A stretch of 64,000 nt of DNA from Bradyrhizobium sp. ORS 285. GTDB taxonomy: Bacteria; Pseudomonadota; Alphaproteobacteria; Rhizobiales; Xanthobacteraceae. The notes under the pieces were generated by a model, which saw only the letters and a program-made list of their open reading frames with translations, made no database searches and was not told the origin of the DNA. The stretch lies in NCBI RefSeq assembly GCF_900176205.1, contig NZ_LT859959.1:3741001-3805000 (forward strand), in the 5' to 3' direction. A program made the translations under genes and the position numbers. Positions 1-64,000 of the stretch are shown here, in pieces (within the stretch, counting starts at the first letter, position 1; each line of letters begins with the position of its first letter).

Positions 1-972
1 TTCATTCCGGACATCGAGCGCATCTGCAAGCTCGTCCCCTTCACCCGACAGACGCTGTTCTTCACCGCGACCATGCCGCCGGAAATCCGGCGCATCACCG
101 ACGCCTTCCTGCACAATCCGCAGAAGGTCGAAGTCTCCAAGCCGGCCACGACCGCGATCACTGTTACCCAATTGCAGGTGCCGTCGGGACGCGAGGCCCA
201 TCAGAAGCGCGACGTGCTACGCCGTCTGCTGCGCGAGGCCAAGGACCTCAAGAACGCGATCATCTTCTGCAACCGCAAGCGCGATGTCGCCATCGTGCAT
301 AAGTCGCTGCAGAAGCATGGCTTCAGCGTTGGCGCGCTGCACGGCGATATGGACCAGTCGGCGCGCACGGCCGCGCTCGACCAGTTCCGCAAGGGCGAGC
401 TGCCGTTGCTCGTGGCCTCCGATGTCGCGGCCCGCGGTCTCGACATTCCCGAAGTGAGCCACGTCTTCAACTTCGACGTGCCGCATCATTCCGACGACTA
501 CGTTCACCGCATCGGCCGCACCGGTCGTGCCGGACGTACGGGAACGGCGATCTCGATCGTCGCTCCGGCCGATCAGAAATCAGTCACCGCGATCGAGAAG
601 CTGATCGGGCAGAGCATTCCCACCATCGAAGGCAACTACGAGGTGCAGGAGTCCTCGCACGATGACGAGCAGCGGGAGCGCCGTCCGCGCGATGCCTCTC
701 GCCGCAGCCGGAGCAAAACGTCGCGAGAACGCGAGCCGCGTGAGCGTGAGCCCCGTGAACGGGAACCGCGCGAGCGTGAGCCGCGTCCGGTCGCGGCATC
801 GCCACGTCCGGCAGCGTCAGCACCTTCGCGGCCTGCGCGTAGCGAGCAGCCACGTCATGAGCAGCCGCGCAACGAGTCGCGTCGGCCGCGGCGTGACCAC
901 GACAACGAGCCGGCCGATCATTCGCACCTGCCCGCTTTCCTGCTGCGCCCCGTCCGCGCGCCGTTGCCCTGA
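1..972 (+). CDS. DEAD-box RNA helicase, C-terminal part (5' end outside window)
   Basis: The frame is open from the first base, so the gene starts upstream; 323 residues are visible. Helicase motif III appears as FFTATMP near residue 22. It is followed by IIFCNRKRDV, by motif V (VASDVAARGLDIPEV) and by motif VI (YVHRIGRTGRAG), which complete the RecA-like domain 2 of an ATP-dependent RNA helicase. After about residue 200 the chain becomes a low-complexity Arg/Glu/Pro tail with repeated REREP units, typical of RhlE-type helicases that bind RNA through a basic tail. The N-terminal Walker A and DEAD boxes are not in the window. The likely role is RNA unwinding in ribosome assembly or mRNA decay; the exact subfamily is inferred. 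Confidence 0.93.
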   Translation, partial: FIPDIERICKLVPFTRQTLFFTATMPPEIRRITDAFLHNPQKVEVSKPATTAITVTQLQVPSGREAHQKRDVLRRLLREAKDLKNAIIFCNRKRDVAIVHKSLQKHGFSVGALHGDMDQSARTAALDQFRKGELPLLVASDVAARGLDIPEVSHVFNFDVPHHSDDYVHRIGRTGRAGRTGTAISIVAPADQKSVTAIEKLIGQSIPTIEGNYEVQESSHDDEQRERRPRDASRRSRSKTSREREPREREPREREPREREPRPVAASPRPAASAPSRPARSEQPRHEQPRNESRRPRRDHDNEPADHSHLPAFLLRPVRAPLP

Positions 973-1308
973 TCGAGTGAGGGTTCCGAGCTATCAGTTG
1001 GCTTGGAACTCTGCTCTCTCGGCTCTTGAACTTCACATAAGTTAAGCGCGTTGATCGCACTCCTCAGCGATGGTGCATCGTTGATGCGAAGCGAGATGTC
1101 CTGCGACGAAGCGGGGACGCAGTGCTCGCGAAACGGCACGCTTATGTAGCTCATTGCACATATACGCGACCGCCATGTTGTAAGCGTTGCTTGACGCTTC
1201 TCCGTGACTCTACGGCCGTATTTACCCCTGGTTCACACACGTCCTTTAGCTTGGCCGGCATTAATTATTTCATTGTTGTGACGGCGACGCGGGCGATTGG
1301 GAGAACCT
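973..1308. other. Intergenic region, no gene seen
   Basis: About 335 bases separate the helicase stop from the diguanylate cyclase start. Short open frames here have no recognisable protein. The stretch from about 1140 to 1275 is AT-richer than its surroundings and probably holds the promoter of the downstream gene. No clear terminator was seen after the helicase. Confidence 0.5.
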
Positions 1309-2379
1309 GTGGTGGTCAATGCGCTTGACGAACACGAACGCACGCTGGCCTACGCCGAGGTCGCGCTCAGCCAGATCAAAACGCTGCGCCACCTGGCCAA
1401 CCCGCGCAACTACGAGATCTGGTACGTCTATGCGACGGGCTACAACGCGCCGCTGAACGAGGTGATCAACGAGACGCTGTCGCGCAACGGCAAGCTGTCG
1501 CAATCCGAGCTCGACCAGCTCTACGAATCCTACCTCACGCATCTCAAGACATCGGACCGCATCGACAAGGTCGGCGCCCGCGTCGTCGGCGAGATCGACG
1601 ACCTCATGGGCATGCTCACGGATGCTCTCGGCCGGACGGCGAGCTATGATGCGAGCCTCGCCGGCGCCGATCGCATGCTTGCATCGGCCACCAGCCGCGA
1701 GCAGCTCGTCGACATCATCGAGGCGCTCGCGCATTCGACCAAGCAGATGCGCGAGACCAACCAGGTGCTCGAGGAGCGCCTGTCGCTATCCAAGGACGAG
1801 ATCAGCGGGCTGCAGCAGAGTCTGGAGGCAATCCGCGCCGAGAGCCTCACCGATCCGCTCACTGGCCTCGGCAACCGCAAATATTTCGATCGCATGATCG
1901 AGACCACGGTGCAGACGGGGCTCGCCACCAGTCAGCCGCTCTCGCTGCTGATGTTCGACATCGATCATTTCAAGTCGTTCAACGACTCCTATGGCCACCT
2001 CACCGGTGACCAGGTGCTGCGCCTCGTCGGCATGACCCTGAAGCATGCGATCAAGGGACAGGACATCGCCGCACGCTATGGCGGCGAGGAATTCGCCGTC
2101 GTGCTGCCGAACACCTCGCTACGACAGGCGCTGACGGTCGCCGACCAGATCCGCCGTGCGGTCACTGCCAAGGAGCTGAAGAAGAAGTCCACAGGCGAGA
2201 TCCTGGGGCGCGTGACGATTTCAGTCGGCGTGTCGATGCTCCGATCCGGCGATGATACAGACGCGTTGATCGAGCGTGCCGACGCCTGCCTCTACGCGGC
2301 CAAACGCAACGGCCGAAATCGCGTGGTCTGCGAAACCGACCCTGAATACGCCGCAGAGACGCGCGGCCAGGTCGCGTGA
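1309..2379 (+). CDS. GGDEF diguanylate cyclase
   Basis: This protein makes cyclic di-GMP from two GTP molecules. The C-terminal half is a GGDEF domain: DPLTGLGNRKYFD opens it, and the active-site loop is GGEEF at about residues 258-262. The product-inhibition site five residues upstream reads KGQD instead of RxxD, so feedback inhibition may be weak. The N-terminal 170 residues form a soluble helical region without membrane segments; I do not recognise a named sensor in it. Start choice: TTG at 1297 is in frame, but GTG at 1309 has GGAGA five bases upstream and is preferred. Length is about 356 residues. The neighbouring genes do not suggest an operon. Confidence 0.9.
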   Translation: MVVNALDEHERTLAYAEVALSQIKTLRHLANPRNYEIWYVYATGYNAPLNEVINETLSRNGKLSQSELDQLYESYLTHLKTSDRIDKVGARVVGEIDDLMGMLTDALGRTASYDASLAGADRMLASATSREQLVDIIEALAHSTKQMRETNQVLEERLSLSKDEISGLQQSLEAIRAESLTDPLTGLGNRKYFDRMIETTVQTGLATSQPLSLLMFDIDHFKSFNDSYGHLTGDQVLRLVGMTLKHAIKGQDIAARYGGEEFAVVLPNTSLRQALTVADQIRRAVTAKELKKKSTGEILGRVTISVGVSMLRSGDDTDALIERADACLYAAKRNGRNRVVCETDPEYAAETRGQVA

Positions 2380-2407
2380 CGGACACGCGATAGTCCGATC
2401 CTCGATC

Positions 2408-3001
2408 TCAGCGGCGTCTGGCCGACGGAGCACGGGACGTACGAGCCCGCTGCTTTGCAGCTTTGCCGGTCGCTTTGGCGGACTTCGCCTTTTTCGGCTT
2501 CGCCAGCGTCTTCTTGGCCGCAGTCTTTTTCGCCGACGTCTTTTTCGCCGGGGTCTTTTCTGATCCCGACCGTTTTGGCGCGGTCTTCTTCAAGGTGCTG
2601 GCCTTTCCAGCCGAGCCCTCATTTCGTCCGGTAGACGGCTCGCGGCGCTTTCGGGACGTCGCGCGCTGCTTCATCCGCTTGGCCAGCGCTGCCGTTTGCG
2701 CGGCGCCAAACGCCTCCCTCGCCCACAGCGTGAACTCGTCGCTATCGTCGAACAGATGCGCGGGGACCTGCCAATAGGAGCGAACTGTCATCGATCGCGC
2801 CCTTGTCTCGTAGGAGAACGGCTTGGAGCCCGCGGCTTCGAACTTGGCAAAGCTCGCTTCATCAGCGCGCAGATAAAGCCCGCTGCGCAGCGCCAGAGCG
2901 AAATTGATGCCATCGGCAGAGATGCCGAAGCCGGAGAACATCCGCCGGATGGTGACCGGTCCGAAGCCGGCGAACAGCTCCTCGAGATATTCGCGATCCA
3001 T
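2408..3001 (-). CDS. TfoX N-terminal domain protein with histone H1-like tail
   Basis: Residues 1-100 match the TfoX N-terminal fold (family known from competence regulators), with the characteristic GPVTIRRMFSGFGIS and a later region around FSYETRARSM. From about residue 110 the protein is almost only Lys, Ala, Arg, Ser and Thr, with KKTSAKKTAAKKT-type repeats like bacterial histone H1 tails. The tail suggests DNA or RNA binding; this is inference. The gene converges on the diguanylate cyclase and is separated from the suf operon by that operon's terminator. Total length is 197 residues, about twice a bare TfoX_N domain because of the tail. Confidence 0.8.
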   Translation of the reverse strand: MDREYLEELFAGFGPVTIRRMFSGFGISADGINFALALRSGLYLRADEASFAKFEAAGSKPFSYETRARSMTVRSYWQVPAHLFDDSDEFTLWAREAFGAAQTAALAKRMKQRATSRKRREPSTGRNEGSAGKASTLKKTAPKRSGSEKTPAKKTSAKKTAAKKTLAKPKKAKSAKATGKAAKQRARTSRAPSARRR

Positions 3002-3029
3002 CGCGGCGTGACCTCCGGCCGGGACGATT

Positions 3030-3052
3030 CAAAAACGCATGATGCGTTTGTC
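3030..3052 (-). terminator. Rho-independent terminator of the suf operon
   Basis: Read on the minus strand, AAACGCA-TCA-TGCGTTT forms a 7-bp hairpin with a 3-base loop and runs into five T residues. It lies about 75 bases after the sufA stop codon and before the TfoX-domain gene, so it should end the suf transcript. Confidence 0.55.
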
Positions 3053-3126
3053 GGCCTGCCGAGGCCAGCCTGTCAATGTCGCGAACACGACAGATGTGCC
3101 GGATATGCCGGGTCGAAATCCGACGA

Positions 3127-3525
3127 TCAGACCTCGGCGGGCTTCAGCTGCACCGACTCGCCGCAGCCGCAGGCGCTGATCTGGTTCGGATTGTTGAAGA
3201 CGAACTGCGCCTGCATCTTGTCGGTCTGGTAGTCCATCTCGGTGCCGAGCAAAAACAGCACGGCCTTGGGATCGACCAGGATCTTGACGCCCTTGTCCTC
3301 GACGACTTCGTCGGTTGGCCGGATGTCATGGGCATATTCGACCGTATAGGACTGGCCGGCGCAGCCGCCGTTCTTGACGCCGACCCGCAGGCCGATGATC
3401 TCGGACTCGGCACGCGCGGTCAGCTCACGGATGCGCGTCGCGGCGGCATCGGTCAGCCGCATCACCTGCGGACGGGGCCGCGGCTTGGGCTTACTGGCGA
3501 CTGGCGTGTTGGTCATATCGGTCAT
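3127..3525 (-). CDS. sufA: SufA-type iron-sulfur cluster carrier
   Basis: This is an A-type carrier of the HesB/YadR/IscA family that passes Fe-S clusters from the Suf scaffold to target proteins. The three conserved cysteines are present: C55 in NGGCAG, and C119 and C121 in the C-terminal SACGCGES. The N-terminal 20 residues are a Pro/Lys extension. It is the last gene of the suf operon, 52 bases after the DUF59 gene. The length of 132 residues is normal. Whether it is closest to SufA, IscA or ErpA cannot be settled from sequence alone; operon context favours SufA. Confidence 0.93.
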   Translation of the reverse strand: MTDMTNTPVASKPKPRPRPQVMRLTDAAATRIRELTARAESEIIGLRVGVKNGGCAGQSYTVEYAHDIRPTDEVVEDKGVKILVDPKAVLFLLGTEMDYQTDKMQAQFVFNNPNQISACGCGESVQLKPAEV

Positions 3526-3577
3526 TTGGTCAATCCCGGCGGTGGATCAATCCCGCCCACCATTCAAACTTCGTGCC

Positions 3578-3949
3578 TCACCACATGTTGAGGACGAGGC
3601 GGGCCTCGTCGCTCATCCGGTCCGGAGTCCATTGCGGCTCCCAGACGATGTTGACGCTCACCACACCCACGCCCGGGACACTGGCAATGGCGTTCTCGAC
3701 CATGGTCGGCAGTTCGCCGGCCGCCGGGCAGTTCGGCGTCGTCAAGGTCATCACCACATCGACGCTGCGATCGTCCTTGATATCGACCTTGTAGATCAGG
3801 CCTAGCTCGTAGATGTCAGCCGGGATCTCCGGATCGAACACCGTTTTCAACGCGGCGATGATCTCACCCGAGAGACGCTCGGTCTCCTCTGCCGGCAGCG
3901 CCGACTGCGTTTCGACGGACTGAGTTTTGACTTCGGCCGTGTCGGTCAT
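3578..3949 (-). CDS. sufT: SufT-like DUF59/MIP18-family Fe-S maturation protein
   Basis: A 123-residue single-domain DUF59 (MIP18) protein. Family hallmarks are DPEIPADIYELGLIY and the TLTTPNCPAAGELP segment with the conserved cysteine. SufT proteins help mature Fe-S proteins when demand is high. The frame is open further upstream, but the ATG at 3949 is the natural start: it overlaps the sufS stop as ATGA, indicating translational coupling. Residues 1-30 are a variable lead-in rich in Thr, Glu and Val. Function is from family knowledge and operon position. Confidence 0.9.
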   Translation of the reverse strand: MTDTAEVKTQSVETQSALPAEETERLSGEIIAALKTVFDPEIPADIYELGLIYKVDIKDDRSVDVVMTLTTPNCPAAGELPTMVENAIASVPGVGVVSVNIVWEPQWTPDRMSDEARLVLNMW

Positions 3950-5193
3950 GCAAACAAATCCCGCGCCTTGATCAGTGCCTGTGCCAGCTGATCGACCTCT
4001 TCCCTCGTATTGTACATGCCAAACGAGGCCCGGCAGGTCGCCGTGACGTTGAATCTCTCCAAAAGCGGCATCACGCAATGTGTGCCCGCGCGCACCGCGA
4101 CGCCCTGGCGGTCGATCACGGTGGCGACATCGTGCGCATGCGCGCCCTTCATCTCGAACGAGATCACCGGCCCCTTGCCCTTGGCGGTGCCGATCAGCCT
4201 GACCGAATTGATCTCGCGCAGCCGCTCCTGGGCATAGGTGAGCAGGTCGTGCTCATGCGCGGCGATGCGCTCCTTGCCGACCGAGTTGACGTAGTCGATC
4301 GCAGCGCCGAGCCCGACCGCCTCGACGATCATCGGCGTGCCCGCCTCGAACCGGTGCGGCGGATCGCCATAGGTGACGACATCGCGCGACACCTCGCGGA
4401 TCATCTCGCCGCCGCCATTGTAGGGGCGCATCGCGGCGAGCAGATCGTATTTGCCGTAGAGCACGCCGATGCCGGTCGGCCCGTACAGCTTGTGGCCGGT
4501 GAAGACGTAGAAGTCGCAGTCGATGTCCTGGACGTCGATCGCAAGATGGACGGCGGCCTGGCTGCCGTCGATCAGCACGGGGATGCCCCGCGCATGCGCG
4601 ATCCGGACGACCTCCTTCACCGGGACCAGCGTGCCCAGCATGTTGGACATCTGCGTGATCGCGACGAGCTTCGTCCTCGGCGTCAGCAGCTTCTCGAACT
4701 CGTCGATCAGGAAGTTGCCGTCGTCGTCGACTGGCGCCCACTTGATCACGGCGCCCTGGCGCTCGCGTAAGAAATGCCACGGCACGATGTTGGAGTGGTG
4801 CTCCATGATCGAGAGCACGATCTCGTCGCCCTCGCCGACATTCGGACCGCCCCACGACGACGCGACGAGGTTGATCGCCTCAGTGGCATTGCGGGTGAAG
4901 ATGATCTCCTCGCTGCGCCGCGCATTGAGGAAGCGGGTCACGCGCTCGCGGCCGCCCTCATAGGCTTCGGTCGCGGCGTTGGCGAGATAATGCAGGCCGC
5001 GATGCACGTTGGCATATTCGCTGGTGTAGGCCTGCGTCATGCGATCGAGCACCGCGCGCGGCTTCTGCGCGGAGGCGGCGTTGTCGAGATAGACCAGCTT
5101 CTTGCCGTAGACCTTGAGCGCCAGCGCCGGGAAATCCTCGCGGATGCGGGCGACGTCGTAGGACCCGTTGGAAACGGCCGGATGCGTGCTCAT
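3946..5193 (-). CDS. sufS: SufS cysteine desulfurase (class II)
   Basis: PLP enzyme that takes sulfur from L-cysteine and supplies it to the SufBCD scaffold. The PLP lysine lies in FTGHKLYGPTGIG and the catalytic cysteine in RAGTHCVMPL, the class II layout. The protein has 415 residues, normal for the family. The start at 5193 (MSTHPAVSNG) overlaps the sufD stop as ATGA, and the stop overlaps the next gene the same way, so sufD-sufS-sufT are translationally coupled. A second, class I desulfurase heads the same operon (10151). Confidence 0.96.
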   Translation of the reverse strand: MSTHPAVSNGSYDVARIREDFPALALKVYGKKLVYLDNAASAQKPRAVLDRMTQAYTSEYANVHRGLHYLANAATEAYEGGRERVTRFLNARRSEEIIFTRNATEAINLVASSWGGPNVGEGDEIVLSIMEHHSNIVPWHFLRERQGAVIKWAPVDDDGNFLIDEFEKLLTPRTKLVAITQMSNMLGTLVPVKEVVRIAHARGIPVLIDGSQAAVHLAIDVQDIDCDFYVFTGHKLYGPTGIGVLYGKYDLLAAMRPYNGGGEMIREVSRDVVTYGDPPHRFEAGTPMIVEAVGLGAAIDYVNSVGKERIAAHEHDLLTYAQERLREINSVRLIGTAKGKGPVISFEMKGAHAHDVATVIDRQGVAVRAGTHCVMPLLERFNVTATCRASFGMYNTREEVDQLAQALIKARDLFA

Positions 5194-6512
5194 GCGCGGC
5201 CCTCCAGCCAATCCTGGGCGGTCGCAATCACGCGCTCGCGCAGGCCATCGTCCTCGATCGCCTCAATGGCCTCGCCAACGAAGGCCTGGATCAGCAGCGC
5301 CTGCGCCTGCTTCTCGGGGAGGCCACGGGCGCGCAGATAGAACAGCAGGCTGTCGTCGAGCGCGCCGGCGGTGGCGCCGTGCCCGCAGGAGACGTCGTCG
5401 GCGAAGATCTCGAGCTCCGGCTTGGAGTCGGCCTCGGCCTCGTCGGACAGCAGCAGTGCCCGGGTCATCATCTTGCCGTCGGTCTGCTGCGCGTCGGGGC
5501 GGACGATGATGCGTCCCTGGAACACCGAATGGGCGCGATCGTCGAGCACGGCGCGGAAGTTCTCGCGGCTGGTGCAGCCGGGCACGGCGTGGTCGACCAC
5601 CAGTGTCATGTCGCCATGCTGCTTGTCACGCAGCAGGTTGACGCCGTTAACGATCAGCTCACTGGATTCGCCCGCTAGCGTGAAGAACGCCTGCAGCCGG
5701 CTGACCGCGCCGCCGCTGGTCATGTTGAACAGGCTGAGCTTGGACTTGGCGCCGACCGTGAACAGCTCGGAGGAGATGTTCACCGCATCGGCGGCATCGC
5801 GCATCAGACGGATGTGCGACAGCTGGGCGCCGTCGCCGACCCAGATCACGCCCGTATCGTTGGCCTGATAGGCGGCAACGCCATCAGCGGCGATGGACGT
5901 CTCGACCAGCGTCGCGCGAGCGCCCTGCCCGACCTTCACATGCGAGCGGCTGTAGCGTGCGGCCTTCGAAGTCGTGGCGACGTGGATCAGGTGCAGCGGT
6001 GCAGACAACTGGGCACCATCGGCCACCGTGACCACGACGCCATCGGTCGCAAGCGCCGCGTTCAGCGACAGCATTGGATCGGTGGCCTTGGTCAGCAGCA
6101 GGTCACCGCGGGACTCGTTCGAGGCCTCGTCCAGCACCGCGCGCAACGTACGCACGGTGACGCCCGCCGGAAGCGCGGCGAGGTCGGACAGTTCGGCTGC
6201 GACCACGCCATCGACCAGCACCAGCTTGGCCGCGCCGTCGATCGCGACCAGGGCGATTGCTGCTTTCGCCTTCGCCAATGCAGCCGCATCGGGCGCACCG
6301 GCCAGCGGCAGCACCTCGCGCACCAGGGCGCGCAAGTCCGTGTACTTCCATTCCTCGATGCGCCGGTGTGGCAGGCCGGTGCGTTCGAAGGCCGCGAAGG
6401 CCTCGCGCCTGACATCCGCCACCTTGCCGGCGCCGGGCAGCCGGCCCTGTGCGGCAGCGAACACGCTGCTCGCCGCCGGACCGCTGTCGTTCTTGACCAG
6501 AGCTACGTTCAT
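5190..6512 (-). CDS. sufD: SufD, Fe-S assembly scaffold subunit
   Basis: SufD partners SufB and the ATPase SufC in the cytosolic SufBC2D complex, where clusters are built. The 440-residue protein has a helical N-terminal part and a long beta-helix core. The C-terminal region contains the typical GHGATAGALDDSLLFYLRARG segment with the conserved His, close to the end near residue 380. The start is ATG at 6512; a GTG one codon upstream is also in frame. It follows sufC by 23 bases. Confidence 0.95.
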   Translation of the reverse strand: MNVALVKNDSGPAASSVFAAAQGRLPGAGKVADVRREAFAAFERTGLPHRRIEEWKYTDLRALVREVLPLAGAPDAAALAKAKAAIALVAIDGAAKLVLVDGVVAAELSDLAALPAGVTVRTLRAVLDEASNESRGDLLLTKATDPMLSLNAALATDGVVVTVADGAQLSAPLHLIHVATTSKAARYSRSHVKVGQGARATLVETSIAADGVAAYQANDTGVIWVGDGAQLSHIRLMRDAADAVNISSELFTVGAKSKLSLFNMTSGGAVSRLQAFFTLAGESSELIVNGVNLLRDKQHGDMTLVVDHAVPGCTSRENFRAVLDDRAHSVFQGRIIVRPDAQQTDGKMMTRALLLSDEAEADSKPELEIFADDVSCGHGATAGALDDSLLFYLRARGLPEKQAQALLIQAFVGEAIEAIEDDGLRERVIATAQDWLEGRA

Positions 6513-6535
6513 CACAGATCCATTCCGGCCAGCGA

Positions 6536-7288
6536 TCAGGCCGCGTCTTCGAACTGGGCGTAACCGGACGCCTCCAGCTCGAGCGCGAGCTCCTTGCCGC
6601 CGCTCTTCACGACGCGGCCCTTCGACATCACGTGAACGACGTCGGGCACGATGTAGTTCAGCAGCCGCTGATAATGGGTGATCACGATCATCGAGCGCTC
6701 CGGTGAGCGCAGCGCGTTGACGCCGTCGGCCGCGATGCGCAGCGCGTCGATGTCGAGGCCGGAATCCATCTCGTCGAGGATGCAGAGCGACGGCTGGAAC
6801 AGCGCCATCTGCAGCACCTCGTTGCGCTTCTTCTCGCCGCCGGAGAAGCCGACATTGACGCCGCGCTTGAGCATGTCCTGCGGAATGCTGAGCTGCTTGG
6901 AGATCTCTCGCACCTTCTTCAGGAAGTCGGGCGTCGAGTACTCCTCCTCGCCACGCGCCTTGCGCTGGGCGTTCAGCGCGGTGCGCAGGAACGTCATGGT
7001 GGCGACGCCGGGGATCTCGACCGGATACTGGAACGCCAGGAACACGCCTTTGGCGGCGCGCTCGTCCGGCGCCATCGCCAAGAGATCCTCGCCCTTGAAC
7101 AGGATCTCGCCCCCGGTCACCTCATAGCCCGGCTTGCCGGCGATGACGTGGCTCAGCGTCGACTTGCCGGAGCCGTTCGGCCCCATGATCGCATGCACCT
7201 TGCCTTCGTCGATCGTCAGCGTCAGGCCGTGAAGGATCTCGCGCTCCTCGACGCGGACCTGCAGGTTCTTGATTTCGAGTAGTGCCAT
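6536..7288 (-). CDS. sufC: SufC, Fe-S assembly ATPase
   Basis: ABC-type ATPase of the SufBC2D complex; it powers the conformational change of the SufB-SufD scaffold and is not a transporter. Walker A is GPNGSGKS at residues 36-43, the signature is FSGGEKKRNE, and Walker B is LCILDEMDSGLD, all with the SufC-specific wording. Length is 250 residues, standard. It lies between sufB and sufD. The 119 bases between sufB and sufC are longer than the other gaps in the operon and hold no gene. Confidence 0.97.
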   Translation of the reverse strand: MALLEIKNLQVRVEEREILHGLTLTIDEGKVHAIMGPNGSGKSTLSHVIAGKPGYEVTGGEILFKGEDLLAMAPDERAAKGVFLAFQYPVEIPGVATMTFLRTALNAQRKARGEEEYSTPDFLKKVREISKQLSIPQDMLKRGVNVGFSGGEKKRNEVLQMALFQPSLCILDEMDSGLDIDALRIAADGVNALRSPERSMIVITHYQRLLNYIVPDVVHVMSKGRVVKSGGKELALELEASGYAQFEDAA

Positions 7289-7407
7289 GGTTTTCTCTTC
7301 TATCTGTCCCTCGTCCTCTCGGAGCGCCGCAGGCGCATCGCGAAGGACCGAGGCTCACAAAGCGGATGCTGGAGAAGGCCGCGCGGCGGCCCTCTCGGAA
7401 GGCGGCC

Positions 7408-8904
<1,497 letters not shown>

Positions 8905-8987
8905 TCCATCCTCCGCTCGCGGTTTCAAGGACCGCGGTGGACATCTCTGGAACCGTCTTACGACGTTTCGCAGACGAAATCACGCCC

Positions 8988-10151
8988 TTAGAATCGCTCA
9001 AGCGCTGTTTCGTCACGTCCTTTAAGTAGGGTCATCGACAGCTTTCGCCAAGCCTCGACGGCCCGATCGACCTCCGCTGACGTCGTGGACCAGCCCAGAC
9101 TGAGGCGCACCGCTCCCTGGGCGGCGGCGGAACTGGCGCCCATGGCCTCCAGCACGTGCGAGGCCTGAACCTTCCCCGAGGAGCAGGCCGAACCGGAAGA
9201 TACTGCAATACCTTCAAGATCGAAGCCGATCACGGCGGTTTCGGCCTTCAGCCCGGGTGCCGTAAACAGCGTGGTATTGGGCAGCCGCGGGGCATCGGAC
9301 GAAAAGACGGTAACGCCGGCCGTCTTACGCAGGCCGGTCTCCAGATTGTCGCGGAGCGCCGTAAGCCGGGGGAGATCCGCCTCAAGTCCCGCCAGAGCCG
9401 CGCCCGCCGCGGCGCCGAAGCCGGCGATCCCAGCCAGATTTTCGGTTCCGGCGCGGCGCCCCCGCTCCTGGCCGCCGCCCCTCAGGACCGGGATGACGTC
9501 CTCGACCCCGGCGCCCAGCACCAGCGCGCCGACACCCTTGGGGCCTCCGATCTTGTGCGCAGAGACTGTCACAAGATTTGCACCCATCTGGTTGATATCG
9601 AGAGGAATTTTGCCGAACGCCTGGATCGCGTCGACATGCAGCAGGCCGCCGGCCTGGCTGACGATCTCAGCGACTTGCGAAACCTGTTGAAGCACGCCGG
9701 TCTCGTTGTTGGCCCCCATCACCGAGACCAGCGCCGGCGGACCGCCGGCCAGGAGCGCTGCCAGCCGGCCGAGATCGACCACGCCGGACCGATCGACCGG
9801 GATTATCTGCACCGCCTCCGGCGCAAACCGGCCGCCGGCCAGCACCGAGGCATGCTCGACCGCCGAGACCAGCAGCCGCTCCACCGGTCCGGCCGGCGCC
9901 TTCAGCCCGGGGCTCAAGGCCAGCGTATTGGCCTCCGTGCCGCCGGAGGTGAACACGACGCGGCGTGCGACCGTGCCGAGGCCGCGGGCGATCGCCGCGC
10001 GGGCCTCTTCCATCATCCGCCGCGCCTTGCGGCCTTCATCGTGCACCGACGACGGATTGCCGACGAGATCGAACGCGGCCAGCATCGCCGCGCGCGCCTC
10101 GGGCCGCAGCGGCGTGGTGGCATTCCAGTCGAGATAGACGCGATCCGGCAT
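8988..10151 (-). CDS. Class I (NifS/IscS-like) cysteine desulfurase
   Basis: PLP-dependent desulfurase. The PLP lysine is in VSAHKIGGPKGVGALV and the catalytic cysteine is in SSGSACSSG, the flexible loop of class I (NifS/IscS) enzymes. The start MPDRVYLDWNATTPL at 10151 matches the usual family N-terminus; the frame extends 45 bases further without support. It heads the suf cluster, which also carries the class II enzyme SufS. It begins only 46 bases after the acyltransferase stop on the same strand, so read-through from that gene is possible. No iscR-type regulator lies beside it. Confidence 0.93.
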   Translation of the reverse strand: MPDRVYLDWNATTPLRPEARAAMLAAFDLVGNPSSVHDEGRKARRMMEEARAAIARGLGTVARRVVFTSGGTEANTLALSPGLKAPAGPVERLLVSAVEHASVLAGGRFAPEAVQIIPVDRSGVVDLGRLAALLAGGPPALVSVMGANNETGVLQQVSQVAEIVSQAGGLLHVDAIQAFGKIPLDINQMGANLVTVSAHKIGGPKGVGALVLGAGVEDVIPVLRGGGQERGRRAGTENLAGIAGFGAAAGAALAGLEADLPRLTALRDNLETGLRKTAGVTVFSSDAPRLPNTTLFTAPGLKAETAVIGFDLEGIAVSSGSACSSGKVQASHVLEAMGASSAAAQGAVRLSLGWSTTSAEVDRAVEAWRKLSMTLLKGRDETALERF

Positions 10152-10197
10152 GGCCTCTCTTACCACCTTGTGCGACCGCGCCAATCGGAACCGCATC

Positions 10198-11397
10198 TCA
10201 GGCCGACTGCTGAACGGCCTTCACCGGCGCGTTCGTCCCCATCCGCAACCCGAACAGCGGCCGCAGCCAGCTGACCCGCCTCACGATCTCGTAGGTAACA
10301 ACGCAGGTGGCGACAGTGCCCGCCATGATGATCCCCGCTTCCAGCCCGGCGGAGAGGCCGCTGCCCTGCAGAGCGTGCGCGATCATGATGATCGCGGTCT
10401 GATGCACGATGTAATAGGGAAACATCGCATCCGTGAGATAGCGCCGCACCGGCCCATCGGCCGTGACCAGGCGCCGCGCCATCCCGAGCACCGCAGCCAT
10501 CGCCAGCCATTGATAGCAGCCATAGACGACACCAGCGATCGTCTTGAGCGTCGGCAGCGGCGCGAGCGTCAGACCGAAGCCCGCACGGATCGAGAGGAAG
10601 ACCGTGAAGACACCGGCCGCGGCCGCCAGCGCAACCCAGCGCCACCGCTCCAGCGTGGCCCACACAGTCTCATCCCTGGCCAGCAGGAAGCCGATCAGAA
10701 AGGAGGTCGCATAGTCGGCGTGATCGTACCAATCGCCCAGCAGTGCATGGGTCGACGGAAACAGCGGGAACAGAACCACCCGCCAGGCAACGAACAGAAG
10801 GCACGGCAGGATCAACAGCCAAGGCCCGCGGAGCACGGCGCCAAGCCCCGCGCCGAGCCGCTCCGCCAGCGCCGGCCAGATGGCCAGCACGCCGATCACG
10901 GACGCGGTGTAGACCCAGAGATAGAGCACGAACCAGAGATGGTTCCAGGTCGGCATCATGATGCAGGGCCCCGGGCAAAACTGCACGGAGAAGCTGAGAT
11001 AGTGCCGAAGGTAGAAGTCAGGAAAGCCGCCGGAATAGCCGACGCTCTCGATGACCTGCGCATAGGACTGCAGCGGCACGATCACCAGCATGCCGAAGAC
11101 GAGCGGAATGAGCAGCCGGGCCGAGCGCGCGCGGAGCAGCGCCCTCCGGTGGTTTTTGCCGAGCATGAAGCGGGTCGCGACGCCGGAGACCAGGAACAGC
11201 AGCGACAGCCGCCACGGGTTGACCAGCAGCATCACTGGCTCCAGCCAGACCAGCCGATGGTCGCTCTTGATGTGGAAGCCCCAGGATACGTAGAGCATGC
11301 CGACGTGGTAGAGGATCAGCAGGCCGAAGGCGCCAATCCGGACCCAGTCAAGATCGATGCGCCGCTCCGAGGGCGAGTATGGTTGGGATGCCGACAT
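10198..11397 (-). CDS. Membrane acyltransferase, acyltransferase 3 family
   Basis: A 399-residue integral membrane protein with about ten hydrophobic segments. It begins RIDLDWVRIGAFGLLILYHVG, the hallmark N-terminus of acyltransferase-3 enzymes with the catalytic His in the first helix (YHVG). Such enzymes O-acylate surface sugars or glucans (OPG/MdoC-like). The substrate cannot be told from sequence. Start at 11397 has AGGAAGG eight bases upstream. It is divergent from the membrane LytTR regulator at 11715, and the pair probably forms one regulated unit. Confidence 0.85.
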   Translation of the reverse strand: MSASQPYSPSERRIDLDWVRIGAFGLLILYHVGMLYVSWGFHIKSDHRLVWLEPVMLLVNPWRLSLLFLVSGVATRFMLGKNHRRALLRARSARLLIPLVFGMLVIVPLQSYAQVIESVGYSGGFPDFYLRHYLSFSVQFCPGPCIMMPTWNHLWFVLYLWVYTASVIGVLAIWPALAERLGAGLGAVLRGPWLLILPCLLFVAWRVVLFPLFPSTHALLGDWYDHADYATSFLIGFLLARDETVWATLERWRWVALAAAAGVFTVFLSIRAGFGLTLAPLPTLKTIAGVVYGCYQWLAMAAVLGMARRLVTADGPVRRYLTDAMFPYYIVHQTAIIMIAHALQGSGLSAGLEAGIIMAGTVATCVVTYEIVRRVSWLRPLFGLRMGTNAPVKAVQQSA

Positions 11398-11714
11398 AAT
11401 GATCGCCTTCCTGGGCCGGACGCGGGTGTGATCGTCGCGCCGGCGCTGCGTTGAGATGTCCGACACGCAATCTGCAAGCCAAGCGACCGAAGTCGAGCCG
11501 GTTTGGGATCGGCCCGCCCGCCCGCGGGATGAAAAGCCGCCACCGGGGACGAGCGGTGGTCATCGCGGGATCAGCGGTGACTGGGTGATAGTCGGGGCGA
11601 CTGCAGTGATCGCGATGCGACGTGTCGGCGGCCGGGGACGCGGCAAGCCCCATGCTGCCGACCAGGCGACATGGTGATATCGTCGCTCGCCTGGAGAATG
11701 GCGGGTGCGGTCCC
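11398..11714. promoter_or_regulatory. Divergent promoter region with 21-bp-spaced repeats
   Basis: This 317-base gap separates the acyltransferase from its divergent LytTR gene. It holds two direct repeats, AGCGGTGGT at 11552 and AGCGGTGAC at 11573, exactly 21 bases apart (two helical turns). LytTR proteins such as AgrA bind paired 9-bp direct repeats with this spacing, so the repeats may be the operator of the neighbouring regulator. Seven of nine bases match; the assignment is inference. Confidence 0.35.
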
Positions 11715-12641
11715 ATGAACAAGATCAATGATCTGATCCTGCGTCCGAACGATCGGATCTTCTATGCGACGACAGCCGCGCTATCCGTCGGCATCGGCAT
11801 CATCAACGCCTTTTCATCAGCCCACGATGCCTTCCGGCGAGGCGCCGCCTACGACCTCGAAAAGCCGATGCTGTTCGAATTGACGAGCATTCTGTTCGTC
11901 ATTCTGCTGGCGCCCTTGCTGGTGGCGACCGTCCGATCGATTCGCGGCTCATCTGGTATCGTCCGTCGCGCGATCCTCGCCGCGGCAGCTCTCCTCGCCT
12001 TCTCGGCGCTGCACATGCTCGGCATGGTGGCGTTGCGCAAGCTGCTGATCTGGACTGTGGGCGGCAGCTACGATTTCAATCTCTCCTGGCCGACGCTGCT
12101 GTACGAGTTCAGGAAGGACATCATGACGGTACTGCTCATCAGCACCACGCTCTGGCTCTGGGACGGCTACCACGCCGGCAGCGCACGGAGCGTGTCCCCG
12201 GAGCGGGAGAACGACACGGCTGTCCCGGCCGCCCTCTGGTTGCGTGATGGCACGAGCCGGACCCGGATTGCGCCGGCGGAGATCCTGTGGGTGGCGTCGG
12301 CCGGCAATTATATCGAGTACACCATGGCAGGCGGACGCCAGCACCTGATCCGCGGGACGCTCTCGGCCGCCGAAATCGAGCTCGCTCGTTTCGGGCTCGT
12401 TCGCATCCACCGCAGCCGGCTGGCCAACCTCGCGCGGGTGACCGCGCTCTCGGTGCTGCCATCAGGCGATTTTGGCCTGACCTTCGACACCGGACAGTCC
12501 ATCCAAGGCAGCCGTCGCTATCGCAGCGCCGCGGTGCAGTTGGAGCAGATGTCCGCACCGAGCCCTGGCGCCGCTCCGCCGGAGGCGGAAAATTCCAAGA
12601 CTTTCAACCAGCTGCAGGGAGATCCTGAGCGGACGGGCTGA
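11715..12641 (+). CDS. Membrane-bound LytTR-type transcriptional regulator
   Basis: A 308-residue one-component regulator. The N-terminal half has four hydrophobic segments (around residues 15-32, 55-72, 85-105 and 135-155), and the C-terminal third is a LytTR DNA-binding domain, with the typical ILWVASAGNYIEYTM and LVRIHRSRLANLARV motifs. It therefore senses something at or in the membrane and binds DNA directly. The start at 11715 (MNKINDLILR) is chosen as the sensible N-terminus before the first helix; the ribosome binding site is weak. It is divergent from the acyltransferase, its likely target. Confidence 0.85.
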   Translation: MNKINDLILRPNDRIFYATTAALSVGIGIINAFSSAHDAFRRGAAYDLEKPMLFELTSILFVILLAPLLVATVRSIRGSSGIVRRAILAAAALLAFSALHMLGMVALRKLLIWTVGGSYDFNLSWPTLLYEFRKDIMTVLLISTTLWLWDGYHAGSARSVSPERENDTAVPAALWLRDGTSRTRIAPAEILWVASAGNYIEYTMAGGRQHLIRGTLSAAEIELARFGLVRIHRSRLANLARVTALSVLPSGDFGLTFDTGQSIQGSRRYRSAAVQLEQMSAPSPGAAPPEAENSKTFNQLQGDPERTG

Positions 12642-12717
12642 TCTCGCGCGCAAGCGCGGCTCGCGCCGACGACGTGGGTTCGAAGCCCTTCTCCCCGTCG
12701 CCGGGCGTTGAAAATCC

Positions 12718-12747
12718 TTGCTTTTTGCCCCGCGCTCCATGCTAGAA
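12718..12747 (+). promoter_or_regulatory. Candidate promoter of the alpha/beta hydrolase gene
   Basis: TTGCTT and CTAGAA separated by 18 bases resemble an alphaproteobacterial housekeeping promoter, 155 bases upstream of the start codon at 12902. The rest of the 12642-12901 gap contains no gene. Confidence 0.3.
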
Positions 12748-12901
12748 GGCCAACTTCCAGTCACGCCAGCGCTGCTCCGTCCAAGCGAACGGATGGCGCT
12801 CGATCACCACTTTTCCTGCTGATGTCCCCAGCTGATGTCTTCGGCGAGGCGCCAGATGAGGCACGGACGAAGTCGGTCGATGCTCTGCCAAGGATTCTCT
12901 G

Positions 12902-13549
12902 ATGCCTGAAGTCATCTTCAACGGTCCGGCCGGCCGCCTCGAAGGCCGTTACCATCCGGCGAAGCAGAAGAACGCGCCGATCGCGATGATCCTGCATCCG
13001 CATCCGCAGTTCCATGGCACGATGAACCATCAGATCGTGTACCAGTGCTACTACGCCTTCGCGCATCGCGGCTTCTCGGTGCTGCGCTTCAATTTCCGTG
13101 GTGTCGGCCGCAGCCAGGGCTCGTTCGACCACGGCACCGGCGAGCTGTCGGATGCCGCCTCGGCGCTCGACTGGGCGCAGACGATCAACCCCGAGGCGCG
13201 CGCCTGCTGGGTCGCCGGCTTCTCGTTCGGCGCCTGGATCGGCATGCAGCTCCTGATGCGCCGCCCCGAGGTCGAGGGCTTCATCTCGATCGCCCCGCCC
13301 GCCAATCTCTACGACTTCTCGTTCCTGGCGCCCTGCCCGTCCTCGGGCCTGATCGTGCACGGCGAGAAGGACGCGGTGGTGCCGCCGAAGGACGTCAACA
13401 CCCTGGTCGAGAAGCTGAAGACGCAGAAGGGCATCGTGATCGACCAGCAGGTCATCCCCGGCGCCAACCACTTCTTCGACGGCAAGCTCGAGCCGCTGAT
13501 GGAGACCATCACGGCCTATCTGGACATGCGGCTCGCTAATGTGAGGTGA
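12902..13549 (+). CDS. Alpha/beta hydrolase
   Basis: A 215-residue soluble hydrolase of the small dienelactone-hydrolase-like group often annotated only as alpha/beta hydrolase. The nucleophile elbow is GFSFG near residue 108, the acid is in HGEKDAVVP, and the His is in GANHFF near residue 187. HPHPQFHGTMNH near the N-terminus forms the oxyanion region. The substrate is unknown. As I recall, relatives in this bacterial group often sit next to the cysteine desulfurase of the suf operon; here the LytTR-acyltransferase pair lies between them. Confidence 0.88.
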   Translation: MPEVIFNGPAGRLEGRYHPAKQKNAPIAMILHPHPQFHGTMNHQIVYQCYYAFAHRGFSVLRFNFRGVGRSQGSFDHGTGELSDAASALDWAQTINPEARACWVAGFSFGAWIGMQLLMRRPEVEGFISIAPPANLYDFSFLAPCPSSGLIVHGEKDAVVPPKDVNTLVEKLKTQKGIVIDQQVIPGANHFFDGKLEPLMETITAYLDMRLANVR

Positions 13550-13568
13550 GGCTAAGCGCATAGCTGCT

Positions 13569-13718
13569 GTAGGGTGGGCAAAGGCGCATCCGACGCTCCA
13601 TCGACTCGGATGGTCGTCGAAGCGCCGTGCCCACCATTCCCAACCGCCGGCGCGGAGCCAACGGTGGGCACGCCTTCGATCGCCGCTTCGCGCCGATCTG
13701 CGGCTTTGCCCACCCTAC
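13569..13718. repeat. REP-like palindromic repeat
   Basis: A 150-base element with perfect 15-base terminal inverted repeats: GTAGGGTGGGCAAAG at 13569-13583 and its complement CTTTGCCCACCCTAC at 13704-13718. An inner inverted pair (GTGCCCACC and GGTGGGCAC) is nested inside. The motif resembles interspersed repeats of Bradyrhizobium-type genomes. It fills the gap between the hydrolase and the convergent glutathione S-transferase gene and could fold into a long hairpin. Confidence 0.7.
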
Positions 13719-13741
13719 GAACTATCAGCCACACGCTCGAA

Positions 13742-14416
13742 CTACGCCGCCTGCTTCAACAAATAGGCATCGTGCCGCGCCAGGAATGCGCGGAGCAGCT
13801 GCGGATAGTCGTTGCTGACTGCGGCCGCGACGCTCAGCCGCTGCGCCAGCTGATCGCGCCACGCACGAACCTTCGGGGTGGCGGCGAAGATACCGAGATC
13901 AACGTAACCATCGAACACATCGAAGTAGCGGAAGATCGGCGCGAACACCGCATCGACCAGGCTGAACTGCGCACCCGCGAAAAACGGCCCCTCGCCCAGC
14001 GCCGCTTCGACGCGTGCGAACTTCGCGATCAGCGCCTCGCGCTTGGCGGCGAACACGGCAGCATCCTGCGTCGTCTCGAGACCCCAAAGATCGCCTGATA
14101 TCGCCGAGCCGAACTCCATCCAAGCCCGATGCTGCGCCCGGGCCAGCGCATCGTCAGGATGCAGCTTCGCGCCGCCTTGCGTCTCCTCGATGTACTCGCA
14201 GATCACGTTGCTCTCGAACAGCGCCACCTCGCCTTGCGGCGTGGGCACCACCAGCACCGGCACCTTGCCCAGCGGCGAGATCTTCAGGAACCAGTCGGGC
14301 TTGTTGGCGAGATCGATGTCGATCCGCTCGAAGGCAATGCCCTTCTCGGTGAGCGCGATGACCGCGCGCTGCACATAGGGGCAGAGCGTGTGGCTGATCA
14401 GCTTCAGAACAGGCAT
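13742..14416 (-). CDS. Glutathione S-transferase family protein
   Basis: A 224-residue protein with an N-terminal thioredoxin-fold GST domain (LKLISHTLCPYVQRAVIALTE, then KVPVL and ESNVICEYIEE) and a helical C-terminal domain. The CPYVQR segment places a cysteine in the glutathione-binding position, as in omega/beta-like GSTs. It should conjugate or reduce substrates with glutathione, in detoxification or dehalogenation. The frame runs on upstream to 14917 across the operator and into anmK, but ATG 14416 gives the proper N-terminus. An elaborate palindromic operator lies directly upstream. Confidence 0.9.
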   Translation of the reverse strand: MPVLKLISHTLCPYVQRAVIALTEKGIAFERIDIDLANKPDWFLKISPLGKVPVLVVPTPQGEVALFESNVICEYIEETQGGAKLHPDDALARAQHRAWMEFGSAISGDLWGLETTQDAAVFAAKREALIAKFARVEAALGEGPFFAGAQFSLVDAVFAPIFRYFDVFDGYVDLGIFAATPKVRAWRDQLAQRLSVAAAVSNDYPQLLRAFLARHDAYLLKQAA

Positions 14417-14430
14417 GACATCCCCGGCAG

Positions 14431-14493
14431 TTTGATGCAGATGCATCAAACTAGATGCATCTGCATTGACTGTCAAGTTTGATGCACCTGCAT
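14431..14493 (-). promoter_or_regulatory. Clustered palindromic operator upstream of the GST gene
   Basis: Three related sites are packed in 63 bases just before the GST start. Site 1 (14431-14450) is a perfect palindrome with arms TTTGATGC and GCATCAAA. Site 2 (14454-14466) is GATGCATCTGCAT, the reverse complement of GATGCAGATGCATC in site 1 apart from one base. Site 3 (14478-14493, TTTGATGCACCTGCAT) repeats site 1 with two changes. This pattern is typical of dimeric repressor binding (for example MarR or TetR type), but no such regulator is adjacent. Confidence 0.6.
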
Positions 14494-14496
14494 GGA

Positions 14497-15600
14497 TCAG
14501 GGCCGCGCGATCACCCCGCCGGTCATCGGGAACGGCACGCCCGTGGTCGTCGGATAGCTCAGCGGCAGCCCCTTCATGCCGCGGACGGCCAGGAAGCCGA
14601 ATGCCTGGGCCTCGATCGCATCGGCCGACCAGCCGAGCGCATCCGCCGACTCGACGCTCGCCGGCGCGAGACGCTGGCGCAGCATCCGCATCATGGTGTG
14701 GTTGCGTGCGCCGCCGCCGCACACGATCCAGCTCGCCGGCGGCTTGGGCAGCAGCGGCACGATGCGCGCGATCGCGGCCGCCGTGAACGCCGTCAGCGTC
14801 GCCGCGCCGTCGGCCGCGCTCATATCGCCGAGCTTCAGCGCAGCGAAGTCGTTGCGGTCGAGCGATTTCGGCGGCGGCAGCGCGAAGAACGGCAACGCCA
14901 GCGCGCGCGCGATCCACGCCTCGTCCGGCGTGCCCTGCTCCGCCACGCGGCCATCCTGATCGAACGCCTGCCCGGTCGTGCGGTGCATGAAGTCGTCGAG
15001 CAGCGCATTGCCCGGTCCGGTGTCGCAGGCGATCAGCACGTCCTCGCCGTCGATATAGGTGATGTTGGAGACGCCGCCGATATTAACGACAGCGATCGGC
15101 CCCGGCCGCGACAGCGATTGCGCCAGCGCACGGTGATAGACGGGCACGAAGGGGGCGCCCTGCCCGCCGAAATCGACGTCGGCAGCACGGAAATCGTGCA
15201 TGACGGGGATATGGACGGCTTTGGCGAGCGCGCCGGCATCGCCGATCTGCACCGTCAGGCGTCGCTCCGGCCGGTGCAGCACGGTCTGGCCGTGGAAGCC
15301 GACGATGTCGATGTCCTCGGGCTTCAGCCTGTGCTGGGCGAGGAACGCCGCGATCGCCTCGGCATGCGCCAATGTCACGGCCTGCTCGGCGTCGCGTACC
15401 CGCCCCGGGCGCGCCTCGCGCCGCTCGATCTGCACGGCATCGGCGAGCGCCTCGCGCAGCAGGCTGCGCTCAGCGGGGCTGTAAGGCCGATAGCCGGACG
15501 GACCGAGGCTCTTGATCTGCCGCCCGTCGGTCTCGATTAAGGCCAGATCCACCCCGTCCAGCGAGGTGCCACTCATGAGGCCAAGTGCGGTCAGAATCAT
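14497..15600 (-). CDS. anmK: Anhydro-N-acetylmuramic acid kinase
   Basis: AnmK phosphorylates and opens 1,6-anhydro-MurNAc released in peptidoglycan turnover, giving MurNAc-6-phosphate for recycling. The N-terminus GLMSGTSLDGVDLALIE is the family phosphate-binding loop. Later motifs are VNIGGVSNITYI, CDTGPGNALLDD and IVCGGGARNHTMM. The protein has 367 residues from ATG 15600; the longer frame from 15672 adds an unsupported lead. It is divergent from tyrS. Confidence 0.95.
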   Translation of the reverse strand: MILTALGLMSGTSLDGVDLALIETDGRQIKSLGPSGYRPYSPAERSLLREALADAVQIERREARPGRVRDAEQAVTLAHAEAIAAFLAQHRLKPEDIDIVGFHGQTVLHRPERRLTVQIGDAGALAKAVHIPVMHDFRAADVDFGGQGAPFVPVYHRALAQSLSRPGPIAVVNIGGVSNITYIDGEDVLIACDTGPGNALLDDFMHRTTGQAFDQDGRVAEQGTPDEAWIARALALPFFALPPPKSLDRNDFAALKLGDMSAADGAATLTAFTAAAIARIVPLLPKPPASWIVCGGGARNHTMMRMLRQRLAPASVESADALGWSADAIEAQAFGFLAVRGMKGLPLSYPTTTGVPFPMTGGVIARP

Positions 15601-15677
15601 TGCAGTCGAACCTGAAAATCCCGGCCTCGCCCGGAAGTGCGGCTGATTTGAGGTCCCGCCGGCATCCTGCACATGAC

Positions 15678-15705
15678 CTTGTACAAGCCCGGCGCGTCCT
15701 ATAAT
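15678..15705 (+). promoter_or_regulatory. Candidate tyrS promoter
   Basis: CTTGTA and a consensus TATAAT are separated by 16 bases, 93 bases upstream of the tyrS start. The -10 box is unusually perfect for this GC-rich genome. Confidence 0.5.
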
Positions 15706-15797
15706 GCCACAACGCCCGGACCGGCGGCAGCCACCCTCCCGCAGCCGGCCGCGACATCAGGCCAATACCGTAAACAAAAGCTCAGAGCAGCCCGACC

Positions 15798-17051
15798 ATG
15801 ACTGGCTTCAAGTCTGATTTCCTGAACGTGCTGCAAAGCCGCGGGTTCATTCATCAGTGTTCGGATTTCGAGGGCCTCGACGCGCTCGCCGCCAAGGGCC
15901 AGGCGACCGCCTATGTCGGCTATGACTGCACCGCACGCTCGCTGCACATCGGCAACTTCCTGACCATGATGATGCTGTACTGGCTGCAGCAGACCGGGAA
16001 TAAGCCGATCACCCTGATGGGCGGCGGCACCACCATGGTCGGCGATCCCTCCGGCAAGGACGAGACCCGCGCGATGCGCACGGTGGACGAGATCGAAGCC
16101 AACAAGGCCTCGATCCGCGGCGTGTTCGCGAAGGTCCTGCGCTACGGCAACGGCGCCACCGACGCCATCATGCTCGACAATGCCGAATGGCTGACCAAGC
16201 TCAATTGGATCGAGATGCTGCGCGACATCGGCCGGCACTTCTCGGTCAACCGCATGCTGACCATGGACTCCGTGCGGCTGCGGCTCGAGCGCGAGCAGGA
16301 GATGAGCTTCATCGAGTTCAACTACATGGTCTGCCAGGCCTACGACTTCGTGGAGCTTTCACGCCGTACCGGCTGCCGGCTGCAGATGGGCGGCTCCGAC
16401 CAGTGGGGTAACATCGTCAACGGCGTCGAGCTCGGCCGCCGCATGGGCACCGAGCAATTGTTCGCGCTCACCACGCCGCTGCTCACCACCGCCTCCGGTG
16501 CCAAGATGGGCAAGACCGCGCAGGGCGCGATCTGGCTCAACGCCGACCAGTGCAGTCCGTATGATTTCTGGCAGTACTGGCGCAACACCGAGGACGCCGA
16601 CGTCGTCAAGTTCCTCAAGCTGTTCACGACCCTGCCGCTGTCGGAGATCGAGAAGCTCGGAGCGCTCCAGGGCGCCGAGATCAACGAGGCCAAGAAGGCG
16701 CTGGCGGATGCGGCGACGACCTTGCTGCATGGCGAGGAGGCCGCGCGCACCGCGGCCGAGACCGCGCGCCGCACCTTCGAGGAAGGCGCAATCGCCGAGA
16801 ACCTGCCGACGGTCGAGGTCGCCAAGAGTGAGCTCGACGCCGGGCTCGGCGTGCTCAACGCTTTCGTCAAAGCCAGCCTCGTCGCCTCCAACGGTGAGGC
16901 ACGGCGCCAGATCAAGGGCGGCGGCCTGCGCGTCAACGACGTCGCGGTCACCGACGAGAAGATGGCGCTGACGTCCAAGGACCTGACCAGCGAGGGCGTG
17001 ATCAAGCTGTCGCTCGGCAAGAAGCGTCACGTGCTGGTCAAGCCTGCATAG
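15798..17051 (+). CDS. tyrS: Tyrosyl-tRNA synthetase
   Basis: Class I aminoacyl-tRNA synthetase that charges tRNA-Tyr. The HIGH-type signature is HIGN at residues 50-53, the KMSKS-type loop is KMGKT at 236-240, and the C-terminal 60 residues are an S4 RNA-binding domain ([17 protein letters not shown]). Tyrosine-pocket residues appear in [15 protein letters not shown]. The length of 417 residues is standard for the bacterial TyrRS type. It lies divergent from anmK. Confidence 0.97.
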
Positions 17052-17107
17052 CCGCATTCGCTTTTGCCTGCTTGTCAGGGCGCGCCGAAAAGCGCTCCCT
17101 GACAGCC

Positions 17108-18370
17108 ATGACGATCAGCGCGCCGCCAGAGCCAGCGCCAGTCGAGGAGACGCCGATCCCGCCGACCAGAGCGCGGCGGACCGCGTTCGTCGTGCTGAGC
17201 CTGTGCTTCGCATTGTCGGTGCTCGGCCGCGGGCTCGGCGAAAGCTTCACAGTCTTTCTCAAGCCGATCTCCGACAGCTTTGGCTGGGACCGCTCTGAGG
17301 TGGTCTCGATCTATTCGATGACCGCCTTGGCCGGCGGCCTTGCCGCGCCTGCCATCGGGCGGTTGTTCGACCACTCCGGACCACGCGCCGTGTTTGCGCT
17401 CGGCCTCCTGCTACTGGGTTCGGCCTTCACGGCCGCCGCGCATGCGCAGGCACTATGGCAGTTCCAGCTCAGCATCGGCCTGTGCGTCGGTACCGGCATT
17501 GCGCTGATCGGCAATGTGCCCAACTCCATCCTGCTCGGCCGATGGTTCGGCAGGAAGCTGCCGACCGCCATGGCCGTGATCTACTCGGCGACCGGGGCCG
17601 GCGTGCTGATCCTGCTGCCGGGCTCACAGCTCGTGATCGAGGCCATCGGCTGGCGCAGCGCGTATCAACTATTCGGTGCCCTGGCCTTCCTCCTGCTCGT
17701 GCCGCTGGCGCTGCTGCCATGGCGGCTGTTTGCCGCCGGTGCGCCTCACATCACCAAGCCGATGACAGATGAACTCGCCGACGACGCCTGGACCTTGGCG
17801 CGGGCGCTGCGCCACCATGCCTTCTGGGCGCTGTTTGCGACCTTCTTCTTCACCGCGATCGGCATGTATGCGATCGCGCCGCAGGTCGTCGCCTATCTGA
17901 TCGATGCCGGCTTTGCACCGCTACAGGCCGCCACCGCCTGGGGCTTCTCCGGGGTCGTCCTGCTGTTTGGCATGCTCGGCGTCTCTGCGCTGGACGGGCT
18001 GATCGGGCGCAGGCCATCGGTACTGTTCTCCTACGCGGTGTCGATCGCGGGCATCCTGATGCTATGGGCGTTGCAATTCTGGCCCAACATCTTCCTGCTC
18101 GCCGGCTTCGTCGTCTGCTTCGGCAGCATGATCGGCTCGCGCGGCCCGCTGTTATCAGCGACCGCGATGAAGATCTTCCGCGGCAAGCGGCTCGGCACGA
18201 TCTACGGCACCATCACGATCGGCAGCGGCCTCGGCTCCGCGCTGGGATCGTGGAGCGGCGGCGTCATCCACGACCTCACGCACGGCTACGACGCGGTGAT
18301 CCTGCTGGCACTGGTCAGCGTCGTCATCGGCATGATCCCGTTCCTCGTCGTTCCTGCGCTGCGATCGTAA
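17108..18370 (+). CDS. MFS transporter
   Basis: A 420-residue major facilitator with twelve predicted helices. The first helix begins AFVVLSLCFALSVLGRGLGESF, and a cytoplasmic loop after helix 2 holds the family motif as IGRLFDHSGPR. The second half shows GLIGRRPSVLF at the matching position. The layout resembles monocarboxylate or oxalate-formate type MFS permeases. The start ATG 17108 (MTISAPPEP) is preferred over an upstream in-frame codon at 17072. The substrate is unknown; it follows tyrS but is probably transcribed separately or by read-through. Confidence 0.88.
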   Translation: MTISAPPEPAPVEETPIPPTRARRTAFVVLSLCFALSVLGRGLGESFTVFLKPISDSFGWDRSEVVSIYSMTALAGGLAAPAIGRLFDHSGPRAVFALGLLLLGSAFTAAAHAQALWQFQLSIGLCVGTGIALIGNVPNSILLGRWFGRKLPTAMAVIYSATGAGVLILLPGSQLVIEAIGWRSAYQLFGALAFLLLVPLALLPWRLFAAGAPHITKPMTDELADDAWTLARALRHHAFWALFATFFFTAIGMYAIAPQVVAYLIDAGFAPLQAATAWGFSGVVLLFGMLGVSALDGLIGRRPSVLFSYAVSIAGILMLWALQFWPNIFLLAGFVVCFGSMIGSRGPLLSATAMKIFRGKRLGTIYGTITIGSGLGSALGSWSGGVIHDLTHGYDAVILLALVSVVIGMIPFLVVPALRS

Positions 18371-18403
18371 TGCTTCGGAGACGACGTCGAGGATCCATCC
18401 GTA

Positions 18404-18886
18404 TCAGTCGTCGTCGTGGCCGGAATAATCATCATCCCAATTGTCTCGCCAGCCGGGCGGCGGATTGTTTTCGTCCCAATGATAGTCGACCCACCGCGGC
18501 AAGTCGCCGTAGAGCGGCAGTTCGCGGTAATAGTCGCGCCAGTACGTATCGATGTGAAACGTCACGATCGGCATCTCGACGCGCGGCGCACAGGCCGGAA
18601 CATAGACGCGCCGCGTCTCGTAGCTGAACTGAATGAGGGCGCCCGACGCCCAGCCACGGAATCCGGAGGCACTGACGTCGCACCAGGTGTAGCCGGTCAG
18701 GCAGCCATGGATCGTCAGCGGCGAGCCTGCTCCGAGAACGCCGACCGTCGGGAAACGCACGTTCGGCCCAGAGCGAACGTTGAGATTGACCCCAGCATAG
18801 CCTTCAAAGCTGGCCGCCGCAGCCTTGCCACTCGGGCCGAGGACGACCAGCAGCGCGACAAGACGGAAAAGCGATGTGATCTTCAT
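18404..18886 (-). CDS. Exported SH3-domain protein
   Basis: A 160-residue protein with a signal peptide (cleavage near GKAAAAS, residue 25) and a bacterial SH3 (SH3b) domain at about residues 28-85, recognised by NLNVRSGPNVRFPTVGVL and the closing GFRGWASG. The remainder is Tyr/Trp/Asp rich and ends in an acidic DDDYSGHDDD. SH3b domains bind cell-wall peptides, so a periplasmic or envelope role is likely. The gene converges on the MFS transporter. Confidence 0.82.
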   Translation of the reverse strand: MKITSLFRLVALLVVLGPSGKAAAASFEGYAGVNLNVRSGPNVRFPTVGVLGAGSPLTIHGCLTGYTWCDVSASGFRGWASGALIQFSYETRRVYVPACAPRVEMPIVTFHIDTYWRDYYRELPLYGDLPRWVDYHWDENNPPPGWRDNWDDDYSGHDDD

Positions 18887-19635
18887 ATAGCAACTCCTTG
18901 TAGGTCATCCGTCTGCCACTTGACGCGGTCAGAGCGTGACCCGCTGGATGTCTCTCCGGATGGCAGCCGATGAGATGCGGGCCATTAACCGTCGGAGAGT
19001 TACGGCAGACTGACGGATGGCTTGCCGCGCTGCCGCCGGTCGGCTGACAGGCCGCGCGTCCCCGCGCCACAACGGCGGCCGTCCCCACGAATGCCAGAGC
19101 GCGATCGATACGGGATGGCGTGGGCACCTCTGACTGGGGTTTCTCCAGGGCCGCTCGGGACAGTGCGCATGGCGATCACTCTTCCCGAGCCGCTCAAACC
19201 GGAACTCGATGAGCACGCGGCGGAATACAGCCGCCTTTATGAGCCTGTCGGGGCGGCGGCCCTGATCCCGCATATGGTCGAGGCCTTCATCCGCTCGGAT
19301 CGCGGCTACGGCAGCCGCAAAGCACACGGCGCGCGGCGACGAGGTCGCCAACGGGACGCTGGCGTGCCGGGTCCGGAACACGACACTACACAGGGCAACG
19401 GCGACTCGGCTTGACGCTCTTGCCGGTGGAAAAACTCTGATGGAGAGGATGGCCTACGACGGAAAACCAGGATCGGCCGATCATGCGTGACCGCTGCAGA
19501 GGCTGAAGGGGAAGCAATGACCCAAGACAAACGATCAGCTTCGCTGTCCTAACGGCTGCAACGGGCGGAGGGCGGACGTCCACAGCGGCTGGCACGAACA
19601 GCCGGCGTGTGGCCATTTGCCGAAAATCCATATTC
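18887..19635. other. Decayed intergenic region with a gene relic
   Basis: About 750 bases without an intact gene. The only part with recognisable protein content is the DUF2274-like fragment at 19170-19310. Other short frames in both strands look random. The region borders the TetR-SDR cluster and looks like the edge of a former insertion. Confidence 0.5.
19170..19310 (+). pseudogene. DUF2274 fragment, probable conjugation-cluster relic
   Basis: The translation MAITLPEPLKPELDEHAAEY, followed by LIPHMVEAFIRSDRGY, resembles the C-terminal core of DUF2274. That family is normally encoded right after trbI in the trb conjugation clusters of integrative elements. The usual N-terminus is missing, and after SDRGYGS the frame continues into a random Arg-rich tail to 19414. 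No trb genes, integrase or relaxase are nearby. I read it as a relic of a lost integrative element; the family match was made by eye. Confidence 0.4.
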
Positions 19636-20214
19636 TCACGAGCTGCCGCCGCAGGGGTTTCGCCCTTTCCGGTCCTGCGCGGCGAGCCACTCTCGTGTCT
19701 GACTAAGAACCTCTTCCGATAACTCTCGATCATCGCTCATGCGCGCCAAGATCAGGGCGCCCACCATCGCGGCCCAACTGCCGATCGCGGCACGGCGCCT
19801 ATGGGCCTGATCCGAGCCTGGGGCCACCTGACTGAGGCGATCGATTTGACGCTTGAGCCCCGCTGTCATCTCAGCACGGGCTCCGCCGGGTTGATGGATG
19901 GTCTCTGACGCGAGCGCGGCAACCGGACAGCCGCACGCAAAATTGTCTCGGTGCTCCAGTGTCAGGTATTGCTCCCCAAGGGTCGCAAGATCGGCGGTGA
20001 GCGGCTCGGTTCCCCCCTGTAGCTCGGCCAAGGTCTGGGCGATCAGATCATCCTTGGACTTGAAATAGCTGTAGAACCCGCCGTGCGTCAGCCCGGCTGA
20101 TTTCATGACGTCAGTCACGGTAACGGTCTCGAACCCACGCGCGCGGAACAGCCGGCCCGCGGCTTCCATAATGGTTCGCTTGTTCTCCAAGACCTGCTGC
20201 CGGCTCACCCTCAT
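19636..20214 (-). CDS. TetR-family transcriptional repressor
   Basis: A 192-residue regulator. The N-terminal helix-turn-helix is complete: IMEAAGRLFRARGFETVTVTDVMKSAG followed by THGGFYSYFKSKDDLI. The C-terminal ligand-binding part has two cysteines in the DNFACGCPVAAL segment, a pattern seen in TetR proteins that control dehydrogenase genes. It is divergent from the first short-chain dehydrogenase, and the 59 bases between them contain a perfect inverted repeat. It likely represses that operon and itself. Confidence 0.92.
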   Translation of the reverse strand: MRVSRQQVLENKRTIMEAAGRLFRARGFETVTVTDVMKSAGLTHGGFYSYFKSKDDLIAQTLAELQGGTEPLTADLATLGEQYLTLEHRDNFACGCPVAALASETIHQPGGARAEMTAGLKRQIDRLSQVAPGSDQAHRRRAAIGSWAAMVGALILARMSDDRELSEEVLSQTREWLAAQDRKGRNPCGGSS

Positions 20215-20243
20215 CGTCGTCTCCTCAGATTCCGATTGACATT

Positions 20244-20287
20244 ATACATGACAACCATCATGTATCTATATATATGATGACCATCAT
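20244..20287. promoter_or_regulatory. Operator pair between tetR and the SDR genes
   Basis: Site 1 has perfect 8-base arms ATACATGA (20244-20251) and TCATGTAT (20258-20265) around a 6-base spacer. Site 2, ATGATGACCATCAT (20274-20287), is palindromic except for its two central bases. Both lie in the AT-rich gap between divergent tetR and SDR genes, the usual position of a TetR-type operator. Confidence 0.6.
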
Positions 20288-20315
20288 TTATAAGTCAGGG
20301 AGCACTCTCTTGAGC

Positions 20316-21098
20316 ATGAAGCCTGCCGTCCTCGTGACTGGCTCGTCGACAGGGATCGGTGCCGTGTACGCCGATCGTTTTGCACGCCGCGGCCACGACC
20401 TCGTGCTGGTTGCGCGCAATTCCGCGCGTTTGGGCGCGCTGGCCGAGCGCCTCCGAAGCGAAACCGGTGTCTATGTGGATGTGGTGCCTGCCGACCTCAC
20501 CGACCCGCAAGACCTTGCCAGGATCGAGCAACGTCTGCGCGAGGATGCGCGCATTGGGGTGCTGGTCAACAATGCCGGCACAGCTATTCAAGGTGGCTTT
20601 CTGAGGCAACACGGTGAGGACTTGTCCAAACTGATCGCGCTCAACGTCACAGCCGTCACCAGGCTCGCCAACGCCGTCGCCCTGCGCCTTGCCGAGGCCG
20701 GAGAAGGCGCGATCATCAATCTCGCCTCGGTGGTCGGTCTCGCTCCGGAAATGAGTGCGACAGTGTACGGCGCGACTAAGGCGTTCGTGCTGTTCCTCTC
20801 TCAGGGACTTAGTATCGAACTGGCGCCCAAAGGGGTCTATGTCCAGGCGGTGCTACCTGCCGCAACCCGCACCGAGATCTGGGAGCATATCGGTGTCGAC
20901 GTCGATACGCTCCCCGGCGTGATGGAGGTGAGCAAGTTGGTCGATGCCGCGCTGGTCGGATTCGACCGCCGTGAACCCGTGACCATCCCGCCGCTGCCCG
21001 ATGCCTCCCAGTGGAGCGCCTTCGACGCCGCTCGCCAGATGATGTTGCCTAATTTTGCGCAGACCGAACCGGCCGAGCGCTATCAACCCGCCGCTTGA
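20316..21098 (+). CDS. Short-chain dehydrogenase/reductase
   Basis: Classical SDR of about 260 residues. The NAD(P) site is TGSSTGIGA, the adenine-stabilising motif is NNAGTA, the catalytic Ser is in NLASVVGL, and the Tyr-Lys pair is in YGATKA. The C-terminal part is less conserved. In-frame starts further up (20274) overlap operator site 2, so ATG 20316 (MKPAVLVTGS) is preferred; TTG 20310 is also possible. It forms an operon with the next SDR gene, 33 bases downstream, likely under the divergent TetR repressor. Confidence 0.9.
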   Translation: MKPAVLVTGSSTGIGAVYADRFARRGHDLVLVARNSARLGALAERLRSETGVYVDVVPADLTDPQDLARIEQRLREDARIGVLVNNAGTAIQGGFLRQHGEDLSKLIALNVTAVTRLANAVALRLAEAGEGAIINLASVVGLAPEMSATVYGATKAFVLFLSQGLSIELAPKGVYVQAVLPAATRTEIWEHIGVDVDTLPGVMEVSKLVDAALVGFDRREPVTIPPLPDASQWSAFDAARQMMLPNFAQTEPAERYQPAA

Positions 21099-21131
21099 CA
21101 GCACGAAACTGACTAAGCCCGTGGTGAAACA

Positions 21132-21947
21132 ATGAGAATGCAATCAGGAAAAGTCGCAATCGTGACCGGAGCCTCCTCGGGGATCGGCAAAGCCACCGCT
21201 GAGGCGATGGCGCGGGCGGGGTTCACAGTATTCGGGACAAGCCGTCGGGCAATTGATACTGGGCCGAAGCAGGTCACCATGCTGGTGTGCGATGTGACGA
21301 ATGACACATCGGTCAATGAGCTCGTCTCCGAGGTATTGTCACGGACCGGTCGGATCGATGTTCTGGTGAACAATGCTGGTCTCGGCCTATTTGGTGGGGC
21401 CGAGGAGTCATCCATCACGCAGGCAAAGTCTCTGTTCGAGGTCAACTTCTTCGGCCTCGTCCGCATGACCAATGCCGTTATGCCCTCGATGCGGAAGAAC
21501 GGTGGTGGACATATCGTCAATATCAGCTCGGTCCTCGGCTTCTTGCCCGCGCCATATTCGGCACATTACGGCGCGACCAAACACGCGGTCGAAGGATATT
21601 CCGAGTCGCTTGACCACGAGACCCGCGCGTTCGGTGTCCGCGTGACGCTGATCGAACCGGCCTTTACCAAAAGCTCCTTCGATCAGGCTGCCCTCAAGCC
21701 GGACACCATGTTGAAAGAATACGACGATGCCCGGGCCGGCATGGACAAGCTCGTCCAGCAGGCGATGACCATTGGAGACCCCCCGGAGGTGGTCGCCGAT
21801 ACCGTAGTTATGGCTGCAACAGCCGCACGCCCAAGGCGCCGCTATCCGGCCGGGAAGGCCGCGAGGCAAGTAAGCTTTGCACGTCGGTTCGTGCCCGCCG
21901 GGCTGTTTGACAAGAGCTTGCGCAAGCAGTTTGGTCTGCCGGTCTAG
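21132..21947 (+). CDS. Short-chain dehydrogenase/reductase
   Basis: Second SDR of the pair, 271 residues. Motifs are TGASSGIGKAT for cofactor binding, NNAGLG, the catalytic Ser in NISSVLG, and YGATKHAVEGYSESL with Tyr and Lys. The C-terminal tail ends RRFVPAGLFDKSLRKQFGLP, the pattern of many oxidoreductases annotated only as SDR family. It is distinct from its neighbour, so the operon probably encodes two steps or two specificities. The substrate is unknown. Confidence 0.9.
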   Translation: MRMQSGKVAIVTGASSGIGKATAEAMARAGFTVFGTSRRAIDTGPKQVTMLVCDVTNDTSVNELVSEVLSRTGRIDVLVNNAGLGLFGGAEESSITQAKSLFEVNFFGLVRMTNAVMPSMRKNGGGHIVNISSVLGFLPAPYSAHYGATKHAVEGYSESLDHETRAFGVRVTLIEPAFTKSSFDQAALKPDTMLKEYDDARAGMDKLVQQAMTIGDPPEVVADTVVMAATAARPRRRYPAGKAARQVSFARRFVPAGLFDKSLRKQFGLPV

Positions 21948-22189
21948 TAAACTCCGAGACCGTGGCGAAGGCGCCGAAGGCAAACCCAGCCGACAACCAC
22001 AGGGGGACCAAGCGTCGGACTTTGAGCAATAGCATCCGCCGCTCCACTTCGCCGCCAAGCAGGCTGAGGGCTTGTGCTGCGCCATGCGCTGGTTGGCAGT
22101 TCGTAGAGCCCGAGGCTCATCGGTCTCGCTGCCGGAGCATTCATCGAAAGAAGCGGCTTCAGCCCCCCGCCGCGAAGCCGCCAGTTGCG

Positions 22190-25100
22190 TCAATTGTTCG
22201 GCGGCAGCTCGGCCGGCGGGTATGGCTGCTTGCCGGTGTTGAAGTCCATGATCTTGCGCGTCACGCCCGGCAGCATGGCCGAGATCGGATTGATGCGCAC
22301 CACAGGCTGGCTCGGCGTGCCGACGACCTCGTAGGTGACGCCGAACAGGCCTTCGTTGCTGCCGCCAAGGAACAGGCCGACGATCGGGATCTGGTTGAAC
22401 ATGTTGTTCAGCCCGTACAGCGGCACGATCGTGCCGGAGGCGCGGACCTGGTTGACGTTGTAGTCGATGCTGCCTTCGATGGTCAGGCCGAGCGTCGGCC
22501 CCTTGACGACGCCATCGCGGATCGAGAGCAGCCCGTTCTGCCGGGTGAACTCCGCGCGCAGCATCGTGAAGGCAATGCCTTGCGAGGCTTGCTGCGTGGC
22601 GCCGGAGGCGGCGCGGTCCAGCGCCTGCTCGCCTCTGACCGTGAAGTTACGGACGATCGCGAGACCTTCCTTGGGGCTGGTGTCGGCCGTCGGCGGCTCC
22701 ATCGCGAGCTCGAGCTCGCCGCCGGCCATCTTCGAATAGGTGTCGGCGAAACGCAGCAACGCGCCGGCGTCGTTGGTCACGAGATAGATCACCTCGCGTC
22801 CCTGCCGGCGCGCGCGCGGATCGGCGCTCGGCGCCTCGCGGCCGACGCGGATGTCGGCGGTGACGGGCGTGTCGCGGCCGACCTTGCCGGTCAGGTTGAA
22901 GCTCTTGAAGGCGCCGCCGCGCCGCGACAGCTTGACGTCGACGCTGCGCAGCGCCTCGCCGTTGAAGCCGGCGACGGCGCCGAGCTTGACCTCGGCGTCG
23001 AAGTCGAGATTGGAGCGCGCCTTGTTCTTGTCGGCATCCTTGTTGGTGCCGGAGATCGCCGTCTTCAGGAAGCCGCGGCCGTCGAACACGTCGCCGCGCA
23101 TCGACAGCTTGAGCACGCCGTCCTGGCCGCGCTCGGCCTTGAGCTGCGTCTTGTCGCCTTCCGAGGGCGAATAAGTCGGGAAGTTTGCATTCATCAGGTC
23201 GCCGTTCTGGTCGACCTCCAGCGAGCCTTTGATCGCGACGCCGCCGCCTTCGATGTTGATGTCCTCGAAGCGCGTCGATTGCTGCTTCGCCACGACATTG
23301 AATGTCGCCTTGCCGGCCTTGCCCGGATTCTTCACCCAGCCCGGCAGCAGATTGTCGAGCTTGAGCTGGGTCAGGTCGGCCTCGACGCCGAGCCGGCTGT
23401 CGCGATCTGGCGAGCCTGCGATCTTGCCGTTGAGCTTGAGTGGCACGTTGCCGCTGATGGCGGTGCCCAGATCCATGCCGAGCCGGGCGCGGCTGGCGTC
23501 GTCGAGGATCGCCTGCATCTTGATGTCGGCGTCACCCTCGCTCGGCTTGCGATAGTCGAGCGTCGCCGGCTGGCCGTTGATCTTGACGTCGCCCTTGACC
23601 TGATAGCCTTGTGTATTGGCTACGATCTTGAGCGTGTTGGCCTCGAGCTTCTGGTTCATCACCAGCTTGTCGGCGGCGAAGCCGTTGAGATCGGCCGTGA
23701 CCGTGTAGTTGGTGTCGGCCTTGGTCAGTTCGCCCTTGACCGGCATCGCCAGATTGACGTTCGCCTTGAATTCACCTTTGGTCTGGGCGGGATCAATCGG
23801 AAAGGACGAGAGATCGTTGAGCCGGTCCGAGGACAGGATTTCGGCCGCCGCTGCGACCGGACCGTCGACACGCATGCGCACCTTGGACGGCGACGGCTTC
23901 GGCGCCATGTCCGGCACCTCGAACACAACGTCGGAGAAGTTGAGCTTGCGCCCCGCAGGCGTATCGGCGACGCCCTGCCCGACGGTCACCGTCGCGGTGC
24001 GTCCGGTGACGTGGGCCTTCATGTCGGCGTCGCGCACCGCCGGCAGGCCATCGACAGGTCGCACCGTCACATTGGTCGCGACCACATTCACGTCGAGGCC
24101 GTCGTCGGGAATCGGCGGGCCCTTGCGCGGCAGGTTGCGGGTCGGCGAATTGACCGCGATGTCGATGCGCTGGACGTTGCCGCGCTCGATGCGCTCGATC
24201 ATCCAGGCCCGGACCTCCGGCACGATCAGCGCCGGCCACAGCCGCTTCATCGCAAGCGCCGGCATCGGCGTCGCGGCGAAGCCGAGCTTGAGCCTGGGCT
24301 CGCCGGCATAGTCGATGCTGCCGGTGCCGGCGACGCCGATCTCGCCGTTGGAGACTTCGGCCTGCGTCAGCAGCACGCGCTTGCCTTCGGTGTCGAAGCG
24401 AACGTTGATCGAGATCCGGTTGAAGATCAGCGGCTGATCGTTAGCGATCGCGCCGAGTAGGATGGTGCCGCCGCTGAGGTTCAGCCGCCAGTCATTGACC
24501 GCGTCATTCGGCGGCTCGAGATTGGCGTTGAGCGTGACGCGGTTGGCGCCCGAGATGACCTTGAACGGAGCGACCAGCACGCGGCGGCCGGCATCCCACT
24601 CCATGTTCAGCTCGGCGGAATCGATCGCCATCGGATAGTCGGGCGTATCGGTGTCGATGATGTTGCCGGCGCCGATGTTGATCTTGCCGCGCAGATAGGT
24701 CGGCAATCCGTCACGCGCGAGTTCGCCCTTGACCTCACCGGTGAGCGGCAGATCCGCCATATAGGTGAGATCCTTCAGCCGCAGCGCGAGCAGGATGTTG
24801 CTGGTCGAGACCTTGTCGGCTTTGACTTCGATCGCGCGCACGCCGTTCGCCGGCGCCCCGACCAGGACGCGCAGCGACCACGGCTTGGCGCCCTCCTCGC
24901 CGAGACTTAGTGCGACGCCGCCGCCCGACGGCCGGCGCAGGCTCAGGCTGATGTTCTCGAACGTCCATTTGTTGCCGCGCTGCTGATCGTCGACGGTGAG
25001 CACGCCGTTCTTGAGGCCGATCTCGTTCAGGTTCTGGCCATCGAGCCCGGTGAGGCTGAGGCTGTCGAGCCAGTCGAGCCCGGCCAGCAGGCCGGACTGG

Positions 25101-25900
25101 GCGCCCGCGGGGGGCGCAGCGGTTGGATTTGCCGGCGCCTGCGGCGAGGCAGCCTGGGGTGCACCGGGCGGCGGCGCAGACGCCTGACCCGGCCGTGGGA
25201 AGGTCGGCGGCAGGCCCGCATCACGCTTGGAGGCGACGCCGGTCGCCAGCGGCTTGGCGGTCTCGCCCGTGGACACCGTGACGGTGCCGTCGGGCGTGAT
25301 CCGAATCGCGAGCTCGGCATCGACCAGCTTGAGGCTTTCGGCGCGCAATTGCCCCATCAGCAGCGCGGCGCCCGACAGCCGCACCTCGGCCTTGGGCGCG
25401 CTGGCGACGACCGCGTGATCCTGGTCGCGCACGACGATGTCGCGGATGCGGACCGCAACCCGGATCCGTCCCGCGCGCTCGATCTGCGTGCCGCCCACCT
25501 CGACCGTGTTGCCATGGCCGATATTGTCCTCGATCGCCGCCGCAAGCCACGGCGTCGCCAGATCGAGGCTGATCGGACCGGCACCGAGCCGCAGCCACAA
25601 CCCGCCGAAGCCGACCGCCACGATCAGCAGCAGCACGAAGCAGGAGACCGCGACTCGCCGCAGCCACCGCCGGCGCGGCCGGCGTGAACCGAGTTGGCCG
25701 GCAGCGGTCGGATCGGCAGGCGCGCCCGACAGCAGGCGATGCGCGCGTTGTGCGCTCGAATCGTCATGCTTGGCTGCGTCTTCGTACTGATCCTGATCGG
25801 CCAAATGCTGATCGGCGACATCCCAGTCGGCCTCATCCCACTGTTGGCCCTGGGTGTCCGCTTGCAGATGGGGCCGGTGGGGTGATGATTGTCTTGCCAT
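22190..25900 (-). CDS. Giant AsmA/YhdP-like envelope protein (DUF3971)
   Basis: A 1236-residue protein with a cytoplasmic Pro/Gln-rich N-terminus of about 75 residues, one membrane anchor (VAVSCFVLLLIVAVGFGGLWL) and a very long periplasmic part rich in beta-structure. The C-terminal AsmA-like part includes DYNVNQVRASGTIVPLYGLN and the closing NPISAMLPGVTRKIMDF. This matches the DUF3971/AsmA-C layout of YhdP-type proteins, thought to bridge the periplasm and move phospholipids to the outer membrane. ATG 25900 is chosen; the frame extends 90 bases further. A Pro/Ala linker lies around residues 235-275. Confidence 0.88.
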   Translation of the reverse strand: MARQSSPHRPHLQADTQGQQWDEADWDVADQHLADQDQYEDAAKHDDSSAQRAHRLLSGAPADPTAAGQLGSRRPRRRWLRRVAVSCFVLLLIVAVGFGGLWLRLGAGPISLDLATPWLAAAIEDNIGHGNTVEVGGTQIERAGRIRVAVRIRDIVVRDQDHAVVASAPKAEVRLSGAALLMGQLRAESLKLVDAELAIRITPDGTVTVSTGETAKPLATGVASKRDAGLPPTFPRPGQASAPPPGAPQAASPQAPANPTAAPPAGAQSGLLAGLDWLDSLSLTGLDGQNLNEIGLKNGVLTVDDQQRGNKWTFENISLSLRRPSGGGVALSLGEEGAKPWSLRVLVGAPANGVRAIEVKADKVSTSNILLALRLKDLTYMADLPLTGEVKGELARDGLPTYLRGKINIGAGNIIDTDTPDYPMAIDSAELNMEWDAGRRVLVAPFKVISGANRVTLNANLEPPNDAVNDWRLNLSGGTILLGAIANDQPLIFNRISINVRFDTEGKRVLLTQAEVSNGEIGVAGTGSIDYAGEPRLKLGFAATPMPALAMKRLWPALIVPEVRAWMIERIERGNVQRIDIAVNSPTRNLPRKGPPIPDDGLDVNVVATNVTVRPVDGLPAVRDADMKAHVTGRTATVTVGQGVADTPAGRKLNFSDVVFEVPDMAPKPSPSKVRMRVDGPVAAAAEILSSDRLNDLSSFPIDPAQTKGEFKANVNLAMPVKGELTKADTNYTVTADLNGFAADKLVMNQKLEANTLKIVANTQGYQVKGDVKINGQPATLDYRKPSEGDADIKMQAILDDASRARLGMDLGTAISGNVPLKLNGKIAGSPDRDSRLGVEADLTQLKLDNLLPGWVKNPGKAGKATFNVVAKQQSTRFEDINIEGGGVAIKGSLEVDQNGDLMNANFPTYSPSEGDKTQLKAERGQDGVLKLSMRGDVFDGRGFLKTAISGTNKDADKNKARSNLDFDAEVKLGAVAGFNGEALRSVDVKLSRRGGAFKSFNLTGKVGRDTPVTADIRVGREAPSADPRARRQGREVIYLVTNDAGALLRFADTYSKMAGGELELAMEPPTADTSPKEGLAIVRNFTVRGEQALDRAASGATQQASQGIAFTMLRAEFTRQNGLLSIRDGVVKGPTLGLTIEGSIDYNVNQVRASGTIVPLYGLNNMFNQIPIVGLFLGGSNEGLFGVTYEVVGTPSQPVVRINPISAMLPGVTRKIMDFNTGKQPYPPAELPPNN

Positions 25901-26405
25901 TGCCTCTCGGTGCTGGCCCCTGGTGTCCGATCCTGTGGAGACAATCTGGCCCCAGCCAGATTGGTCGCCGATGTGGCCCCGACCGTTCACGGAGTGCGCC
26001 CGCTGCTCGCCCGCATCGGCCGCGTCCTCCGTCGATCCCGTCGCGCTTCAACGGGCGCTCTGCAAGCCGCCCGCCGCCGTCATGCCCGCCACGCGGGCCA
26101 GACGAAGCGCCCAATCCGCGTCACTATACCCTGCCGTCGGCGGGTTTGCCCACCCGCTCGTACCGGTCGACCGGCGCCACGCCAGACGGGATCGAAATTT
26201 GTGGCCGGGACGTCTGATCCGGAGACGGTACGAGAGTCGTCATGGCTTTGGTACTCACGCATGCTGGTACCCGTGATTTCCCGAGCGCCGCAAGAGGCAT
26301 CGCCCCCACACGCCGAAGCACGGATGCAAGATCGATCCCGGGACACCGGACAAGAACCGAGATAGTTTCAGTTTTGAGCCGCCGAAAGCGACGAAAGGAA
26401 GGCGT
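25901..26405. other. Intergenic region, no gene seen
   Basis: The 505-base gap between the divergent AsmA-like and peroxiredoxin genes has no convincing gene. Around 26140-26155 it contains GTTTGCCCACCC, a partial match to the terminal repeat of the element at 13569-13718, so a degraded copy of that repeat may be present. Promoters for both flanking genes should lie here. Confidence 0.4.
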
Positions 26406-27107
26406 ATGTCAAAGGAATCACGGAAGAAATCCTCCAATCCGGCAACGTACGGACAATCCGCCGGGAACCGGGCGGCCGCCGCCGCCAAGAAGGCGGTGAA
26501 AAAGACCGCCGAGCCCGCAACGCCCAAAGCAGCCAAGAAGACCACCACCAAGGCCGCAAAGACCGTGACCGCCAAGGCTGCGACCAGCAAGACCGTGACA
26601 AAGGCCAAGCCTGCGAAGCCTGCCGCATCCGCCGCCGCTGCAACCGGGCTCGCCGAAGGCGCCAAGGCTCCCGCCTTCAAGCTGCCCCGCGATGGCGGCG
26701 GAACCGTTTCGCTGGCAGATTATGCCGGCAAGAAGCTGGTGCTGTTCTTCTATCCCAAGGCCAACACGCCCGGTTGCACCAAGGAGGCGATCGACTTCAC
26801 CCGGCTATCGAAGGACTTCGCCGCCGCCGGCACGGCCGTGCTCGGCGTATCCGCCGATTCGGTGAAGGCGCAGGACAATTTCCGCGACAAGCACGACCTC
26901 GCCGTCCCCCTGATCTCCGACGAGACGCATGAGATGCTGGAGGCCTATGGCGCCTGGGGCGAGAAGTCGCTCTATGGCCGCAAGTTTCTCGGCATCATCA
27001 GAAGCACCGTGTTGATCGGCGCCGACGGCCGCGTCGCCAAGATCTGGCGCAACGTCAAGGTCGACGGCCATGCCGACGCGGTGCTGGCCGCAGCCAAGGC
27101 GCTGTAG
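26406..27107 (+). CDS. bcp: Bcp-type peroxiredoxin with Lys/Ala-rich N-terminal extension
   Basis: Residues 80-233 are an AhpC/TSA peroxiredoxin of the Bcp/PrxQ group that reduces hydroperoxides. The peroxidatic cysteine is C124 in NTPGCTKEA. The usual second cysteine five positions later (GCTKEAC) is replaced by isoleucine, so this enzyme is 1-Cys or uses another reductant. Residues 1-75 are a histone-H1-like run of Lys, Ala and Thr (AKKAVKKTAEPAT and similar), unusual for the family, which may tether it to DNA. The GTG or other upstream starts are not needed; ATG 26406 has GGAAGG upstream. Confidence 0.92.
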   Translation: MSKESRKKSSNPATYGQSAGNRAAAAAKKAVKKTAEPATPKAAKKTTTKAAKTVTAKAATSKTVTKAKPAKPAASAAAATGLAEGAKAPAFKLPRDGGGTVSLADYAGKKLVLFFYPKANTPGCTKEAIDFTRLSKDFAAAGTAVLGVSADSVKAQDNFRDKHDLAVPLISDETHEMLEAYGAWGEKSLYGRKFLGIIRSTVLIGADGRVAKIWRNVKVDGHADAVLAAAKAL

Positions 27108-27213
27108 GACTCCGAGGCATGGTGTTGGGGGAAAATTAACCATGCAGGGGTCAAATCCCTCCCGTAAATGACGCCGCTGGACACGACGATCTCCGGCCGG
27201 CGCGGGAGTGTCG

Positions 27214-28575
27214 ATGTCGCATCGTTCCGGCCAGTACGCCGAATATCCCCAACACCATTCTCATGACCGCGGGCGCGCCGTGCAGCAGCGGCGGTCCCCG
27301 GTCAGTCATCCCGCTCCTCCGCCTTCCGCCTCGCAGAGCGACTACACGCTCGTGCATGCCGGCAAGCAGGTGCGCATCGGCCCTGTCGTGTTCTGGATCG
27401 TGGTCGGCACCGTCAGCCTGCTCGGCATCTGGTCGGCCGCGACCGCGACCTACTTCGCGTTTCGCGACGACGTGCTGACACGGCTGATCGCGCGCCAGGC
27501 CGAGATGCAATACGCCTACGAGGATCGCATCGCCGAGCTGCGCGCCAAGGTCGACCGCGCCACCAGCCGGCAGCTGCTCGATCAGGAGCAGTTCGACCAG
27601 AAGCTCGACCAGATCCTGAAGCGCCAGACCGCGCTCGAGGGCCGCGCCGCCGCGCTCGGCAGCATGCCCGACATCACCGGCTCGATCCGCGCGCCGGCGC
27701 GTGGCCCGGCGATCGAGCCCTCGGCTGCGCCGTCGACGCCGAAGCCGTCGCCGATCAGCGACACCGTGATCTTCACCGCGCCGCCGGACCGCGAGGCACG
27801 GCTGGAATCGCGCAGCCCCGTGCTCGCCAATGTGCAACCGAGCCAATCCACGAAACTCGCCGGCGTCGACAACGTGCTGACGCGGCTGACGCGTTCGCTC
27901 GACCAGGTCGAGGCGCGCCAGGTGGCGATGCTGGCCTCGGCCGAAGAGACGCTGGAATCCAAGCTGCGCCGCATGCGCGGCGTGATCACCGATCTCGGCC
28001 TCGACATGGGCCAGCTCGAAGCCGCCGCGCCGAAGGGCGGCATGGGCGGCCCGTTCGTGCCGGTCAAGCTCGGCGCCGAGTCCGGCCCGTTCGAGCGCCA
28101 GCTCTACCGCATCAGCATCACCCGCGCGCAGGTCGACAAGATGAACCGCACGCTGTCGCTGGTGCCCTATCGCAAGCCTGTCATCGGCGAGGTCGAGTTC
28201 ACCTCGGGCTTCGGCGTGCGCTCCGATCCGTTCCTCGGCCGCCCGGCCATGCATACCGGCCTCGACTTCCGCGCCGCGACCGGCGATCCCGTGCGCGTCA
28301 CCGCCAATGGCAAGGTGGTCAATGCCGGCTGGGCCGGCGGCTATGGCCGCATGGTCGAGGTCGACCACGGCAACGGCCTCTCCACCCGCTACGGCCATCT
28401 CTCCGAGATCAACGTCAAGATCGGCCAGCAGGTGAAGATCGGCGACATCATCGGCGAGGTCGGCTCGACCGGCCGTTCCACCGGTCCGCATCTGCACTAC
28501 GAGACCCGCATCGATGGCGAAGCCGTCGACCCGCAGAAATTCCTGCGCGCCGGCGTGCGGTTGAGCGCGGGTTAG
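27214..28575 (+). CDS. M23-family membrane-anchored peptidoglycan endopeptidase
   Basis: A 453-residue protein: short cytoplasmic N-terminus, one membrane helix near residues 50-75 (VFWIVVGTVSLLGIWSAAT), a coiled-coil region (about 85-135), a linker, and a C-terminal LytM/M23 domain. Zinc ligands are in the HTGLDF motif and in HLHYE, with GYGRMVEVDHGNG and RYGHLSEINV between them. It should cleave peptide cross-links or, if degenerate, regulate amidases; the ligands look intact. ATG 27214 is preferred because GGGAG lies six bases upstream; GTG at 27208 is too close to it. Confidence 0.92.
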   Translation: MSHRSGQYAEYPQHHSHDRGRAVQQRRSPVSHPAPPPSASQSDYTLVHAGKQVRIGPVVFWIVVGTVSLLGIWSAATATYFAFRDDVLTRLIARQAEMQYAYEDRIAELRAKVDRATSRQLLDQEQFDQKLDQILKRQTALEGRAAALGSMPDITGSIRAPARGPAIEPSAAPSTPKPSPISDTVIFTAPPDREARLESRSPVLANVQPSQSTKLAGVDNVLTRLTRSLDQVEARQVAMLASAEETLESKLRRMRGVITDLGLDMGQLEAAAPKGGMGGPFVPVKLGAESGPFERQLYRISITRAQVDKMNRTLSLVPYRKPVIGEVEFTSGFGVRSDPFLGRPAMHTGLDFRAATGDPVRVTANGKVVNAGWAGGYGRMVEVDHGNGLSTRYGHLSEINVKIGQQVKIGDIIGEVGSTGRSTGPHLHYETRIDGEAVDPQKFLRAGVRLSAG

Positions 28576-28903
28576 AACGGCCTCTGCCGACCTGTTGCGC
28601 GGCTGACCGCGAGCCGGCATCCTGACAGCACCATTGAATGGCTTCTCGACAAAGTCGTTTTGAAGCGCGAGGTGCCGGTGTGCTGATTTCGGACTATTCT
28701 GGAGCGCCCGCGAAGCAGATCGCGCGCGAGACGTATTTCCTGCAGAGCACGTCGAAGAGTCGGGAGACGGCGGCCTAGCAACGCCGCGTTCGACACCATG
28801 TTTGCGACATCCCTTTGGAAGTTGTTCAGAGCCGAATGGTCAAAACCTCGAGCGACAATCGTCCGATCCGACTGCTCTCTCTGATGGAGAGAAGGCGCCT
28901 CGT
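28576..28903. other. Intergenic region, no gene seen
   Basis: These 328 bases separate the convergent M23 peptidase and first LysM gene. No conserved protein, hairpin terminator or repeat stands out. Confidence 0.4.
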
Positions 28904-30136
28904 CTACGGCTTCTCGGGAATCGTGAAGACCTGGCCGGGATAGATCAGATCCGGACTGCGGATCTGCTCGCGGTTGGCCTTGTAGATCACGGCGTAGCGC
29001 ATGCCGCCGCCGAGCAGGCGCCGGCTGATGTGCCACAGGCTGTCGCCGCGCGCGACCGTCACCGTCGCCGCCTTCGGCTCGGGCTTGGCGGCCGGCAAGA
29101 TCGCCTCGCGCGGATCACCTGCGGCCGCGAGCAGCGTCGGCTGCGCCGCCGGGCGCGTCGTGTCGGTCGTGGATGCAGCAGCGGCCGAAGGCACCGATGC
29201 GGTCGTCGTCGGGTCGTCGGGCAGGCTCAGCGGCACCTCGGCACGCGCCTGGACGGAGCCCGAGGCGGCATCGACCTCGTCGAGCCTGATGCGGTCATCG
29301 CCGGCCCGGCTGAGGCCCTTGCCGACGGTGATGCCGAGCCGTCCATCGGCGGCCGCGACCGTCGACGAGATCAGCCGGTCGTTGAGATACAAACGCACCG
29401 TTGCGCCGGGACGCGCGCGACCATTGATGCGCAGCACGCCGTCCGACTCATGATCGACCGCGTCGACCCCCAGCGCCTGCGGGATCGCGGCACTCGGCTT
29501 GGAGAGCACGCGGGTGGGCTCATCCGGCGCCAGCAGCGCCACCGTTGCCGGCTGCCGGCTCGCCTCGATATTCACCGCGACGCTCTGCTTCGAGGTCACC
29601 TCGCGGCCATCGGCCAGCTTCGACTGCAGCGTCAGCTCATAGCTGCCGGCCGGAAGGCGGCGCGGCACCATGGCGAATTGCCCCGCCCGATCGGCGACGG
29701 CCCGGTCATGCACCTCGCCATTGCGCAACAGCTCGACCGTCGTGCCTGGCGCCGCACGCCCGGCAACGACAGCATCCCCTGAGGGATCCACATTGACCAC
29801 GTCGAACGCCGGCAGATCGGTCTGAACGGCCGACTGCGGAGCCAGCGAGCCAAGCACGTCGGCAAGGCCGCTGGCCTGCTGTTGCACCTTGGCGAGCGGG
29901 CTTGTCCCCTGCTGATTTGCCCCCTGCTCCTGCATGCGGCCTTGGCTGAGCCCGGCGTCGCGCAGTGCTCCGGCGGCCGCATTCGTCGGCTCACGCGCGG
30001 CTGTCGTTTCCTGCCCGTTGATCGCGGGATCGCGATTGGAGATCGGACCAAGCACGAACACGAACGCTGCGGCGGAGGCCGCAAGCGCCACCACGCCGAG
30101 GATGATCCCGACCATCGGCTTGCCGTTCAAGATCAT
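28904..30136 (-). CDS. LysM peptidoglycan-binding protein with Ig-like repeats (copy 1)
   Basis: A 410-residue protein with one N-terminal membrane helix (MVGIILGVVALAASAAAFVF), a low-complexity linker, two Ig-like repeats (around 120-205 with VVAGRAAPGTTVELLRNG, and 235-305 with INGRARPGATVRLYLNDR), and a C-terminal LysM domain (VARGDSLWHISRRLLG to IYPGQVFTIP). It should sit in the inner membrane and bind the cell wall. It has a same-length paralogue at 37741-38973, also on the minus strand, with DNA still clearly alike in the LysM part. Confidence 0.88.
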   Translation of the reverse strand: MILNGKPMVGIILGVVALAASAAAFVFVLGPISNRDPAINGQETTAAREPTNAAAGALRDAGLSQGRMQEQGANQQGTSPLAKVQQQASGLADVLGSLAPQSAVQTDLPAFDVVNVDPSGDAVVAGRAAPGTTVELLRNGEVHDRAVADRAGQFAMVPRRLPAGSYELTLQSKLADGREVTSKQSVAVNIEASRQPATVALLAPDEPTRVLSKPSAAIPQALGVDAVDHESDGVLRINGRARPGATVRLYLNDRLISSTVAAADGRLGITVGKGLSRAGDDRIRLDEVDAASGSVQARAEVPLSLPDDPTTTASVPSAAAASTTDTTRPAAQPTLLAAAGDPREAILPAAKPEPKAATVTVARGDSLWHISRRLLGGGMRYAVIYKANREQIRSPDLIYPGQVFTIPEKP

Positions 30137-30286
30137 GCGTCGGTCCGTCCCTCGTCATGTCGATGGTGCGCGAATCGCGCCATATCATTCGCGTTCGACA
30201 AACACCATTACGGCAGCCCGACGGCGAGACCGTAGCATTCCGGACTGCTGCACCAAGTCAGCATCTGATGCAGACCGGCCACTACA

Positions 30287-31468
30287 CTAGGCGCTCGCGG
30301 AGGACGACACGCCGAGGGCGTCGAGAAAGCGCGACAGGTCCTGCCAGAGTTCGCCCGGCTCCTCCAGGCCGATGCTCAGCCGCACCAATCCCTCGCGCGC
30401 ATCCCACGGCCTGATGGTGCGACCGGCGACGACGTTCATCGGCGCGATCAGGCTGTGCGTGCCGCCCCATGACGCGCCGATCGCAAACAGCCGCAATTGC
30501 CCGAGCGCGTGATCGATACGCGAGGTGTGCTCCGGCTTGATGACGATGCTGAACACGGTGCTCGCGCCGGCGAAGTCGCGCGCGAACACCTTGTGCCCCG
30601 GACAGGACGGCAGCGCCGGATGCAGCACGCGGGCAACCGCAGGCGCATCCTGCAGGCGCTTGGCGAAGTCCAGCGCGACGCGGCCGGAATGCGCCATGCG
30701 CACGCCCATGGTCTCGATCCCCCGCAGCGCCAGCGCCGCCTCGTCCGGCGACACGCCGATCCCGAGCGGGCCCAGCACATCCTTCAGCGCCTTGCGTAAG
30801 CCCAAATCCTTCACCGTGATCGAGCCGAGCAGCAGGTCGGAATGTCCGCCGACATATTTCGTCAGCGCCTCCACCGCAAAATCGACGCCATGCGCCAGCG
30901 GTTTGAACAACAGAGGGCTGGCCCAGGTGTTGTCGCATCCCGTGAGCACGCCGCGCGCCTTCGCGGCCGCCACGATCGCCGGGACGTCCTGCACCTCCAT
31001 CGTGGCGGACCCCGGCGACTCCATCCAGATCAACCGCGTCGCGGGATCGATGAGCTCTGCGATGCCGCCGCCGACCAGGGGATCATAGATCTGGTGGGCG
31101 ATGCCGCGCGCAGCCAGATAGCCGGCGCACAGGCCCTTCACCGGCGGATAGACGTGGTCCGGGACCAGCACCTTGTCGCCGGGCGTGAGCACGGCGAGCA
31201 TCGTGAGTGCCACCGCAGCCTGGCCGGAGGGCACCAGCACGGTGCGCTCGCCGCCATGCAGCGCCGTCAGTTGCGCCTCCAGCGTCCGCGTTGTCGGCGT
31301 GCCGAGCAGGCCATACGTGTAGCCGTCGAGCCCGCGCTCCGCCCGCTGCGCGAAAGCCTGCGGATCGTCATACACGATCGTCGAGGCGCGATAGGTCGGG
31401 ACAGCGAGCGACTTGAAGCCGTCATGGGACACTGCGGGATGCTGAACGCAACGGGTGAGATCGTGCAT
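30287..31468 (-). CDS. metC: Cystathionine beta-lyase / Cys-Met metabolism PLP enzyme
   Basis: A 393-residue enzyme of the Cys/Met-metabolism PLP family. The PLP lysine is in ALTKYVGGHSDLLLGS, the phosphate-binding region in LVPSGQAAVALTML, and the substrate tyrosine pair in GYTYGLLGTPTTRTLE. MetC splits cystathionine into homocysteine, pyruvate and ammonia. Start ATG 31468 (MHDLTRCVQHP) is preferred over the longer frame from 31528. Family members differ in reaction, so beta-lyase is likely but not certain. It lies 67 bases after an aminotransferase gene on the same strand. Confidence 0.85.
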   Translation of the reverse strand: MHDLTRCVQHPAVSHDGFKSLAVPTYRASTIVYDDPQAFAQRAERGLDGYTYGLLGTPTTRTLEAQLTALHGGERTVLVPSGQAAVALTMLAVLTPGDKVLVPDHVYPPVKGLCAGYLAARGIAHQIYDPLVGGGIAELIDPATRLIWMESPGSATMEVQDVPAIVAAAKARGVLTGCDNTWASPLLFKPLAHGVDFAVEALTKYVGGHSDLLLGSITVKDLGLRKALKDVLGPLGIGVSPDEAALALRGIETMGVRMAHSGRVALDFAKRLQDAPAVARVLHPALPSCPGHKVFARDFAGASTVFSIVIKPEHTSRIDHALGQLRLFAIGASWGGTHSLIAPMNVVAGRTIRPWDAREGLVRLSIGLEEPGELWQDLSRFLDALGVSSSASA

Positions 31469-31535
31469 GGGAACCTCGTGGAGCAAGGCTGCCATGCTAC
31501 CGCAATCAGGTGACGCGCGCGCCATCAAGGCCGGC

Positions 31536-32696
31536 TCAATCCGCGGTCATTTGCTTCGACCGCGCGACCGACTTCAACGCCTCTGACAGCCGCCCCAGCG
31601 CCTCATCGAGGTCCGGCGCTCCCAGCAAGCCGAAGCCGAGACGAACCACGTGCACCTCATCTCCGAACCACGATCCCGGAGCGACGCGGGTCTCGCGAAC
31701 CGCGAGTTCGTCGTGGAAGCGCGAGACGTCGGCCTCGCTGAACACGCCGCGCTTGAGCCTGACACAGCAGAGCGCGCCGGCGTCCGGCCTGACCCATTCG
31801 ATCAGATCCGCGTGGGCGGCGACGAATGCCGCGGTCCGCTGCAGTCCCGACGCCAGGTGCCGCCGCCGGCCACGCATGATCGTCTCTCCCCGCTGCAAGA
31901 TGCGTAACGCGAGCGCTTCATCGACCACGGAGTTGGAGATCGTCGTGTTGAACTTGCCCAGAATGAGTTGCGTCCGCAGGGCCTGGTGCTGCGTGATCAA
32001 CCATCCCGTGCGGATGCCGGGCGCGCCGTGGCACTTGGAGAACGAGGCACAACTGACGAGACGGCGATCGCGCCCGACCAGACTCGGCCGCACCTCCGCC
32101 TCGCCATACACCGCTTCGCGATAGGTCTCGTCCACCAGCAGGAACGCACCGGGACAGATCGCGTCCATGGTTGCGAGCAGATCGTGCATTTCGCGATCCG
32201 TCAGGACGACGCCCGACGGGTTCTGCGGCGAAGCCAGGCTGACCAGCCGCGTCCGTGGCGTCAGCACCGCCCTCAGCCGGTCGGCATCGAGACGATACCC
32301 GTCGTCGAACCTGACCGGCAGATCGGCAATGCTCATGCCGACGGATTGAAGCACGGTGCGTGCGTTGGGAAAGGCAGGCTGCCCGATCACCACCTCGGCG
32401 CCCGGCTCGCTCAAAACGAAGGCGATCAGAAAGAGCGCCTGCATGCCGCCGGCGGTCGTGACGACGTCGTCCGCTGTCACCCCTTGACGCGCCGCGATCA
32501 GCTCACGCAGTTCGGCCCGGCCCTCCGTCGGTCCATAGGCGAGCGCAAGATCCCGTAGCTCGTCACCGCGGAGATCTGCAAGCAATTCGCCGAGCCGGAG
32601 ATCCGGACCGAGACTCTCGGCGAGATCGAAGCGGACCGGGTGTGAGGTCAGGGACATGATGTCGTTATGCGGAAAGCGGCGCGGCACGTGGGTCAT
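31536..32696 (-). CDS. Class I/II PLP aminotransferase
   Basis: A 386-residue fold-type I aminotransferase. Visible motifs are YGPTEGRAELRELIA, ASPQNPSGVVL, the VDETY motif with PLP-contacting Asp and Tyr, and the PLP lysine in SCASFSKCHGAPGIRTGW. ATG 32696 has GGAGG seven bases upstream. It is divergent from a MocR-type regulator that itself carries an aminotransferase fold, so that regulator probably controls it and the metC-like gene. The amino-acid substrate is unknown. Confidence 0.87.
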   Translation of the reverse strand: MTHVPRRFPHNDIMSLTSHPVRFDLAESLGPDLRLGELLADLRGDELRDLALAYGPTEGRAELRELIAARQGVTADDVVTTAGGMQALFLIAFVLSEPGAEVVIGQPAFPNARTVLQSVGMSIADLPVRFDDGYRLDADRLRAVLTPRTRLVSLASPQNPSGVVLTDREMHDLLATMDAICPGAFLLVDETYREAVYGEAEVRPSLVGRDRRLVSCASFSKCHGAPGIRTGWLITQHQALRTQLILGKFNTTISNSVVDEALALRILQRGETIMRGRRRHLASGLQRTAAFVAAHADLIEWVRPDAGALCCVRLKRGVFSEADVSRFHDELAVRETRVAPGSWFGDEVHVVRLGFGLLGAPDLDEALGRLSEALKSVARSKQMTAD

Positions 32697-32754
32697 CGCA
32701 GACCTCCAGGAGAATGTGCAAGGACGCTACCCCCGCCGGGAGCCTGGATGACAG

Positions 32755-32808
32755 ATACAGACAGTGACAATTGTCACCAGAACAGATTTACGCTTGAATT
32801 GTCTGTAT
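32755..32808. promoter_or_regulatory. Operator region of the divergent aminotransferase/MocR pair
   Basis: A perfect palindrome GTGACAATTGTCAC lies at 32764-32777. A second inverted pair, ATACAGACA (32755-32763) and TGTCTGTAT (32800-32808), brackets it, with the right arm reaching the MocR start codon. Such nested symmetry suggests autoregulation by the MocR protein. Confidence 0.55.
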
Positions 32809-34243
32809 GGACCGGCGCACACCTGCTCTGCCCCTCTACGAAGCTCTCGCCGACAGCGTAACGGCGCTCGTCGATGACGGCGTGTTGCGCGCCGGGATGC
32901 GCGCGCTTTCGGTCCGCAGCTTCGCGGCCCAGCACGGTGTCAGCCTGACGACCGCGCTGCAGACCTATCGCCTGCTGGAGGATCGCGGCGTGCTCGAGGC
33001 CCGGCCCAAATCCGGCTTCTACATTATGGCCAGGCCGCACCAGCAACGCCCGCTTCCGACAGCCTCGCAGCCGCCGTTGCGCGCCACGCAGGTCTCGGTC
33101 AGCAATCCCGTCTTCAGCGTGCTGTCCTACGCCAGCGATTTCTCCTATGCGCCGCTCGGCTGTGCGATTCCCAGCGCCGGCCTGCTCGCGGCCGAACGGC
33201 TCGACCGTCATCTCGCCCGCTGTGCGCGGGTCCACGGCCGCCGCTACAATCTCTACGCCGATCCTCATGGGGATGCCGAGCTGCGGGTCCAGATTTCCGA
33301 ACGGGCCTTGCGCCTGGGGCACGCGGTGGCCCCCGAGGGCGTGCTGATCACCAACGGCTGCACCGAGGCGCTGAACATCGCTCTGAGCGTGACCACCAGG
33401 CACGGCGACACCGTCGCCATCGAATCCCCGACCTATTTCGGCCTGCTGCAGGTGCTCGAGGCGCGCGGCCTGCGGGCGCTGGAGCTGCCGACCGATCCCG
33501 TGAACGGCATAGACGTTGCCGCGCTGGACAGGGTGCTCGGCGCGCGGCGCGTGTCGGCCTGCCTTCTGGCATCGAGCTTCAACAATCCGCTGGGTTACCG
33601 GACCGGCGATAAACGCAAGGCCGAAATCACCAAGGTGCTCACGCGTCACGGCGTCCCCTTGATCGAGGACGACATCTACGGCGACATCAGCTTCGGCGAA
33701 GAGCGGCCGCGCCCCTTCGCCGCGATCAGTCCGAAGGCCGACATCATCCTCTGCAGCTCGTTCTCCAAGACGATCGCGCCTGGCTATCGCATCGGCTGGC
33801 TTGCCGCCAATCACCGTCACGACCAGATCCTGGCGGCCAAGTTCGCGCTCTCGCTGAGCGGCGCGGCGCTGCCGCAGAAAGCGATGGCCGACTTCCTCGG
33901 CTCGGGCGGCTACGACGCCCATCTCAGGCGCATCCGCAAGGTGTTCGCCGGCAACGTCGACCGGATCCGACGCGTGGTCGATCGCAGCTTCCCGACAGCG
34001 ACGCGGATGACCAACCCGCAGGGCGGCTTCGTTCTCTGGCTGGAGCTGCCGAAGGGGTTCGACTCCGACGCGCTCTACGCCCGCGCCATCCGCGAGCGCA
34101 TCTGTTTCGTGCCCGGCGGGCTGTTCACCGCCAGCGGCGGCTATCGCAACTGCCTGCGACTGAGCTGCAGCCATGATTGGGACGCGCGCATCGAGCGCAG
34201 CGTCGCGCGGCTCGGCGAGCTGGCTCACGAGCTACTGGCATAG
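32807..34243 (+). CDS. MocR-type regulator (GntR helix-turn-helix plus aminotransferase domain)
   Basis: A 478-residue chimera: residues 1-75 form a GntR winged helix-turn-helix (SVRSFAAQHGVSLTTALQTYRLLEDRGVLEARPKSGFY), and residues 95-478 an aminotransferase-like PLP domain with NNPLGYR, EDDIYGDISF and the PLP lysine in CSSFSKTIAPGYRIGW. MocR proteins use PLP or its amino-acid adducts as signals. It is divergent from the aminotransferase gene and shares a palindromic operator with it. Confidence 0.92.
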   Translation: MDRRTPALPLYEALADSVTALVDDGVLRAGMRALSVRSFAAQHGVSLTTALQTYRLLEDRGVLEARPKSGFYIMARPHQQRPLPTASQPPLRATQVSVSNPVFSVLSYASDFSYAPLGCAIPSAGLLAAERLDRHLARCARVHGRRYNLYADPHGDAELRVQISERALRLGHAVAPEGVLITNGCTEALNIALSVTTRHGDTVAIESPTYFGLLQVLEARGLRALELPTDPVNGIDVAALDRVLGARRVSACLLASSFNNPLGYRTGDKRKAEITKVLTRHGVPLIEDDIYGDISFGEERPRPFAAISPKADIILCSSFSKTIAPGYRIGWLAANHRHDQILAAKFALSLSGAALPQKAMADFLGSGGYDAHLRRIRKVFAGNVDRIRRVVDRSFPTATRMTNPQGGFVLWLELPKGFDSDALYARAIRERICFVPGGLFTASGGYRNCLRLSCSHDWDARIERSVARLGELAHELLA

Positions 34244-34591
34244 ACCCTTGGCTCCGCAATAAGCGGCAATCGGTGCTGCGTTGAGGTCTCGCCGTCTCCA
34301 CTGTCGTTATGCTCCGCCACCCGGTCTGACCACCGGCAAGCTGGTAACCGTTACCCCTTGCTCGACATGGAACCAGAGGCTCAGCTCCGACGCAGACCTG
34401 CAGGGATGCGCAAAATTCCCGTAGAATAACGGGGTCTTCTCCGACGCCTCCTAAATCGACGCAACCAACGAGCGAACAGAAGACTATGGGAAAACCATAT
34501 TGGCCGCATGCTACCTAAGCATGTACATAGGAGTAGCGACCTATCCGTCACATCATGTTCTTTGACCTGATTCGCAAGGACGCTCGACTCG
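34244..34591. other. Intergenic region at the left edge of the Hachiman islet
   Basis: These 348 bases contain no recognisable gene. From about 34400 the composition shifts to the lower GC content of the hamA-hamB pair, so the left boundary of the acquired segment probably lies here. A short inverted repeat (GCATGC and related bases around 34507-34525) is the only structure seen. No integrase site, tRNA end or insertion sequence was found. Confidence 0.4.
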
Positions 34592-35515
34592 ATGCCCGGC
34601 CTCTCATTTGAAATCCTCGTTGATGACGCCCTAGCCGAAGTAACCTCCGCTTCCCAACTCGCGACGGCAGTCAACAAGAGAGTTCTCAGCCTAATCAACG
34701 ACTTTGAAGACGGCGAGTGGCGCTACCCAAAGTTTCAGAGCTACCTTTGGGACAATATTGCTCACACCGCTCTATCGCAAAGAGAGCGATCCGCATTGAT
34801 CGACCACAGTCATAGTAGCCTTATAGCCGCCGCCCAGAACCTCCGACTAACTGACAAGGACGAATTGGGCCAGGGCAGTGAGATAGCCGAAGTATTTTTG
34901 TACGGATTGATGCACCATCGCTTTGGCGCACTACCCGTTGTTCCAAAGATCTTCTACAAGCAAAACGTTCAAGACAACGCAAAAGGCGCAGACAGCGTCC
35001 ATATCGTGGTGAATGGGGACGACTTCACGCTTTGGTTCGGCGAGGCCAAATTCTACAACTCCATCGTCGATGCGAGATTAGACGCGATTGTAACCTCTGT
35101 ACTCAACTCGCTATCGACGGATAAACTCAAAAAAGAGAACGCAATAATCACAAGCGTCTCCGACCTAGATGGCCTGCCAATCGCCGCGAACGTTCGCGAA
35201 AAGATAAAGGCCGCCTTGAGCAATCGCGAGTCCATCGATTATCTAAAGCCCAAAATTCACATCCCAATTCTTCTGCTGCACGAATGCACAACAACCAAAG
35301 AGACAAAGGAATTATCAGAGCAGTACAAATCAAAGATAATTGCATATCATAAAGACCGAGCGGCTTCGTATTTCTCAAAGCAAATTGCAAAGTCTGGAGC
35401 AATTAACAAATACGACAAAATTAACTTTCATATTATTCTCTTCCCAGTTCCGAGCAAAAAAACAATCGTTGACGCATTTGTGCACGCAGTAGCTTTCTAT
35501 AAAGGGCAAACATAG
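34592..35515 (+). CDS. hamA: HamA: DUF1837 nuclease-like subunit of a Hachiman defence system
   Basis: A 307-residue DUF1837 protein, the defining HamA family of Hachiman anti-phage defence. PD-(D/E)xK nuclease residues are visible: E97 in the GSEIAE helix, D134 in NAKGADSVH, then E151 and K153 in LWFGEAKFY. In characterised Hachiman, HamA is a DNase held inactive by HamB and released when damaged or phage DNA is sensed. The codon usage is much richer in A and T than the neighbours (frequent AAA, ATA, TTA). The stop overlaps the hamB start by one base (TAGTG). The family match and residues are seen in sequence; activity is inferred. Confidence 0.85.
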   Translation: MPGLSFEILVDDALAEVTSASQLATAVNKRVLSLINDFEDGEWRYPKFQSYLWDNIAHTALSQRERSALIDHSHSSLIAAAQNLRLTDKDELGQGSEIAEVFLYGLMHHRFGALPVVPKIFYKQNVQDNAKGADSVHIVVNGDDFTLWFGEAKFYNSIVDARLDAIVTSVLNSLSTDKLKKENAIITSVSDLDGLPIAANVREKIKAALSNRESIDYLKPKIHIPILLLHECTTTKETKELSEQYKSKIIAYHKDRAASYFSKQIAKSGAINKYDKINFHIILFPVPSKKTIVDAFVHAVAFYKGQT

Positions 35516-37629
35516 TGGAAATTTTCGAGACTTGCCAGGAAATCAACGGGCTGTTGTCCGGGCGAAACGAGATGGCGGCTCGAAACCTACTGATTCGACT
35601 GCTAGCCGAACTAGAACGAACTAAGACGCCCTACCCTCAGCTTGTGAATCATATGATACGGGAAACTGGGCTGTTTCCTTATCTTCAGCTTGCCAGCGCA
35701 TCTTGGGACCAGAAATACGTCCACCATGCGTTTGAGGTCGACGTCGGCCGTCGGCTCGCAACTCTACACCGAGAACAATCAACAGTTCTTGCCAGGCTAC
35801 TAAATGGAAAGAGTATCGCTGTAAGCGCTCCAACAAGCTTCGGCAAGAGCTTCATAATAGACGCGTTCATAGCAGCAAAGCGCCCCGACACGGCCGTCAT
35901 TATAGTCCCAACCATCGCTTTAATGGACGAAACCCGAAGGCGGCTCTTTAAGAAGTTCTCCGAACATTACACCATTATAACCGCACCAGACACGCGTCTT
36001 GGCACAAAGAACATTCTGATCTTCCCTCCAGAGCGCGCATTTGGATATCTGAAGTTACTCGAACAAATTGACCTCCTCGTAGTAGACGAATTCTACAAGG
36101 CTAGCCAAGAGCACGACCCCGCCCGAGCCCCTGCACTTATCAAAGCCATTCTAAAGCTCTCCAAGAATGCCACTCAACGATACTACCTTGCCCCCAATAT
36201 AAAAACACTAAAGGATAATTTGTTCACGCGCGACATGGAGTTCATCGAACTCTTGGACTTCAATACAGTGTACCTAAATATTCAGGAGCCATATAAAGAG
36301 ATCAGAGGAGACATAGAGAAAAAAGGCGCAAAGCTAATAGAATTAATGTCTACCGATAAGCAGAAGTCGTTGATATATGCGGGAACCTATTCTGAGATCA
36401 GAAAGATCTCTGAACTTGTTGTAAAGCACCTCCCTCTCGTAGACCGGATATACACGTCATCTTTCGCAAAATGGCTCAGAATAAACTATCAATCCGACTG
36501 GACACTGGCCGACCTAGTTGAACGGGCCGTCGGAGTTCACAACGGCAGCATGCACAGATGCCTTAGTCAACTTCAGATAAAGCTATTTGAATACGAAGAT
36601 GGCTTCGACAGTATAATATCGACTTCATCAATCATCGAGGGGGTAAACACTTCTGCGCAGAATGTAGTTGTATGGCGAAGCAGAGCAGGAAGCACCAATC
36701 TAAAAGATTTTACATATAAGAACATCATCGGGCGCGGCGGCAGGATGTTCAAGTACTTCGTCGGCAACATCTACCTGCTAGACGCGCCACCGCGACCCGA
36801 GGACAACCAGCTTGACATTGTATTTCCGGACGAGATGCTCGGAACCTTGGACGAAGTCGGCGACGTAGAACAACTGACGGACCATCAACTCGAACGCATT
36901 ATCGAGTACAAGACCCAAATGGCCTCCATCATTGGGGAGCAGGAATTCGCTAGACTTAAGCGCGAGAATGTTTTGCAAGACAGCGACGCAGATTTTCTAC
37001 TGCGGCTAGCGAAAAACATGAAGGAAGCCCCCGAAGAGTGGAGGGGATTTGGCTATCTCAACTCTTCAAATCCTGCTGATTGGGACACAATGTTATTCAA
37101 AGTAATTGGCCTCAAACCGGCTGGATGGGATTCCGCATGGTCTAATGTGGTGAATGTCGCTAAAGCAATTGCTCACAACTGGCGCCGAGACCTACCTCAA
37201 ATCATTTCGTCTTTGAAGAACAACGGAATAAGCATCGAAGAATTCTTCAAGCTAGAACGCACGATTACATTCAAGCTGACCGCTCTTCTTAGCGACACCA
37301 ATGAGCTGCACAAAATAATCATTGACCCCTCTGTAGATATTTCAGGATTTATAGGGCGTATGAGTCGGGCATTTCTGCCGAGCGCAGTTTACCACCTAGA
37401 GGAGTACGGCCTTCCACGAATGATCTCGAAGAAGATCCATGCGGCCGGCTTAATCGATTTTGAGGAACCCGAGATGGATCTCAGCAATACGCTCGAACGC
37501 TTCAAGGCTCTGGGGAGAGAAACCGTGTTAGCCGTAAAATCTCTCGGTCCCTTCGATCGCTATGTAGTACGCTTCTTCTTTGACGGGATAACTCCTGACG
37601 AGCCGCAACTGGCAGAGGTCTCTGAATAG
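35515..37629 (+). CDS. hamB: HamB: superfamily 2 helicase of a Hachiman defence system
   Basis: A 704-residue superfamily 2 helicase in the Ski2/DEAD-like style. Motif I is SAPTSFGKSF at residues 104-113, motif Ia VPTIALMDE at 131-139, motif II DEFY at 191-194, motif IV SLIYAGTYSE near 285, motif V SSIIEGVNTSA near 371, and motif VI IIGRGGR at 404-410. The C-terminal 270 residues are helical and specific to the family. The GTG start overlaps the hamA stop, with AAAGGG upstream as ribosome binding site. In known systems HamB is an ATPase that guards HamA. AT-rich codon use matches hamA. The pair is complete; no third gene is present. Confidence 0.85.
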   Translation: MEIFETCQEINGLLSGRNEMAARNLLIRLLAELERTKTPYPQLVNHMIRETGLFPYLQLASASWDQKYVHHAFEVDVGRRLATLHREQSTVLARLLNGKSIAVSAPTSFGKSFIIDAFIAAKRPDTAVIIVPTIALMDETRRRLFKKFSEHYTIITAPDTRLGTKNILIFPPERAFGYLKLLEQIDLLVVDEFYKASQEHDPARAPALIKAILKLSKNATQRYYLAPNIKTLKDNLFTRDMEFIELLDFNTVYLNIQEPYKEIRGDIEKKGAKLIELMSTDKQKSLIYAGTYSEIRKISELVVKHLPLVDRIYTSSFAKWLRINYQSDWTLADLVERAVGVHNGSMHRCLSQLQIKLFEYEDGFDSIISTSSIIEGVNTSAQNVVVWRSRAGSTNLKDFTYKNIIGRGGRMFKYFVGNIYLLDAPPRPEDNQLDIVFPDEMLGTLDEVGDVEQLTDHQLERIIEYKTQMASIIGEQEFARLKRENVLQDSDADFLLRLAKNMKEAPEEWRGFGYLNSSNPADWDTMLFKVIGLKPAGWDSAWSNVVNVAKAIAHNWRRDLPQIISSLKNNGISIEEFFKLERTITFKLTALLSDTNELHKIIIDPSVDISGFIGRMSRAFLPSAVYHLEEYGLPRMISKKIHAAGLIDFEEPEMDLSNTLERFKALGRETVLAVKSLGPFDRYVVRFFFDGITPDEPQLAEVSE

Positions 37630-37740
37630 ATGTTGCGTATACGTGATCGTAGCGGCCGTCGAGAACGTTCTCCCCGGACGCTCCATCACGCCAGCGTGTA
37701 GGGAATGTCGCATGCTGGAGAAGGCAGTATCAAGCCGTCC

Positions 37741-38973
37741 CTATCGCTTCGCCGGCAACACGAACACCTGGCCGGGATAAATCAGGTCCGGCCGGCGGAT
37801 CTGTTCGCGGTTGGCGCGGTAGATGATGGCGTAGCGCGTGCCCTCGCCGAGCAGACGCCGGCTGATGTGCCACAGGCTGTCGCCACGCGACACGGTGATC
37901 GTCCTCGCGCCCGTGCGGCCGGGTGACGGCGCCATATCCTTGAGGTCGCCGGGCGAGGCCGATGCGAGCTGCGTGCGCGCGCCACTTCCCTGCCCTTGTT
38001 CCCGGCCCGCGGCCGCAGGCAGCGAGGCCGTGGTCAGCGCCTCCGGCACATTCAACGGCACCTCGGCGCGCGCCTGAACGGTGCCGGTCTTGGCATCGAC
38101 CTCGTCGAGCCGCAGCCGGTCCTTGCCGACCCAGGTCGCATCCTTGATGGTCGCCGCGATGCGGCCATCCGCACCGGCTGTCGTCGTGTTGACGAGCCGA
38201 TCGTTGAGATAGATCCGCACGGTCGCCCCGGGCCGGCCCCGGCCGCTGACGCGCAGATTGCCGTTCGGCTCGAAGTCGACGGCCTCGACCGCAACCGCCA
38301 GCGGCGCCGATGCGGCCGGCTTCGACAGGACGCGCGTCGCCTGGTCCGGCGCGATCACCGCAACGGTCGCCGGCCGCTTGCCAGCCTCGACCACCACCGC
38401 CACGCTCTGCTTGGACGACATCTCGCGGCCCTCCGGCTGCTTGGCCCGCAAGGTCAGCTCGAACGTCCCGGCCGGCAGCGGCGCCGGCACCATGGAGAAT
38501 TGCCCCGAGCGATCGGCGACCACTCGCGCATGCGGCTCGCCATTGCGCAACAACTCGACGGTCGCGCCGGGTGCAGCACGACCGGCTACGACGGTGTCGC
38601 CCGACGGCTCCACGCTGACCACATCAAATGACGGCCCGTCGCTCTCCGCCGCAGACGGCGCAACCGGTCCCAGCAGCGCAGCCAACCCGCTCGCCTGCTG
38701 CTGCGCCGTCGCCAGCGCGGCCGCGGCCTGGCTCGGAGCCCCCTTGCCTGCCGCGACCGGCTCAGCCGCCGCAGCGTGCTGCTGCGCAGCGGGCGCTCCG
38801 CCCGTCGGAGAGCTTGGCACCGCGGCATTCTGGCTCGCAGACGTCCCGTCACGCTTGAAGATCGAGAAATCGAGACCAAAGCCGTGCGCGACCGCGATGG
38901 CTACGCCTGCGATCGCCAGCACCGCAACGGCGCCGCCGCCCCAGATCAATCGTCCGCCGGTTCCGATGCTCAT
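37741..38973 (-). CDS. LysM peptidoglycan-binding protein with Ig-like repeats (copy 2)
   Basis: Paralogue of the 28904-30136 gene, also 410 residues. Layout: N-terminal membrane helix (LIWGGGAVAVLAIAGVAIAVA), an Ala/Gln-rich linker, Ig-like repeats with VVAGRAAPGATVELLRNG and VSGRGRPGATVRIYLNDR, and a C-terminal LysM domain with VSRGDSLWHISRRLLG and IYPGQVFVLP. The domain order and key phrases match copy 1 throughout. It likely anchors in the inner membrane and touches peptidoglycan. Its 3' end lies 111 bases from the Hachiman operon. Confidence 0.88.
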   Translation of the reverse strand: MSIGTGGRLIWGGGAVAVLAIAGVAIAVAHGFGLDFSIFKRDGTSASQNAAVPSSPTGGAPAAQQHAAAAEPVAAGKGAPSQAAAALATAQQQASGLAALLGPVAPSAAESDGPSFDVVSVEPSGDTVVAGRAAPGATVELLRNGEPHARVVADRSGQFSMVPAPLPAGTFELTLRAKQPEGREMSSKQSVAVVVEAGKRPATVAVIAPDQATRVLSKPAASAPLAVAVEAVDFEPNGNLRVSGRGRPGATVRIYLNDRLVNTTTAGADGRIAATIKDATWVGKDRLRLDEVDAKTGTVQARAEVPLNVPEALTTASLPAAAGREQGQGSGARTQLASASPGDLKDMAPSPGRTGARTITVSRGDSLWHISRRLLGEGTRYAIIYRANREQIRRPDLIYPGQVFVLPAKR

Positions 38974-39851
38974 GCGGTGATCCGTCCCTGTGCGAGCGCG
39001 AAGACGACGGCTCCGTCAGCGGGGAATCTCTCTTCGCTCATAACATCATGTAGGGCGGAATGCCATTGCTCGGCGGCCCGGGTCGCTCATCGAACCGCCC
39101 AACCTCCTCAAGTGTGACTTCGGCGCGTCGGGTAACGCAGGATCTGCCGCGGGACGTCATGGAGCCCAACCAGACGTCGTATGACGACACGCCCGGGCGC
39201 TTCCGGGATTCGGAAGAGATCGACGCACACGCAATTTTTCTCTTTCGCTTTTCCAGAATTGATGTATGATCCGCGCATCCTGCCTCGTTGCGAGGGACGT
39301 ACGCGTCGTCACGGACGTTGGGGCGGGGATGCGGTGGACGTGGCTGCGGTGCATGACGGGCATGGTGGCGCGGACGGCGAAGTCGCGTGGTCCTGACCTC
39401 CCGACGCTGAGGTCAAGTCGGTGCTGGCAGACGCAAGGCACTGATGACGGGGGCAAAAAAGCCCGGTCCCCGGGGAGATCGCGTATAAGCCGTAAAACCA
39501 TCGCGCGGGGAATGCTGGGTCGAACCGGCTGAACCTGTGGTGACTGCCGCCTGCTTATTCTTCTGCAGGCGGGCCATGGGTGAGGCCTTCACCCGGCATT
39601 CCCCGCGCCCTCCTCTTGAGGGCTCGCTGCCGAAACACTCGGGCGCCGGCGCGCTGCGAGATCAATTCTGCACGTTGCCGCGCACATCGTCGACCTCTGT
39701 ACTCGTCCCACCCGCAAAGCCGAACGCACAATGCGTAATCATACGGTGCCCAGGCTTTACGCAAGGTTTAACGATCGGTGGCTCTCTTGCGCTTGTTCCA
39801 GAGTGGGAATTTCGAATCCGAATGCAATGATGCAGCAGGAGACCATTACGC
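38974..39851. other. Non-coding region with interspersed repeat
   Basis: A gap of 878 bases between the LysM gene and the chemotaxis gene. The part from about 39290 to 39640 is a Bradyrhizobium-type interspersed repeat. Bases 38974-39280 hold no gene that I recognise, and the final 200 bases should contain the promoter of the chemotaxis gene. The small open frames here are by-products of the repeat. Confidence 0.6.
39290..39640. repeat. Bradyrhizobium-type interspersed repeat with large hairpin
   Basis: The segment with GCGTATAAGCCGTAAAACC followed by an inverted pair resembles a repeat scattered through Bradyrhizobium genomes. The outer arms are GCGCGGGGAATGCTGGGT (39503-39520) and ACCCGGCATTCCCCGCGC (39591-39608), matching at 17 of 18 bases. 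The inner arms are CCGCCTGC (39547-39554) and GCAGGCGG (39565-39572). It could form a long cruciform or RNA hairpin. Family recognition is from memory of such genomes; exact ends are uncertain. Confidence 0.65.
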
Positions 39852-42002
39852 GTGCGCAAGAATCTCCCGGTCACGACCAATGAATACCCGATCACTGACG
39901 AGACGCTGATCGTCTCGCGTACCGATCTCAAGGGCAGGCTCACTTATTTCAACGAGCAGTTCGTCGATGCCGCGGGCTTCACCCCCGACGAACTCATGGG
40001 CCAGCCGCACAACATCATTCGTCATCCCGACATGCCGCCGGCGGCGTTCGCCAATCTCTGGGACACGCTGAAGCAGGGCAAGCCATGGGCCGGCGCGGTC
40101 AAGAACCGCCGCAAGAACGGTGACTTCTACTGGGTGCTGGCGACCGCCTCCGCCATCCGCGAGAACGGCGAGATCACCGGCTACACCTCGATCCGGACCA
40201 AGCTCCCCGCCGACCAGCGCGCCGAAGCCGAGAAGGTCTATGGCCTGCTCAACGAAAACAAGGCGCAGGATTACGCAATCAGCGCCGGCGTCATCCGTCG
40301 CCGCTCGGTGTTCGACCGGTTGTCGTTCTTCACGGGCACGGTGAGGGCGCGACTGACGACGCTCGCCGCGGTGCTCAGCGTCTTCATGCTGGTCATCGGT
40401 GCGGCCGGCCTGCTGTCGACCCGCAGCAGCAATATCGGCTTGAAGTCGATGTATGAGGACCGCACCGTGCCGCTGGCACAGCTGTTCGAGATCAACGACC
40501 GAGTGCTGCAGAACATGTCGGCGCAACAGTCGGGAGCGATCAACGGAAAGGCAGGAAAATCGATCGATGGCATCGCGCCGCTGATCGAGGAGAACAGTGT
40601 CCGCATCACGAAGCTGTGGGCCGACTACATGGCGAGCTATCTCACTCCGGAGGAGAGGTCGGCCGCTGACGCCTACGCGATCAAGCGCAAGACCTATCTC
40701 GAGGAGGGCATCAAGCCGGCGCTGGCGCTGCTGCAGCAGCGCAAGTTCGACGAGGCCAGCCAGCACATCGCCACCAAGGGACATGATCTGTTCGAGGCAG
40801 CCAAGCACGAGCTCGACAAGCTGGTCGCCATCCAGGTCAAGGAAGCCAAGGGACTCTATGAGGAAGCCGAAGGTCAGTACTATGCCGTGATCTCGCTCGT
40901 CGCTGCGTTGATCCTCGCCGGCATCGGCCTCGGCGCGCTGTTCAGCCTTCAGACCATCCGCGCAGTGCTGCGGCCGGTGAAAGTCCTCAACGAGGCGATG
41001 CAGAGCATCACCGCGGGCAAGCTCGACAACCGCATTCCGGTGGAGCGTGACGACGAGATCGGCGAAGCGCTGCGCCATCTGCAGACCGTGCAGTCGATCG
41101 TTCGCTTCAACAGCGAGGAAGTCAAAGCGGTGCAGCGCACCGCCGAGGCCAAGCGCAAGGCGGGAATGAGCCAGCTCGCCACCGAGTTCGAAAGTGCGAT
41201 CGGAGGCATCGTGCAGACGGTCTCAACGGCGTCGTCGCAGCTTGAGACCTCAGCGGGCACGCTGTCCTCGAGCGCGGCGCGCTCGCAGGAGCTCGCCACC
41301 ACCGTGGCGGCCGCGTCGGAGCAGGCCTCGACCAACGTGCAGTCGGTGGCCTCGGCCACGGAGGAGCTGACCTCCTCGGTGACCGAGATCAGCCGTCAGG
41401 TGCAGGAGTCCGCGCGGATCGCGACCGGCGCCGTCGAGCAGGCCCGCGTCACCAACGACCGCGTCAACGAGCTGTCGAAGGCGGCCGCGCGGATCGGCGA
41501 CGTGGTGGAGCTGATCAACACCATCGCCGGCCAGACCAACCTGCTGGCGCTGAACGCGACGATCGAGGCGGCGCGTGCCGGCGATGCCGGCCGCGGCTTC
41601 GCCGTGGTCGCCTCCGAGGTGAAGGCGCTCGCCGAGCAGACCTCGAAGGCGACCGGCGAGATCGCCCAGCAGATCTCGGGCATCCAGTCGGCCACCCAGG
41701 AGTCGGTCTCGGCGATCAAGGAGATCAGCACGACGATCGAGCGGCTGTCGGAAATCTCCTCGACCATCGCCGCTGCCGTCGAGCAGCAGGGCGCGGCGAC
41801 GCAGGAGATTTCGCGCAACATCCAGGAGGCCTCACGCGGCACCACCGAGGTCAATACCAATATCGTCGACGTCCAGCACGGCGCAGCCCAGACCGGCTCG
41901 GCCTCGGGCAACGTGCTGTCGGCCGCGCAGTCGCTTTCTCAGGAGAGCGACCGTCTGCGCCAGGAGGTCAACCGCTTCCTCAGCAACGTCCGCGCGGCCT
42001 GA
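39852..42002 (+). CDS. Methyl-accepting chemotaxis protein with N-terminal PAS domain
   Basis: A 716-residue receptor. A cytoplasmic PAS domain (residues 10-120, with [20 protein letters not shown] and GFTPDE, Aer-like) precedes a first membrane helix ([21 protein letters not shown], about 172-195). A four-helix-bundle periplasmic part follows, then a second helix ([20 protein letters not shown], near 345), a HAMP domain, and a long signalling domain with the hairpin tip [20 protein letters not shown]. It likely senses redox or energy state and signals to CheA. Start is GTG 39852. Confidence 0.93.
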
Positions 42003-42012
42003 GCCGCTCCTC

Positions 42013-42555
42013 TCACCGCCCGATCTGCCGGATCGGGCGGCCCTGGCTGATGAAGGCGTAATGGCCGGCGCCGATGCCGCCGACCATCAGCGCCTCGACC
42101 ACCGGCTCGGCGATCTCGCCGGTCGCGGCCCAGTCGACGACGAAATTGGCGCCGGTGCCGCCGCGGGTGTCCTTGGTCGGGACGAAGATCTCGATCGTCG
42201 CGAACGGCTTCAAGGCGACCGGCGCAGCGAGGTGGGCTTCGACCAGCGCGCCGGCCGTGTCGTAATAGTTGATGCGCCGGATGATCAACGGCCGCTGCTC
42301 GGAGGCGTTGTGGATGCTCAGGGTGACGGAGAAATCGGCCTGGATCCTGCCGGGCGTCATCGCGACGCTGGAATAGACGGGAACATAGACCGCGCCCGTC
42401 ACGGTCGCCGCCTCGGCCGGAACCGCGGTCAGCGAGCTCGCAAAGGCGGTCGTCACGCTGTCGGCGGCCCGTGCAACGCCACCTGCGAGCCACAGCGCGA
42501 GGAGCGCCGTCCCGATGTGACAGATTGCGGGTTTCCTTGTGCGGCGGCGCGACAT
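42013..42555 (-). CDS. DUF3124 exported protein
   Basis: A 180-residue protein with a signal peptide (ALLALWLAGGVARAA, cleavage near residue 31) and a DUF3124 domain. Family features are YVPVYSSV, LSIHNASEQRPLIIRRINYYDT, and the closing GGTGANFVVDW and EALMVGG segments. The function of DUF3124 is unknown; a periplasmic location is expected. ATG 42555 gives the best signal peptide. Its start is only 25 bases from the divergent start of the KefB-like gene, so the two share one short control region. Confidence 0.82.
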   Translation of the reverse strand: MSRRRTRKPAICHIGTALLALWLAGGVARAADSVTTAFASSLTAVPAEAATVTGAVYVPVYSSVAMTPGRIQADFSVTLSIHNASEQRPLIIRRINYYDTAGALVEAHLAAPVALKPFATIEIFVPTKDTRGGTGANFVVDWAATGEIAEPVVEALMVGGIGAGHYAFISQGRPIRQIGR

Positions 42556-42580
42556 AAGTTGCCGCCCCGGGGGTTGCTTC

Positions 42581-44305
42581 ATGCATGAACTGATCGGCGA
42601 CATCACGCTCTGCATCCTGTTTGCGTGGGTGCTTGGACTGGCCGCGCATCGCTGGCGCCAGCCCTCGATTCTCGCTTATCTGGTCGCGGGCTTCGCCATT
42701 GGCCCCTTCGGCACCGGCTGGGTCAAGTCCCAGGAATCGATCTCGGTGATCTCCGAGCTCGGCCTGATCTTCATGCTGTTCATGATCGGGCTCGAAATCG
42801 ACCTGAAGAAGATCATCCGCGCCGGCCCGGTGATCCTCATTGCGGGCGGCGTCCAGCTGCTCGGCGGCGCCGCGCTCGGCATCCTGTTCTTCGTCGCCAT
42901 CGGCATGCGGATGGGCGCCGAGAGCTACGACGCGCTGTATCTGTGCGTCGCCTGTGCGCTGTCCTCGACCGTCATCATCGTCAAGGTGCTGTACGAGAAG
43001 CGCGAGCTCGACACCCTGCCCGGCCGCATCACGCTCGGCGTGCTGGTCTTGCAGGACGTATTCGCGATCCTGTTCCTGGCGGTGCAGCCGAGCCTCGACG
43101 ACCTGCACTTTGGCGTCATCCTGCTTTCCTTCGCCCGCGCCGGTACGCTGGTCGCGATCGCGCTGCTGCTCAGCCGCTATGTGCTGCCGCCGGTGTTCCA
43201 CCGCATCGCGCGAACCCCCGAGCTGATCCTGCTCGGCGCGCTCGCCTGGTGCTTCCTGATCGGCGAGATCGCCGAGCGCCTGCACCTGTCGCGCGAGATG
43301 GGCTCGCTGATCGCCGGCGTGTCGCTGTCGACCTTTCCTTACGCGCTCGACGTCACCGCCAAGGTCACGACCCTGCGTGATTTCTTCATCACGCTGTTCT
43401 TCGTCGCCCTCGGCATGACCATCCCGATCCCGACCATGTCGGTGGTCGGGCTGGCGCTGGTGATCGCGCTGTTCACGGTGGCGAGCCGGCTCGTCACCAC
43501 CTTCACGCCGCTCTACATGATGCGTCAGGGCTTGCGCGCGAGTCTGTTGCCGGCGCTCAACCTCGCCCAGATCAGCGAGTTCTCGCTGGTGGTGATCCAG
43601 ACCGGTGCGGCCGCCGGACATCTGAAGACCGGCACCTCGGCCGCGGCATCCTTCGCCTTCGTGCTGCTCGCGGTGCTCTCGACCTTCGTCATCGTGCGCT
43701 CCGATCCGATCGTGCGGCGGACGATTCCGCTGCTGAAGCGCGTCGGCCTGCATGACCTCGACGCAAGCAAGGACGGCGAAGCCGGCCACGAGGGCGGCCA
43801 TGCCGGCCGGCCGATCGTGCTGCTCGGCTTCTTCCGCACCGCCAGCGCCCTGCTCAGCGAGATCGAACGCAATGAGCCAGCGCTGCTGGAGCAGATCGGC
43901 GTCGTCGACTTCAATCCGGTGGTGTTCCGCACCCTCTCCGATCGCGGCATCCAGGTGACCTATGGCGACATCAGCAATGTCGATACGCTGGTGCATGCCG
44001 GCGTCGGACAGGCCGAGCTGATCATCCTCAGCATTCCGGATTCGCTGCTCAAGGGCGCCAACAACGAAAAGCTGGTGCGGCATGTCCGCAGCATCAACGC
44101 CACGGCCAAGATCGTCGCGACCGCGGATCTGCTCGCCGATGTCAACGACCTCTACGAGGCCGGCGCAGATTATGTGACCGTACCGCGGCTCAGCGATGCG
44201 CACGTGCTGCTCAATCTGATCCAGGACGCGAGCGCGGGCCTGTTGTCGGAGCGGCGCAGCCAGGCCGAAGCCATGCTCGCCGACCGCCGCGAGGTGCTGC
44301 CGTGA
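42581..44305 (+). CDS. KefB-like cation:proton antiporter (CPA2) with RCK domain
   Basis: A 574-residue protein. Residues 1-385 are a CPA2 monovalent cation/proton antiporter domain with about twelve helices, including the GLIFMLFMIGLEIDLKKI segment and LALNLAQISEFSLVV-type motif near 335. Residues 410-530 are a TrkA-N/RCK nucleotide-binding domain (IVLLGFFRTASALLSEIE, DFNPVVFRTL, VTYGDISNVDTL). The expected role is K+ or Na+ efflux and pH control. ATG 42581 (MHELIGDITL) is the natural start. It is divergent from the DUF3124 gene. Confidence 0.9.
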   Translation: MHELIGDITLCILFAWVLGLAAHRWRQPSILAYLVAGFAIGPFGTGWVKSQESISVISELGLIFMLFMIGLEIDLKKIIRAGPVILIAGGVQLLGGAALGILFFVAIGMRMGAESYDALYLCVACALSSTVIIVKVLYEKRELDTLPGRITLGVLVLQDVFAILFLAVQPSLDDLHFGVILLSFARAGTLVAIALLLSRYVLPPVFHRIARTPELILLGALAWCFLIGEIAERLHLSREMGSLIAGVSLSTFPYALDVTAKVTTLRDFFITLFFVALGMTIPIPTMSVVGLALVIALFTVASRLVTTFTPLYMMRQGLRASLLPALNLAQISEFSLVVIQTGAAAGHLKTGTSAAASFAFVLLAVLSTFVIVRSDPIVRRTIPLLKRVGLHDLDASKDGEAGHEGGHAGRPIVLLGFFRTASALLSEIERNEPALLEQIGVVDFNPVVFRTLSDRGIQVTYGDISNVDTLVHAGVGQAELIILSIPDSLLKGANNEKLVRHVRSINATAKIVATADLLADVNDLYEAGADYVTVPRLSDAHVLLNLIQDASAGLLSERRSQAEAMLADRREVLP

Positions 44306-44353
44306 CCCGCATCAGCTCTTATCCATCACTCCAGACCCGCCAGATGCAATGCA

Positions 44354-44989
44354 ATGACCAATAGCCACGTCCACGTCGTCGATCACCCGCTGGTTCAGCA
44401 CAAGCTCACCTTGATGCGCGAGCGCGACCGCTCGACAAAAGGTTTCCGCGAGCTGCTCAACGAGATCGGCATGCTCCTGGCCTACGAGGTCACGCGCGAC
44501 CTGCCGATCGAGCTGGTCGACATCGAGACGCCGATCGCGGCGATGAAGGCGCCGAAGATCGCCGGCAAGAAGCTGACCCTGGCGCCGATCCTGCGCGCCG
44601 GCGTCGGCTTCCTCGACGGCATGCTGGCGCTGATGCCGTCAGCGCGCATCGCCCATATCGGGCTCTACCGCGATCCCAACACGCTGCAGGCCGTCGAGTA
44701 CTACTTCAAGGCGCCGCAGGATTTGTCAGACCGCACCGTGATCCTGATGGACCCGATGCTCGCGACCGGCAATTCGGCCTGCGCCGCGGCCGAATTGCTG
44801 AAGGCGCGCGGCGCCCGCGACATCCGCTTCGTCTGCCTGCTCGCGGCCCCCGAGGGCATCGCGCAGTTCGAGAAGGAGCACCCGGACATCCCGATCTGGA
44901 CGGCCGCGATCGACGAGAAGCTGAACGACCACGCCTATATCGTGCCGGGCCTCGGCGACGCGGGAGACCGGATGTTCGGGACCAAGTAG
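44354..44989 (+). CDS. upp: Uracil phosphoribosyltransferase
   Basis: Pyrimidine salvage enzyme that makes UMP from uracil and PRPP. The 211-residue sequence has the PRPP loop as [16 protein letters not shown], the uracil-binding C-terminus [16 protein letters not shown], and [16 protein letters not shown]. All are standard for Upp. It lies 48 bases after the antiporter gene and could be co-transcribed. Confidence 0.97.
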
Positions 44990-45019
44990 TTACCGGCGGA
45001 GCCGCCGATGCGTTGGGAG

Positions 45020-45895
45020 CTAGCCCTTCGGCCGCGAGACCAGCTCGATCATGCGGCCTTCGTCTTCGTCGGGCATCGCCGCCTTCGCCTGCGCGTAGGC
45101 TTCGACCGCCGCCTGCGTCATCAGCGGACGCGTGCCGAGCAGCTCTTCGGCGAGCCGGAGGGCGTAGGCGGCATCCTTGTGGCGGAGCGCGGCGGTGAAG
45201 CTGGCGTCAGCGAAGTTGCGGGCGATCATCCGCGGGGCGTGGCGCAGCACCTGCGGGCTCGCCGCGACGCCGCCCTGGATCGCCTCGAGCACGAGGCTCA
45301 TGTCGAGCCCGGCCTGCTCGGCGATGGCGAGTCCCTCGGCGAGGCCCGCGATCTGCATCGCGCCGAGCAGGTTGTTGATCAGCTTGTAGACCGTCCCGGC
45401 GCCCACCGGGCCGAAGTGGCGAATGGTGGAGCCGATCGGCGTCAGATACGGTCGCGCCCGTTCGAGATCGGCAGCATCGGCGCCGACCAGCAGAGTAAGC
45501 TTGCCGCTCGCGGCCGCTTCGGGCAGGCCTGTCACAGGGCAGTCGAGATAGGTGACACCGCGTGCATCAAGCTCGCGCGACAGGCGCAACGCATGATCGC
45601 GCGAGACGGTCGAGCATTCGATCGCAATCGTGCCGACGCGCATCGTCGCCGCTGCGCCATCGGGCCCGAGCCACACGGCCCGGGAGGCATCGTCATCGGC
45701 CACCATGGTGACAACGGCGTCGGCGTCGATCGCGGCATCGGCCGGCGAGGTCGACCAGCGCGCACCGCGCGCGATCAGGTCCTCGGCCTTGGCCTTGCTG
45801 CGATTCCAGACCGCCACCGAATAGCCAGCGTCGAGATAACGGCCGGCCATGCCATGGCCCATCCGCCCGAGCCCGATGAACGCGACGCGCGCCAC
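45020..45895 (-). CDS. NAD-binding beta-hydroxyacid dehydrogenase (3-hydroxyisobutyrate dehydrogenase family)
   Basis: A 291-residue enzyme with the Rossmann motif FIGLGRMGHGMAGRYL, the NRS of the NAD(P) site (WNRSKAKAED), the substrate-binding DCPVTGLPEAAASGKL segment, and the catalytic lysine in GAGTVYKLINNLL. Members oxidise 3-hydroxyisobutyrate, tartronate semialdehyde or related acids; the exact substrate cannot be assigned. It starts three bases after the prfB stop codon on the same strand, so the two genes are probably co-transcribed. Confidence 0.9.
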   Translation of the reverse strand: MARVAFIGLGRMGHGMAGRYLDAGYSVAVWNRSKAKAEDLIARGARWSTSPADAAIDADAVVTMVADDDASRAVWLGPDGAAATMRVGTIAIECSTVSRDHALRLSRELDARGVTYLDCPVTGLPEAAASGKLTLLVGADAADLERARPYLTPIGSTIRHFGPVGAGTVYKLINNLLGAMQIAGLAEGLAIAEQAGLDMSLVLEAIQGGVAASPQVLRHAPRMIARNFADASFTAALRHKDAAYALRLAEELLGTRPLMTQAAVEAYAQAKAAMPDEDEGRMIELVSRPKG

Positions 45896-45898
45896 CGG

Positions 45899-47033
45899 CT
45901 AGTCCACGTCCTCGATCGCAGCCCCTGGCGTGGTGCCGAAGGCGCGCTGCGCCAAGGTCGCCGCCATGAACTCGTCGAGATCGCCGTTGAGCACGCCGGA
46001 TGTGTCGGAGGTCTGCACGCCCGTGCGCAGGTCCTTCACCATCTGGTACGGCTGCAGCACGTAGGAGCGGATCTGGTGGCCCCAGCCGATCTCGGTCTTG
46101 GCCGCTTGGTCGGCCGCCGCCTTCTCCTCGCGCTTCTTCAGCTCGATCTCGTAAAGGCGTGCGCGCAGCATGTCCCACGCCTGCGCACGGTTCTTGTGCT
46201 GCGAGCGGCCGGCCTGACAGACCACCGCAACGCCGGTCGGGATATGCGTCAGCCGCACCGCCGATTCGGTCTTGTTGACGTGCTGACCGCCTGCACCGCC
46301 CGACCGCATGGTGTCGACGCGGACGTCCGACTCCTTGATGTCGATCTTGATCGAGTCGTCGATCACCGGGAAGATCTGCACCGACGAGAACGAGGTGTGG
46401 CGGCGCGCGTTCGAATCGAACGGCGAGATGCGCACCAGGCGATGCACGCCGGCTTCGGTCTTCAGCCAGCCATAGGCATTGTGGCCGGAGATCTGGATGG
46501 TGGCCGACTTGATGCCGGCCTCTTCGCCGAGCGATTCTTCGAGGAACTCGACCTTGAAGCCGTGGGTCTCGGCCCAGCGCGTGTACATGCGCAGCAGCAT
46601 CGAGGCCCAATCCTGACTCTCGGTGCCACCGGCGCCGGCATGAACCTCGAGATAGGTGTCGAACTTGTCGGCCTCGCCGGACAGCAGCGCCTCGAGCTCG
46701 CGGCGGGCGACTTCCTTCTTGAGGTCCTTGAGCGCGTTCTCGGCCTCGGTGACCACGCCGGCATCGTTCTCGGCTTCGCCGAGCTCGATCATCTCGATGT
46801 TGTCGTTGAGCTCACGCTCGACCTTGCCGATGCCCGTCAGCGAATCCTCCAGCGAGGTTCGCTCCTGCATCAGCCGTTGAGCTTTTTGGGGATCGTTCCA
46901 GAGATTGGGATCTTCGGCGAGCTTGTTCAGCTCGGCCAGCCTTGCCGTCGATGTCTCGACGTCAAAGATGCCTCCTCAGCAGCCCGACCGACTGCTTGAT
47001 CTCTTCTACGATTTTTTCGATTTCAGCGCGCAT
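45899..47033 (-). CDS. prfB: Peptide chain release factor 2, with programmed +1 frameshift
   Basis: RF2 ends translation at UGA and UAA. The gene is in two frames: 23 codons from ATG 47033 ([16 protein letters not shown]) reach the stop TGA at 46964-46962, and a +1 shift at CTT-TGA-C continues in the main frame as [14 protein letters not shown] for 354 further residues, 377 in all. The shift site AGGAGG-CAT-CTT-TGA-C has the internal Shine-Dalgarno signal and slippery CTT of the classic autoregulatory mechanism. The catalytic GGQ is in [14 protein letters not shown] and the SPF stop-codon motif in [10 protein letters not shown]. Confidence 0.96.
46961..46976 (-). promoter_or_regulatory. Programmed +1 ribosomal frameshift signal of prfB
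   Basis: On the minus strand the bases read AGGAGGCATCTTTGAC: a strong internal ribosome-binding sequence, a three-base spacer, the slippery codon CTT and the in-frame stop TGA followed by C. This is the arrangement that lets low RF2 levels promote frameshifting and so restore RF2. Confidence 0.92.
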
Positions 47034-47146
47034 ATCGCTCTCTTCGGGCAGCAGTCGAAACCGCCGCGTCATGTTCGACAGGGGATGTAGCGGCGCACGG
47101 TGCAAAGCGCAATCGCCTGCACCGCGCCACCGCGAGTTTCGCCCGC

Positions 47147-49654
47147 CTAATAGAGGCTGCCGGTGCCCGGACGGATGATGAAGTTGCCGGCGTCAGGCTG
47201 ACCGCCGCTCTGAGACGGCATCATGCGCCCGTCGGCATCGGCGACGCCGATGACCGAGTAGTTGTCCGGCGGCGCCGTGCCCGGCTTGAACGCCTCCATG
47301 ATGGTACGGCCGCCATCGCCCGGGCTCGCGCGCATGCCGGTCTTGGCGTCGACGCGGACCAGCTTGATGCCGGCCGGGATCTTGAAAGGCGTGGCCGGCT
47401 TGTCGGCCAAAGCGAGCTTCATGAAGTCCTTGGCGATCGGCGCGGCCAGATGGCCACCCGTCGCGGCGTTGCCTTTGCCGAGGGGGCGCGGCTTGTCGTA
47501 GCCCATGTAGATCGCGACTGCGAGATCCGGCGAGAAGCCGACGAACCAAGCGTCCTTGGCCTCGTTGGTGGTTCCCGTCTTGCCGGCGATCGGCTTGCCG
47601 ACCTCCTTGAGCACGGTCGCCGTACCGGCCTGAACCACGCCCTCGAGCATCGAGGTGATCTGGTAGGCGGTCATCGTATCGAGCACCTGCTCGCGGCGGT
47701 CGACCAGCTGCGGCTCGCTCTGGTTCTTCCAGCCATCCGGCGCGTCACAGCCGCGGCATTCGCGGGCGTCGTGCTTGAAGATGGTGTGGCCGTAGCGGTC
47801 CTGGATACGGTCGATCAGGGTCGGCTTCACCCGGCGGCCGCCATTGGCGATCATCGAATAGGCCGTAACCATGCGCATGGCGGTCGTTTCGCCGGCACCC
47901 AGCGCGTAGGACAGATAGTTCGGCAGCTCGTCATAGACGCCGAAGCGGCGCGCATATTCCGAGATCAAGGGCATACCGACGTCCTGCGCGAGCCGCACGG
48001 TCACCGTGTTCAGCGACAGCCGCAGCGCGTTGCGCAAGGTCGTAGGTCCGAGATACTTGCCGTTCGAGAAGTTGTCAGGACGCCAGACCTGACCGCCCTG
48101 CCCCTGGTCGATCTCGATCGGCGCGTCGACAACCTGGGTCGATGGCGTGTAGCCGTTGTCGAGCGCCGACGAATAGACGATCGGCTTGAACGACGATCCG
48201 GGCTGGCGGTAGGCCTGCGTGGCGCGGTTGAACTGGCTCTGGTCGAAGGAGAAGCCGCCGACCATCGCCAGCACGCGTCCGGTATTCGGGTCCATCGCGA
48301 CCATGGCGCCGGAGACTTCGGGCAGCTGCTCGAGGCGATACTGGCCCTCGACCGGATTGCCCTCCTTGAACAGCGGGTCGGCATAGATCACGTCGCCCGG
48401 CTGCAGCACCTGGGCGACCGACGTCGGAACCTTGCCACGGCCGTTGCCGGTCGCCGCGCGCGCCCACTTCACGCCGTCGAGCGTGATCAGGCCGGTCTGG
48501 CGTTCCTTGCTGACGGCGCCGCCGAGCTCACGCGGCGGCTGAAAGCCGATGCGCGCCGACTGGTCGCTGGTCTCCAGCACCACGGCCATCCGCCACGGCG
48601 AGATGTCGGACAGCGACTTGATCTCGGCGAGCTTCAGGCCCCAGTCACCGGAAATGTCCAGCTTGGAGACCGGCCCGCGATAGCCCTGCTCCTGGTCATA
48701 TCTGACGAGGCCGGCGACCATGGCCTTGCGCGCCATCACCTGGACCTTCGGGTCGAGCGTGGTCCGGACGGAGAGCCCACCCTCATACAGCTTCTTCTCG
48801 CCGTAGCGCTCGAAGATGTCGCGCCGCACTTCCTCGGCGAAATACTCGCCGGCGAAGATGTGCGCGCCGGTATTGCGGCTGGCGATGGTCAGCGGATCCT
48901 TGCGCGCCTTCTCGGCGTCGGCCTGCTTGATCCAGCCGTTTTCCAGCAGACGGTCGACGACGTAGTTGCGGCGCTCGATGGCGCGATCGCGGTTGCGGAT
49001 CGGATGCAGGCTGCCCGGCATCTTCGGCAGCGCCGCGAGGTAGGACGCCTCGGCGACCGTGAGCTCGTTGACCGACTTGTCGAAATACACCAGCGACGCC
49101 GCAGCGATGCCATAGGCGCCGGAACCGAGATAGATCTCGTTCAGGTACAGCTCGAGGATCTTGTCCTTGGAATAGGTGCGCTCGATGCGCATCGCCAGCA
49201 GCGCTTCCTTGATCTTGCGCGCGAAGGACACCTCGTTGGTCAGCAGGAAGTTCTTGGCGACCTGCTGGGTGATGGTGGACGCGCCCTGCGGACGGCGGTT
49301 CGAGCCAAAGTTCTGCGCGTAGACGACGGCCGCACGCGCCATGCCGGTGAAGTCGATGCCGCCATGCTCGTAGAAGTTCTTGTCCTCCGCAGCGAGGAAG
49401 GCGTTGATGACGAGCTTGGGAACCGCCTGGATCGGGAGATACAGCCGACGCTCCCTGGCATATTCACCGACGAGCGAGCCATCCGCAGCGTGAACGCGCG
49501 TCATCACCGGCGGCTCGTAATCCTGCAGCTGGGAGTAGTCGGGCAGGTCCTTGGAGAAATGCCAGATCAGGCCGGCCGCTGCCGCCACACCGACCAGGAA
49601 CACAACCGTACCTGCGGCGAACAGGAAGCCCAAAAACCGCACCAGAAAGCGCAT
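47147..49654 (-). CDS. mrcA: Penicillin-binding protein 1A, bifunctional
   Basis: An 835-residue class A PBP that polymerises and cross-links peptidoglycan. One N-terminal membrane anchor (FLGFLFAAGTVVFLVGVAAAA) precedes the GT51 transglycosylase with EDKNFYEHGGIDFTGMARA and STITQQVAKN. The OB-like middle follows, then the transpeptidase with SSFK (nucleophile Ser), SLNT and KTGTTNEAKDAWF. ATG 49654 (MRFLVRFLG) is the start; the frame continues 60 bases upstream without support. It follows amiC after a 231-base gap, so it may have its own promoter. Confidence 0.95.
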   Translation of the reverse strand: MRFLVRFLGFLFAAGTVVFLVGVAAAAGLIWHFSKDLPDYSQLQDYEPPVMTRVHAADGSLVGEYARERRLYLPIQAVPKLVINAFLAAEDKNFYEHGGIDFTGMARAAVVYAQNFGSNRRPQGASTITQQVAKNFLLTNEVSFARKIKEALLAMRIERTYSKDKILELYLNEIYLGSGAYGIAAASLVYFDKSVNELTVAEASYLAALPKMPGSLHPIRNRDRAIERRNYVVDRLLENGWIKQADAEKARKDPLTIASRNTGAHIFAGEYFAEEVRRDIFERYGEKKLYEGGLSVRTTLDPKVQVMARKAMVAGLVRYDQEQGYRGPVSKLDISGDWGLKLAEIKSLSDISPWRMAVVLETSDQSARIGFQPPRELGGAVSKERQTGLITLDGVKWARAATGNGRGKVPTSVAQVLQPGDVIYADPLFKEGNPVEGQYRLEQLPEVSGAMVAMDPNTGRVLAMVGGFSFDQSQFNRATQAYRQPGSSFKPIVYSSALDNGYTPSTQVVDAPIEIDQGQGGQVWRPDNFSNGKYLGPTTLRNALRLSLNTVTVRLAQDVGMPLISEYARRFGVYDELPNYLSYALGAGETTAMRMVTAYSMIANGGRRVKPTLIDRIQDRYGHTIFKHDARECRGCDAPDGWKNQSEPQLVDRREQVLDTMTAYQITSMLEGVVQAGTATVLKEVGKPIAGKTGTTNEAKDAWFVGFSPDLAVAIYMGYDKPRPLGKGNAATGGHLAAPIAKDFMKLALADKPATPFKIPAGIKLVRVDAKTGMRASPGDGGRTIMEAFKPGTAPPDNYSVIGVADADGRMMPSQSGGQPDAGNFIIRPGTGSLY

Positions 49655-49885
49655 CGGCGAATATCCGTTCCAACTCTTGTTCGTCTCTCGGCTCGGACAC
49701 GACGCGTCTCGCAAGACGCTGCCGCAAACATCACGCGGGCGGCTGCAATGCCGCGCAACCCATGCCGGAGAACCGCACGGTCAAGCCCATCAGCGGTCAA
49801 GCCTATCACAAGTCTGCAGAGAAGGAATCCTCACCTGATTCCTGGTGCCTCGCAGCACGTTTATACGGCGGTTGCTGTGGCCAAA

Positions 49886-51259
49886 CTAGGGCTTTGCACG
49901 GCCGGGCGCGGGCTTGTCCGGCCGCTCGGCGACGGCATTGGCCACCCGCTTGGCCAGGAACGCATCGATCGCCCGCGCCATCGCCTCCGCCGTGCGCGAC
50001 CGCCATGCCTCCGACACGAGGTTCCCCATGTCGCCCTTGTTCGAGACATAACCCAGCTCGACCAGCACCGAAGGCACGTCGGGCGCCTTGAGCACCCGGA
50101 ATCCCGCCGATTTCAACGGCCGCTTATGCATATGCACGGCGGTCTTCATGTCATTCATCAGCACCCGGGCGAAGCGGTTGGAAAACGTGCGGGTTTCCCG
50201 CCTCGCCAAGTCGATCAGGATGTCGGCTACGTCGGCAGGCTCCTCGGTGAGGTTGACGCCCCCGATCTGGTCGGCGCGGTTCTCCGCCTCGGCCAGCCGC
50301 TCCGCCTCGACGTCCGACGCCTTGTCCGACAACGTATAAATGGTGGCGCCCTGCGCGCTTCCTTCACCCTTCGGCAGCGCGTCGGCGTGAATCGACACGA
50401 ACAGCGCGGCCGACTGCTTCTGGGCGATTCGCACGCGGTCACCGAGCGGGATGAAGGTATCATCGTCACGGGTCATCACGATGCGGTATTTACCGGCGCG
50501 TTCGAGCCGGTCGCGCAGCGCCTGGCCGAAGGCGAGCACCAGGTTCTTCTCGGGAACCTCGCCGCCCTGAGTGCCGTAGTCGATGCCGCCATGACCGGGA
50601 TCGATCACGACCACAGGCCTCGTATCCGGCGGTCCGCCGGACGGGGGCGTTGCGACCGCGACGGTGGTCGGCGGCGGCCTGACGGCCGGAGGCCCTGCCG
50701 TCGCCGCGGACGACGCGGTCGAATCGGCTTGCTTGGAAGGTGATCGGCCATCGACGCCGATGGAGCGGGCAAAGGTGGCCTCGTCGACCTCCTCCAGCTC
50801 GAGCACCAGCCGGGGCGGCTGGCCGTTAGCGGCATCGAGCACCGTCGAATTGGCGATTCGGGCCGGCCCCGTGAGATCGAACACGATGCGGGAGCCGCCG
50901 GGCATCACCAGCCCGTAGCGAAACGCCTTGACCAGTCCGCGGCCGCCGCTGCCGGCGCCGGTCGGCAGGTGGAAGCTCACCTGCGGTAGATCGACAACCA
51001 CGCGATAGGGATCACTCAGGGCGAAGGCGCGGAAGGGAACCGTTCGATCGAGATCGAGGACGAACCGGGTCTGTCGGGAATCACCGGCCAGCCGCGCATC
51101 GGTGGCGATCGGAAATACCGGCGCAGCGATCACGGGTTGGGGCTGGACGACCGGCGCGCTCTGGGCCTGCGCCGGGGCCGCGCATAACATTTGCGTGACG
51201 CAGAGCGCCGCGCATCCCAGCAAAGAGAAGGTGTTTGCCCGGCCAGCTGCCAATTCCAT
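49886..51259 (-). CDS. amiC: N-acetylmuramoyl-L-alanine amidase, AMIN plus Amidase_3
   Basis: Periplasmic amidase that trims peptide stems during cell separation. A signal peptide (cleavage near APAQAQS) leads to an AMIN domain at about 50-150 and a zinc-dependent Amidase_3 domain with VVIDPGHGGIDYGTQG, the metal-binding VSIHADALPKG, and VLVELGYVSNKGD carrying the catalytic Glu. Start is uncertain: ATG 51259 is given, but GGAGG lies almost touching it and better placed for TTG 51253. Either gives a signal peptide. Gene order rne, amiC, mrcA, prfB is, from memory, common in the group. Confidence 0.93.
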   Translation of the reverse strand: MELAAGRANTFSLLGCAALCVTQMLCAAPAQAQSAPVVQPQPVIAAPVFPIATDARLAGDSRQTRFVLDLDRTVPFRAFALSDPYRVVVDLPQVSFHLPTGAGSGGRGLVKAFRYGLVMPGGSRIVFDLTGPARIANSTVLDAANGQPPRLVLELEEVDEATFARSIGVDGRSPSKQADSTASSAATAGPPAVRPPPTTVAVATPPSGGPPDTRPVVVIDPGHGGIDYGTQGGEVPEKNLVLAFGQALRDRLERAGKYRIVMTRDDDTFIPLGDRVRIAQKQSAALFVSIHADALPKGEGSAQGATIYTLSDKASDVEAERLAEAENRADQIGGVNLTEEPADVADILIDLARRETRTFSNRFARVLMNDMKTAVHMHKRPLKSAGFRVLKAPDVPSVLVELGYVSNKGDMGNLVSEAWRSRTAEAMARAIDAFLAKRVANAVAERPDKPAPGRAKP

Positions 51260-52005
51260 GCCTCCGCGGGACCGTCTTACCGCAACCAATCCCAGGGGTT
51301 AATCGCCTAATTTTGTTATTTTCGTTAAAGGCCACCGATTGTTGCGGTTCCGCGACGCTTCCCTTGCACCGCCTGACCATTCCTCGTATGTACGAAGGGC
51401 TGAAGGCTATTCCTTACTGCCGGTTGTGTCGCGTTCAACCTCCCGGTGAAACGCCGGAAGCTTCGTGATCGGGTTCTCAAAGTCGGGCCCTCGATCGTTG
51501 CGGAGATTCCAGCGCCTTTCCGACGCTCCCAAGTCTGCGCGCCCCCGCGCGACTGCGACGGAGAGCCGGTCACGAGCCGAGTAGCGCCTAGCGCAGGCGC
51601 CGTCTCGCAGAGACCGCACGGGCACGAGGTCAGATATGGCCAAGGTCAGACACGGCGTAGCCTAATACCACATTCCTGACGGGGTGGGTATTATTCCAGG
51701 GCAAGCGTTTCGACGCGATCTGGCCTTCGGCAAGAGACAGGCGGCACCCGCTGCCGCCCACATATTCCAGACGGGCCGACGCTTGATGCGCCAAACTGAG
51801 TTGCCAACCATGACCAGCGGACGATCCGCGCCGATGCGGGGCCAGACCCCCGCCCGGCCAGTCGCCCCGCCGGCATCAGGGTTGGCGCGGCGCCAGACGC
51901 GTTTAGGCCTTCCCCTCACCCCCGAATCAGGTGGACCGTCGCGTCATCCGACAGCGCGCCACGCGCTCGCGGCCAACCGCGTCCGTCGCCTCCAAGAGTT
52001 CCAAT
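51260..52005. other. Divergent amiC/rne intergenic region and long rne leader
   Basis: The 746-base gap has no convincing gene. Several inverted repeats are visible, such as AATACC and GGTATT around 51665-51690, within what would be the 5' leader of rne. In E. coli the rne leader mediates feedback control by RNase E; a similar role here is only a possibility. The AT-rich stretch near 51300-51340 is a candidate promoter area for amiC. Confidence 0.35.
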
Positions 52006-55000
52006 ATGCCCAACAAGATGTTGATCGATGCTACCCACCCGGAAGAGACCCGGGTGGTTGTCGTCCGCGGCAACCGCGTCGAGGAATTTGATTTCGAAAC
52101 TGCCCAGCGCAAGCAACTCCGCGGCAACATCTACCTGGCGAAGGTCACCCGCGTTGAGCCTTCGCTCCAGGCCGCTTTCGTCGAGTACGGCGGCAACCGC
52201 CATGGCTTCCTGGCCTTCAGCGAAATCCACCCCGACTACTACCAGATCCCGGTCGCCGACCGGCAGGCGCTGATCGAGGCCGAGGAGCGCGCCCACCGCG
52301 AAGCCGAAGAGGAGAGCGAGAACCGCTCCAATCGCCGGCGCAACCGCCACCGCAGCTCGCGGCGCCGCGGCAGCGGCGAGCGGGTGCAGAGCGAGATCGT
52401 GGAGGCGGTGGACGGCGATCAGGCCGTTCACGCCGAAGGCCACGAGGCCGACCACGAGGCGCATGAGCATCACGCTTACGCGCAGGATGATCATACGGAT
52501 CAGCCGCACGCCGAAGCCGGCGAGCACGACGAGACACACGACGAGGCCCATGGCTTCTCCGAGGCGCCGCTGAGCGCCCCCGCGCACGATGACGCGGCCG
52601 ACGCGCATCAGGGAGCGGCGGAGCCGTCGCACGACCATGCCGACGACCATCATGATGCGGTCGCTGCGCACGCGCCGGCGGAACCCGCCGCCGCTGCTGA
52701 GCAACCGGCCGTGGAAGCCGCAGAGACCGCGGCTGCCTCGATCAACGACGCCCCCGCCGAAGCCTCCGCGCCCGCCGCTGAGGTCGCTGAGGCAGACGAC
52801 GATCATGAGACCCACGCTCATGACGAGCATGATCGTGAGCACGATCATCATGACCATGACGAGCATGACCATGACGATGACGTCGCTCCGGTCGGCGAGC
52901 ATGAGGGCGAGGGCGTCACGATCGTCCCGGGTGACGAGAACGGCGCCGAGCCGGTCTCCGACGAGCATGAGGACGACGACGAGGAGATCGAGGAAGAGGT
53001 CGTCGAATCCGTCGGCGGCGACGACGTGCTCGAGGAGGTGCCGGAGCGCACCTTCCGTCCGCGTCGCCAGTACAAGATCCAGGAAGTCATCAAGCGCCGC
53101 CAGGTGATGCTGGTGCAGGTCGTGAAGGAAGAGCGCGGCAACAAGGGCGCTGCTCTGACGACGTATCTGTCGCTGGCCGGCCGCTACGCTGTCTTGATGC
53201 CCAACACCGCCCGCGGCGGCGGCATCAGCCGCAAGATCACCTCGGCGCAGGATCGTTCGCGCCTGAAGGAAGTGGTGCAGGACCTCGACGTGCCCGAAGG
53301 CATGGGCGTCATCCTGCGCACCGCCGGCGCCAACCGCACCAAGCCCGAGATCAAGCGCGACTTCGAATATTTGCTGCGTCTGTGGGAAACCGTCCGCGAC
53401 ATGACGCTGAAGTCGCAGGCCCCGACCCTCGTCTATGAGGAAGGCTCGCTGATCAAGCGCTCGCTGCGCGATCTCTACAACAAGGAGATCGACGAGATCC
53501 TGGTGGCCGGCGAAGCCGGCTATCGCGAGGCGCACGACTTCATGAAGATGCTGATGCCGACCAACGTCCGGGCGGTGAAGCAGTATCGTGACGGCCAGCC
53601 TCTGTTCTCGCGCATGGGCGTCGAGAGCCAGCTCGATGCGATGTTCTCGCCGACCGTGCAGCTGCGCTCCGGCGGCTATATCGTCATCAACCAGACCGAG
53701 GCGCTGGTCTCGATCGACGTGAACTCCGGCCGCGCGACGCGCGAGCATCACATCGAGGACACGGCGCTCAAGACGAACATGGAGGCCGCCGAGGAAGTGG
53801 CGCGTCAGCTGCGGCTGCGCGACCTCGCCGGCCTGATCGTCATCGACTTCATCGACATGGACGAGAAGCGGAACAACCGCTCCGTCGAGCGCAAGCTGTC
53901 GGACTGCCTGCGGCAGGATCGCGCGCGTATCCAGGTCGGCCGCATCTCGCATTTCGGCCTCTTGGAGATGTCGCGTCAGCGCATCCGCGCCAGCGTGCTG
54001 GAGAGCTCGACCGAGCCGTGCGCGCATTGCGGCGGCACCGGCCATGTGCGCTCCGTCTCGTCGGTCGCGCTGCAACTGCTGCGCAGCCTGGAAGAGGCGC
54101 TGATGAAGGGCGCGACCCACAATCTCGTGGTCCGCACCCGCACCGAGGTGGCGCTGTATGTGCTCAACCATAAGCGCGGCCATCTGCGCGACCTCGAGAA
54201 CGGCTTCAAGGTCTCGCTCGCCGTCATCGCCGATCCGAGCGTGAGCGGCCAGCAATCCTTCATCATCGATCGCGGCGAACAGGTGCATACGCTCGAGGCG
54301 GCCAAGGCGCTGCTCGTGGCGCAGGCCTCCGCGCCACCGCTGGTGGCCGAGGAGATCTACGACGAGGACGAAGCGTTCGACGTCGAGACCGAATCCGAGG
54401 TCGAGACCGAGGAAACCGAAGGCCTGTCCGAAGACGCGACTGAGGGCAGCGCCGGTGAGGGTGAACGCGACGGCCAGCGCCGCAAGCGGCGTCGACGCCG
54501 CCGCGGCCGGGGCAGCGAAGCCCGCGAGGGTGCGCTTCCGGAAGGCACCGTCGCAGCACCGAACGCCGAGCCGGGCTTTGCTGGCGAGCAGGCTGTCGAG
54601 GAATCCGATGCCGAGGATGACGAGAGCGAGGAGCAGCCCGCTTTCGCCCAAGGCGAGCAGACCGATCAGCCCGGCGGCGAGCGGCGTCCTCGCCGGCGCG
54701 GACGCCGCGGTGGCCGCCGCCGTCGTGGTGGCGCCGAGGATGGTCTCGCGGCTTCGATCGGTGATGAACTCGCGCCGGCCTCGGCCTCAGAGGTTGAAGC
54801 CGCGGTCGCCGACTTCGACGGCAATGGCGCGCCCCATCACGAGGACGAGCCAGCCGAGCATGCGGCGCCGGTCCATGCCGCGGCCGTCGTTGAGGTCGAT
54901 GAGCCCGCTGCTGCGACACCGGCGGCTCAAGCCCCTGCCCCCGCGGTCCATGAGACCGAGGCTCCGAAAGCTGAAGCTGCGAAGACCGAGGCTCCCAAGG

Positions 55001-55242
55001 CTGAGTCCGAGAAGACCCCGCGGCGCTCGACCGTGCGCGAGAAGGTCAGCTTCGTGACCGAGCCCAAGCCGGAGAGCACGGCTACGGCGTTGAACGTTGC
55101 CGAGAGCAACCCGGCCGCTCCGGCAGCCGAGACGGCACCGTCCGAGCCGGTCGCAACCGAACCGGCGGCCACGGACGGCACAACGCCTGCAGCCCCGCGC
55201 CGGGCCGGCTGGTGGTCGCGTCGCTTTGGTGGCGGGCAGTAA
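52006..55242 (+). CDS. rne: Ribonuclease E/G with large His/Asp-rich insertion
   Basis: Endonuclease central to mRNA decay and rRNA processing, 1078 residues. The S1 domain begins at RGNIYLAKVTRVEPSLQAAF (near 40) and resumes at KRRQVMLVQVVKEERGNKG (near 365); between them about 255 residues of Arg-, His-, Asp- and Glu-rich low complexity are inserted. The DNase-I-like catalytic aspartates are in VSIDVNSG and IVIDFIDMDE, and the Zn-link cysteines in CAHCGG. The C-terminal 300 residues are disordered with Arg-rich RNA-binding patches (RRKRRRRRRGRG). ATG 52006 (MPNKMLIDATHPEET) is the proper start. Confidence 0.96.
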   Translation: MPNKMLIDATHPEETRVVVVRGNRVEEFDFETAQRKQLRGNIYLAKVTRVEPSLQAAFVEYGGNRHGFLAFSEIHPDYYQIPVADRQALIEAEERAHREAEEESENRSNRRRNRHRSSRRRGSGERVQSEIVEAVDGDQAVHAEGHEADHEAHEHHAYAQDDHTDQPHAEAGEHDETHDEAHGFSEAPLSAPAHDDAADAHQGAAEPSHDHADDHHDAVAAHAPAEPAAAAEQPAVEAAETAAASINDAPAEASAPAAEVAEADDDHETHAHDEHDREHDHHDHDEHDHDDDVAPVGEHEGEGVTIVPGDENGAEPVSDEHEDDDEEIEEEVVESVGGDDVLEEVPERTFRPRRQYKIQEVIKRRQVMLVQVVKEERGNKGAALTTYLSLAGRYAVLMPNTARGGGISRKITSAQDRSRLKEVVQDLDVPEGMGVILRTAGANRTKPEIKRDFEYLLRLWETVRDMTLKSQAPTLVYEEGSLIKRSLRDLYNKEIDEILVAGEAGYREAHDFMKMLMPTNVRAVKQYRDGQPLFSRMGVESQLDAMFSPTVQLRSGGYIVINQTEALVSIDVNSGRATREHHIEDTALKTNMEAAEEVARQLRLRDLAGLIVIDFIDMDEKRNNRSVERKLSDCLRQDRARIQVGRISHFGLLEMSRQRIRASVLESSTEPCAHCGGTGHVRSVSSVALQLLRSLEEALMKGATHNLVVRTRTEVALYVLNHKRGHLRDLENGFKVSLAVIADPSVSGQQSFIIDRGEQVHTLEAAKALLVAQASAPPLVAEEIYDEDEAFDVETESEVETEETEGLSEDATEGSAGEGERDGQRRKRRRRRRGRGSEAREGALPEGTVAAPNAEPGFAGEQAVEESDAEDDESEEQPAFAQGEQTDQPGGERRPRRRGRRGGRRRRGGAEDGLAASIGDELAPASASEVEAAVADFDGNGAPHHEDEPAEHAAPVHAAAVVEVDEPAAATPAAQAPAPAVHETEAPKAEAAKTEAPKAESEKTPRRSTVREKVSFVTEPKPESTATALNVAESNPAAPAAETAPSEPVATEPAATDGTTPAAPRRAGWWSRRFGGGQ

Positions 55243-55272
55243 GCCGTCCGCCGGTTTCAGACACTTTCATGC

Positions 55273-55302
55273 AAAACGCCCGGCCAGACGGCCGGGCGTT
55301 TT
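55273..55302. terminator. Bidirectional terminator between rne and dctA
   Basis: A perfect 13-bp stem, AAAACGCCCGGCC and GGCCGGGCGTTTT, encloses the loop AGAC. A and T runs on both sides let it stop transcription from rne (plus) and from the convergent dctA (minus). Confidence 0.9.
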
Positions 55303-55348
55303 CGTTTGAGCTTGGTTCTGTTTCGGCTTGACGTTGATGCCGGACGAC

Positions 55349-56695
55349 TCAGCCGGTCGTGACCGCCGTCTCGACATCGGACGGGTCGATCTGCTGGTTG
55401 AGCCGCTTCTGCAGCAGGTCGTGATCGAGCTCGCCTTCCCACCACGACACGAACACCGCGGCGATGCCGTTGCCGGTGATGTTGGTGAGCGCGCGCACCT
55501 CGCTCATGAACTTGTCGATCGAGAACACGATCGCCATGCCCGGCACCAGCGCGGGATTGACCACCGACAGGGTCGCGGCCAGCGTGATGAAGCCGGCGCC
55601 GGTGACGCCGCTGGCGCCTTTCGACGTCAGCATCGCCACGACCAGGATGGTGACCTGCTGGCCGAACGAGAGGTCGACGCCGAGCGCCTGCGAGATGAAC
55701 AGCGTCGCCAACGTCATGTAGATGTTGGTGCCGTCGAGATTGAAGGAGTAGCCGGTCGGCACGACCAGACCGACCACCGGCTTGGAGCAGCCGAGCCGCT
55801 CCAGCTTCTCCATCAGCTGCGGCAGCGCGCTTTCCGAGGAGCTCGTGCCGAGCACGATCAACAGCTCGTCCTTGATGTAGGCGATGAACTTGAAGATGCT
55901 GAAGCCGATGAAGCGCGCGACCAGGCCGAGCACGATCACGACGAACAGGCCGGCCGTGATGTAGAACAGCGCGATCAGACCGATCAGATTGCCGAGCGCC
56001 GCCGGACCGTATTTGCCGATCGTAAAGGCCATGGCGCCGAACGCGCCGACCGGGGCCGCCTTCATCACGATGGCGATGACGCCGAAGACCGCGTGTGCGG
56101 TATCGTCGATCACGTCCCGCAGCCGGTGGCCGCGCTCCCCCAGCGCCATCAGCGCGAAGCCGAACAGGATCGCGAACAGCAGCACCTGCAGGATGTCGCC
56201 GCGCGCCAGCGCGCCGACCACGCTGTCGGGAATGATGTTCAGCACGAAGTCGACCGACTTCTGCGCTTCCGCTTGCTTGACGTAATTGGCAACCGCGGCG
56301 GCATCGGGCTTGGCGGCCAGACCATGGCCAAGCGGGGCCAGGTTACCGACGATCAGGCCCAGCACCAGCGCGAAGGTCGAGACGATCTCGAAATACACCA
56401 GCGCCTTCACGCCGACGCGGCCGACCTTGCTGGCATTCTGGATGTGGGCGATGCCGGACACCACGGTGCAGAAGATGATCGGCGCGATCACCATCTTGAT
56501 CAGCTTGATGAAGCCGTCGCCGAGCGCCTTGATCCAATCATTGGTGGCGAAGTTCGGGAACAGCCAGCCGACCAGGACCCCGATCACGATCGCGATCAGC
56601 ACCTGGATGTAGAGAATGCTGTACCAGGGTTTGCTGCCCGCTTGTGAAGGGACGCCGCGCGTCCCGGTTTCCGTCGCTGCCGCCATCGGCCTCAT
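55349..56695 (-). CDS. dctA: C4-dicarboxylate transporter, DctA/DAACS family
   Basis: A 448-residue sodium/proton-coupled symporter of C4-dicarboxylates. Family motifs are [19 protein letters not shown], the hairpin serine motif [35 protein letters not shown], and [14 protein letters not shown] with [22 protein letters not shown] wording after it. The Asp in the [17 protein letters not shown] segment and the Asn in the last motif should bind substrate and ion. Start may be at 56695 or 56686. It faces rne tail to tail and shares its terminator. Confidence 0.93.
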
Positions 56696-56800
56696 CCACC
56701 TTCGTCTGTCGGGCCTCGACTGTCCCAGCCCTTGCCACGCGCACCTCAGACAAATTGTCGCGGCCGAGTCAATGACGACGAAGGATGGTGGCGCCGGGCG

Positions 56801-58000
56801 CTAGCCCAGCCAGCGCGCGATCCGGGCCACGGCTTCCCGCATATCCTCAGCCGAACGTGCATAGGAGAAGCGCATGAAGCTACGGCCGTGGATCGGATCG
56901 AAGTCCACGCCCGGCGTCGCCGCGACATGCGTCTCTTCCAGCATGCGCTTGGCAAACTCCAGGCTGTCGGAGGTAAAGTCGGAGACGTCGGCGTAAAGGT
57001 AGAAGGCGCCATCAGCCGGAAGAAACCGGGTCAGGCCAGCCTTCGGGAATCCCTCGATCAGGATGCGGCGGTTCTCCTGATAGCCGTGCTTGATGGCTTC
57101 CATCTCGGTGCGACCGTCGAACGCGGCCTCCGCCGCGATCTGCGACAAGGTCGGAACGGAGATTGCGAGGTTCTGCTGCAAGCGCTCGATCGGACGAACC
57201 AGCGCGTCCGGCACCACCATCCAGCCGATGCGCCAGCCGGTCATGCAGAAGTATTTCGAGAACGAGTTGATGATCAGCGCATCGCGCGACAGCTCCGCCG
57301 CCGTCACCGCCGGAAACGCGTAGTCGAGCCCATGATAGATCTCGTCGGAGATGAAGCGGATGCCGGCGTCGCGCGCGGCCGCGATGACACCGCCGAGCGC
57401 GTCGCGCGACATCATCGTCCCCGTCGGATTGGCCGGGCTCGCCACCAACACGCCCTTGAGCGGCGTCTTGCGATGCGCTGCGAGCAGCGCCTCGCCGGTC
57501 AGCGCATGGCGATTCTCCGCCGTGGTCTCGATCAGCACCGGCTCGCAACCCAGCGCCGTCAGGATGTGGCGATACGGCGGATAGCCGGGAACGGTGACCG
57601 CAACGCGATCGCCGGGCTCGAACATCGCGAGGAATGCCAGGATGAAACCGGCCGAGGATCCCGTGGTGATCACGATCCGCGCCGGATCGATCTCGCAGGC
57701 ATGCGTCTCGCGATAATGCCGCGCGATCCGCTGCCGCAGCGACGACAGGCCGAGCGCTGACGTATAATCGATGCGGGCCTGGTCGAGCGCGGCATGGGCG
57801 GCCGCAATCGCGGTGCGCGGCGCCGGCGCGGCCGGCTGGCCAACCTCCATGTGAATGACATGGCCTCCGCCCGCCTCGATCCGCTCGGCCGCGGCCATCA
57901 CGTCCATCACCATGAACGGCGGAACATTGCTGCGCGCGGACGGCGCGGTCAGGTTGGCGAGCCGCTGTTCCAATGTCGGTATCACTGTCGCATCCACCAT
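56801..58000 (-). CDS. Class I/II PLP aminotransferase
   Basis: A 399-residue fold-type I aminotransferase related to aspartate aminotransferases. Motifs: HMEVGQPAAPAPRTAIAAA, TTGSSAGFILAFLAMFEPGD, SPANPTGTMM, SDEIYHGLDY with the PLP-contacting Asp and Tyr, and the PLP lysine in INSFSKYFCMTGWRIGWMV. An Arg for the substrate carboxylate lies in MRFSYARSAEDM. Substrate is unassigned. The start MVDATVIPTLEQR at 58000 is divergent from the M48 protease gene. Confidence 0.9.
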   Translation of the reverse strand: MVDATVIPTLEQRLANLTAPSARSNVPPFMVMDVMAAAERIEAGGGHVIHMEVGQPAAPAPRTAIAAAHAALDQARIDYTSALGLSSLRQRIARHYRETHACEIDPARIVITTGSSAGFILAFLAMFEPGDRVAVTVPGYPPYRHILTALGCEPVLIETTAENRHALTGEALLAAHRKTPLKGVLVASPANPTGTMMSRDALGGVIAAARDAGIRFISDEIYHGLDYAFPAVTAAELSRDALIINSFSKYFCMTGWRIGWMVVPDALVRPIERLQQNLAISVPTLSQIAAEAAFDGRTEMEAIKHGYQENRRILIEGFPKAGLTRFLPADGAFYLYADVSDFTSDSLEFAKRMLEETHVAATPGVDFDPIHGRSFMRFSYARSAEDMREAVARIARWLG

Positions 58001-58162
58001 GGATATCTGCTATTGACGCCGCCTGTTCGGACCCGCTCTCTCGACCGGCCGGCATGAGGACCATGGCATGATTGGGCCTCATTCGCCGCAGATGAGCCGC
58101 ATTCCGCAGTTTGGTGGGCAATAGCCCGTATCGAGCCTCGCGCCAATTGCAAAGATCGACCG

Positions 58163-59563
58163 ATGTTGCTCCCAATCGTGCTTCGCAAGAAATTGTCCGG
58201 CGGGCTGGCCGCGATCCTCGCGGCTGCCATGGCGCTCGGACCGGTTGCGCCGGCTTCGGCGCAGCAGGGCAAGGGACCGCCGATCCTGCGCGATACCGAA
58301 ACCGAGGTGCTGCTGCGTGAATACACGCGGCCGATCCTGCGCGCCGCCGGGCTCGAGAAGCAGAACATCCAGATGGTCATCATCAACGACAGCTCGTTCA
58401 ACGCGTTCGTCGCGGACGGCCGTCGCATCTTCGTCAATTACGGCGCGATCATGCAGTCGGAGAATCCGAACCAGCTGATTGGCGTGCTCGCGCACGAGAC
58501 CGGCCATCTCGCCGGCGGCCACCTTGCCAAGCTGCGCCAGCAGCTCGCCACCGCACAGACGCAGATGATCATCGCCACCATTCTCGGCGCCGGCGCGCTC
58601 GCCATGGGCGCCTCCCGCGGCGGCGGCAATGGCGGCCTTGCCAATGCCGGCGCCGCGACGCTGTCGGCGCCGGGCGAGGTGATCCGCCGCTCGCTGCTGT
58701 CCTATCAGCGCCAGCAGGAGGAGAACGCCGACCGCGCCGGCGTCAAATTCCTCACCGCCACGGCGCAATCGCCGAAGGGCATGTACGAGACCTTCAAGCG
58801 CTTCACCAATGAGAGCCTCTTCGCGGCGCGCGGTTCGGACCCCTACCTGCAATCGCACCCGATGCCGGCCGACCGCGTCGAGGCGCTGGAAGGCCTGGCG
58901 CGCCAGTCGCCCTATTGGGACAAGAAGGACGACGCGTCGTTGCAGATGCGCCATGACATGGTCCGAGCCAAGATCTCGGCCTTCATGGAGCGGCCCGACA
59001 CGGTGGCGCGGCGCTATCCGCTGTCCGACAACAGCCTGCCGGCGCGCTATGCGCGGGCGATCTCCACCTATCTCCACGGCGACCTGCGCAGTGCGCTGAC
59101 CCAGATCGACGCCCTGATCCAGGTGCAGCCCAACAACCCCTATTTCCACGAGGTTCGCGGCCAGGCCCTGCTCGAAGGCGGCCGTCCGACCGAGGCGATC
59201 GCACCGCTGCGCAAGGCGGTGCAGCTGTCCAATAACGCGCCGCTCATCGAGATGTTACTTGGCCAGGCCTTGGTGGCGTCGGAGAACAAGGCCTACACGG
59301 AAGAGGCGATCTCGATCCTGCGCGCGGCGGTGGCGCGCGAATCCGAAGCGCCGATCGGCTACGCCCAGCTCGCGATGGCCTACGGCCGCAAGGGCGACTA
59401 TGCCGAGGCCGACCTCGCCTCGGCCCAGGCGGCCTTCCTTCGGGGCGACAACAAGACCGCCCGCGAGCTTGCATCGCGGGCCAAGACCCGCTTCGCGGTG
59501 GGTTCGCCGGGTTGGGTGAAGGCAGACGACATCGTCGCTTCCAAGCCGCTTTCGAGCCAGTAG
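58163..59563 (+). CDS. M48 metalloprotease with TPR domain (BepA-like)
   Basis: A 466-residue exported protease. Signal peptide cleavage is near APASAQQ, residue 33. The M48 zinc motif HETGH is near residue 111, with the third ligand Glu in QRQQEENADRAGVKFL near residue 190. The C-terminal 150 residues hold tetratricopeptide repeats (VQPNNPYFHEVRGQALLEGG, then LRKAVQLSNNAPLIEMLLG). BepA-type proteins guard outer-membrane assembly in the periplasm. It is likely co-transcribed with the DsbA-family gene 99 bases downstream. Confidence 0.93.
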   Translation: MLLPIVLRKKLSGGLAAILAAAMALGPVAPASAQQGKGPPILRDTETEVLLREYTRPILRAAGLEKQNIQMVIINDSSFNAFVADGRRIFVNYGAIMQSENPNQLIGVLAHETGHLAGGHLAKLRQQLATAQTQMIIATILGAGALAMGASRGGGNGGLANAGAATLSAPGEVIRRSLLSYQRQQEENADRAGVKFLTATAQSPKGMYETFKRFTNESLFAARGSDPYLQSHPMPADRVEALEGLARQSPYWDKKDDASLQMRHDMVRAKISAFMERPDTVARRYPLSDNSLPARYARAISTYLHGDLRSALTQIDALIQVQPNNPYFHEVRGQALLEGGRPTEAIAPLRKAVQLSNNAPLIEMLLGQALVASENKAYTEEAISILRAAVARESEAPIGYAQLAMAYGRKGDYAEADLASAQAAFLRGDNKTARELASRAKTRFAVGSPGWVKADDIVASKPLSSQ

Positions 59564-59662
59564 AACGACCGATTTGCTGCTAACATCACGCCAAGATTAC
59601 CAAGATACCGCTCACAGCCTTCGACAAAGGACCCGATCATTTTGACCCAGAGGACCTCCTTC

Positions 59663-60427
59663 ATGCCGTCATTCCGCACGCTCCTCCCCGCGGCGCTGCT
59701 CGCGCTCTCGCTCTGCGGCGCCCCGCAGGTGGCGTCGGCTGAGAGCTTTTCCGACAGCCAGCGCGGCGAGATCGAGACCATCGTCAGGAACTACCTGGTC
59801 GCGCATCCCGAGGTGCTCGAGGAGGCGATGGCCGAGCTGCAGAAGCGGCAGACCGCGGCCGAGGCGGCCAAGCACGAGGCTGGCATCGCCAAGAATGCCG
59901 ACACCATCTTCAACTCGCCGCGCGGCGTCGTGCTCGGCAACAAGGACGGCGACGTCACCTTCGTCGAGTTCTTCGATTACAATTGCGGCTACTGCAAGCG
60001 CGCGATGACCGACATGATGGAGCTGATGAAGAGCGACCCGAAGCTGAAGGTCGTGCTCAAGGAATTCCCCGTGCTGAGCCAGGGCTCGGTCGAAGCCGCG
60101 CAGGTCGCCGTCGCCGTGCGCATGCAGGCGCCGCAGAAATATCTCGACTTCCACCAGAAGCTGCTCGGCGGCCGCGGCCAGGCCGACAAGGCCCACGCGC
60201 TCGCCGTGGCGAAGGATCTCGGGCTGGACATGGCTCGGGTCGAAAAGGACATGGCGAGCCCCGAGGCAAAGGCGACAATCGAAGAGAATTTCAAGCTCGC
60301 CGAGGAGATGGGCATGAACGGCACGCCCAGCTACGTGATCGGCAAGCAGGTCGTGATCGGCGCCGTCGGCGTCGAGGGCTTGCGCGAGAAGATCAGCACC
60401 GCGCGCTGCGGCAAGGCGAGCTGCTGA
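59663..60427 (+). CDS. DsbA-family thiol:disulfide oxidoreductase
   Basis: A 254-residue exported thioredoxin-fold protein. The signal peptide ends at QVASAES (near residue 26). The active site is FFDYNCGYCKRAM, a CGYC pair as in DsbC/Com1-like enzymes, and the cis-proline loop is GTPSYV. A helical N-terminal region (residues 30-75) precedes the fold. The role is disulfide formation or isomerisation in the periplasm. ATG 59663 is chosen because AGAGGA lies eight bases upstream; a TTG at 59642 is also open. Confidence 0.92.
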   Translation: MPSFRTLLPAALLALSLCGAPQVASAESFSDSQRGEIETIVRNYLVAHPEVLEEAMAELQKRQTAAEAAKHEAGIAKNADTIFNSPRGVVLGNKDGDVTFVEFFDYNCGYCKRAMTDMMELMKSDPKLKVVLKEFPVLSQGSVEAAQVAVAVRMQAPQKYLDFHQKLLGGRGQADKAHALAVAKDLGLDMARVEKDMASPEAKATIEENFKLAEEMGMNGTPSYVIGKQVVIGAVGVEGLREKISTARCGKASC

Positions 60428-60451
60428 GCCGCGCAGCACGGGATGCAAACG

Positions 60452-60482
60452 AAAGGCCGGCTGGATCAGCCGGCCTTTTTTT
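60452..60482 (+). terminator. Terminator after the DsbA-family gene
   Basis: A perfect 12-bp stem, AAAGGCCGGCTG and CAGCCGGCCTTT, with the loop GAT runs directly into a T tract. It ends the M48-DsbA transcript and lies 30 bases before the end of the convergent GntR gene. Confidence 0.92.
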
Positions 60483-60511
60483 GTTTTTGGATGTGAGCCG
60501 CTGGCGCGTGT

Positions 60512-61183
60512 TCAGGCCGTCAGCTTCATGCCGAGCCGGGTCCGCAGCGCCTCACGGATGTGATTGCGCGCGATCGCCTCGGCACGGTCGGGATCGCGTG
60601 CCGCGATCGACTCGATCAGCTCGCCGTGCTCGATGGCAGCCGTAGACGGACGCCCCTCCGCGGCAAACGTCGTGGTGCCAAGCAGCGAAATCGCGACATG
60701 CATGTCGGCCAGTGCGGCATCGAGATAACGATTGCGCGCCGCCCGCTGCATCGCGCCATGCATCAGCCGGTTCAGCCGCGCGAGCTCGGCTGCGTCACCG
60801 GCTGCGGCGACGAAGCGCGCGTGAATATCGCGGAGCGCCGCGATCTCGGCTGGCGCGGCGTATTGCGCGGCGAGCCGGGCCGCCGCTCCTTCGAGGATCT
60901 CCCGCATAGCATAGAGCTCGAGAACCTCGCTCGGATCGAGGCTGCGCACGATCAGGCCGCGACCACCGGCCGGCTGCACCCAGCCTTTCGCCATCAACCT
61001 CCCGAACGCTTCCCGGACCGGCGTGCGGCTGACGTTCAGCCGCTGGGCGACCTCGTCCTCGCGCAGCCGGTCTCCCGAACGATAGACGCCGTTCTCAAGA
61101 GCCTCGCACAGCGCGCGGAACACCGCCTCGCCGAGGGAGACGTTGTCGCGGTCGATCGTGAGCGTGGGTGCAACGCTGGCCAT
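60512..61183 (-). CDS. GntR-family (FadR-type) transcriptional regulator
   Basis: A 223-residue regulator with an N-terminal winged helix-turn-helix (LREDEVAQRLNVSRTPVREAFGRLMAKGWV) and a FadR C-terminal ligand-binding domain (FCD) with helical bundle and metal-ligand histidines. ATG 61183 (MASVAPTLTID) is chosen; the frame runs 48 bases further up. It is divergent from tcuA-tcuB, and the gap holds repeated TATACGATA boxes, so it probably controls tricarballylate or related tricarboxylate use. Confidence 0.92.
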   Translation of the reverse strand: MASVAPTLTIDRDNVSLGEAVFRALCEALENGVYRSGDRLREDEVAQRLNVSRTPVREAFGRLMAKGWVQPAGGRGLIVRSLDPSEVLELYAMREILEGAAARLAAQYAAPAEIAALRDIHARFVAAAGDAAELARLNRLMHGAMQRAARNRYLDAALADMHVAISLLGTTTFAAEGRPSTAAIEHGELIESIAARDPDRAEAIARNHIREALRTRLGMKLTA

Positions 61184-61237
61184 GGCTGGCACTGTCTCAC
61201 AGCCGCGAGGCGAGGAAAAGGTCCATTGCATATTTTT

Positions 61238-61257
61238 GTATACGATAGTATACGATA
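61238..61257. promoter_or_regulatory. GntR operator candidate upstream of tcuA
   Basis: Two direct copies of TATACGATA (61239-61247 and 61249-61257) overlap an inverted pair GTATAC...GTATAC in the only AT-rich part of the gap between the GntR gene and tcuA. The position between divergent regulator and target genes fits an operator. Confidence 0.5.
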
Positions 61258-61317
61258 TTCAGCGGAGCGCCGCAGGTTTCCTGGTGCCGCCGTGCCCGAC
61301 TCCGGAGAGATCGCGTC

Positions 61318-62748
61318 ATGACGACCGATGGCGACATCGCCGACCATCCCAAAACCTACGACGTCGTGGTCGTCGGCGGCGGCAACGCGGCGCTGTGTGC
61401 CGCCATTTCGGCGCGGCGCGCCGGTGCCTCGGTCGTCGTTCTCGAAGCGGCCACAAAATTCTATCGCGGCGGCAACACGCGCCACACCCGCAACATGCGC
61501 TGCGCCCACGACGCGGCGACGGCGACCTTGAGCGGCCCCTACACCGAGGACGAGTTTTGGGACGATCTGCTGCGCGTCACCGAGGGCCAGACCAATGAGC
61601 AGCTGGCGCGGATGATGATCCGCGAGTCCAAGGACATGCTCGACTGGATCGTCGAACAGGGCGTCCGCTTCCAGCCCTCCCTCGGCGGCACGCTGAGCCT
61701 CGGACGCACCAACTCGTTCTTCCTCGGCGGCGGCCGCGCGATGCTCAATGCACTGTATCTGACCGCGGAGCGTCTCGGCGTCGACGTGCTTTACGAGGCC
61801 GAGGTGGTGGCGCTCGACATCGAGGAGGACCGTTTCCGCGCTGCCATCGTGCAGCAGCCTAACGGCAGGGTCCGCATCCGCGGCAAGGCGCTGGTCGCCG
61901 CGGCCGGCGGATTCGAATCCAACATCGACAAATTGGTCAAGGGCTGGGGCGAGATCGCGCGCAACTTCCTGATCCGCGGCACGCCCAACAATCGCGGCAC
62001 GGTGCTGGACATGCTGCTGGGCGCCGGCGTCGACAGCATCGGCGATCCGACGCAATGTCATGCGGTCGCGATCGATGCGCGCGCACCGAAATATGACGGC
62101 GGCATCATCACGCGGCTCGACTGCGTCGTGTTCGGCATCGTCGTCAACAAGCGCGCGGAGCGCTTCTACGACGAGGGCGAGGACGTCTGGCCGAAGCGCT
62201 ACGCCATCTGGGGCCGGCTGGTCGCCGCGCAGCCGGACCAGATCGCCTACATCATCTTCGATGCCAAATCGGCCAATCTGTTCATGCCCTCGCTTTACCC
62301 TGCGATCCAGGCCAACAGCATCGCCGAGCTCGCCGCCAAGCTCGAGCTCGATCCCGCCAAGCTCTCGGCTACCGTTGCGGAGTTCAATGCCGCGGTGCGC
62401 GACGGCAGCTTCAATCCCGACATTCTCGACGATTGCCGGACCGAAAACCTGACGCCGCCGAAATCGCATTGGGCGCGACGCATCGAGACGGGCCCGTACT
62501 ACGCCTACCCTGTCAGGCCCGGCATCACATTCACCTATCTCGGCGTCCGCGTGGATCACGAGGCCCGAATGATGATGAGACGAGGCGGACGCGCCGACAA
62601 CATGTACGCGGCCGGCGAGATCATGGCCGGCAACGTGCTCCGACGCGGCTACGCCGCCGGCATCGGCATGACCATCGGCAGCGTGTTCGGACGCATCGCG
62701 GGCCAGGGAGCAGCACGACATGCAGCAGCACGACATGCAGCGCAGTGA
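61318..62748 (+). CDS. tcuA: FAD-dependent tricarballylate dehydrogenase
   Basis: A 476-residue FAD_binding_2 flavoprotein. The dinucleotide motif VVVVGGGNAALCAAISARRAG is at residues 15-35, followed by TKFYRGGNTRHTRNMR. A later substrate region is TQCHAVAIDARAPKYDGG, and the C-terminal FAD segment is MYAAGEIMAGNVLRRGYA. TcuA oxidises tricarballylate to cis-aconitate and passes electrons to TcuB. It is followed by tcuB with a 29-base overlap. A tcuC transporter gene is not visible in the window. Confidence 0.9.
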   Translation: MTTDGDIADHPKTYDVVVVGGGNAALCAAISARRAGASVVVLEAATKFYRGGNTRHTRNMRCAHDAATATLSGPYTEDEFWDDLLRVTEGQTNEQLARMMIRESKDMLDWIVEQGVRFQPSLGGTLSLGRTNSFFLGGGRAMLNALYLTAERLGVDVLYEAEVVALDIEEDRFRAAIVQQPNGRVRIRGKALVAAAGGFESNIDKLVKGWGEIARNFLIRGTPNNRGTVLDMLLGAGVDSIGDPTQCHAVAIDARAPKYDGGIITRLDCVVFGIVVNKRAERFYDEGEDVWPKRYAIWGRLVAAQPDQIAYIIFDAKSANLFMPSLYPAIQANSIAELAAKLELDPAKLSATVAEFNAAVRDGSFNPDILDDCRTENLTPPKSHWARRIETGPYYAYPVRPGITFTYLGVRVDHEARMMMRRGGRADNMYAAGEIMAGNVLRRGYAAGIGMTIGSVFGRIAGQGAARHAAARHAAQ

Positions 62749-63838
62749 GGCGTTGGCCGAGGCGGATCGGCTGATGACGATCTGCAATTCCTGCCGCTAT
62801 TGCGAGGGGCTCTGCGCCGTGTTTCCAGCGATGGAGATGCGCCGAGCGTTCAACGGCGGCGATCTCAACTACCTTGCCAACCTCTGCCATTCCTGCGGCG
62901 CCTGCTATATCGACTGCCAGTTCTCTCCGCCGCACGAATTCGACGTGCGCGTGCCCGCGGTGCTCGCTCGCGTCCGGCATGAGAGCTACGCGGACTACGC
63001 CTGGCCGCGCGCGCTCGCGCCGATGTTCAAACGCAACGGGCTTGCGATCGCGCTCACCGTGGTGTTGAGCATCGCCGTCTTCATCCTCGGCTTCGTCGCC
63101 TTCAACGATCCGGCCGCGTTGCTGCAAAGCCGGCATGGCCCCGGATCGTTCTATGCGCTGATGCCGCACAACACGATGGCGCTGGTGTTCGGCGCAGCGT
63201 TCCTGTGGGCGATGATCGCCTTCATCAAGGGTATCAGCGCCTTCTGGACCGATATCGGCGACCCGCAGGCGACGCTCACCCAGGCGCGTCCCTTCCTGCG
63301 CGCCGTGCGCGACGCCGGCAGCCTGCGCTATCTCGATGGCGGCGGCGTCGGCTGCTACAACGAGGACGAGAAGCCTGATGACAACAGGCGCTTCTATCAT
63401 CATCTCACGTTCTACGGCTTCCTGCTCTGCTTTGCCTCCACCAGCGTCGCGACGCTTTATCATTACCTCCTGCATCGCGAGGCGCCCTACCCGCTGTGGG
63501 ATCTGCCGGTGGTGCTCGGCACGCTCGGCGGCCTTGGCATCGTGATCGGTCCGCTCGGACTCTATGTCGCGAAGTCCAAGCGCGAGCCGGCGATGACGGA
63601 TGGCGGCAGCCGCGGCATGGATGTCGCGTTCCTGGCCATGCTTGTTCTGACCGGTGTGACCGGCCTCGCTCTCCTGCTGTTGCGCGAGACGAGCGCGATG
63701 GGCCTGTTGCTGGCGCTGCATCTCGGCGCGGTGTTCGCGCTGTTCATCACCATGCCCTACGGCAAGTTCGTGCACGGCCTCTATCGTTTCCTGGCGCTGG
63801 TCCGCTACGCACGCGAGCGCCACACGTCGGCCGTGTAG
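62720..63838 (+). CDS. tcuB: Tricarballylate utilisation protein TcuB (CitB-like)
   Basis: A 372-residue membrane iron-sulfur protein that reoxidises TcuA and sends electrons to the quinone pool. Two cysteine clusters at the N-terminus (CNSCRYCEGLCAVFPAM and CHSCGACYIDCQFSPPHEF) should hold Fe-S clusters. About six membrane helices follow, with histidines suited to haem binding (FYHHLTFYGFLL, LYHYLLHREAPY). A perfect 15-base tandem duplication (62710-62739) provides two in-frame starts at 62720 and 62735; the first has GGGAG upstream. Confidence 0.9.
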   Translation: MQQHDMQRSEALAEADRLMTICNSCRYCEGLCAVFPAMEMRRAFNGGDLNYLANLCHSCGACYIDCQFSPPHEFDVRVPAVLARVRHESYADYAWPRALAPMFKRNGLAIALTVVLSIAVFILGFVAFNDPAALLQSRHGPGSFYALMPHNTMALVFGAAFLWAMIAFIKGISAFWTDIGDPQATLTQARPFLRAVRDAGSLRYLDGGGVGCYNEDEKPDDNRRFYHHLTFYGFLLCFASTSVATLYHYLLHREAPYPLWDLPVVLGTLGGLGIVIGPLGLYVAKSKREPAMTDGGSRGMDVAFLAMLVLTGVTGLALLLLRETSAMGLLLALHLGAVFALFITMPYGKFVHGLYRFLALVRYARERHTSAV

Positions 63839-64000
63839 TTTGCCGGAACAACACGATGGCACGCCGAACCCGCTGATTGTCATGCTGCATTCATGACTCT
63901 GAGCATCCGTTCATAAAGTTGCGATCTGCGACATTTTTTCGGAACGATCGGAGCCGTGCGGAACGACTCCAACCTCCTGCCGTTGTCGGCGCGGGCAGTG
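63839..64000. other. Intergenic tail of the window
   Basis: The last 162 bases follow tcuB and contain no recognisable gene. An AT-rich stretch (63895-63945) may hold a promoter for a gene beyond the window. Confidence 0.3.

Follow-up and report, generated by a model that had tools for sequence, protein, structure and literature searches.

A complete, probably working Hachiman (HamA-HamB) anti-phage operon carried as a foreign insert in a Bradyrhizobium chromosome

Two overlapping genes, hamA and hamB, lie between a gene for a MocR-type regulator and a gene for a LysM protein in the window, the 64,000-nucleotide stretch of the Bradyrhizobium sp. ORS 285 genome that was analysed (Table 1). Hachiman is a known defence encoded by two genes: a helicase that detects broken DNA activates a partner that cuts DNA. 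An earlier note, made from the letters alone, had read the two genes as a complete, undisrupted and stand-alone Hachiman pair in a rhizobial-type chromosome, and the host is indeed a Bradyrhizobium. Both frames were open over the coordinates given there and had kept their catalytic residues. The one-base overlap that had been described was also present, hamA ending and hamB beginning at position 35515 in the junction TAGTG. In the frame of hamB, the preceding stop is a TAA at 35500, and no start codon follows it in frame before the GTG at 35515.

Table 1. Features of the locus in window coordinates, and the inserts occupying the same slot in three other genomes in the coordinates of the loci named
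Feature	Position	Strand	Description	Basis
MocR-type regulator gene	32807-34243		upstream of hamA	
Inserted interval	34237..37738	.	compared with G289 (L207), where 42 bases separate the MocR and LysM matches	
Stretch upstream of hamA	34244..34591	.	presumably holds the promoter	position, promoter scan, comparison
hamA	34592..35515	+	307 aa, ATG start	ORF call, PADLOC and Pfam profiles, alignment, predicted fold
hamB	35515..37629	+	704 aa, compact Ski2-like SF2 helicase, GTG start	ORF call, profiles, alignment, fold
LysM protein gene	37741-38973	-	downstream of hamB, opposite to hamAB	
G219 slot insert	L203 3377-7391		1062-aa protein with methyltransferase, AAA/NACHT-like and TPR matches	
G305 slot insert	L204 4650-7581		DUF4279 protein and an unmatched ORF	
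G218 slot insert	L208 3682-7415		DUF6602/NucC-like nuclease and an unmatched 274-aa ORF	

The HamA protein matched the PADLOC HamA profile (E 7.7e-144) over almost its whole length, and its sole Pfam domain was PF08878 (DUF1837/HamA), at 192.3 bits against a cut-off of 25. The canonical HamA motif is given as D-GEXK (PMC12799240) or D-E(X)K (PMC12278908) in the parts of these papers that were available, and the window protein has D-GEXK in the form of D134 and G150-E151-A152-K153. E97, D134, G150, E151 and K153 were invariant across 33 aligned HamA sequences. The DUF1837 character and the nuclease order E97, D134, E151-x-K153 proposed earlier were thus borne out by the PF08878 match and by the residues at these positions. 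A fold search with the predicted structure matched solved Hachiman nucleases and returned no contrary fold, in agreement with the expected PD-(D/E)xK fold. Against the PDB, the single sequence had a best E of 0.53, which is chance level, and a profile of the 33 sequences had no match up to E 1. K178 and K181, also invariant in the 33 sequences, fit the pattern (R/K)xx(R/K), the published HamA interface motif, as a pattern match only.

The HamB protein matched the PADLOC HamB profile with an E of 1.4e-220 over residues 1-693, and Pfam gave it a DEAD helicase domain. With E-values of this order for HamA and HamB, a chance match was excluded. SAPTSFGKS at 104-112, which contains K111, DEFY at 191-194, which is motif II, and STSSIIEGVNT at 369-379 were invariant in 28 aligned HamB sequences, while GRGGRM at 406-411 was largely so. 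The proposal that the helicase motifs I to VI are all intact therefore stood for these four segments, but a canonical SAT motif III was not visible in the HamB sequence; YYLAPN at 223 is likely its equivalent. The predicted structure had N-terminal helices at residues 2-15, 19-35 and 42-51, and its structural alignments to 8zue_B and 8vxa_A start at residue 1, a range that gives the ends only. Hachiman HamB proteins have an N-terminal helical HamA-binding region (NAH).

The pair stands alone as far as a PADLOC scan of 50 of the 51 called window genes goes; in place of the remaining gene, 42061-42588, the opposite-strand ORF 42016-42615 was scanned. Among the best 25 of 33 families, the matches outside the pair looked generic, examples being a fragment of a helicase gene at the edge of the window and cysteine desulfurases that are listed under DndA/SspA; mad3 and mad8 were matched as well. 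A further listing covered the best 25 of 71 families.

The composition of the two genes set them apart from their surroundings. The GC content was 0.43-0.52 in 500-base windows from 34500 to 37499 versus 0.59-0.73 in the others between 27000 and 42999. In a codon-usage comparison of 40 of the 51 called window genes, hamA and hamB had the two largest distances, 0.361 and 0.355, the next being 0.224 and the median 0.119.

The site itself was sought in 265 genomes of the genus, of which an earlier pass had covered only 117. The MocR gene was intact, with 83-87% identity, in six other genomes, and in all six the LysM gene lay further along (68-88% identical). Three of them, G226, G289 and G227, were clean empty sites: MocR and LysM were intact, the flank matches were 19, 42 and 111 bases apart, respectively, and the stretches between gave no HamA or HamB match in tblastn. 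The DNA identity of G289 to the window reached up to 90% beyond the LysM gene. The borders of the insert were nearly the same when taken against G226 (34245-37744) and G227 (34254-37741), and hamA and hamB were its only called genes. Since three genomes of the same genus have both neighbours intact and no hamAB between them, the pair was interpreted as an insertion. In a further genome, G065, only 55 bases precede the LysM gene, but what is left of the MocR gene contains an internal TGA, so that this genome proved little as evidence of an empty site.

The other three genomes, G219, G305 and G218, held other DNA in the same slot (4015, 2932 and 3734 bases), with a GC content of 0.53, 0.57 and 0.56, respectively, compared with 0.67-0.69 in the surroundings, and hamAB was absent from all three. 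The DUF6602 protein of G218 matched the PADLOC families PD_DExK (E 2.3e-41) and NucC (E 3.5e-23). Among the eight genomes with the locus, the slot was thus empty or nearly so in four, carried Hachiman in one and had other low-GC DNA in three. The three empty sites and three other low-GC inserts make the slot look like a small cargo hot spot. We tentatively suggest, at somewhat short of an even chance, that in one group of Bradyrhizobium the MocR-LysM gap serves as a small hot spot for defence cargo, where single-operon inserts replace one another. If so, the unnamed cargo of the slot would be a source of candidate new anti-phage genes. The slot, vacant in some close relatives and differently occupied in others, may also lead to more defence genes. 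A search for border repeats found no exact 9-base word common to 34225-34592 and 37630-37745, and no recombinase gene was recognised in the window insert or among the five ORFs scanned in the G219, G305 and G218 inserts. The window contained no tRNA and no Rfam family at the gathering threshold.

Several other features of this region were recorded. The MocR-type gene is rare, with matches at E <= 1e-60 in 13 of the 265 genus genomes and at least 83% identity in seven, own genome included. Two 410-aa LysM proteins, encoded at 28904-30136 and at 37741-38973 (minus strand), are 62% identical over 326 columns and bracket three PLP-enzyme or MocR-type genes together with hamAB; both proteins occur in G226 as well. 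Two adjacent genes at 20274-21947, with a GC content of 0.60-0.62, ranked directly behind hamAB in codon-usage distance and are possibly another acquired pair. Finally, 39234-39650 is a dispersed repeat built around a long, GC-rich palindrome, with a folding energy of -80.6 kcal/mol (z -8.05) for 39480-39620. The repeat had at least 41 matches in the own genome, where 40 of 157 candidates were scored, and no Rfam family at the gathering threshold; two copies lie upstream of hamAB in B. embrapense (L003).

A protein search with a cut-off of E <= 1e-5 gave 2885 relatives of HamA, and identity was 70-100% among the top 120. Scanning one genome per species gave 56 loci. Judged by record title, about half were from Alphaproteobacteria, and the others came from further Proteobacteria, from Bacteroidota and from a few additional groups. 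The own genome, a single contig of 7.8 Mb, encodes one PF08878 protein, and some PF08878 protein was present in 40 of the 265 genus genomes. The window type of hamAB occurred in six genus genomes, own included: five of 30 PF08878 stretches examined were of this type, and among the 29 loci outside the own genome, window-like hamAB DNA was found in the same five genomes. A HamA search of 149 genomes gave five with a match; apart from the own genome, these were four distant matches of 23-30% identity.

In Bradyrhizobium sp. CSS354, B. embrapense and B. sacchari, HamA is 83-86% and HamB 82-83% identical to the window proteins, with the same lengths and junction offset. These three also offer a start at offset -3, whereas the window has TAG as the hamA stop and ATA as the codon preceding the GTG. 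In five Bradyrhizobium loci and Afipia, the DNA match to the window began at most 3 bases before hamA or inside it. Its other end lay in a range from 28 bases upstream to 8 bases downstream of the hamB stop, except in L005, a broken copy, where it came sooner. Matches beyond hamAB were limited to the dispersed repeat (L003 and L135 of the same genome) and a piece of a chemotaxis gene (L014, L129), and L148 had a short reverse-strand match within hamB. Since the sole outside match of CSS354, B. embrapense and B. sacchari was the dispersed repeat of B. embrapense, their sites differ from that of the window. Among themselves, the other Bradyrhizobium carriers have about 70-105 upstream bases in common, L164 and L165 more, and L165 and L167 a further 332-base piece. 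Across one genus (L154-L183), HamB-like helicases of about 700, 820-850, 860-890 and 1140 aa, as well as shorter frames, adjoin HamA-like proteins.

This distribution bears on whether the genes might be a host helicase-nuclease pair for DNA repair or recombination rather than a defence. HamB resembles Hel308 and the DNA polymerase theta helicases, and Hachiman itself responds to DNA damage, according to the available part of PMC12278908. A repair pair would have to be reconciled with the patchy occurrence in 149 genomes, own included, in which only four others matched at low identity, with the restriction of the window type to six genus genomes, with the foreign codon usage and with the absence of the pair from three otherwise intact sites, so that this explanation is exceedingly improbable.

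The 56 loci from the scan of one genome per species also showed how often hamB is interrupted. A HamB ORF of at least 690 aa was present in 41 of the 56 loci, three were at or near a contig end inside hamB, and two had no HamB match (L054, where the contig ends soon after hamA, and L055, which has part of hamA only). The remaining ten had an interrupted hamB (L005, L010, L031, L040-L044, L053, L056), although sequencing errors could account for some of these interruptions, as could a different genetic code in L053, a Peribacteria bin. In eight of the ten, a full-length hamA ORF remained, which fits HamA being harmless without HamB. Such losses, together with two properties of the stretch upstream of hamA, namely that no sigma-70-like site was found in it and that no counterpart of it precedes hamA in the relatives compared, are what one might expect if the window copy were intact yet unexpressed or no longer functional. 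Because the promoter scan covers one promoter type only, and neither frame is disrupted nor any catalytic residue lost, a silent copy is unlikely.

The profiles and the predicted folds, like the active site and the order of the genes, point to Hachiman, as the earlier note had proposed, and the type is, as it also said, an established one, of which this is an intact member. It is highly probable that the locus is a complete, probably working Hachiman (HamA-HamB) anti-phage operon, brought into the Bradyrhizobium chromosome as a foreign insert of about 3.5 kb. The TAGTG overlap would couple the translation of HamA and HamB. By analogy with published Hachiman systems, HamB would restrain HamA while scanning DNA. 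On meeting a free 3' end, HamB would hydrolyse ATP, alter its shape and release the PD-(D/E)xK nuclease HamA, which would then degrade the DNA of both phage and host and thereby kill the infected cell before phage release. The locus is one more intact member of a very large family, whose published mechanism rests on the E. coli and P. fluorescens systems, as far as the available parts of the papers go. Judged by titles and abstract openings, none of the papers retrieved on Hachiman in Bradyrhizobium or on defence hot spots in this genus dealt with the present system or with the MocR-LysM slot.

Among the known forms of the system, the nuclease-protease Hachiman (HamMAB) has a trypsin-like protease fused to its HamA, whereas Pfam found no protease domain in the window HamA, and the upstream gene is MocR-like. 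Type II Hachiman in PADLOC needs hamC, a DUF3223 gene beside hamAB (PMC8565338, in the part available). DUF3223 (PF11523) had no match in the own genome in a search that was positive in 1 of 13 genomes and in 0 of 14 controls, and the locus it yielded, L194, had no overlap with the L006 stretch. HamB scored highest against a HamB2 model, its 732 bits being slightly ahead of the 711 bits of the top type I model; HamA scored highest against a type I model, also by a small margin. Without a DUF3223 match in the own genome, the window system is type I by gene content. The Hachiman of E. coli ECOR31, for which structures are available (PDB 8VX9, 8VXA, 8VXC, 8VXY; PMC12278908), differs in size, its chain 8vxa_A having 1139 residues compared with 704 in the window HamB, and in motif II, which is DEGH rather than DEFY; a sequence search of the PDB with the window proteins did not find its chains.

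The closest solved chain to HamB by sequence was instead 8zue_B, 'Anti-bacteriophage protein B', of 729 residues. Its printed residues agree with K-12 AbpB (b2627, 729 aa), so 8zue appears to be the E. coli AbpAB. K-12 AbpB is 30% identical to the window HamB over 425 columns and its motif II is also DEFY. In a tree of 47 helicases, the compact HamB proteins formed one clade of 34 rows (support 99/99) that holds AbpB, the window's group, the L173 and L174 helicases, which adjoin a 283-aa HamA, and L175 and L176, which are Bradyrhizobium helicases beside Cap4-HamA proteins in which Cap4 was confirmed; no firm branching order emerged within the clade. The grouping of K-12 AbpB with the latter two had support of 68/34 and was neither supported nor rejected; K-12 AbpB is on a long branch, and the tree carried warnings on long branches and letter make-up. 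This kinship raises the possibility that the window pair is itself of the AbpAB type, in which the helicase would be AbpB-like and its partner would kill by means of a different nuclease domain, leaving the HamA domain a purely structural part. K-12 AbpA (b2628) has 538 aa, with Cap4 in front of a degenerate HamA domain, but the window HamA has 307 aa, the HamA domain only, and an intact site, and BLASTP gave no meaningful match between the two. Moreover, Cap4 was present in K-12 AbpA, L175 and L176, all of which lack the HamA site. D134, E151 and K153 were kept in all other HamA rows apart from L177 and L183, which are partial or misaligned rows where D134 is not shown; E97 is replaced by D in L178-L180. 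An AbpAB-type reading is thus very improbable. According to the available part of PMC12799240, virtually all protease-HamA fusions have lost the motif.

Judging from the tree and the aligned sites, the window HamB belongs to a compact lineage that also holds AbpB, and its HamA keeps the active site lost in AbpA. The pair is therefore a related, intact comparison for AbpAB rather than a new idea, and, being compact, catalytically intact and grouped with AbpB, it would test both the reach of the sensing model and the origin of AbpAB.
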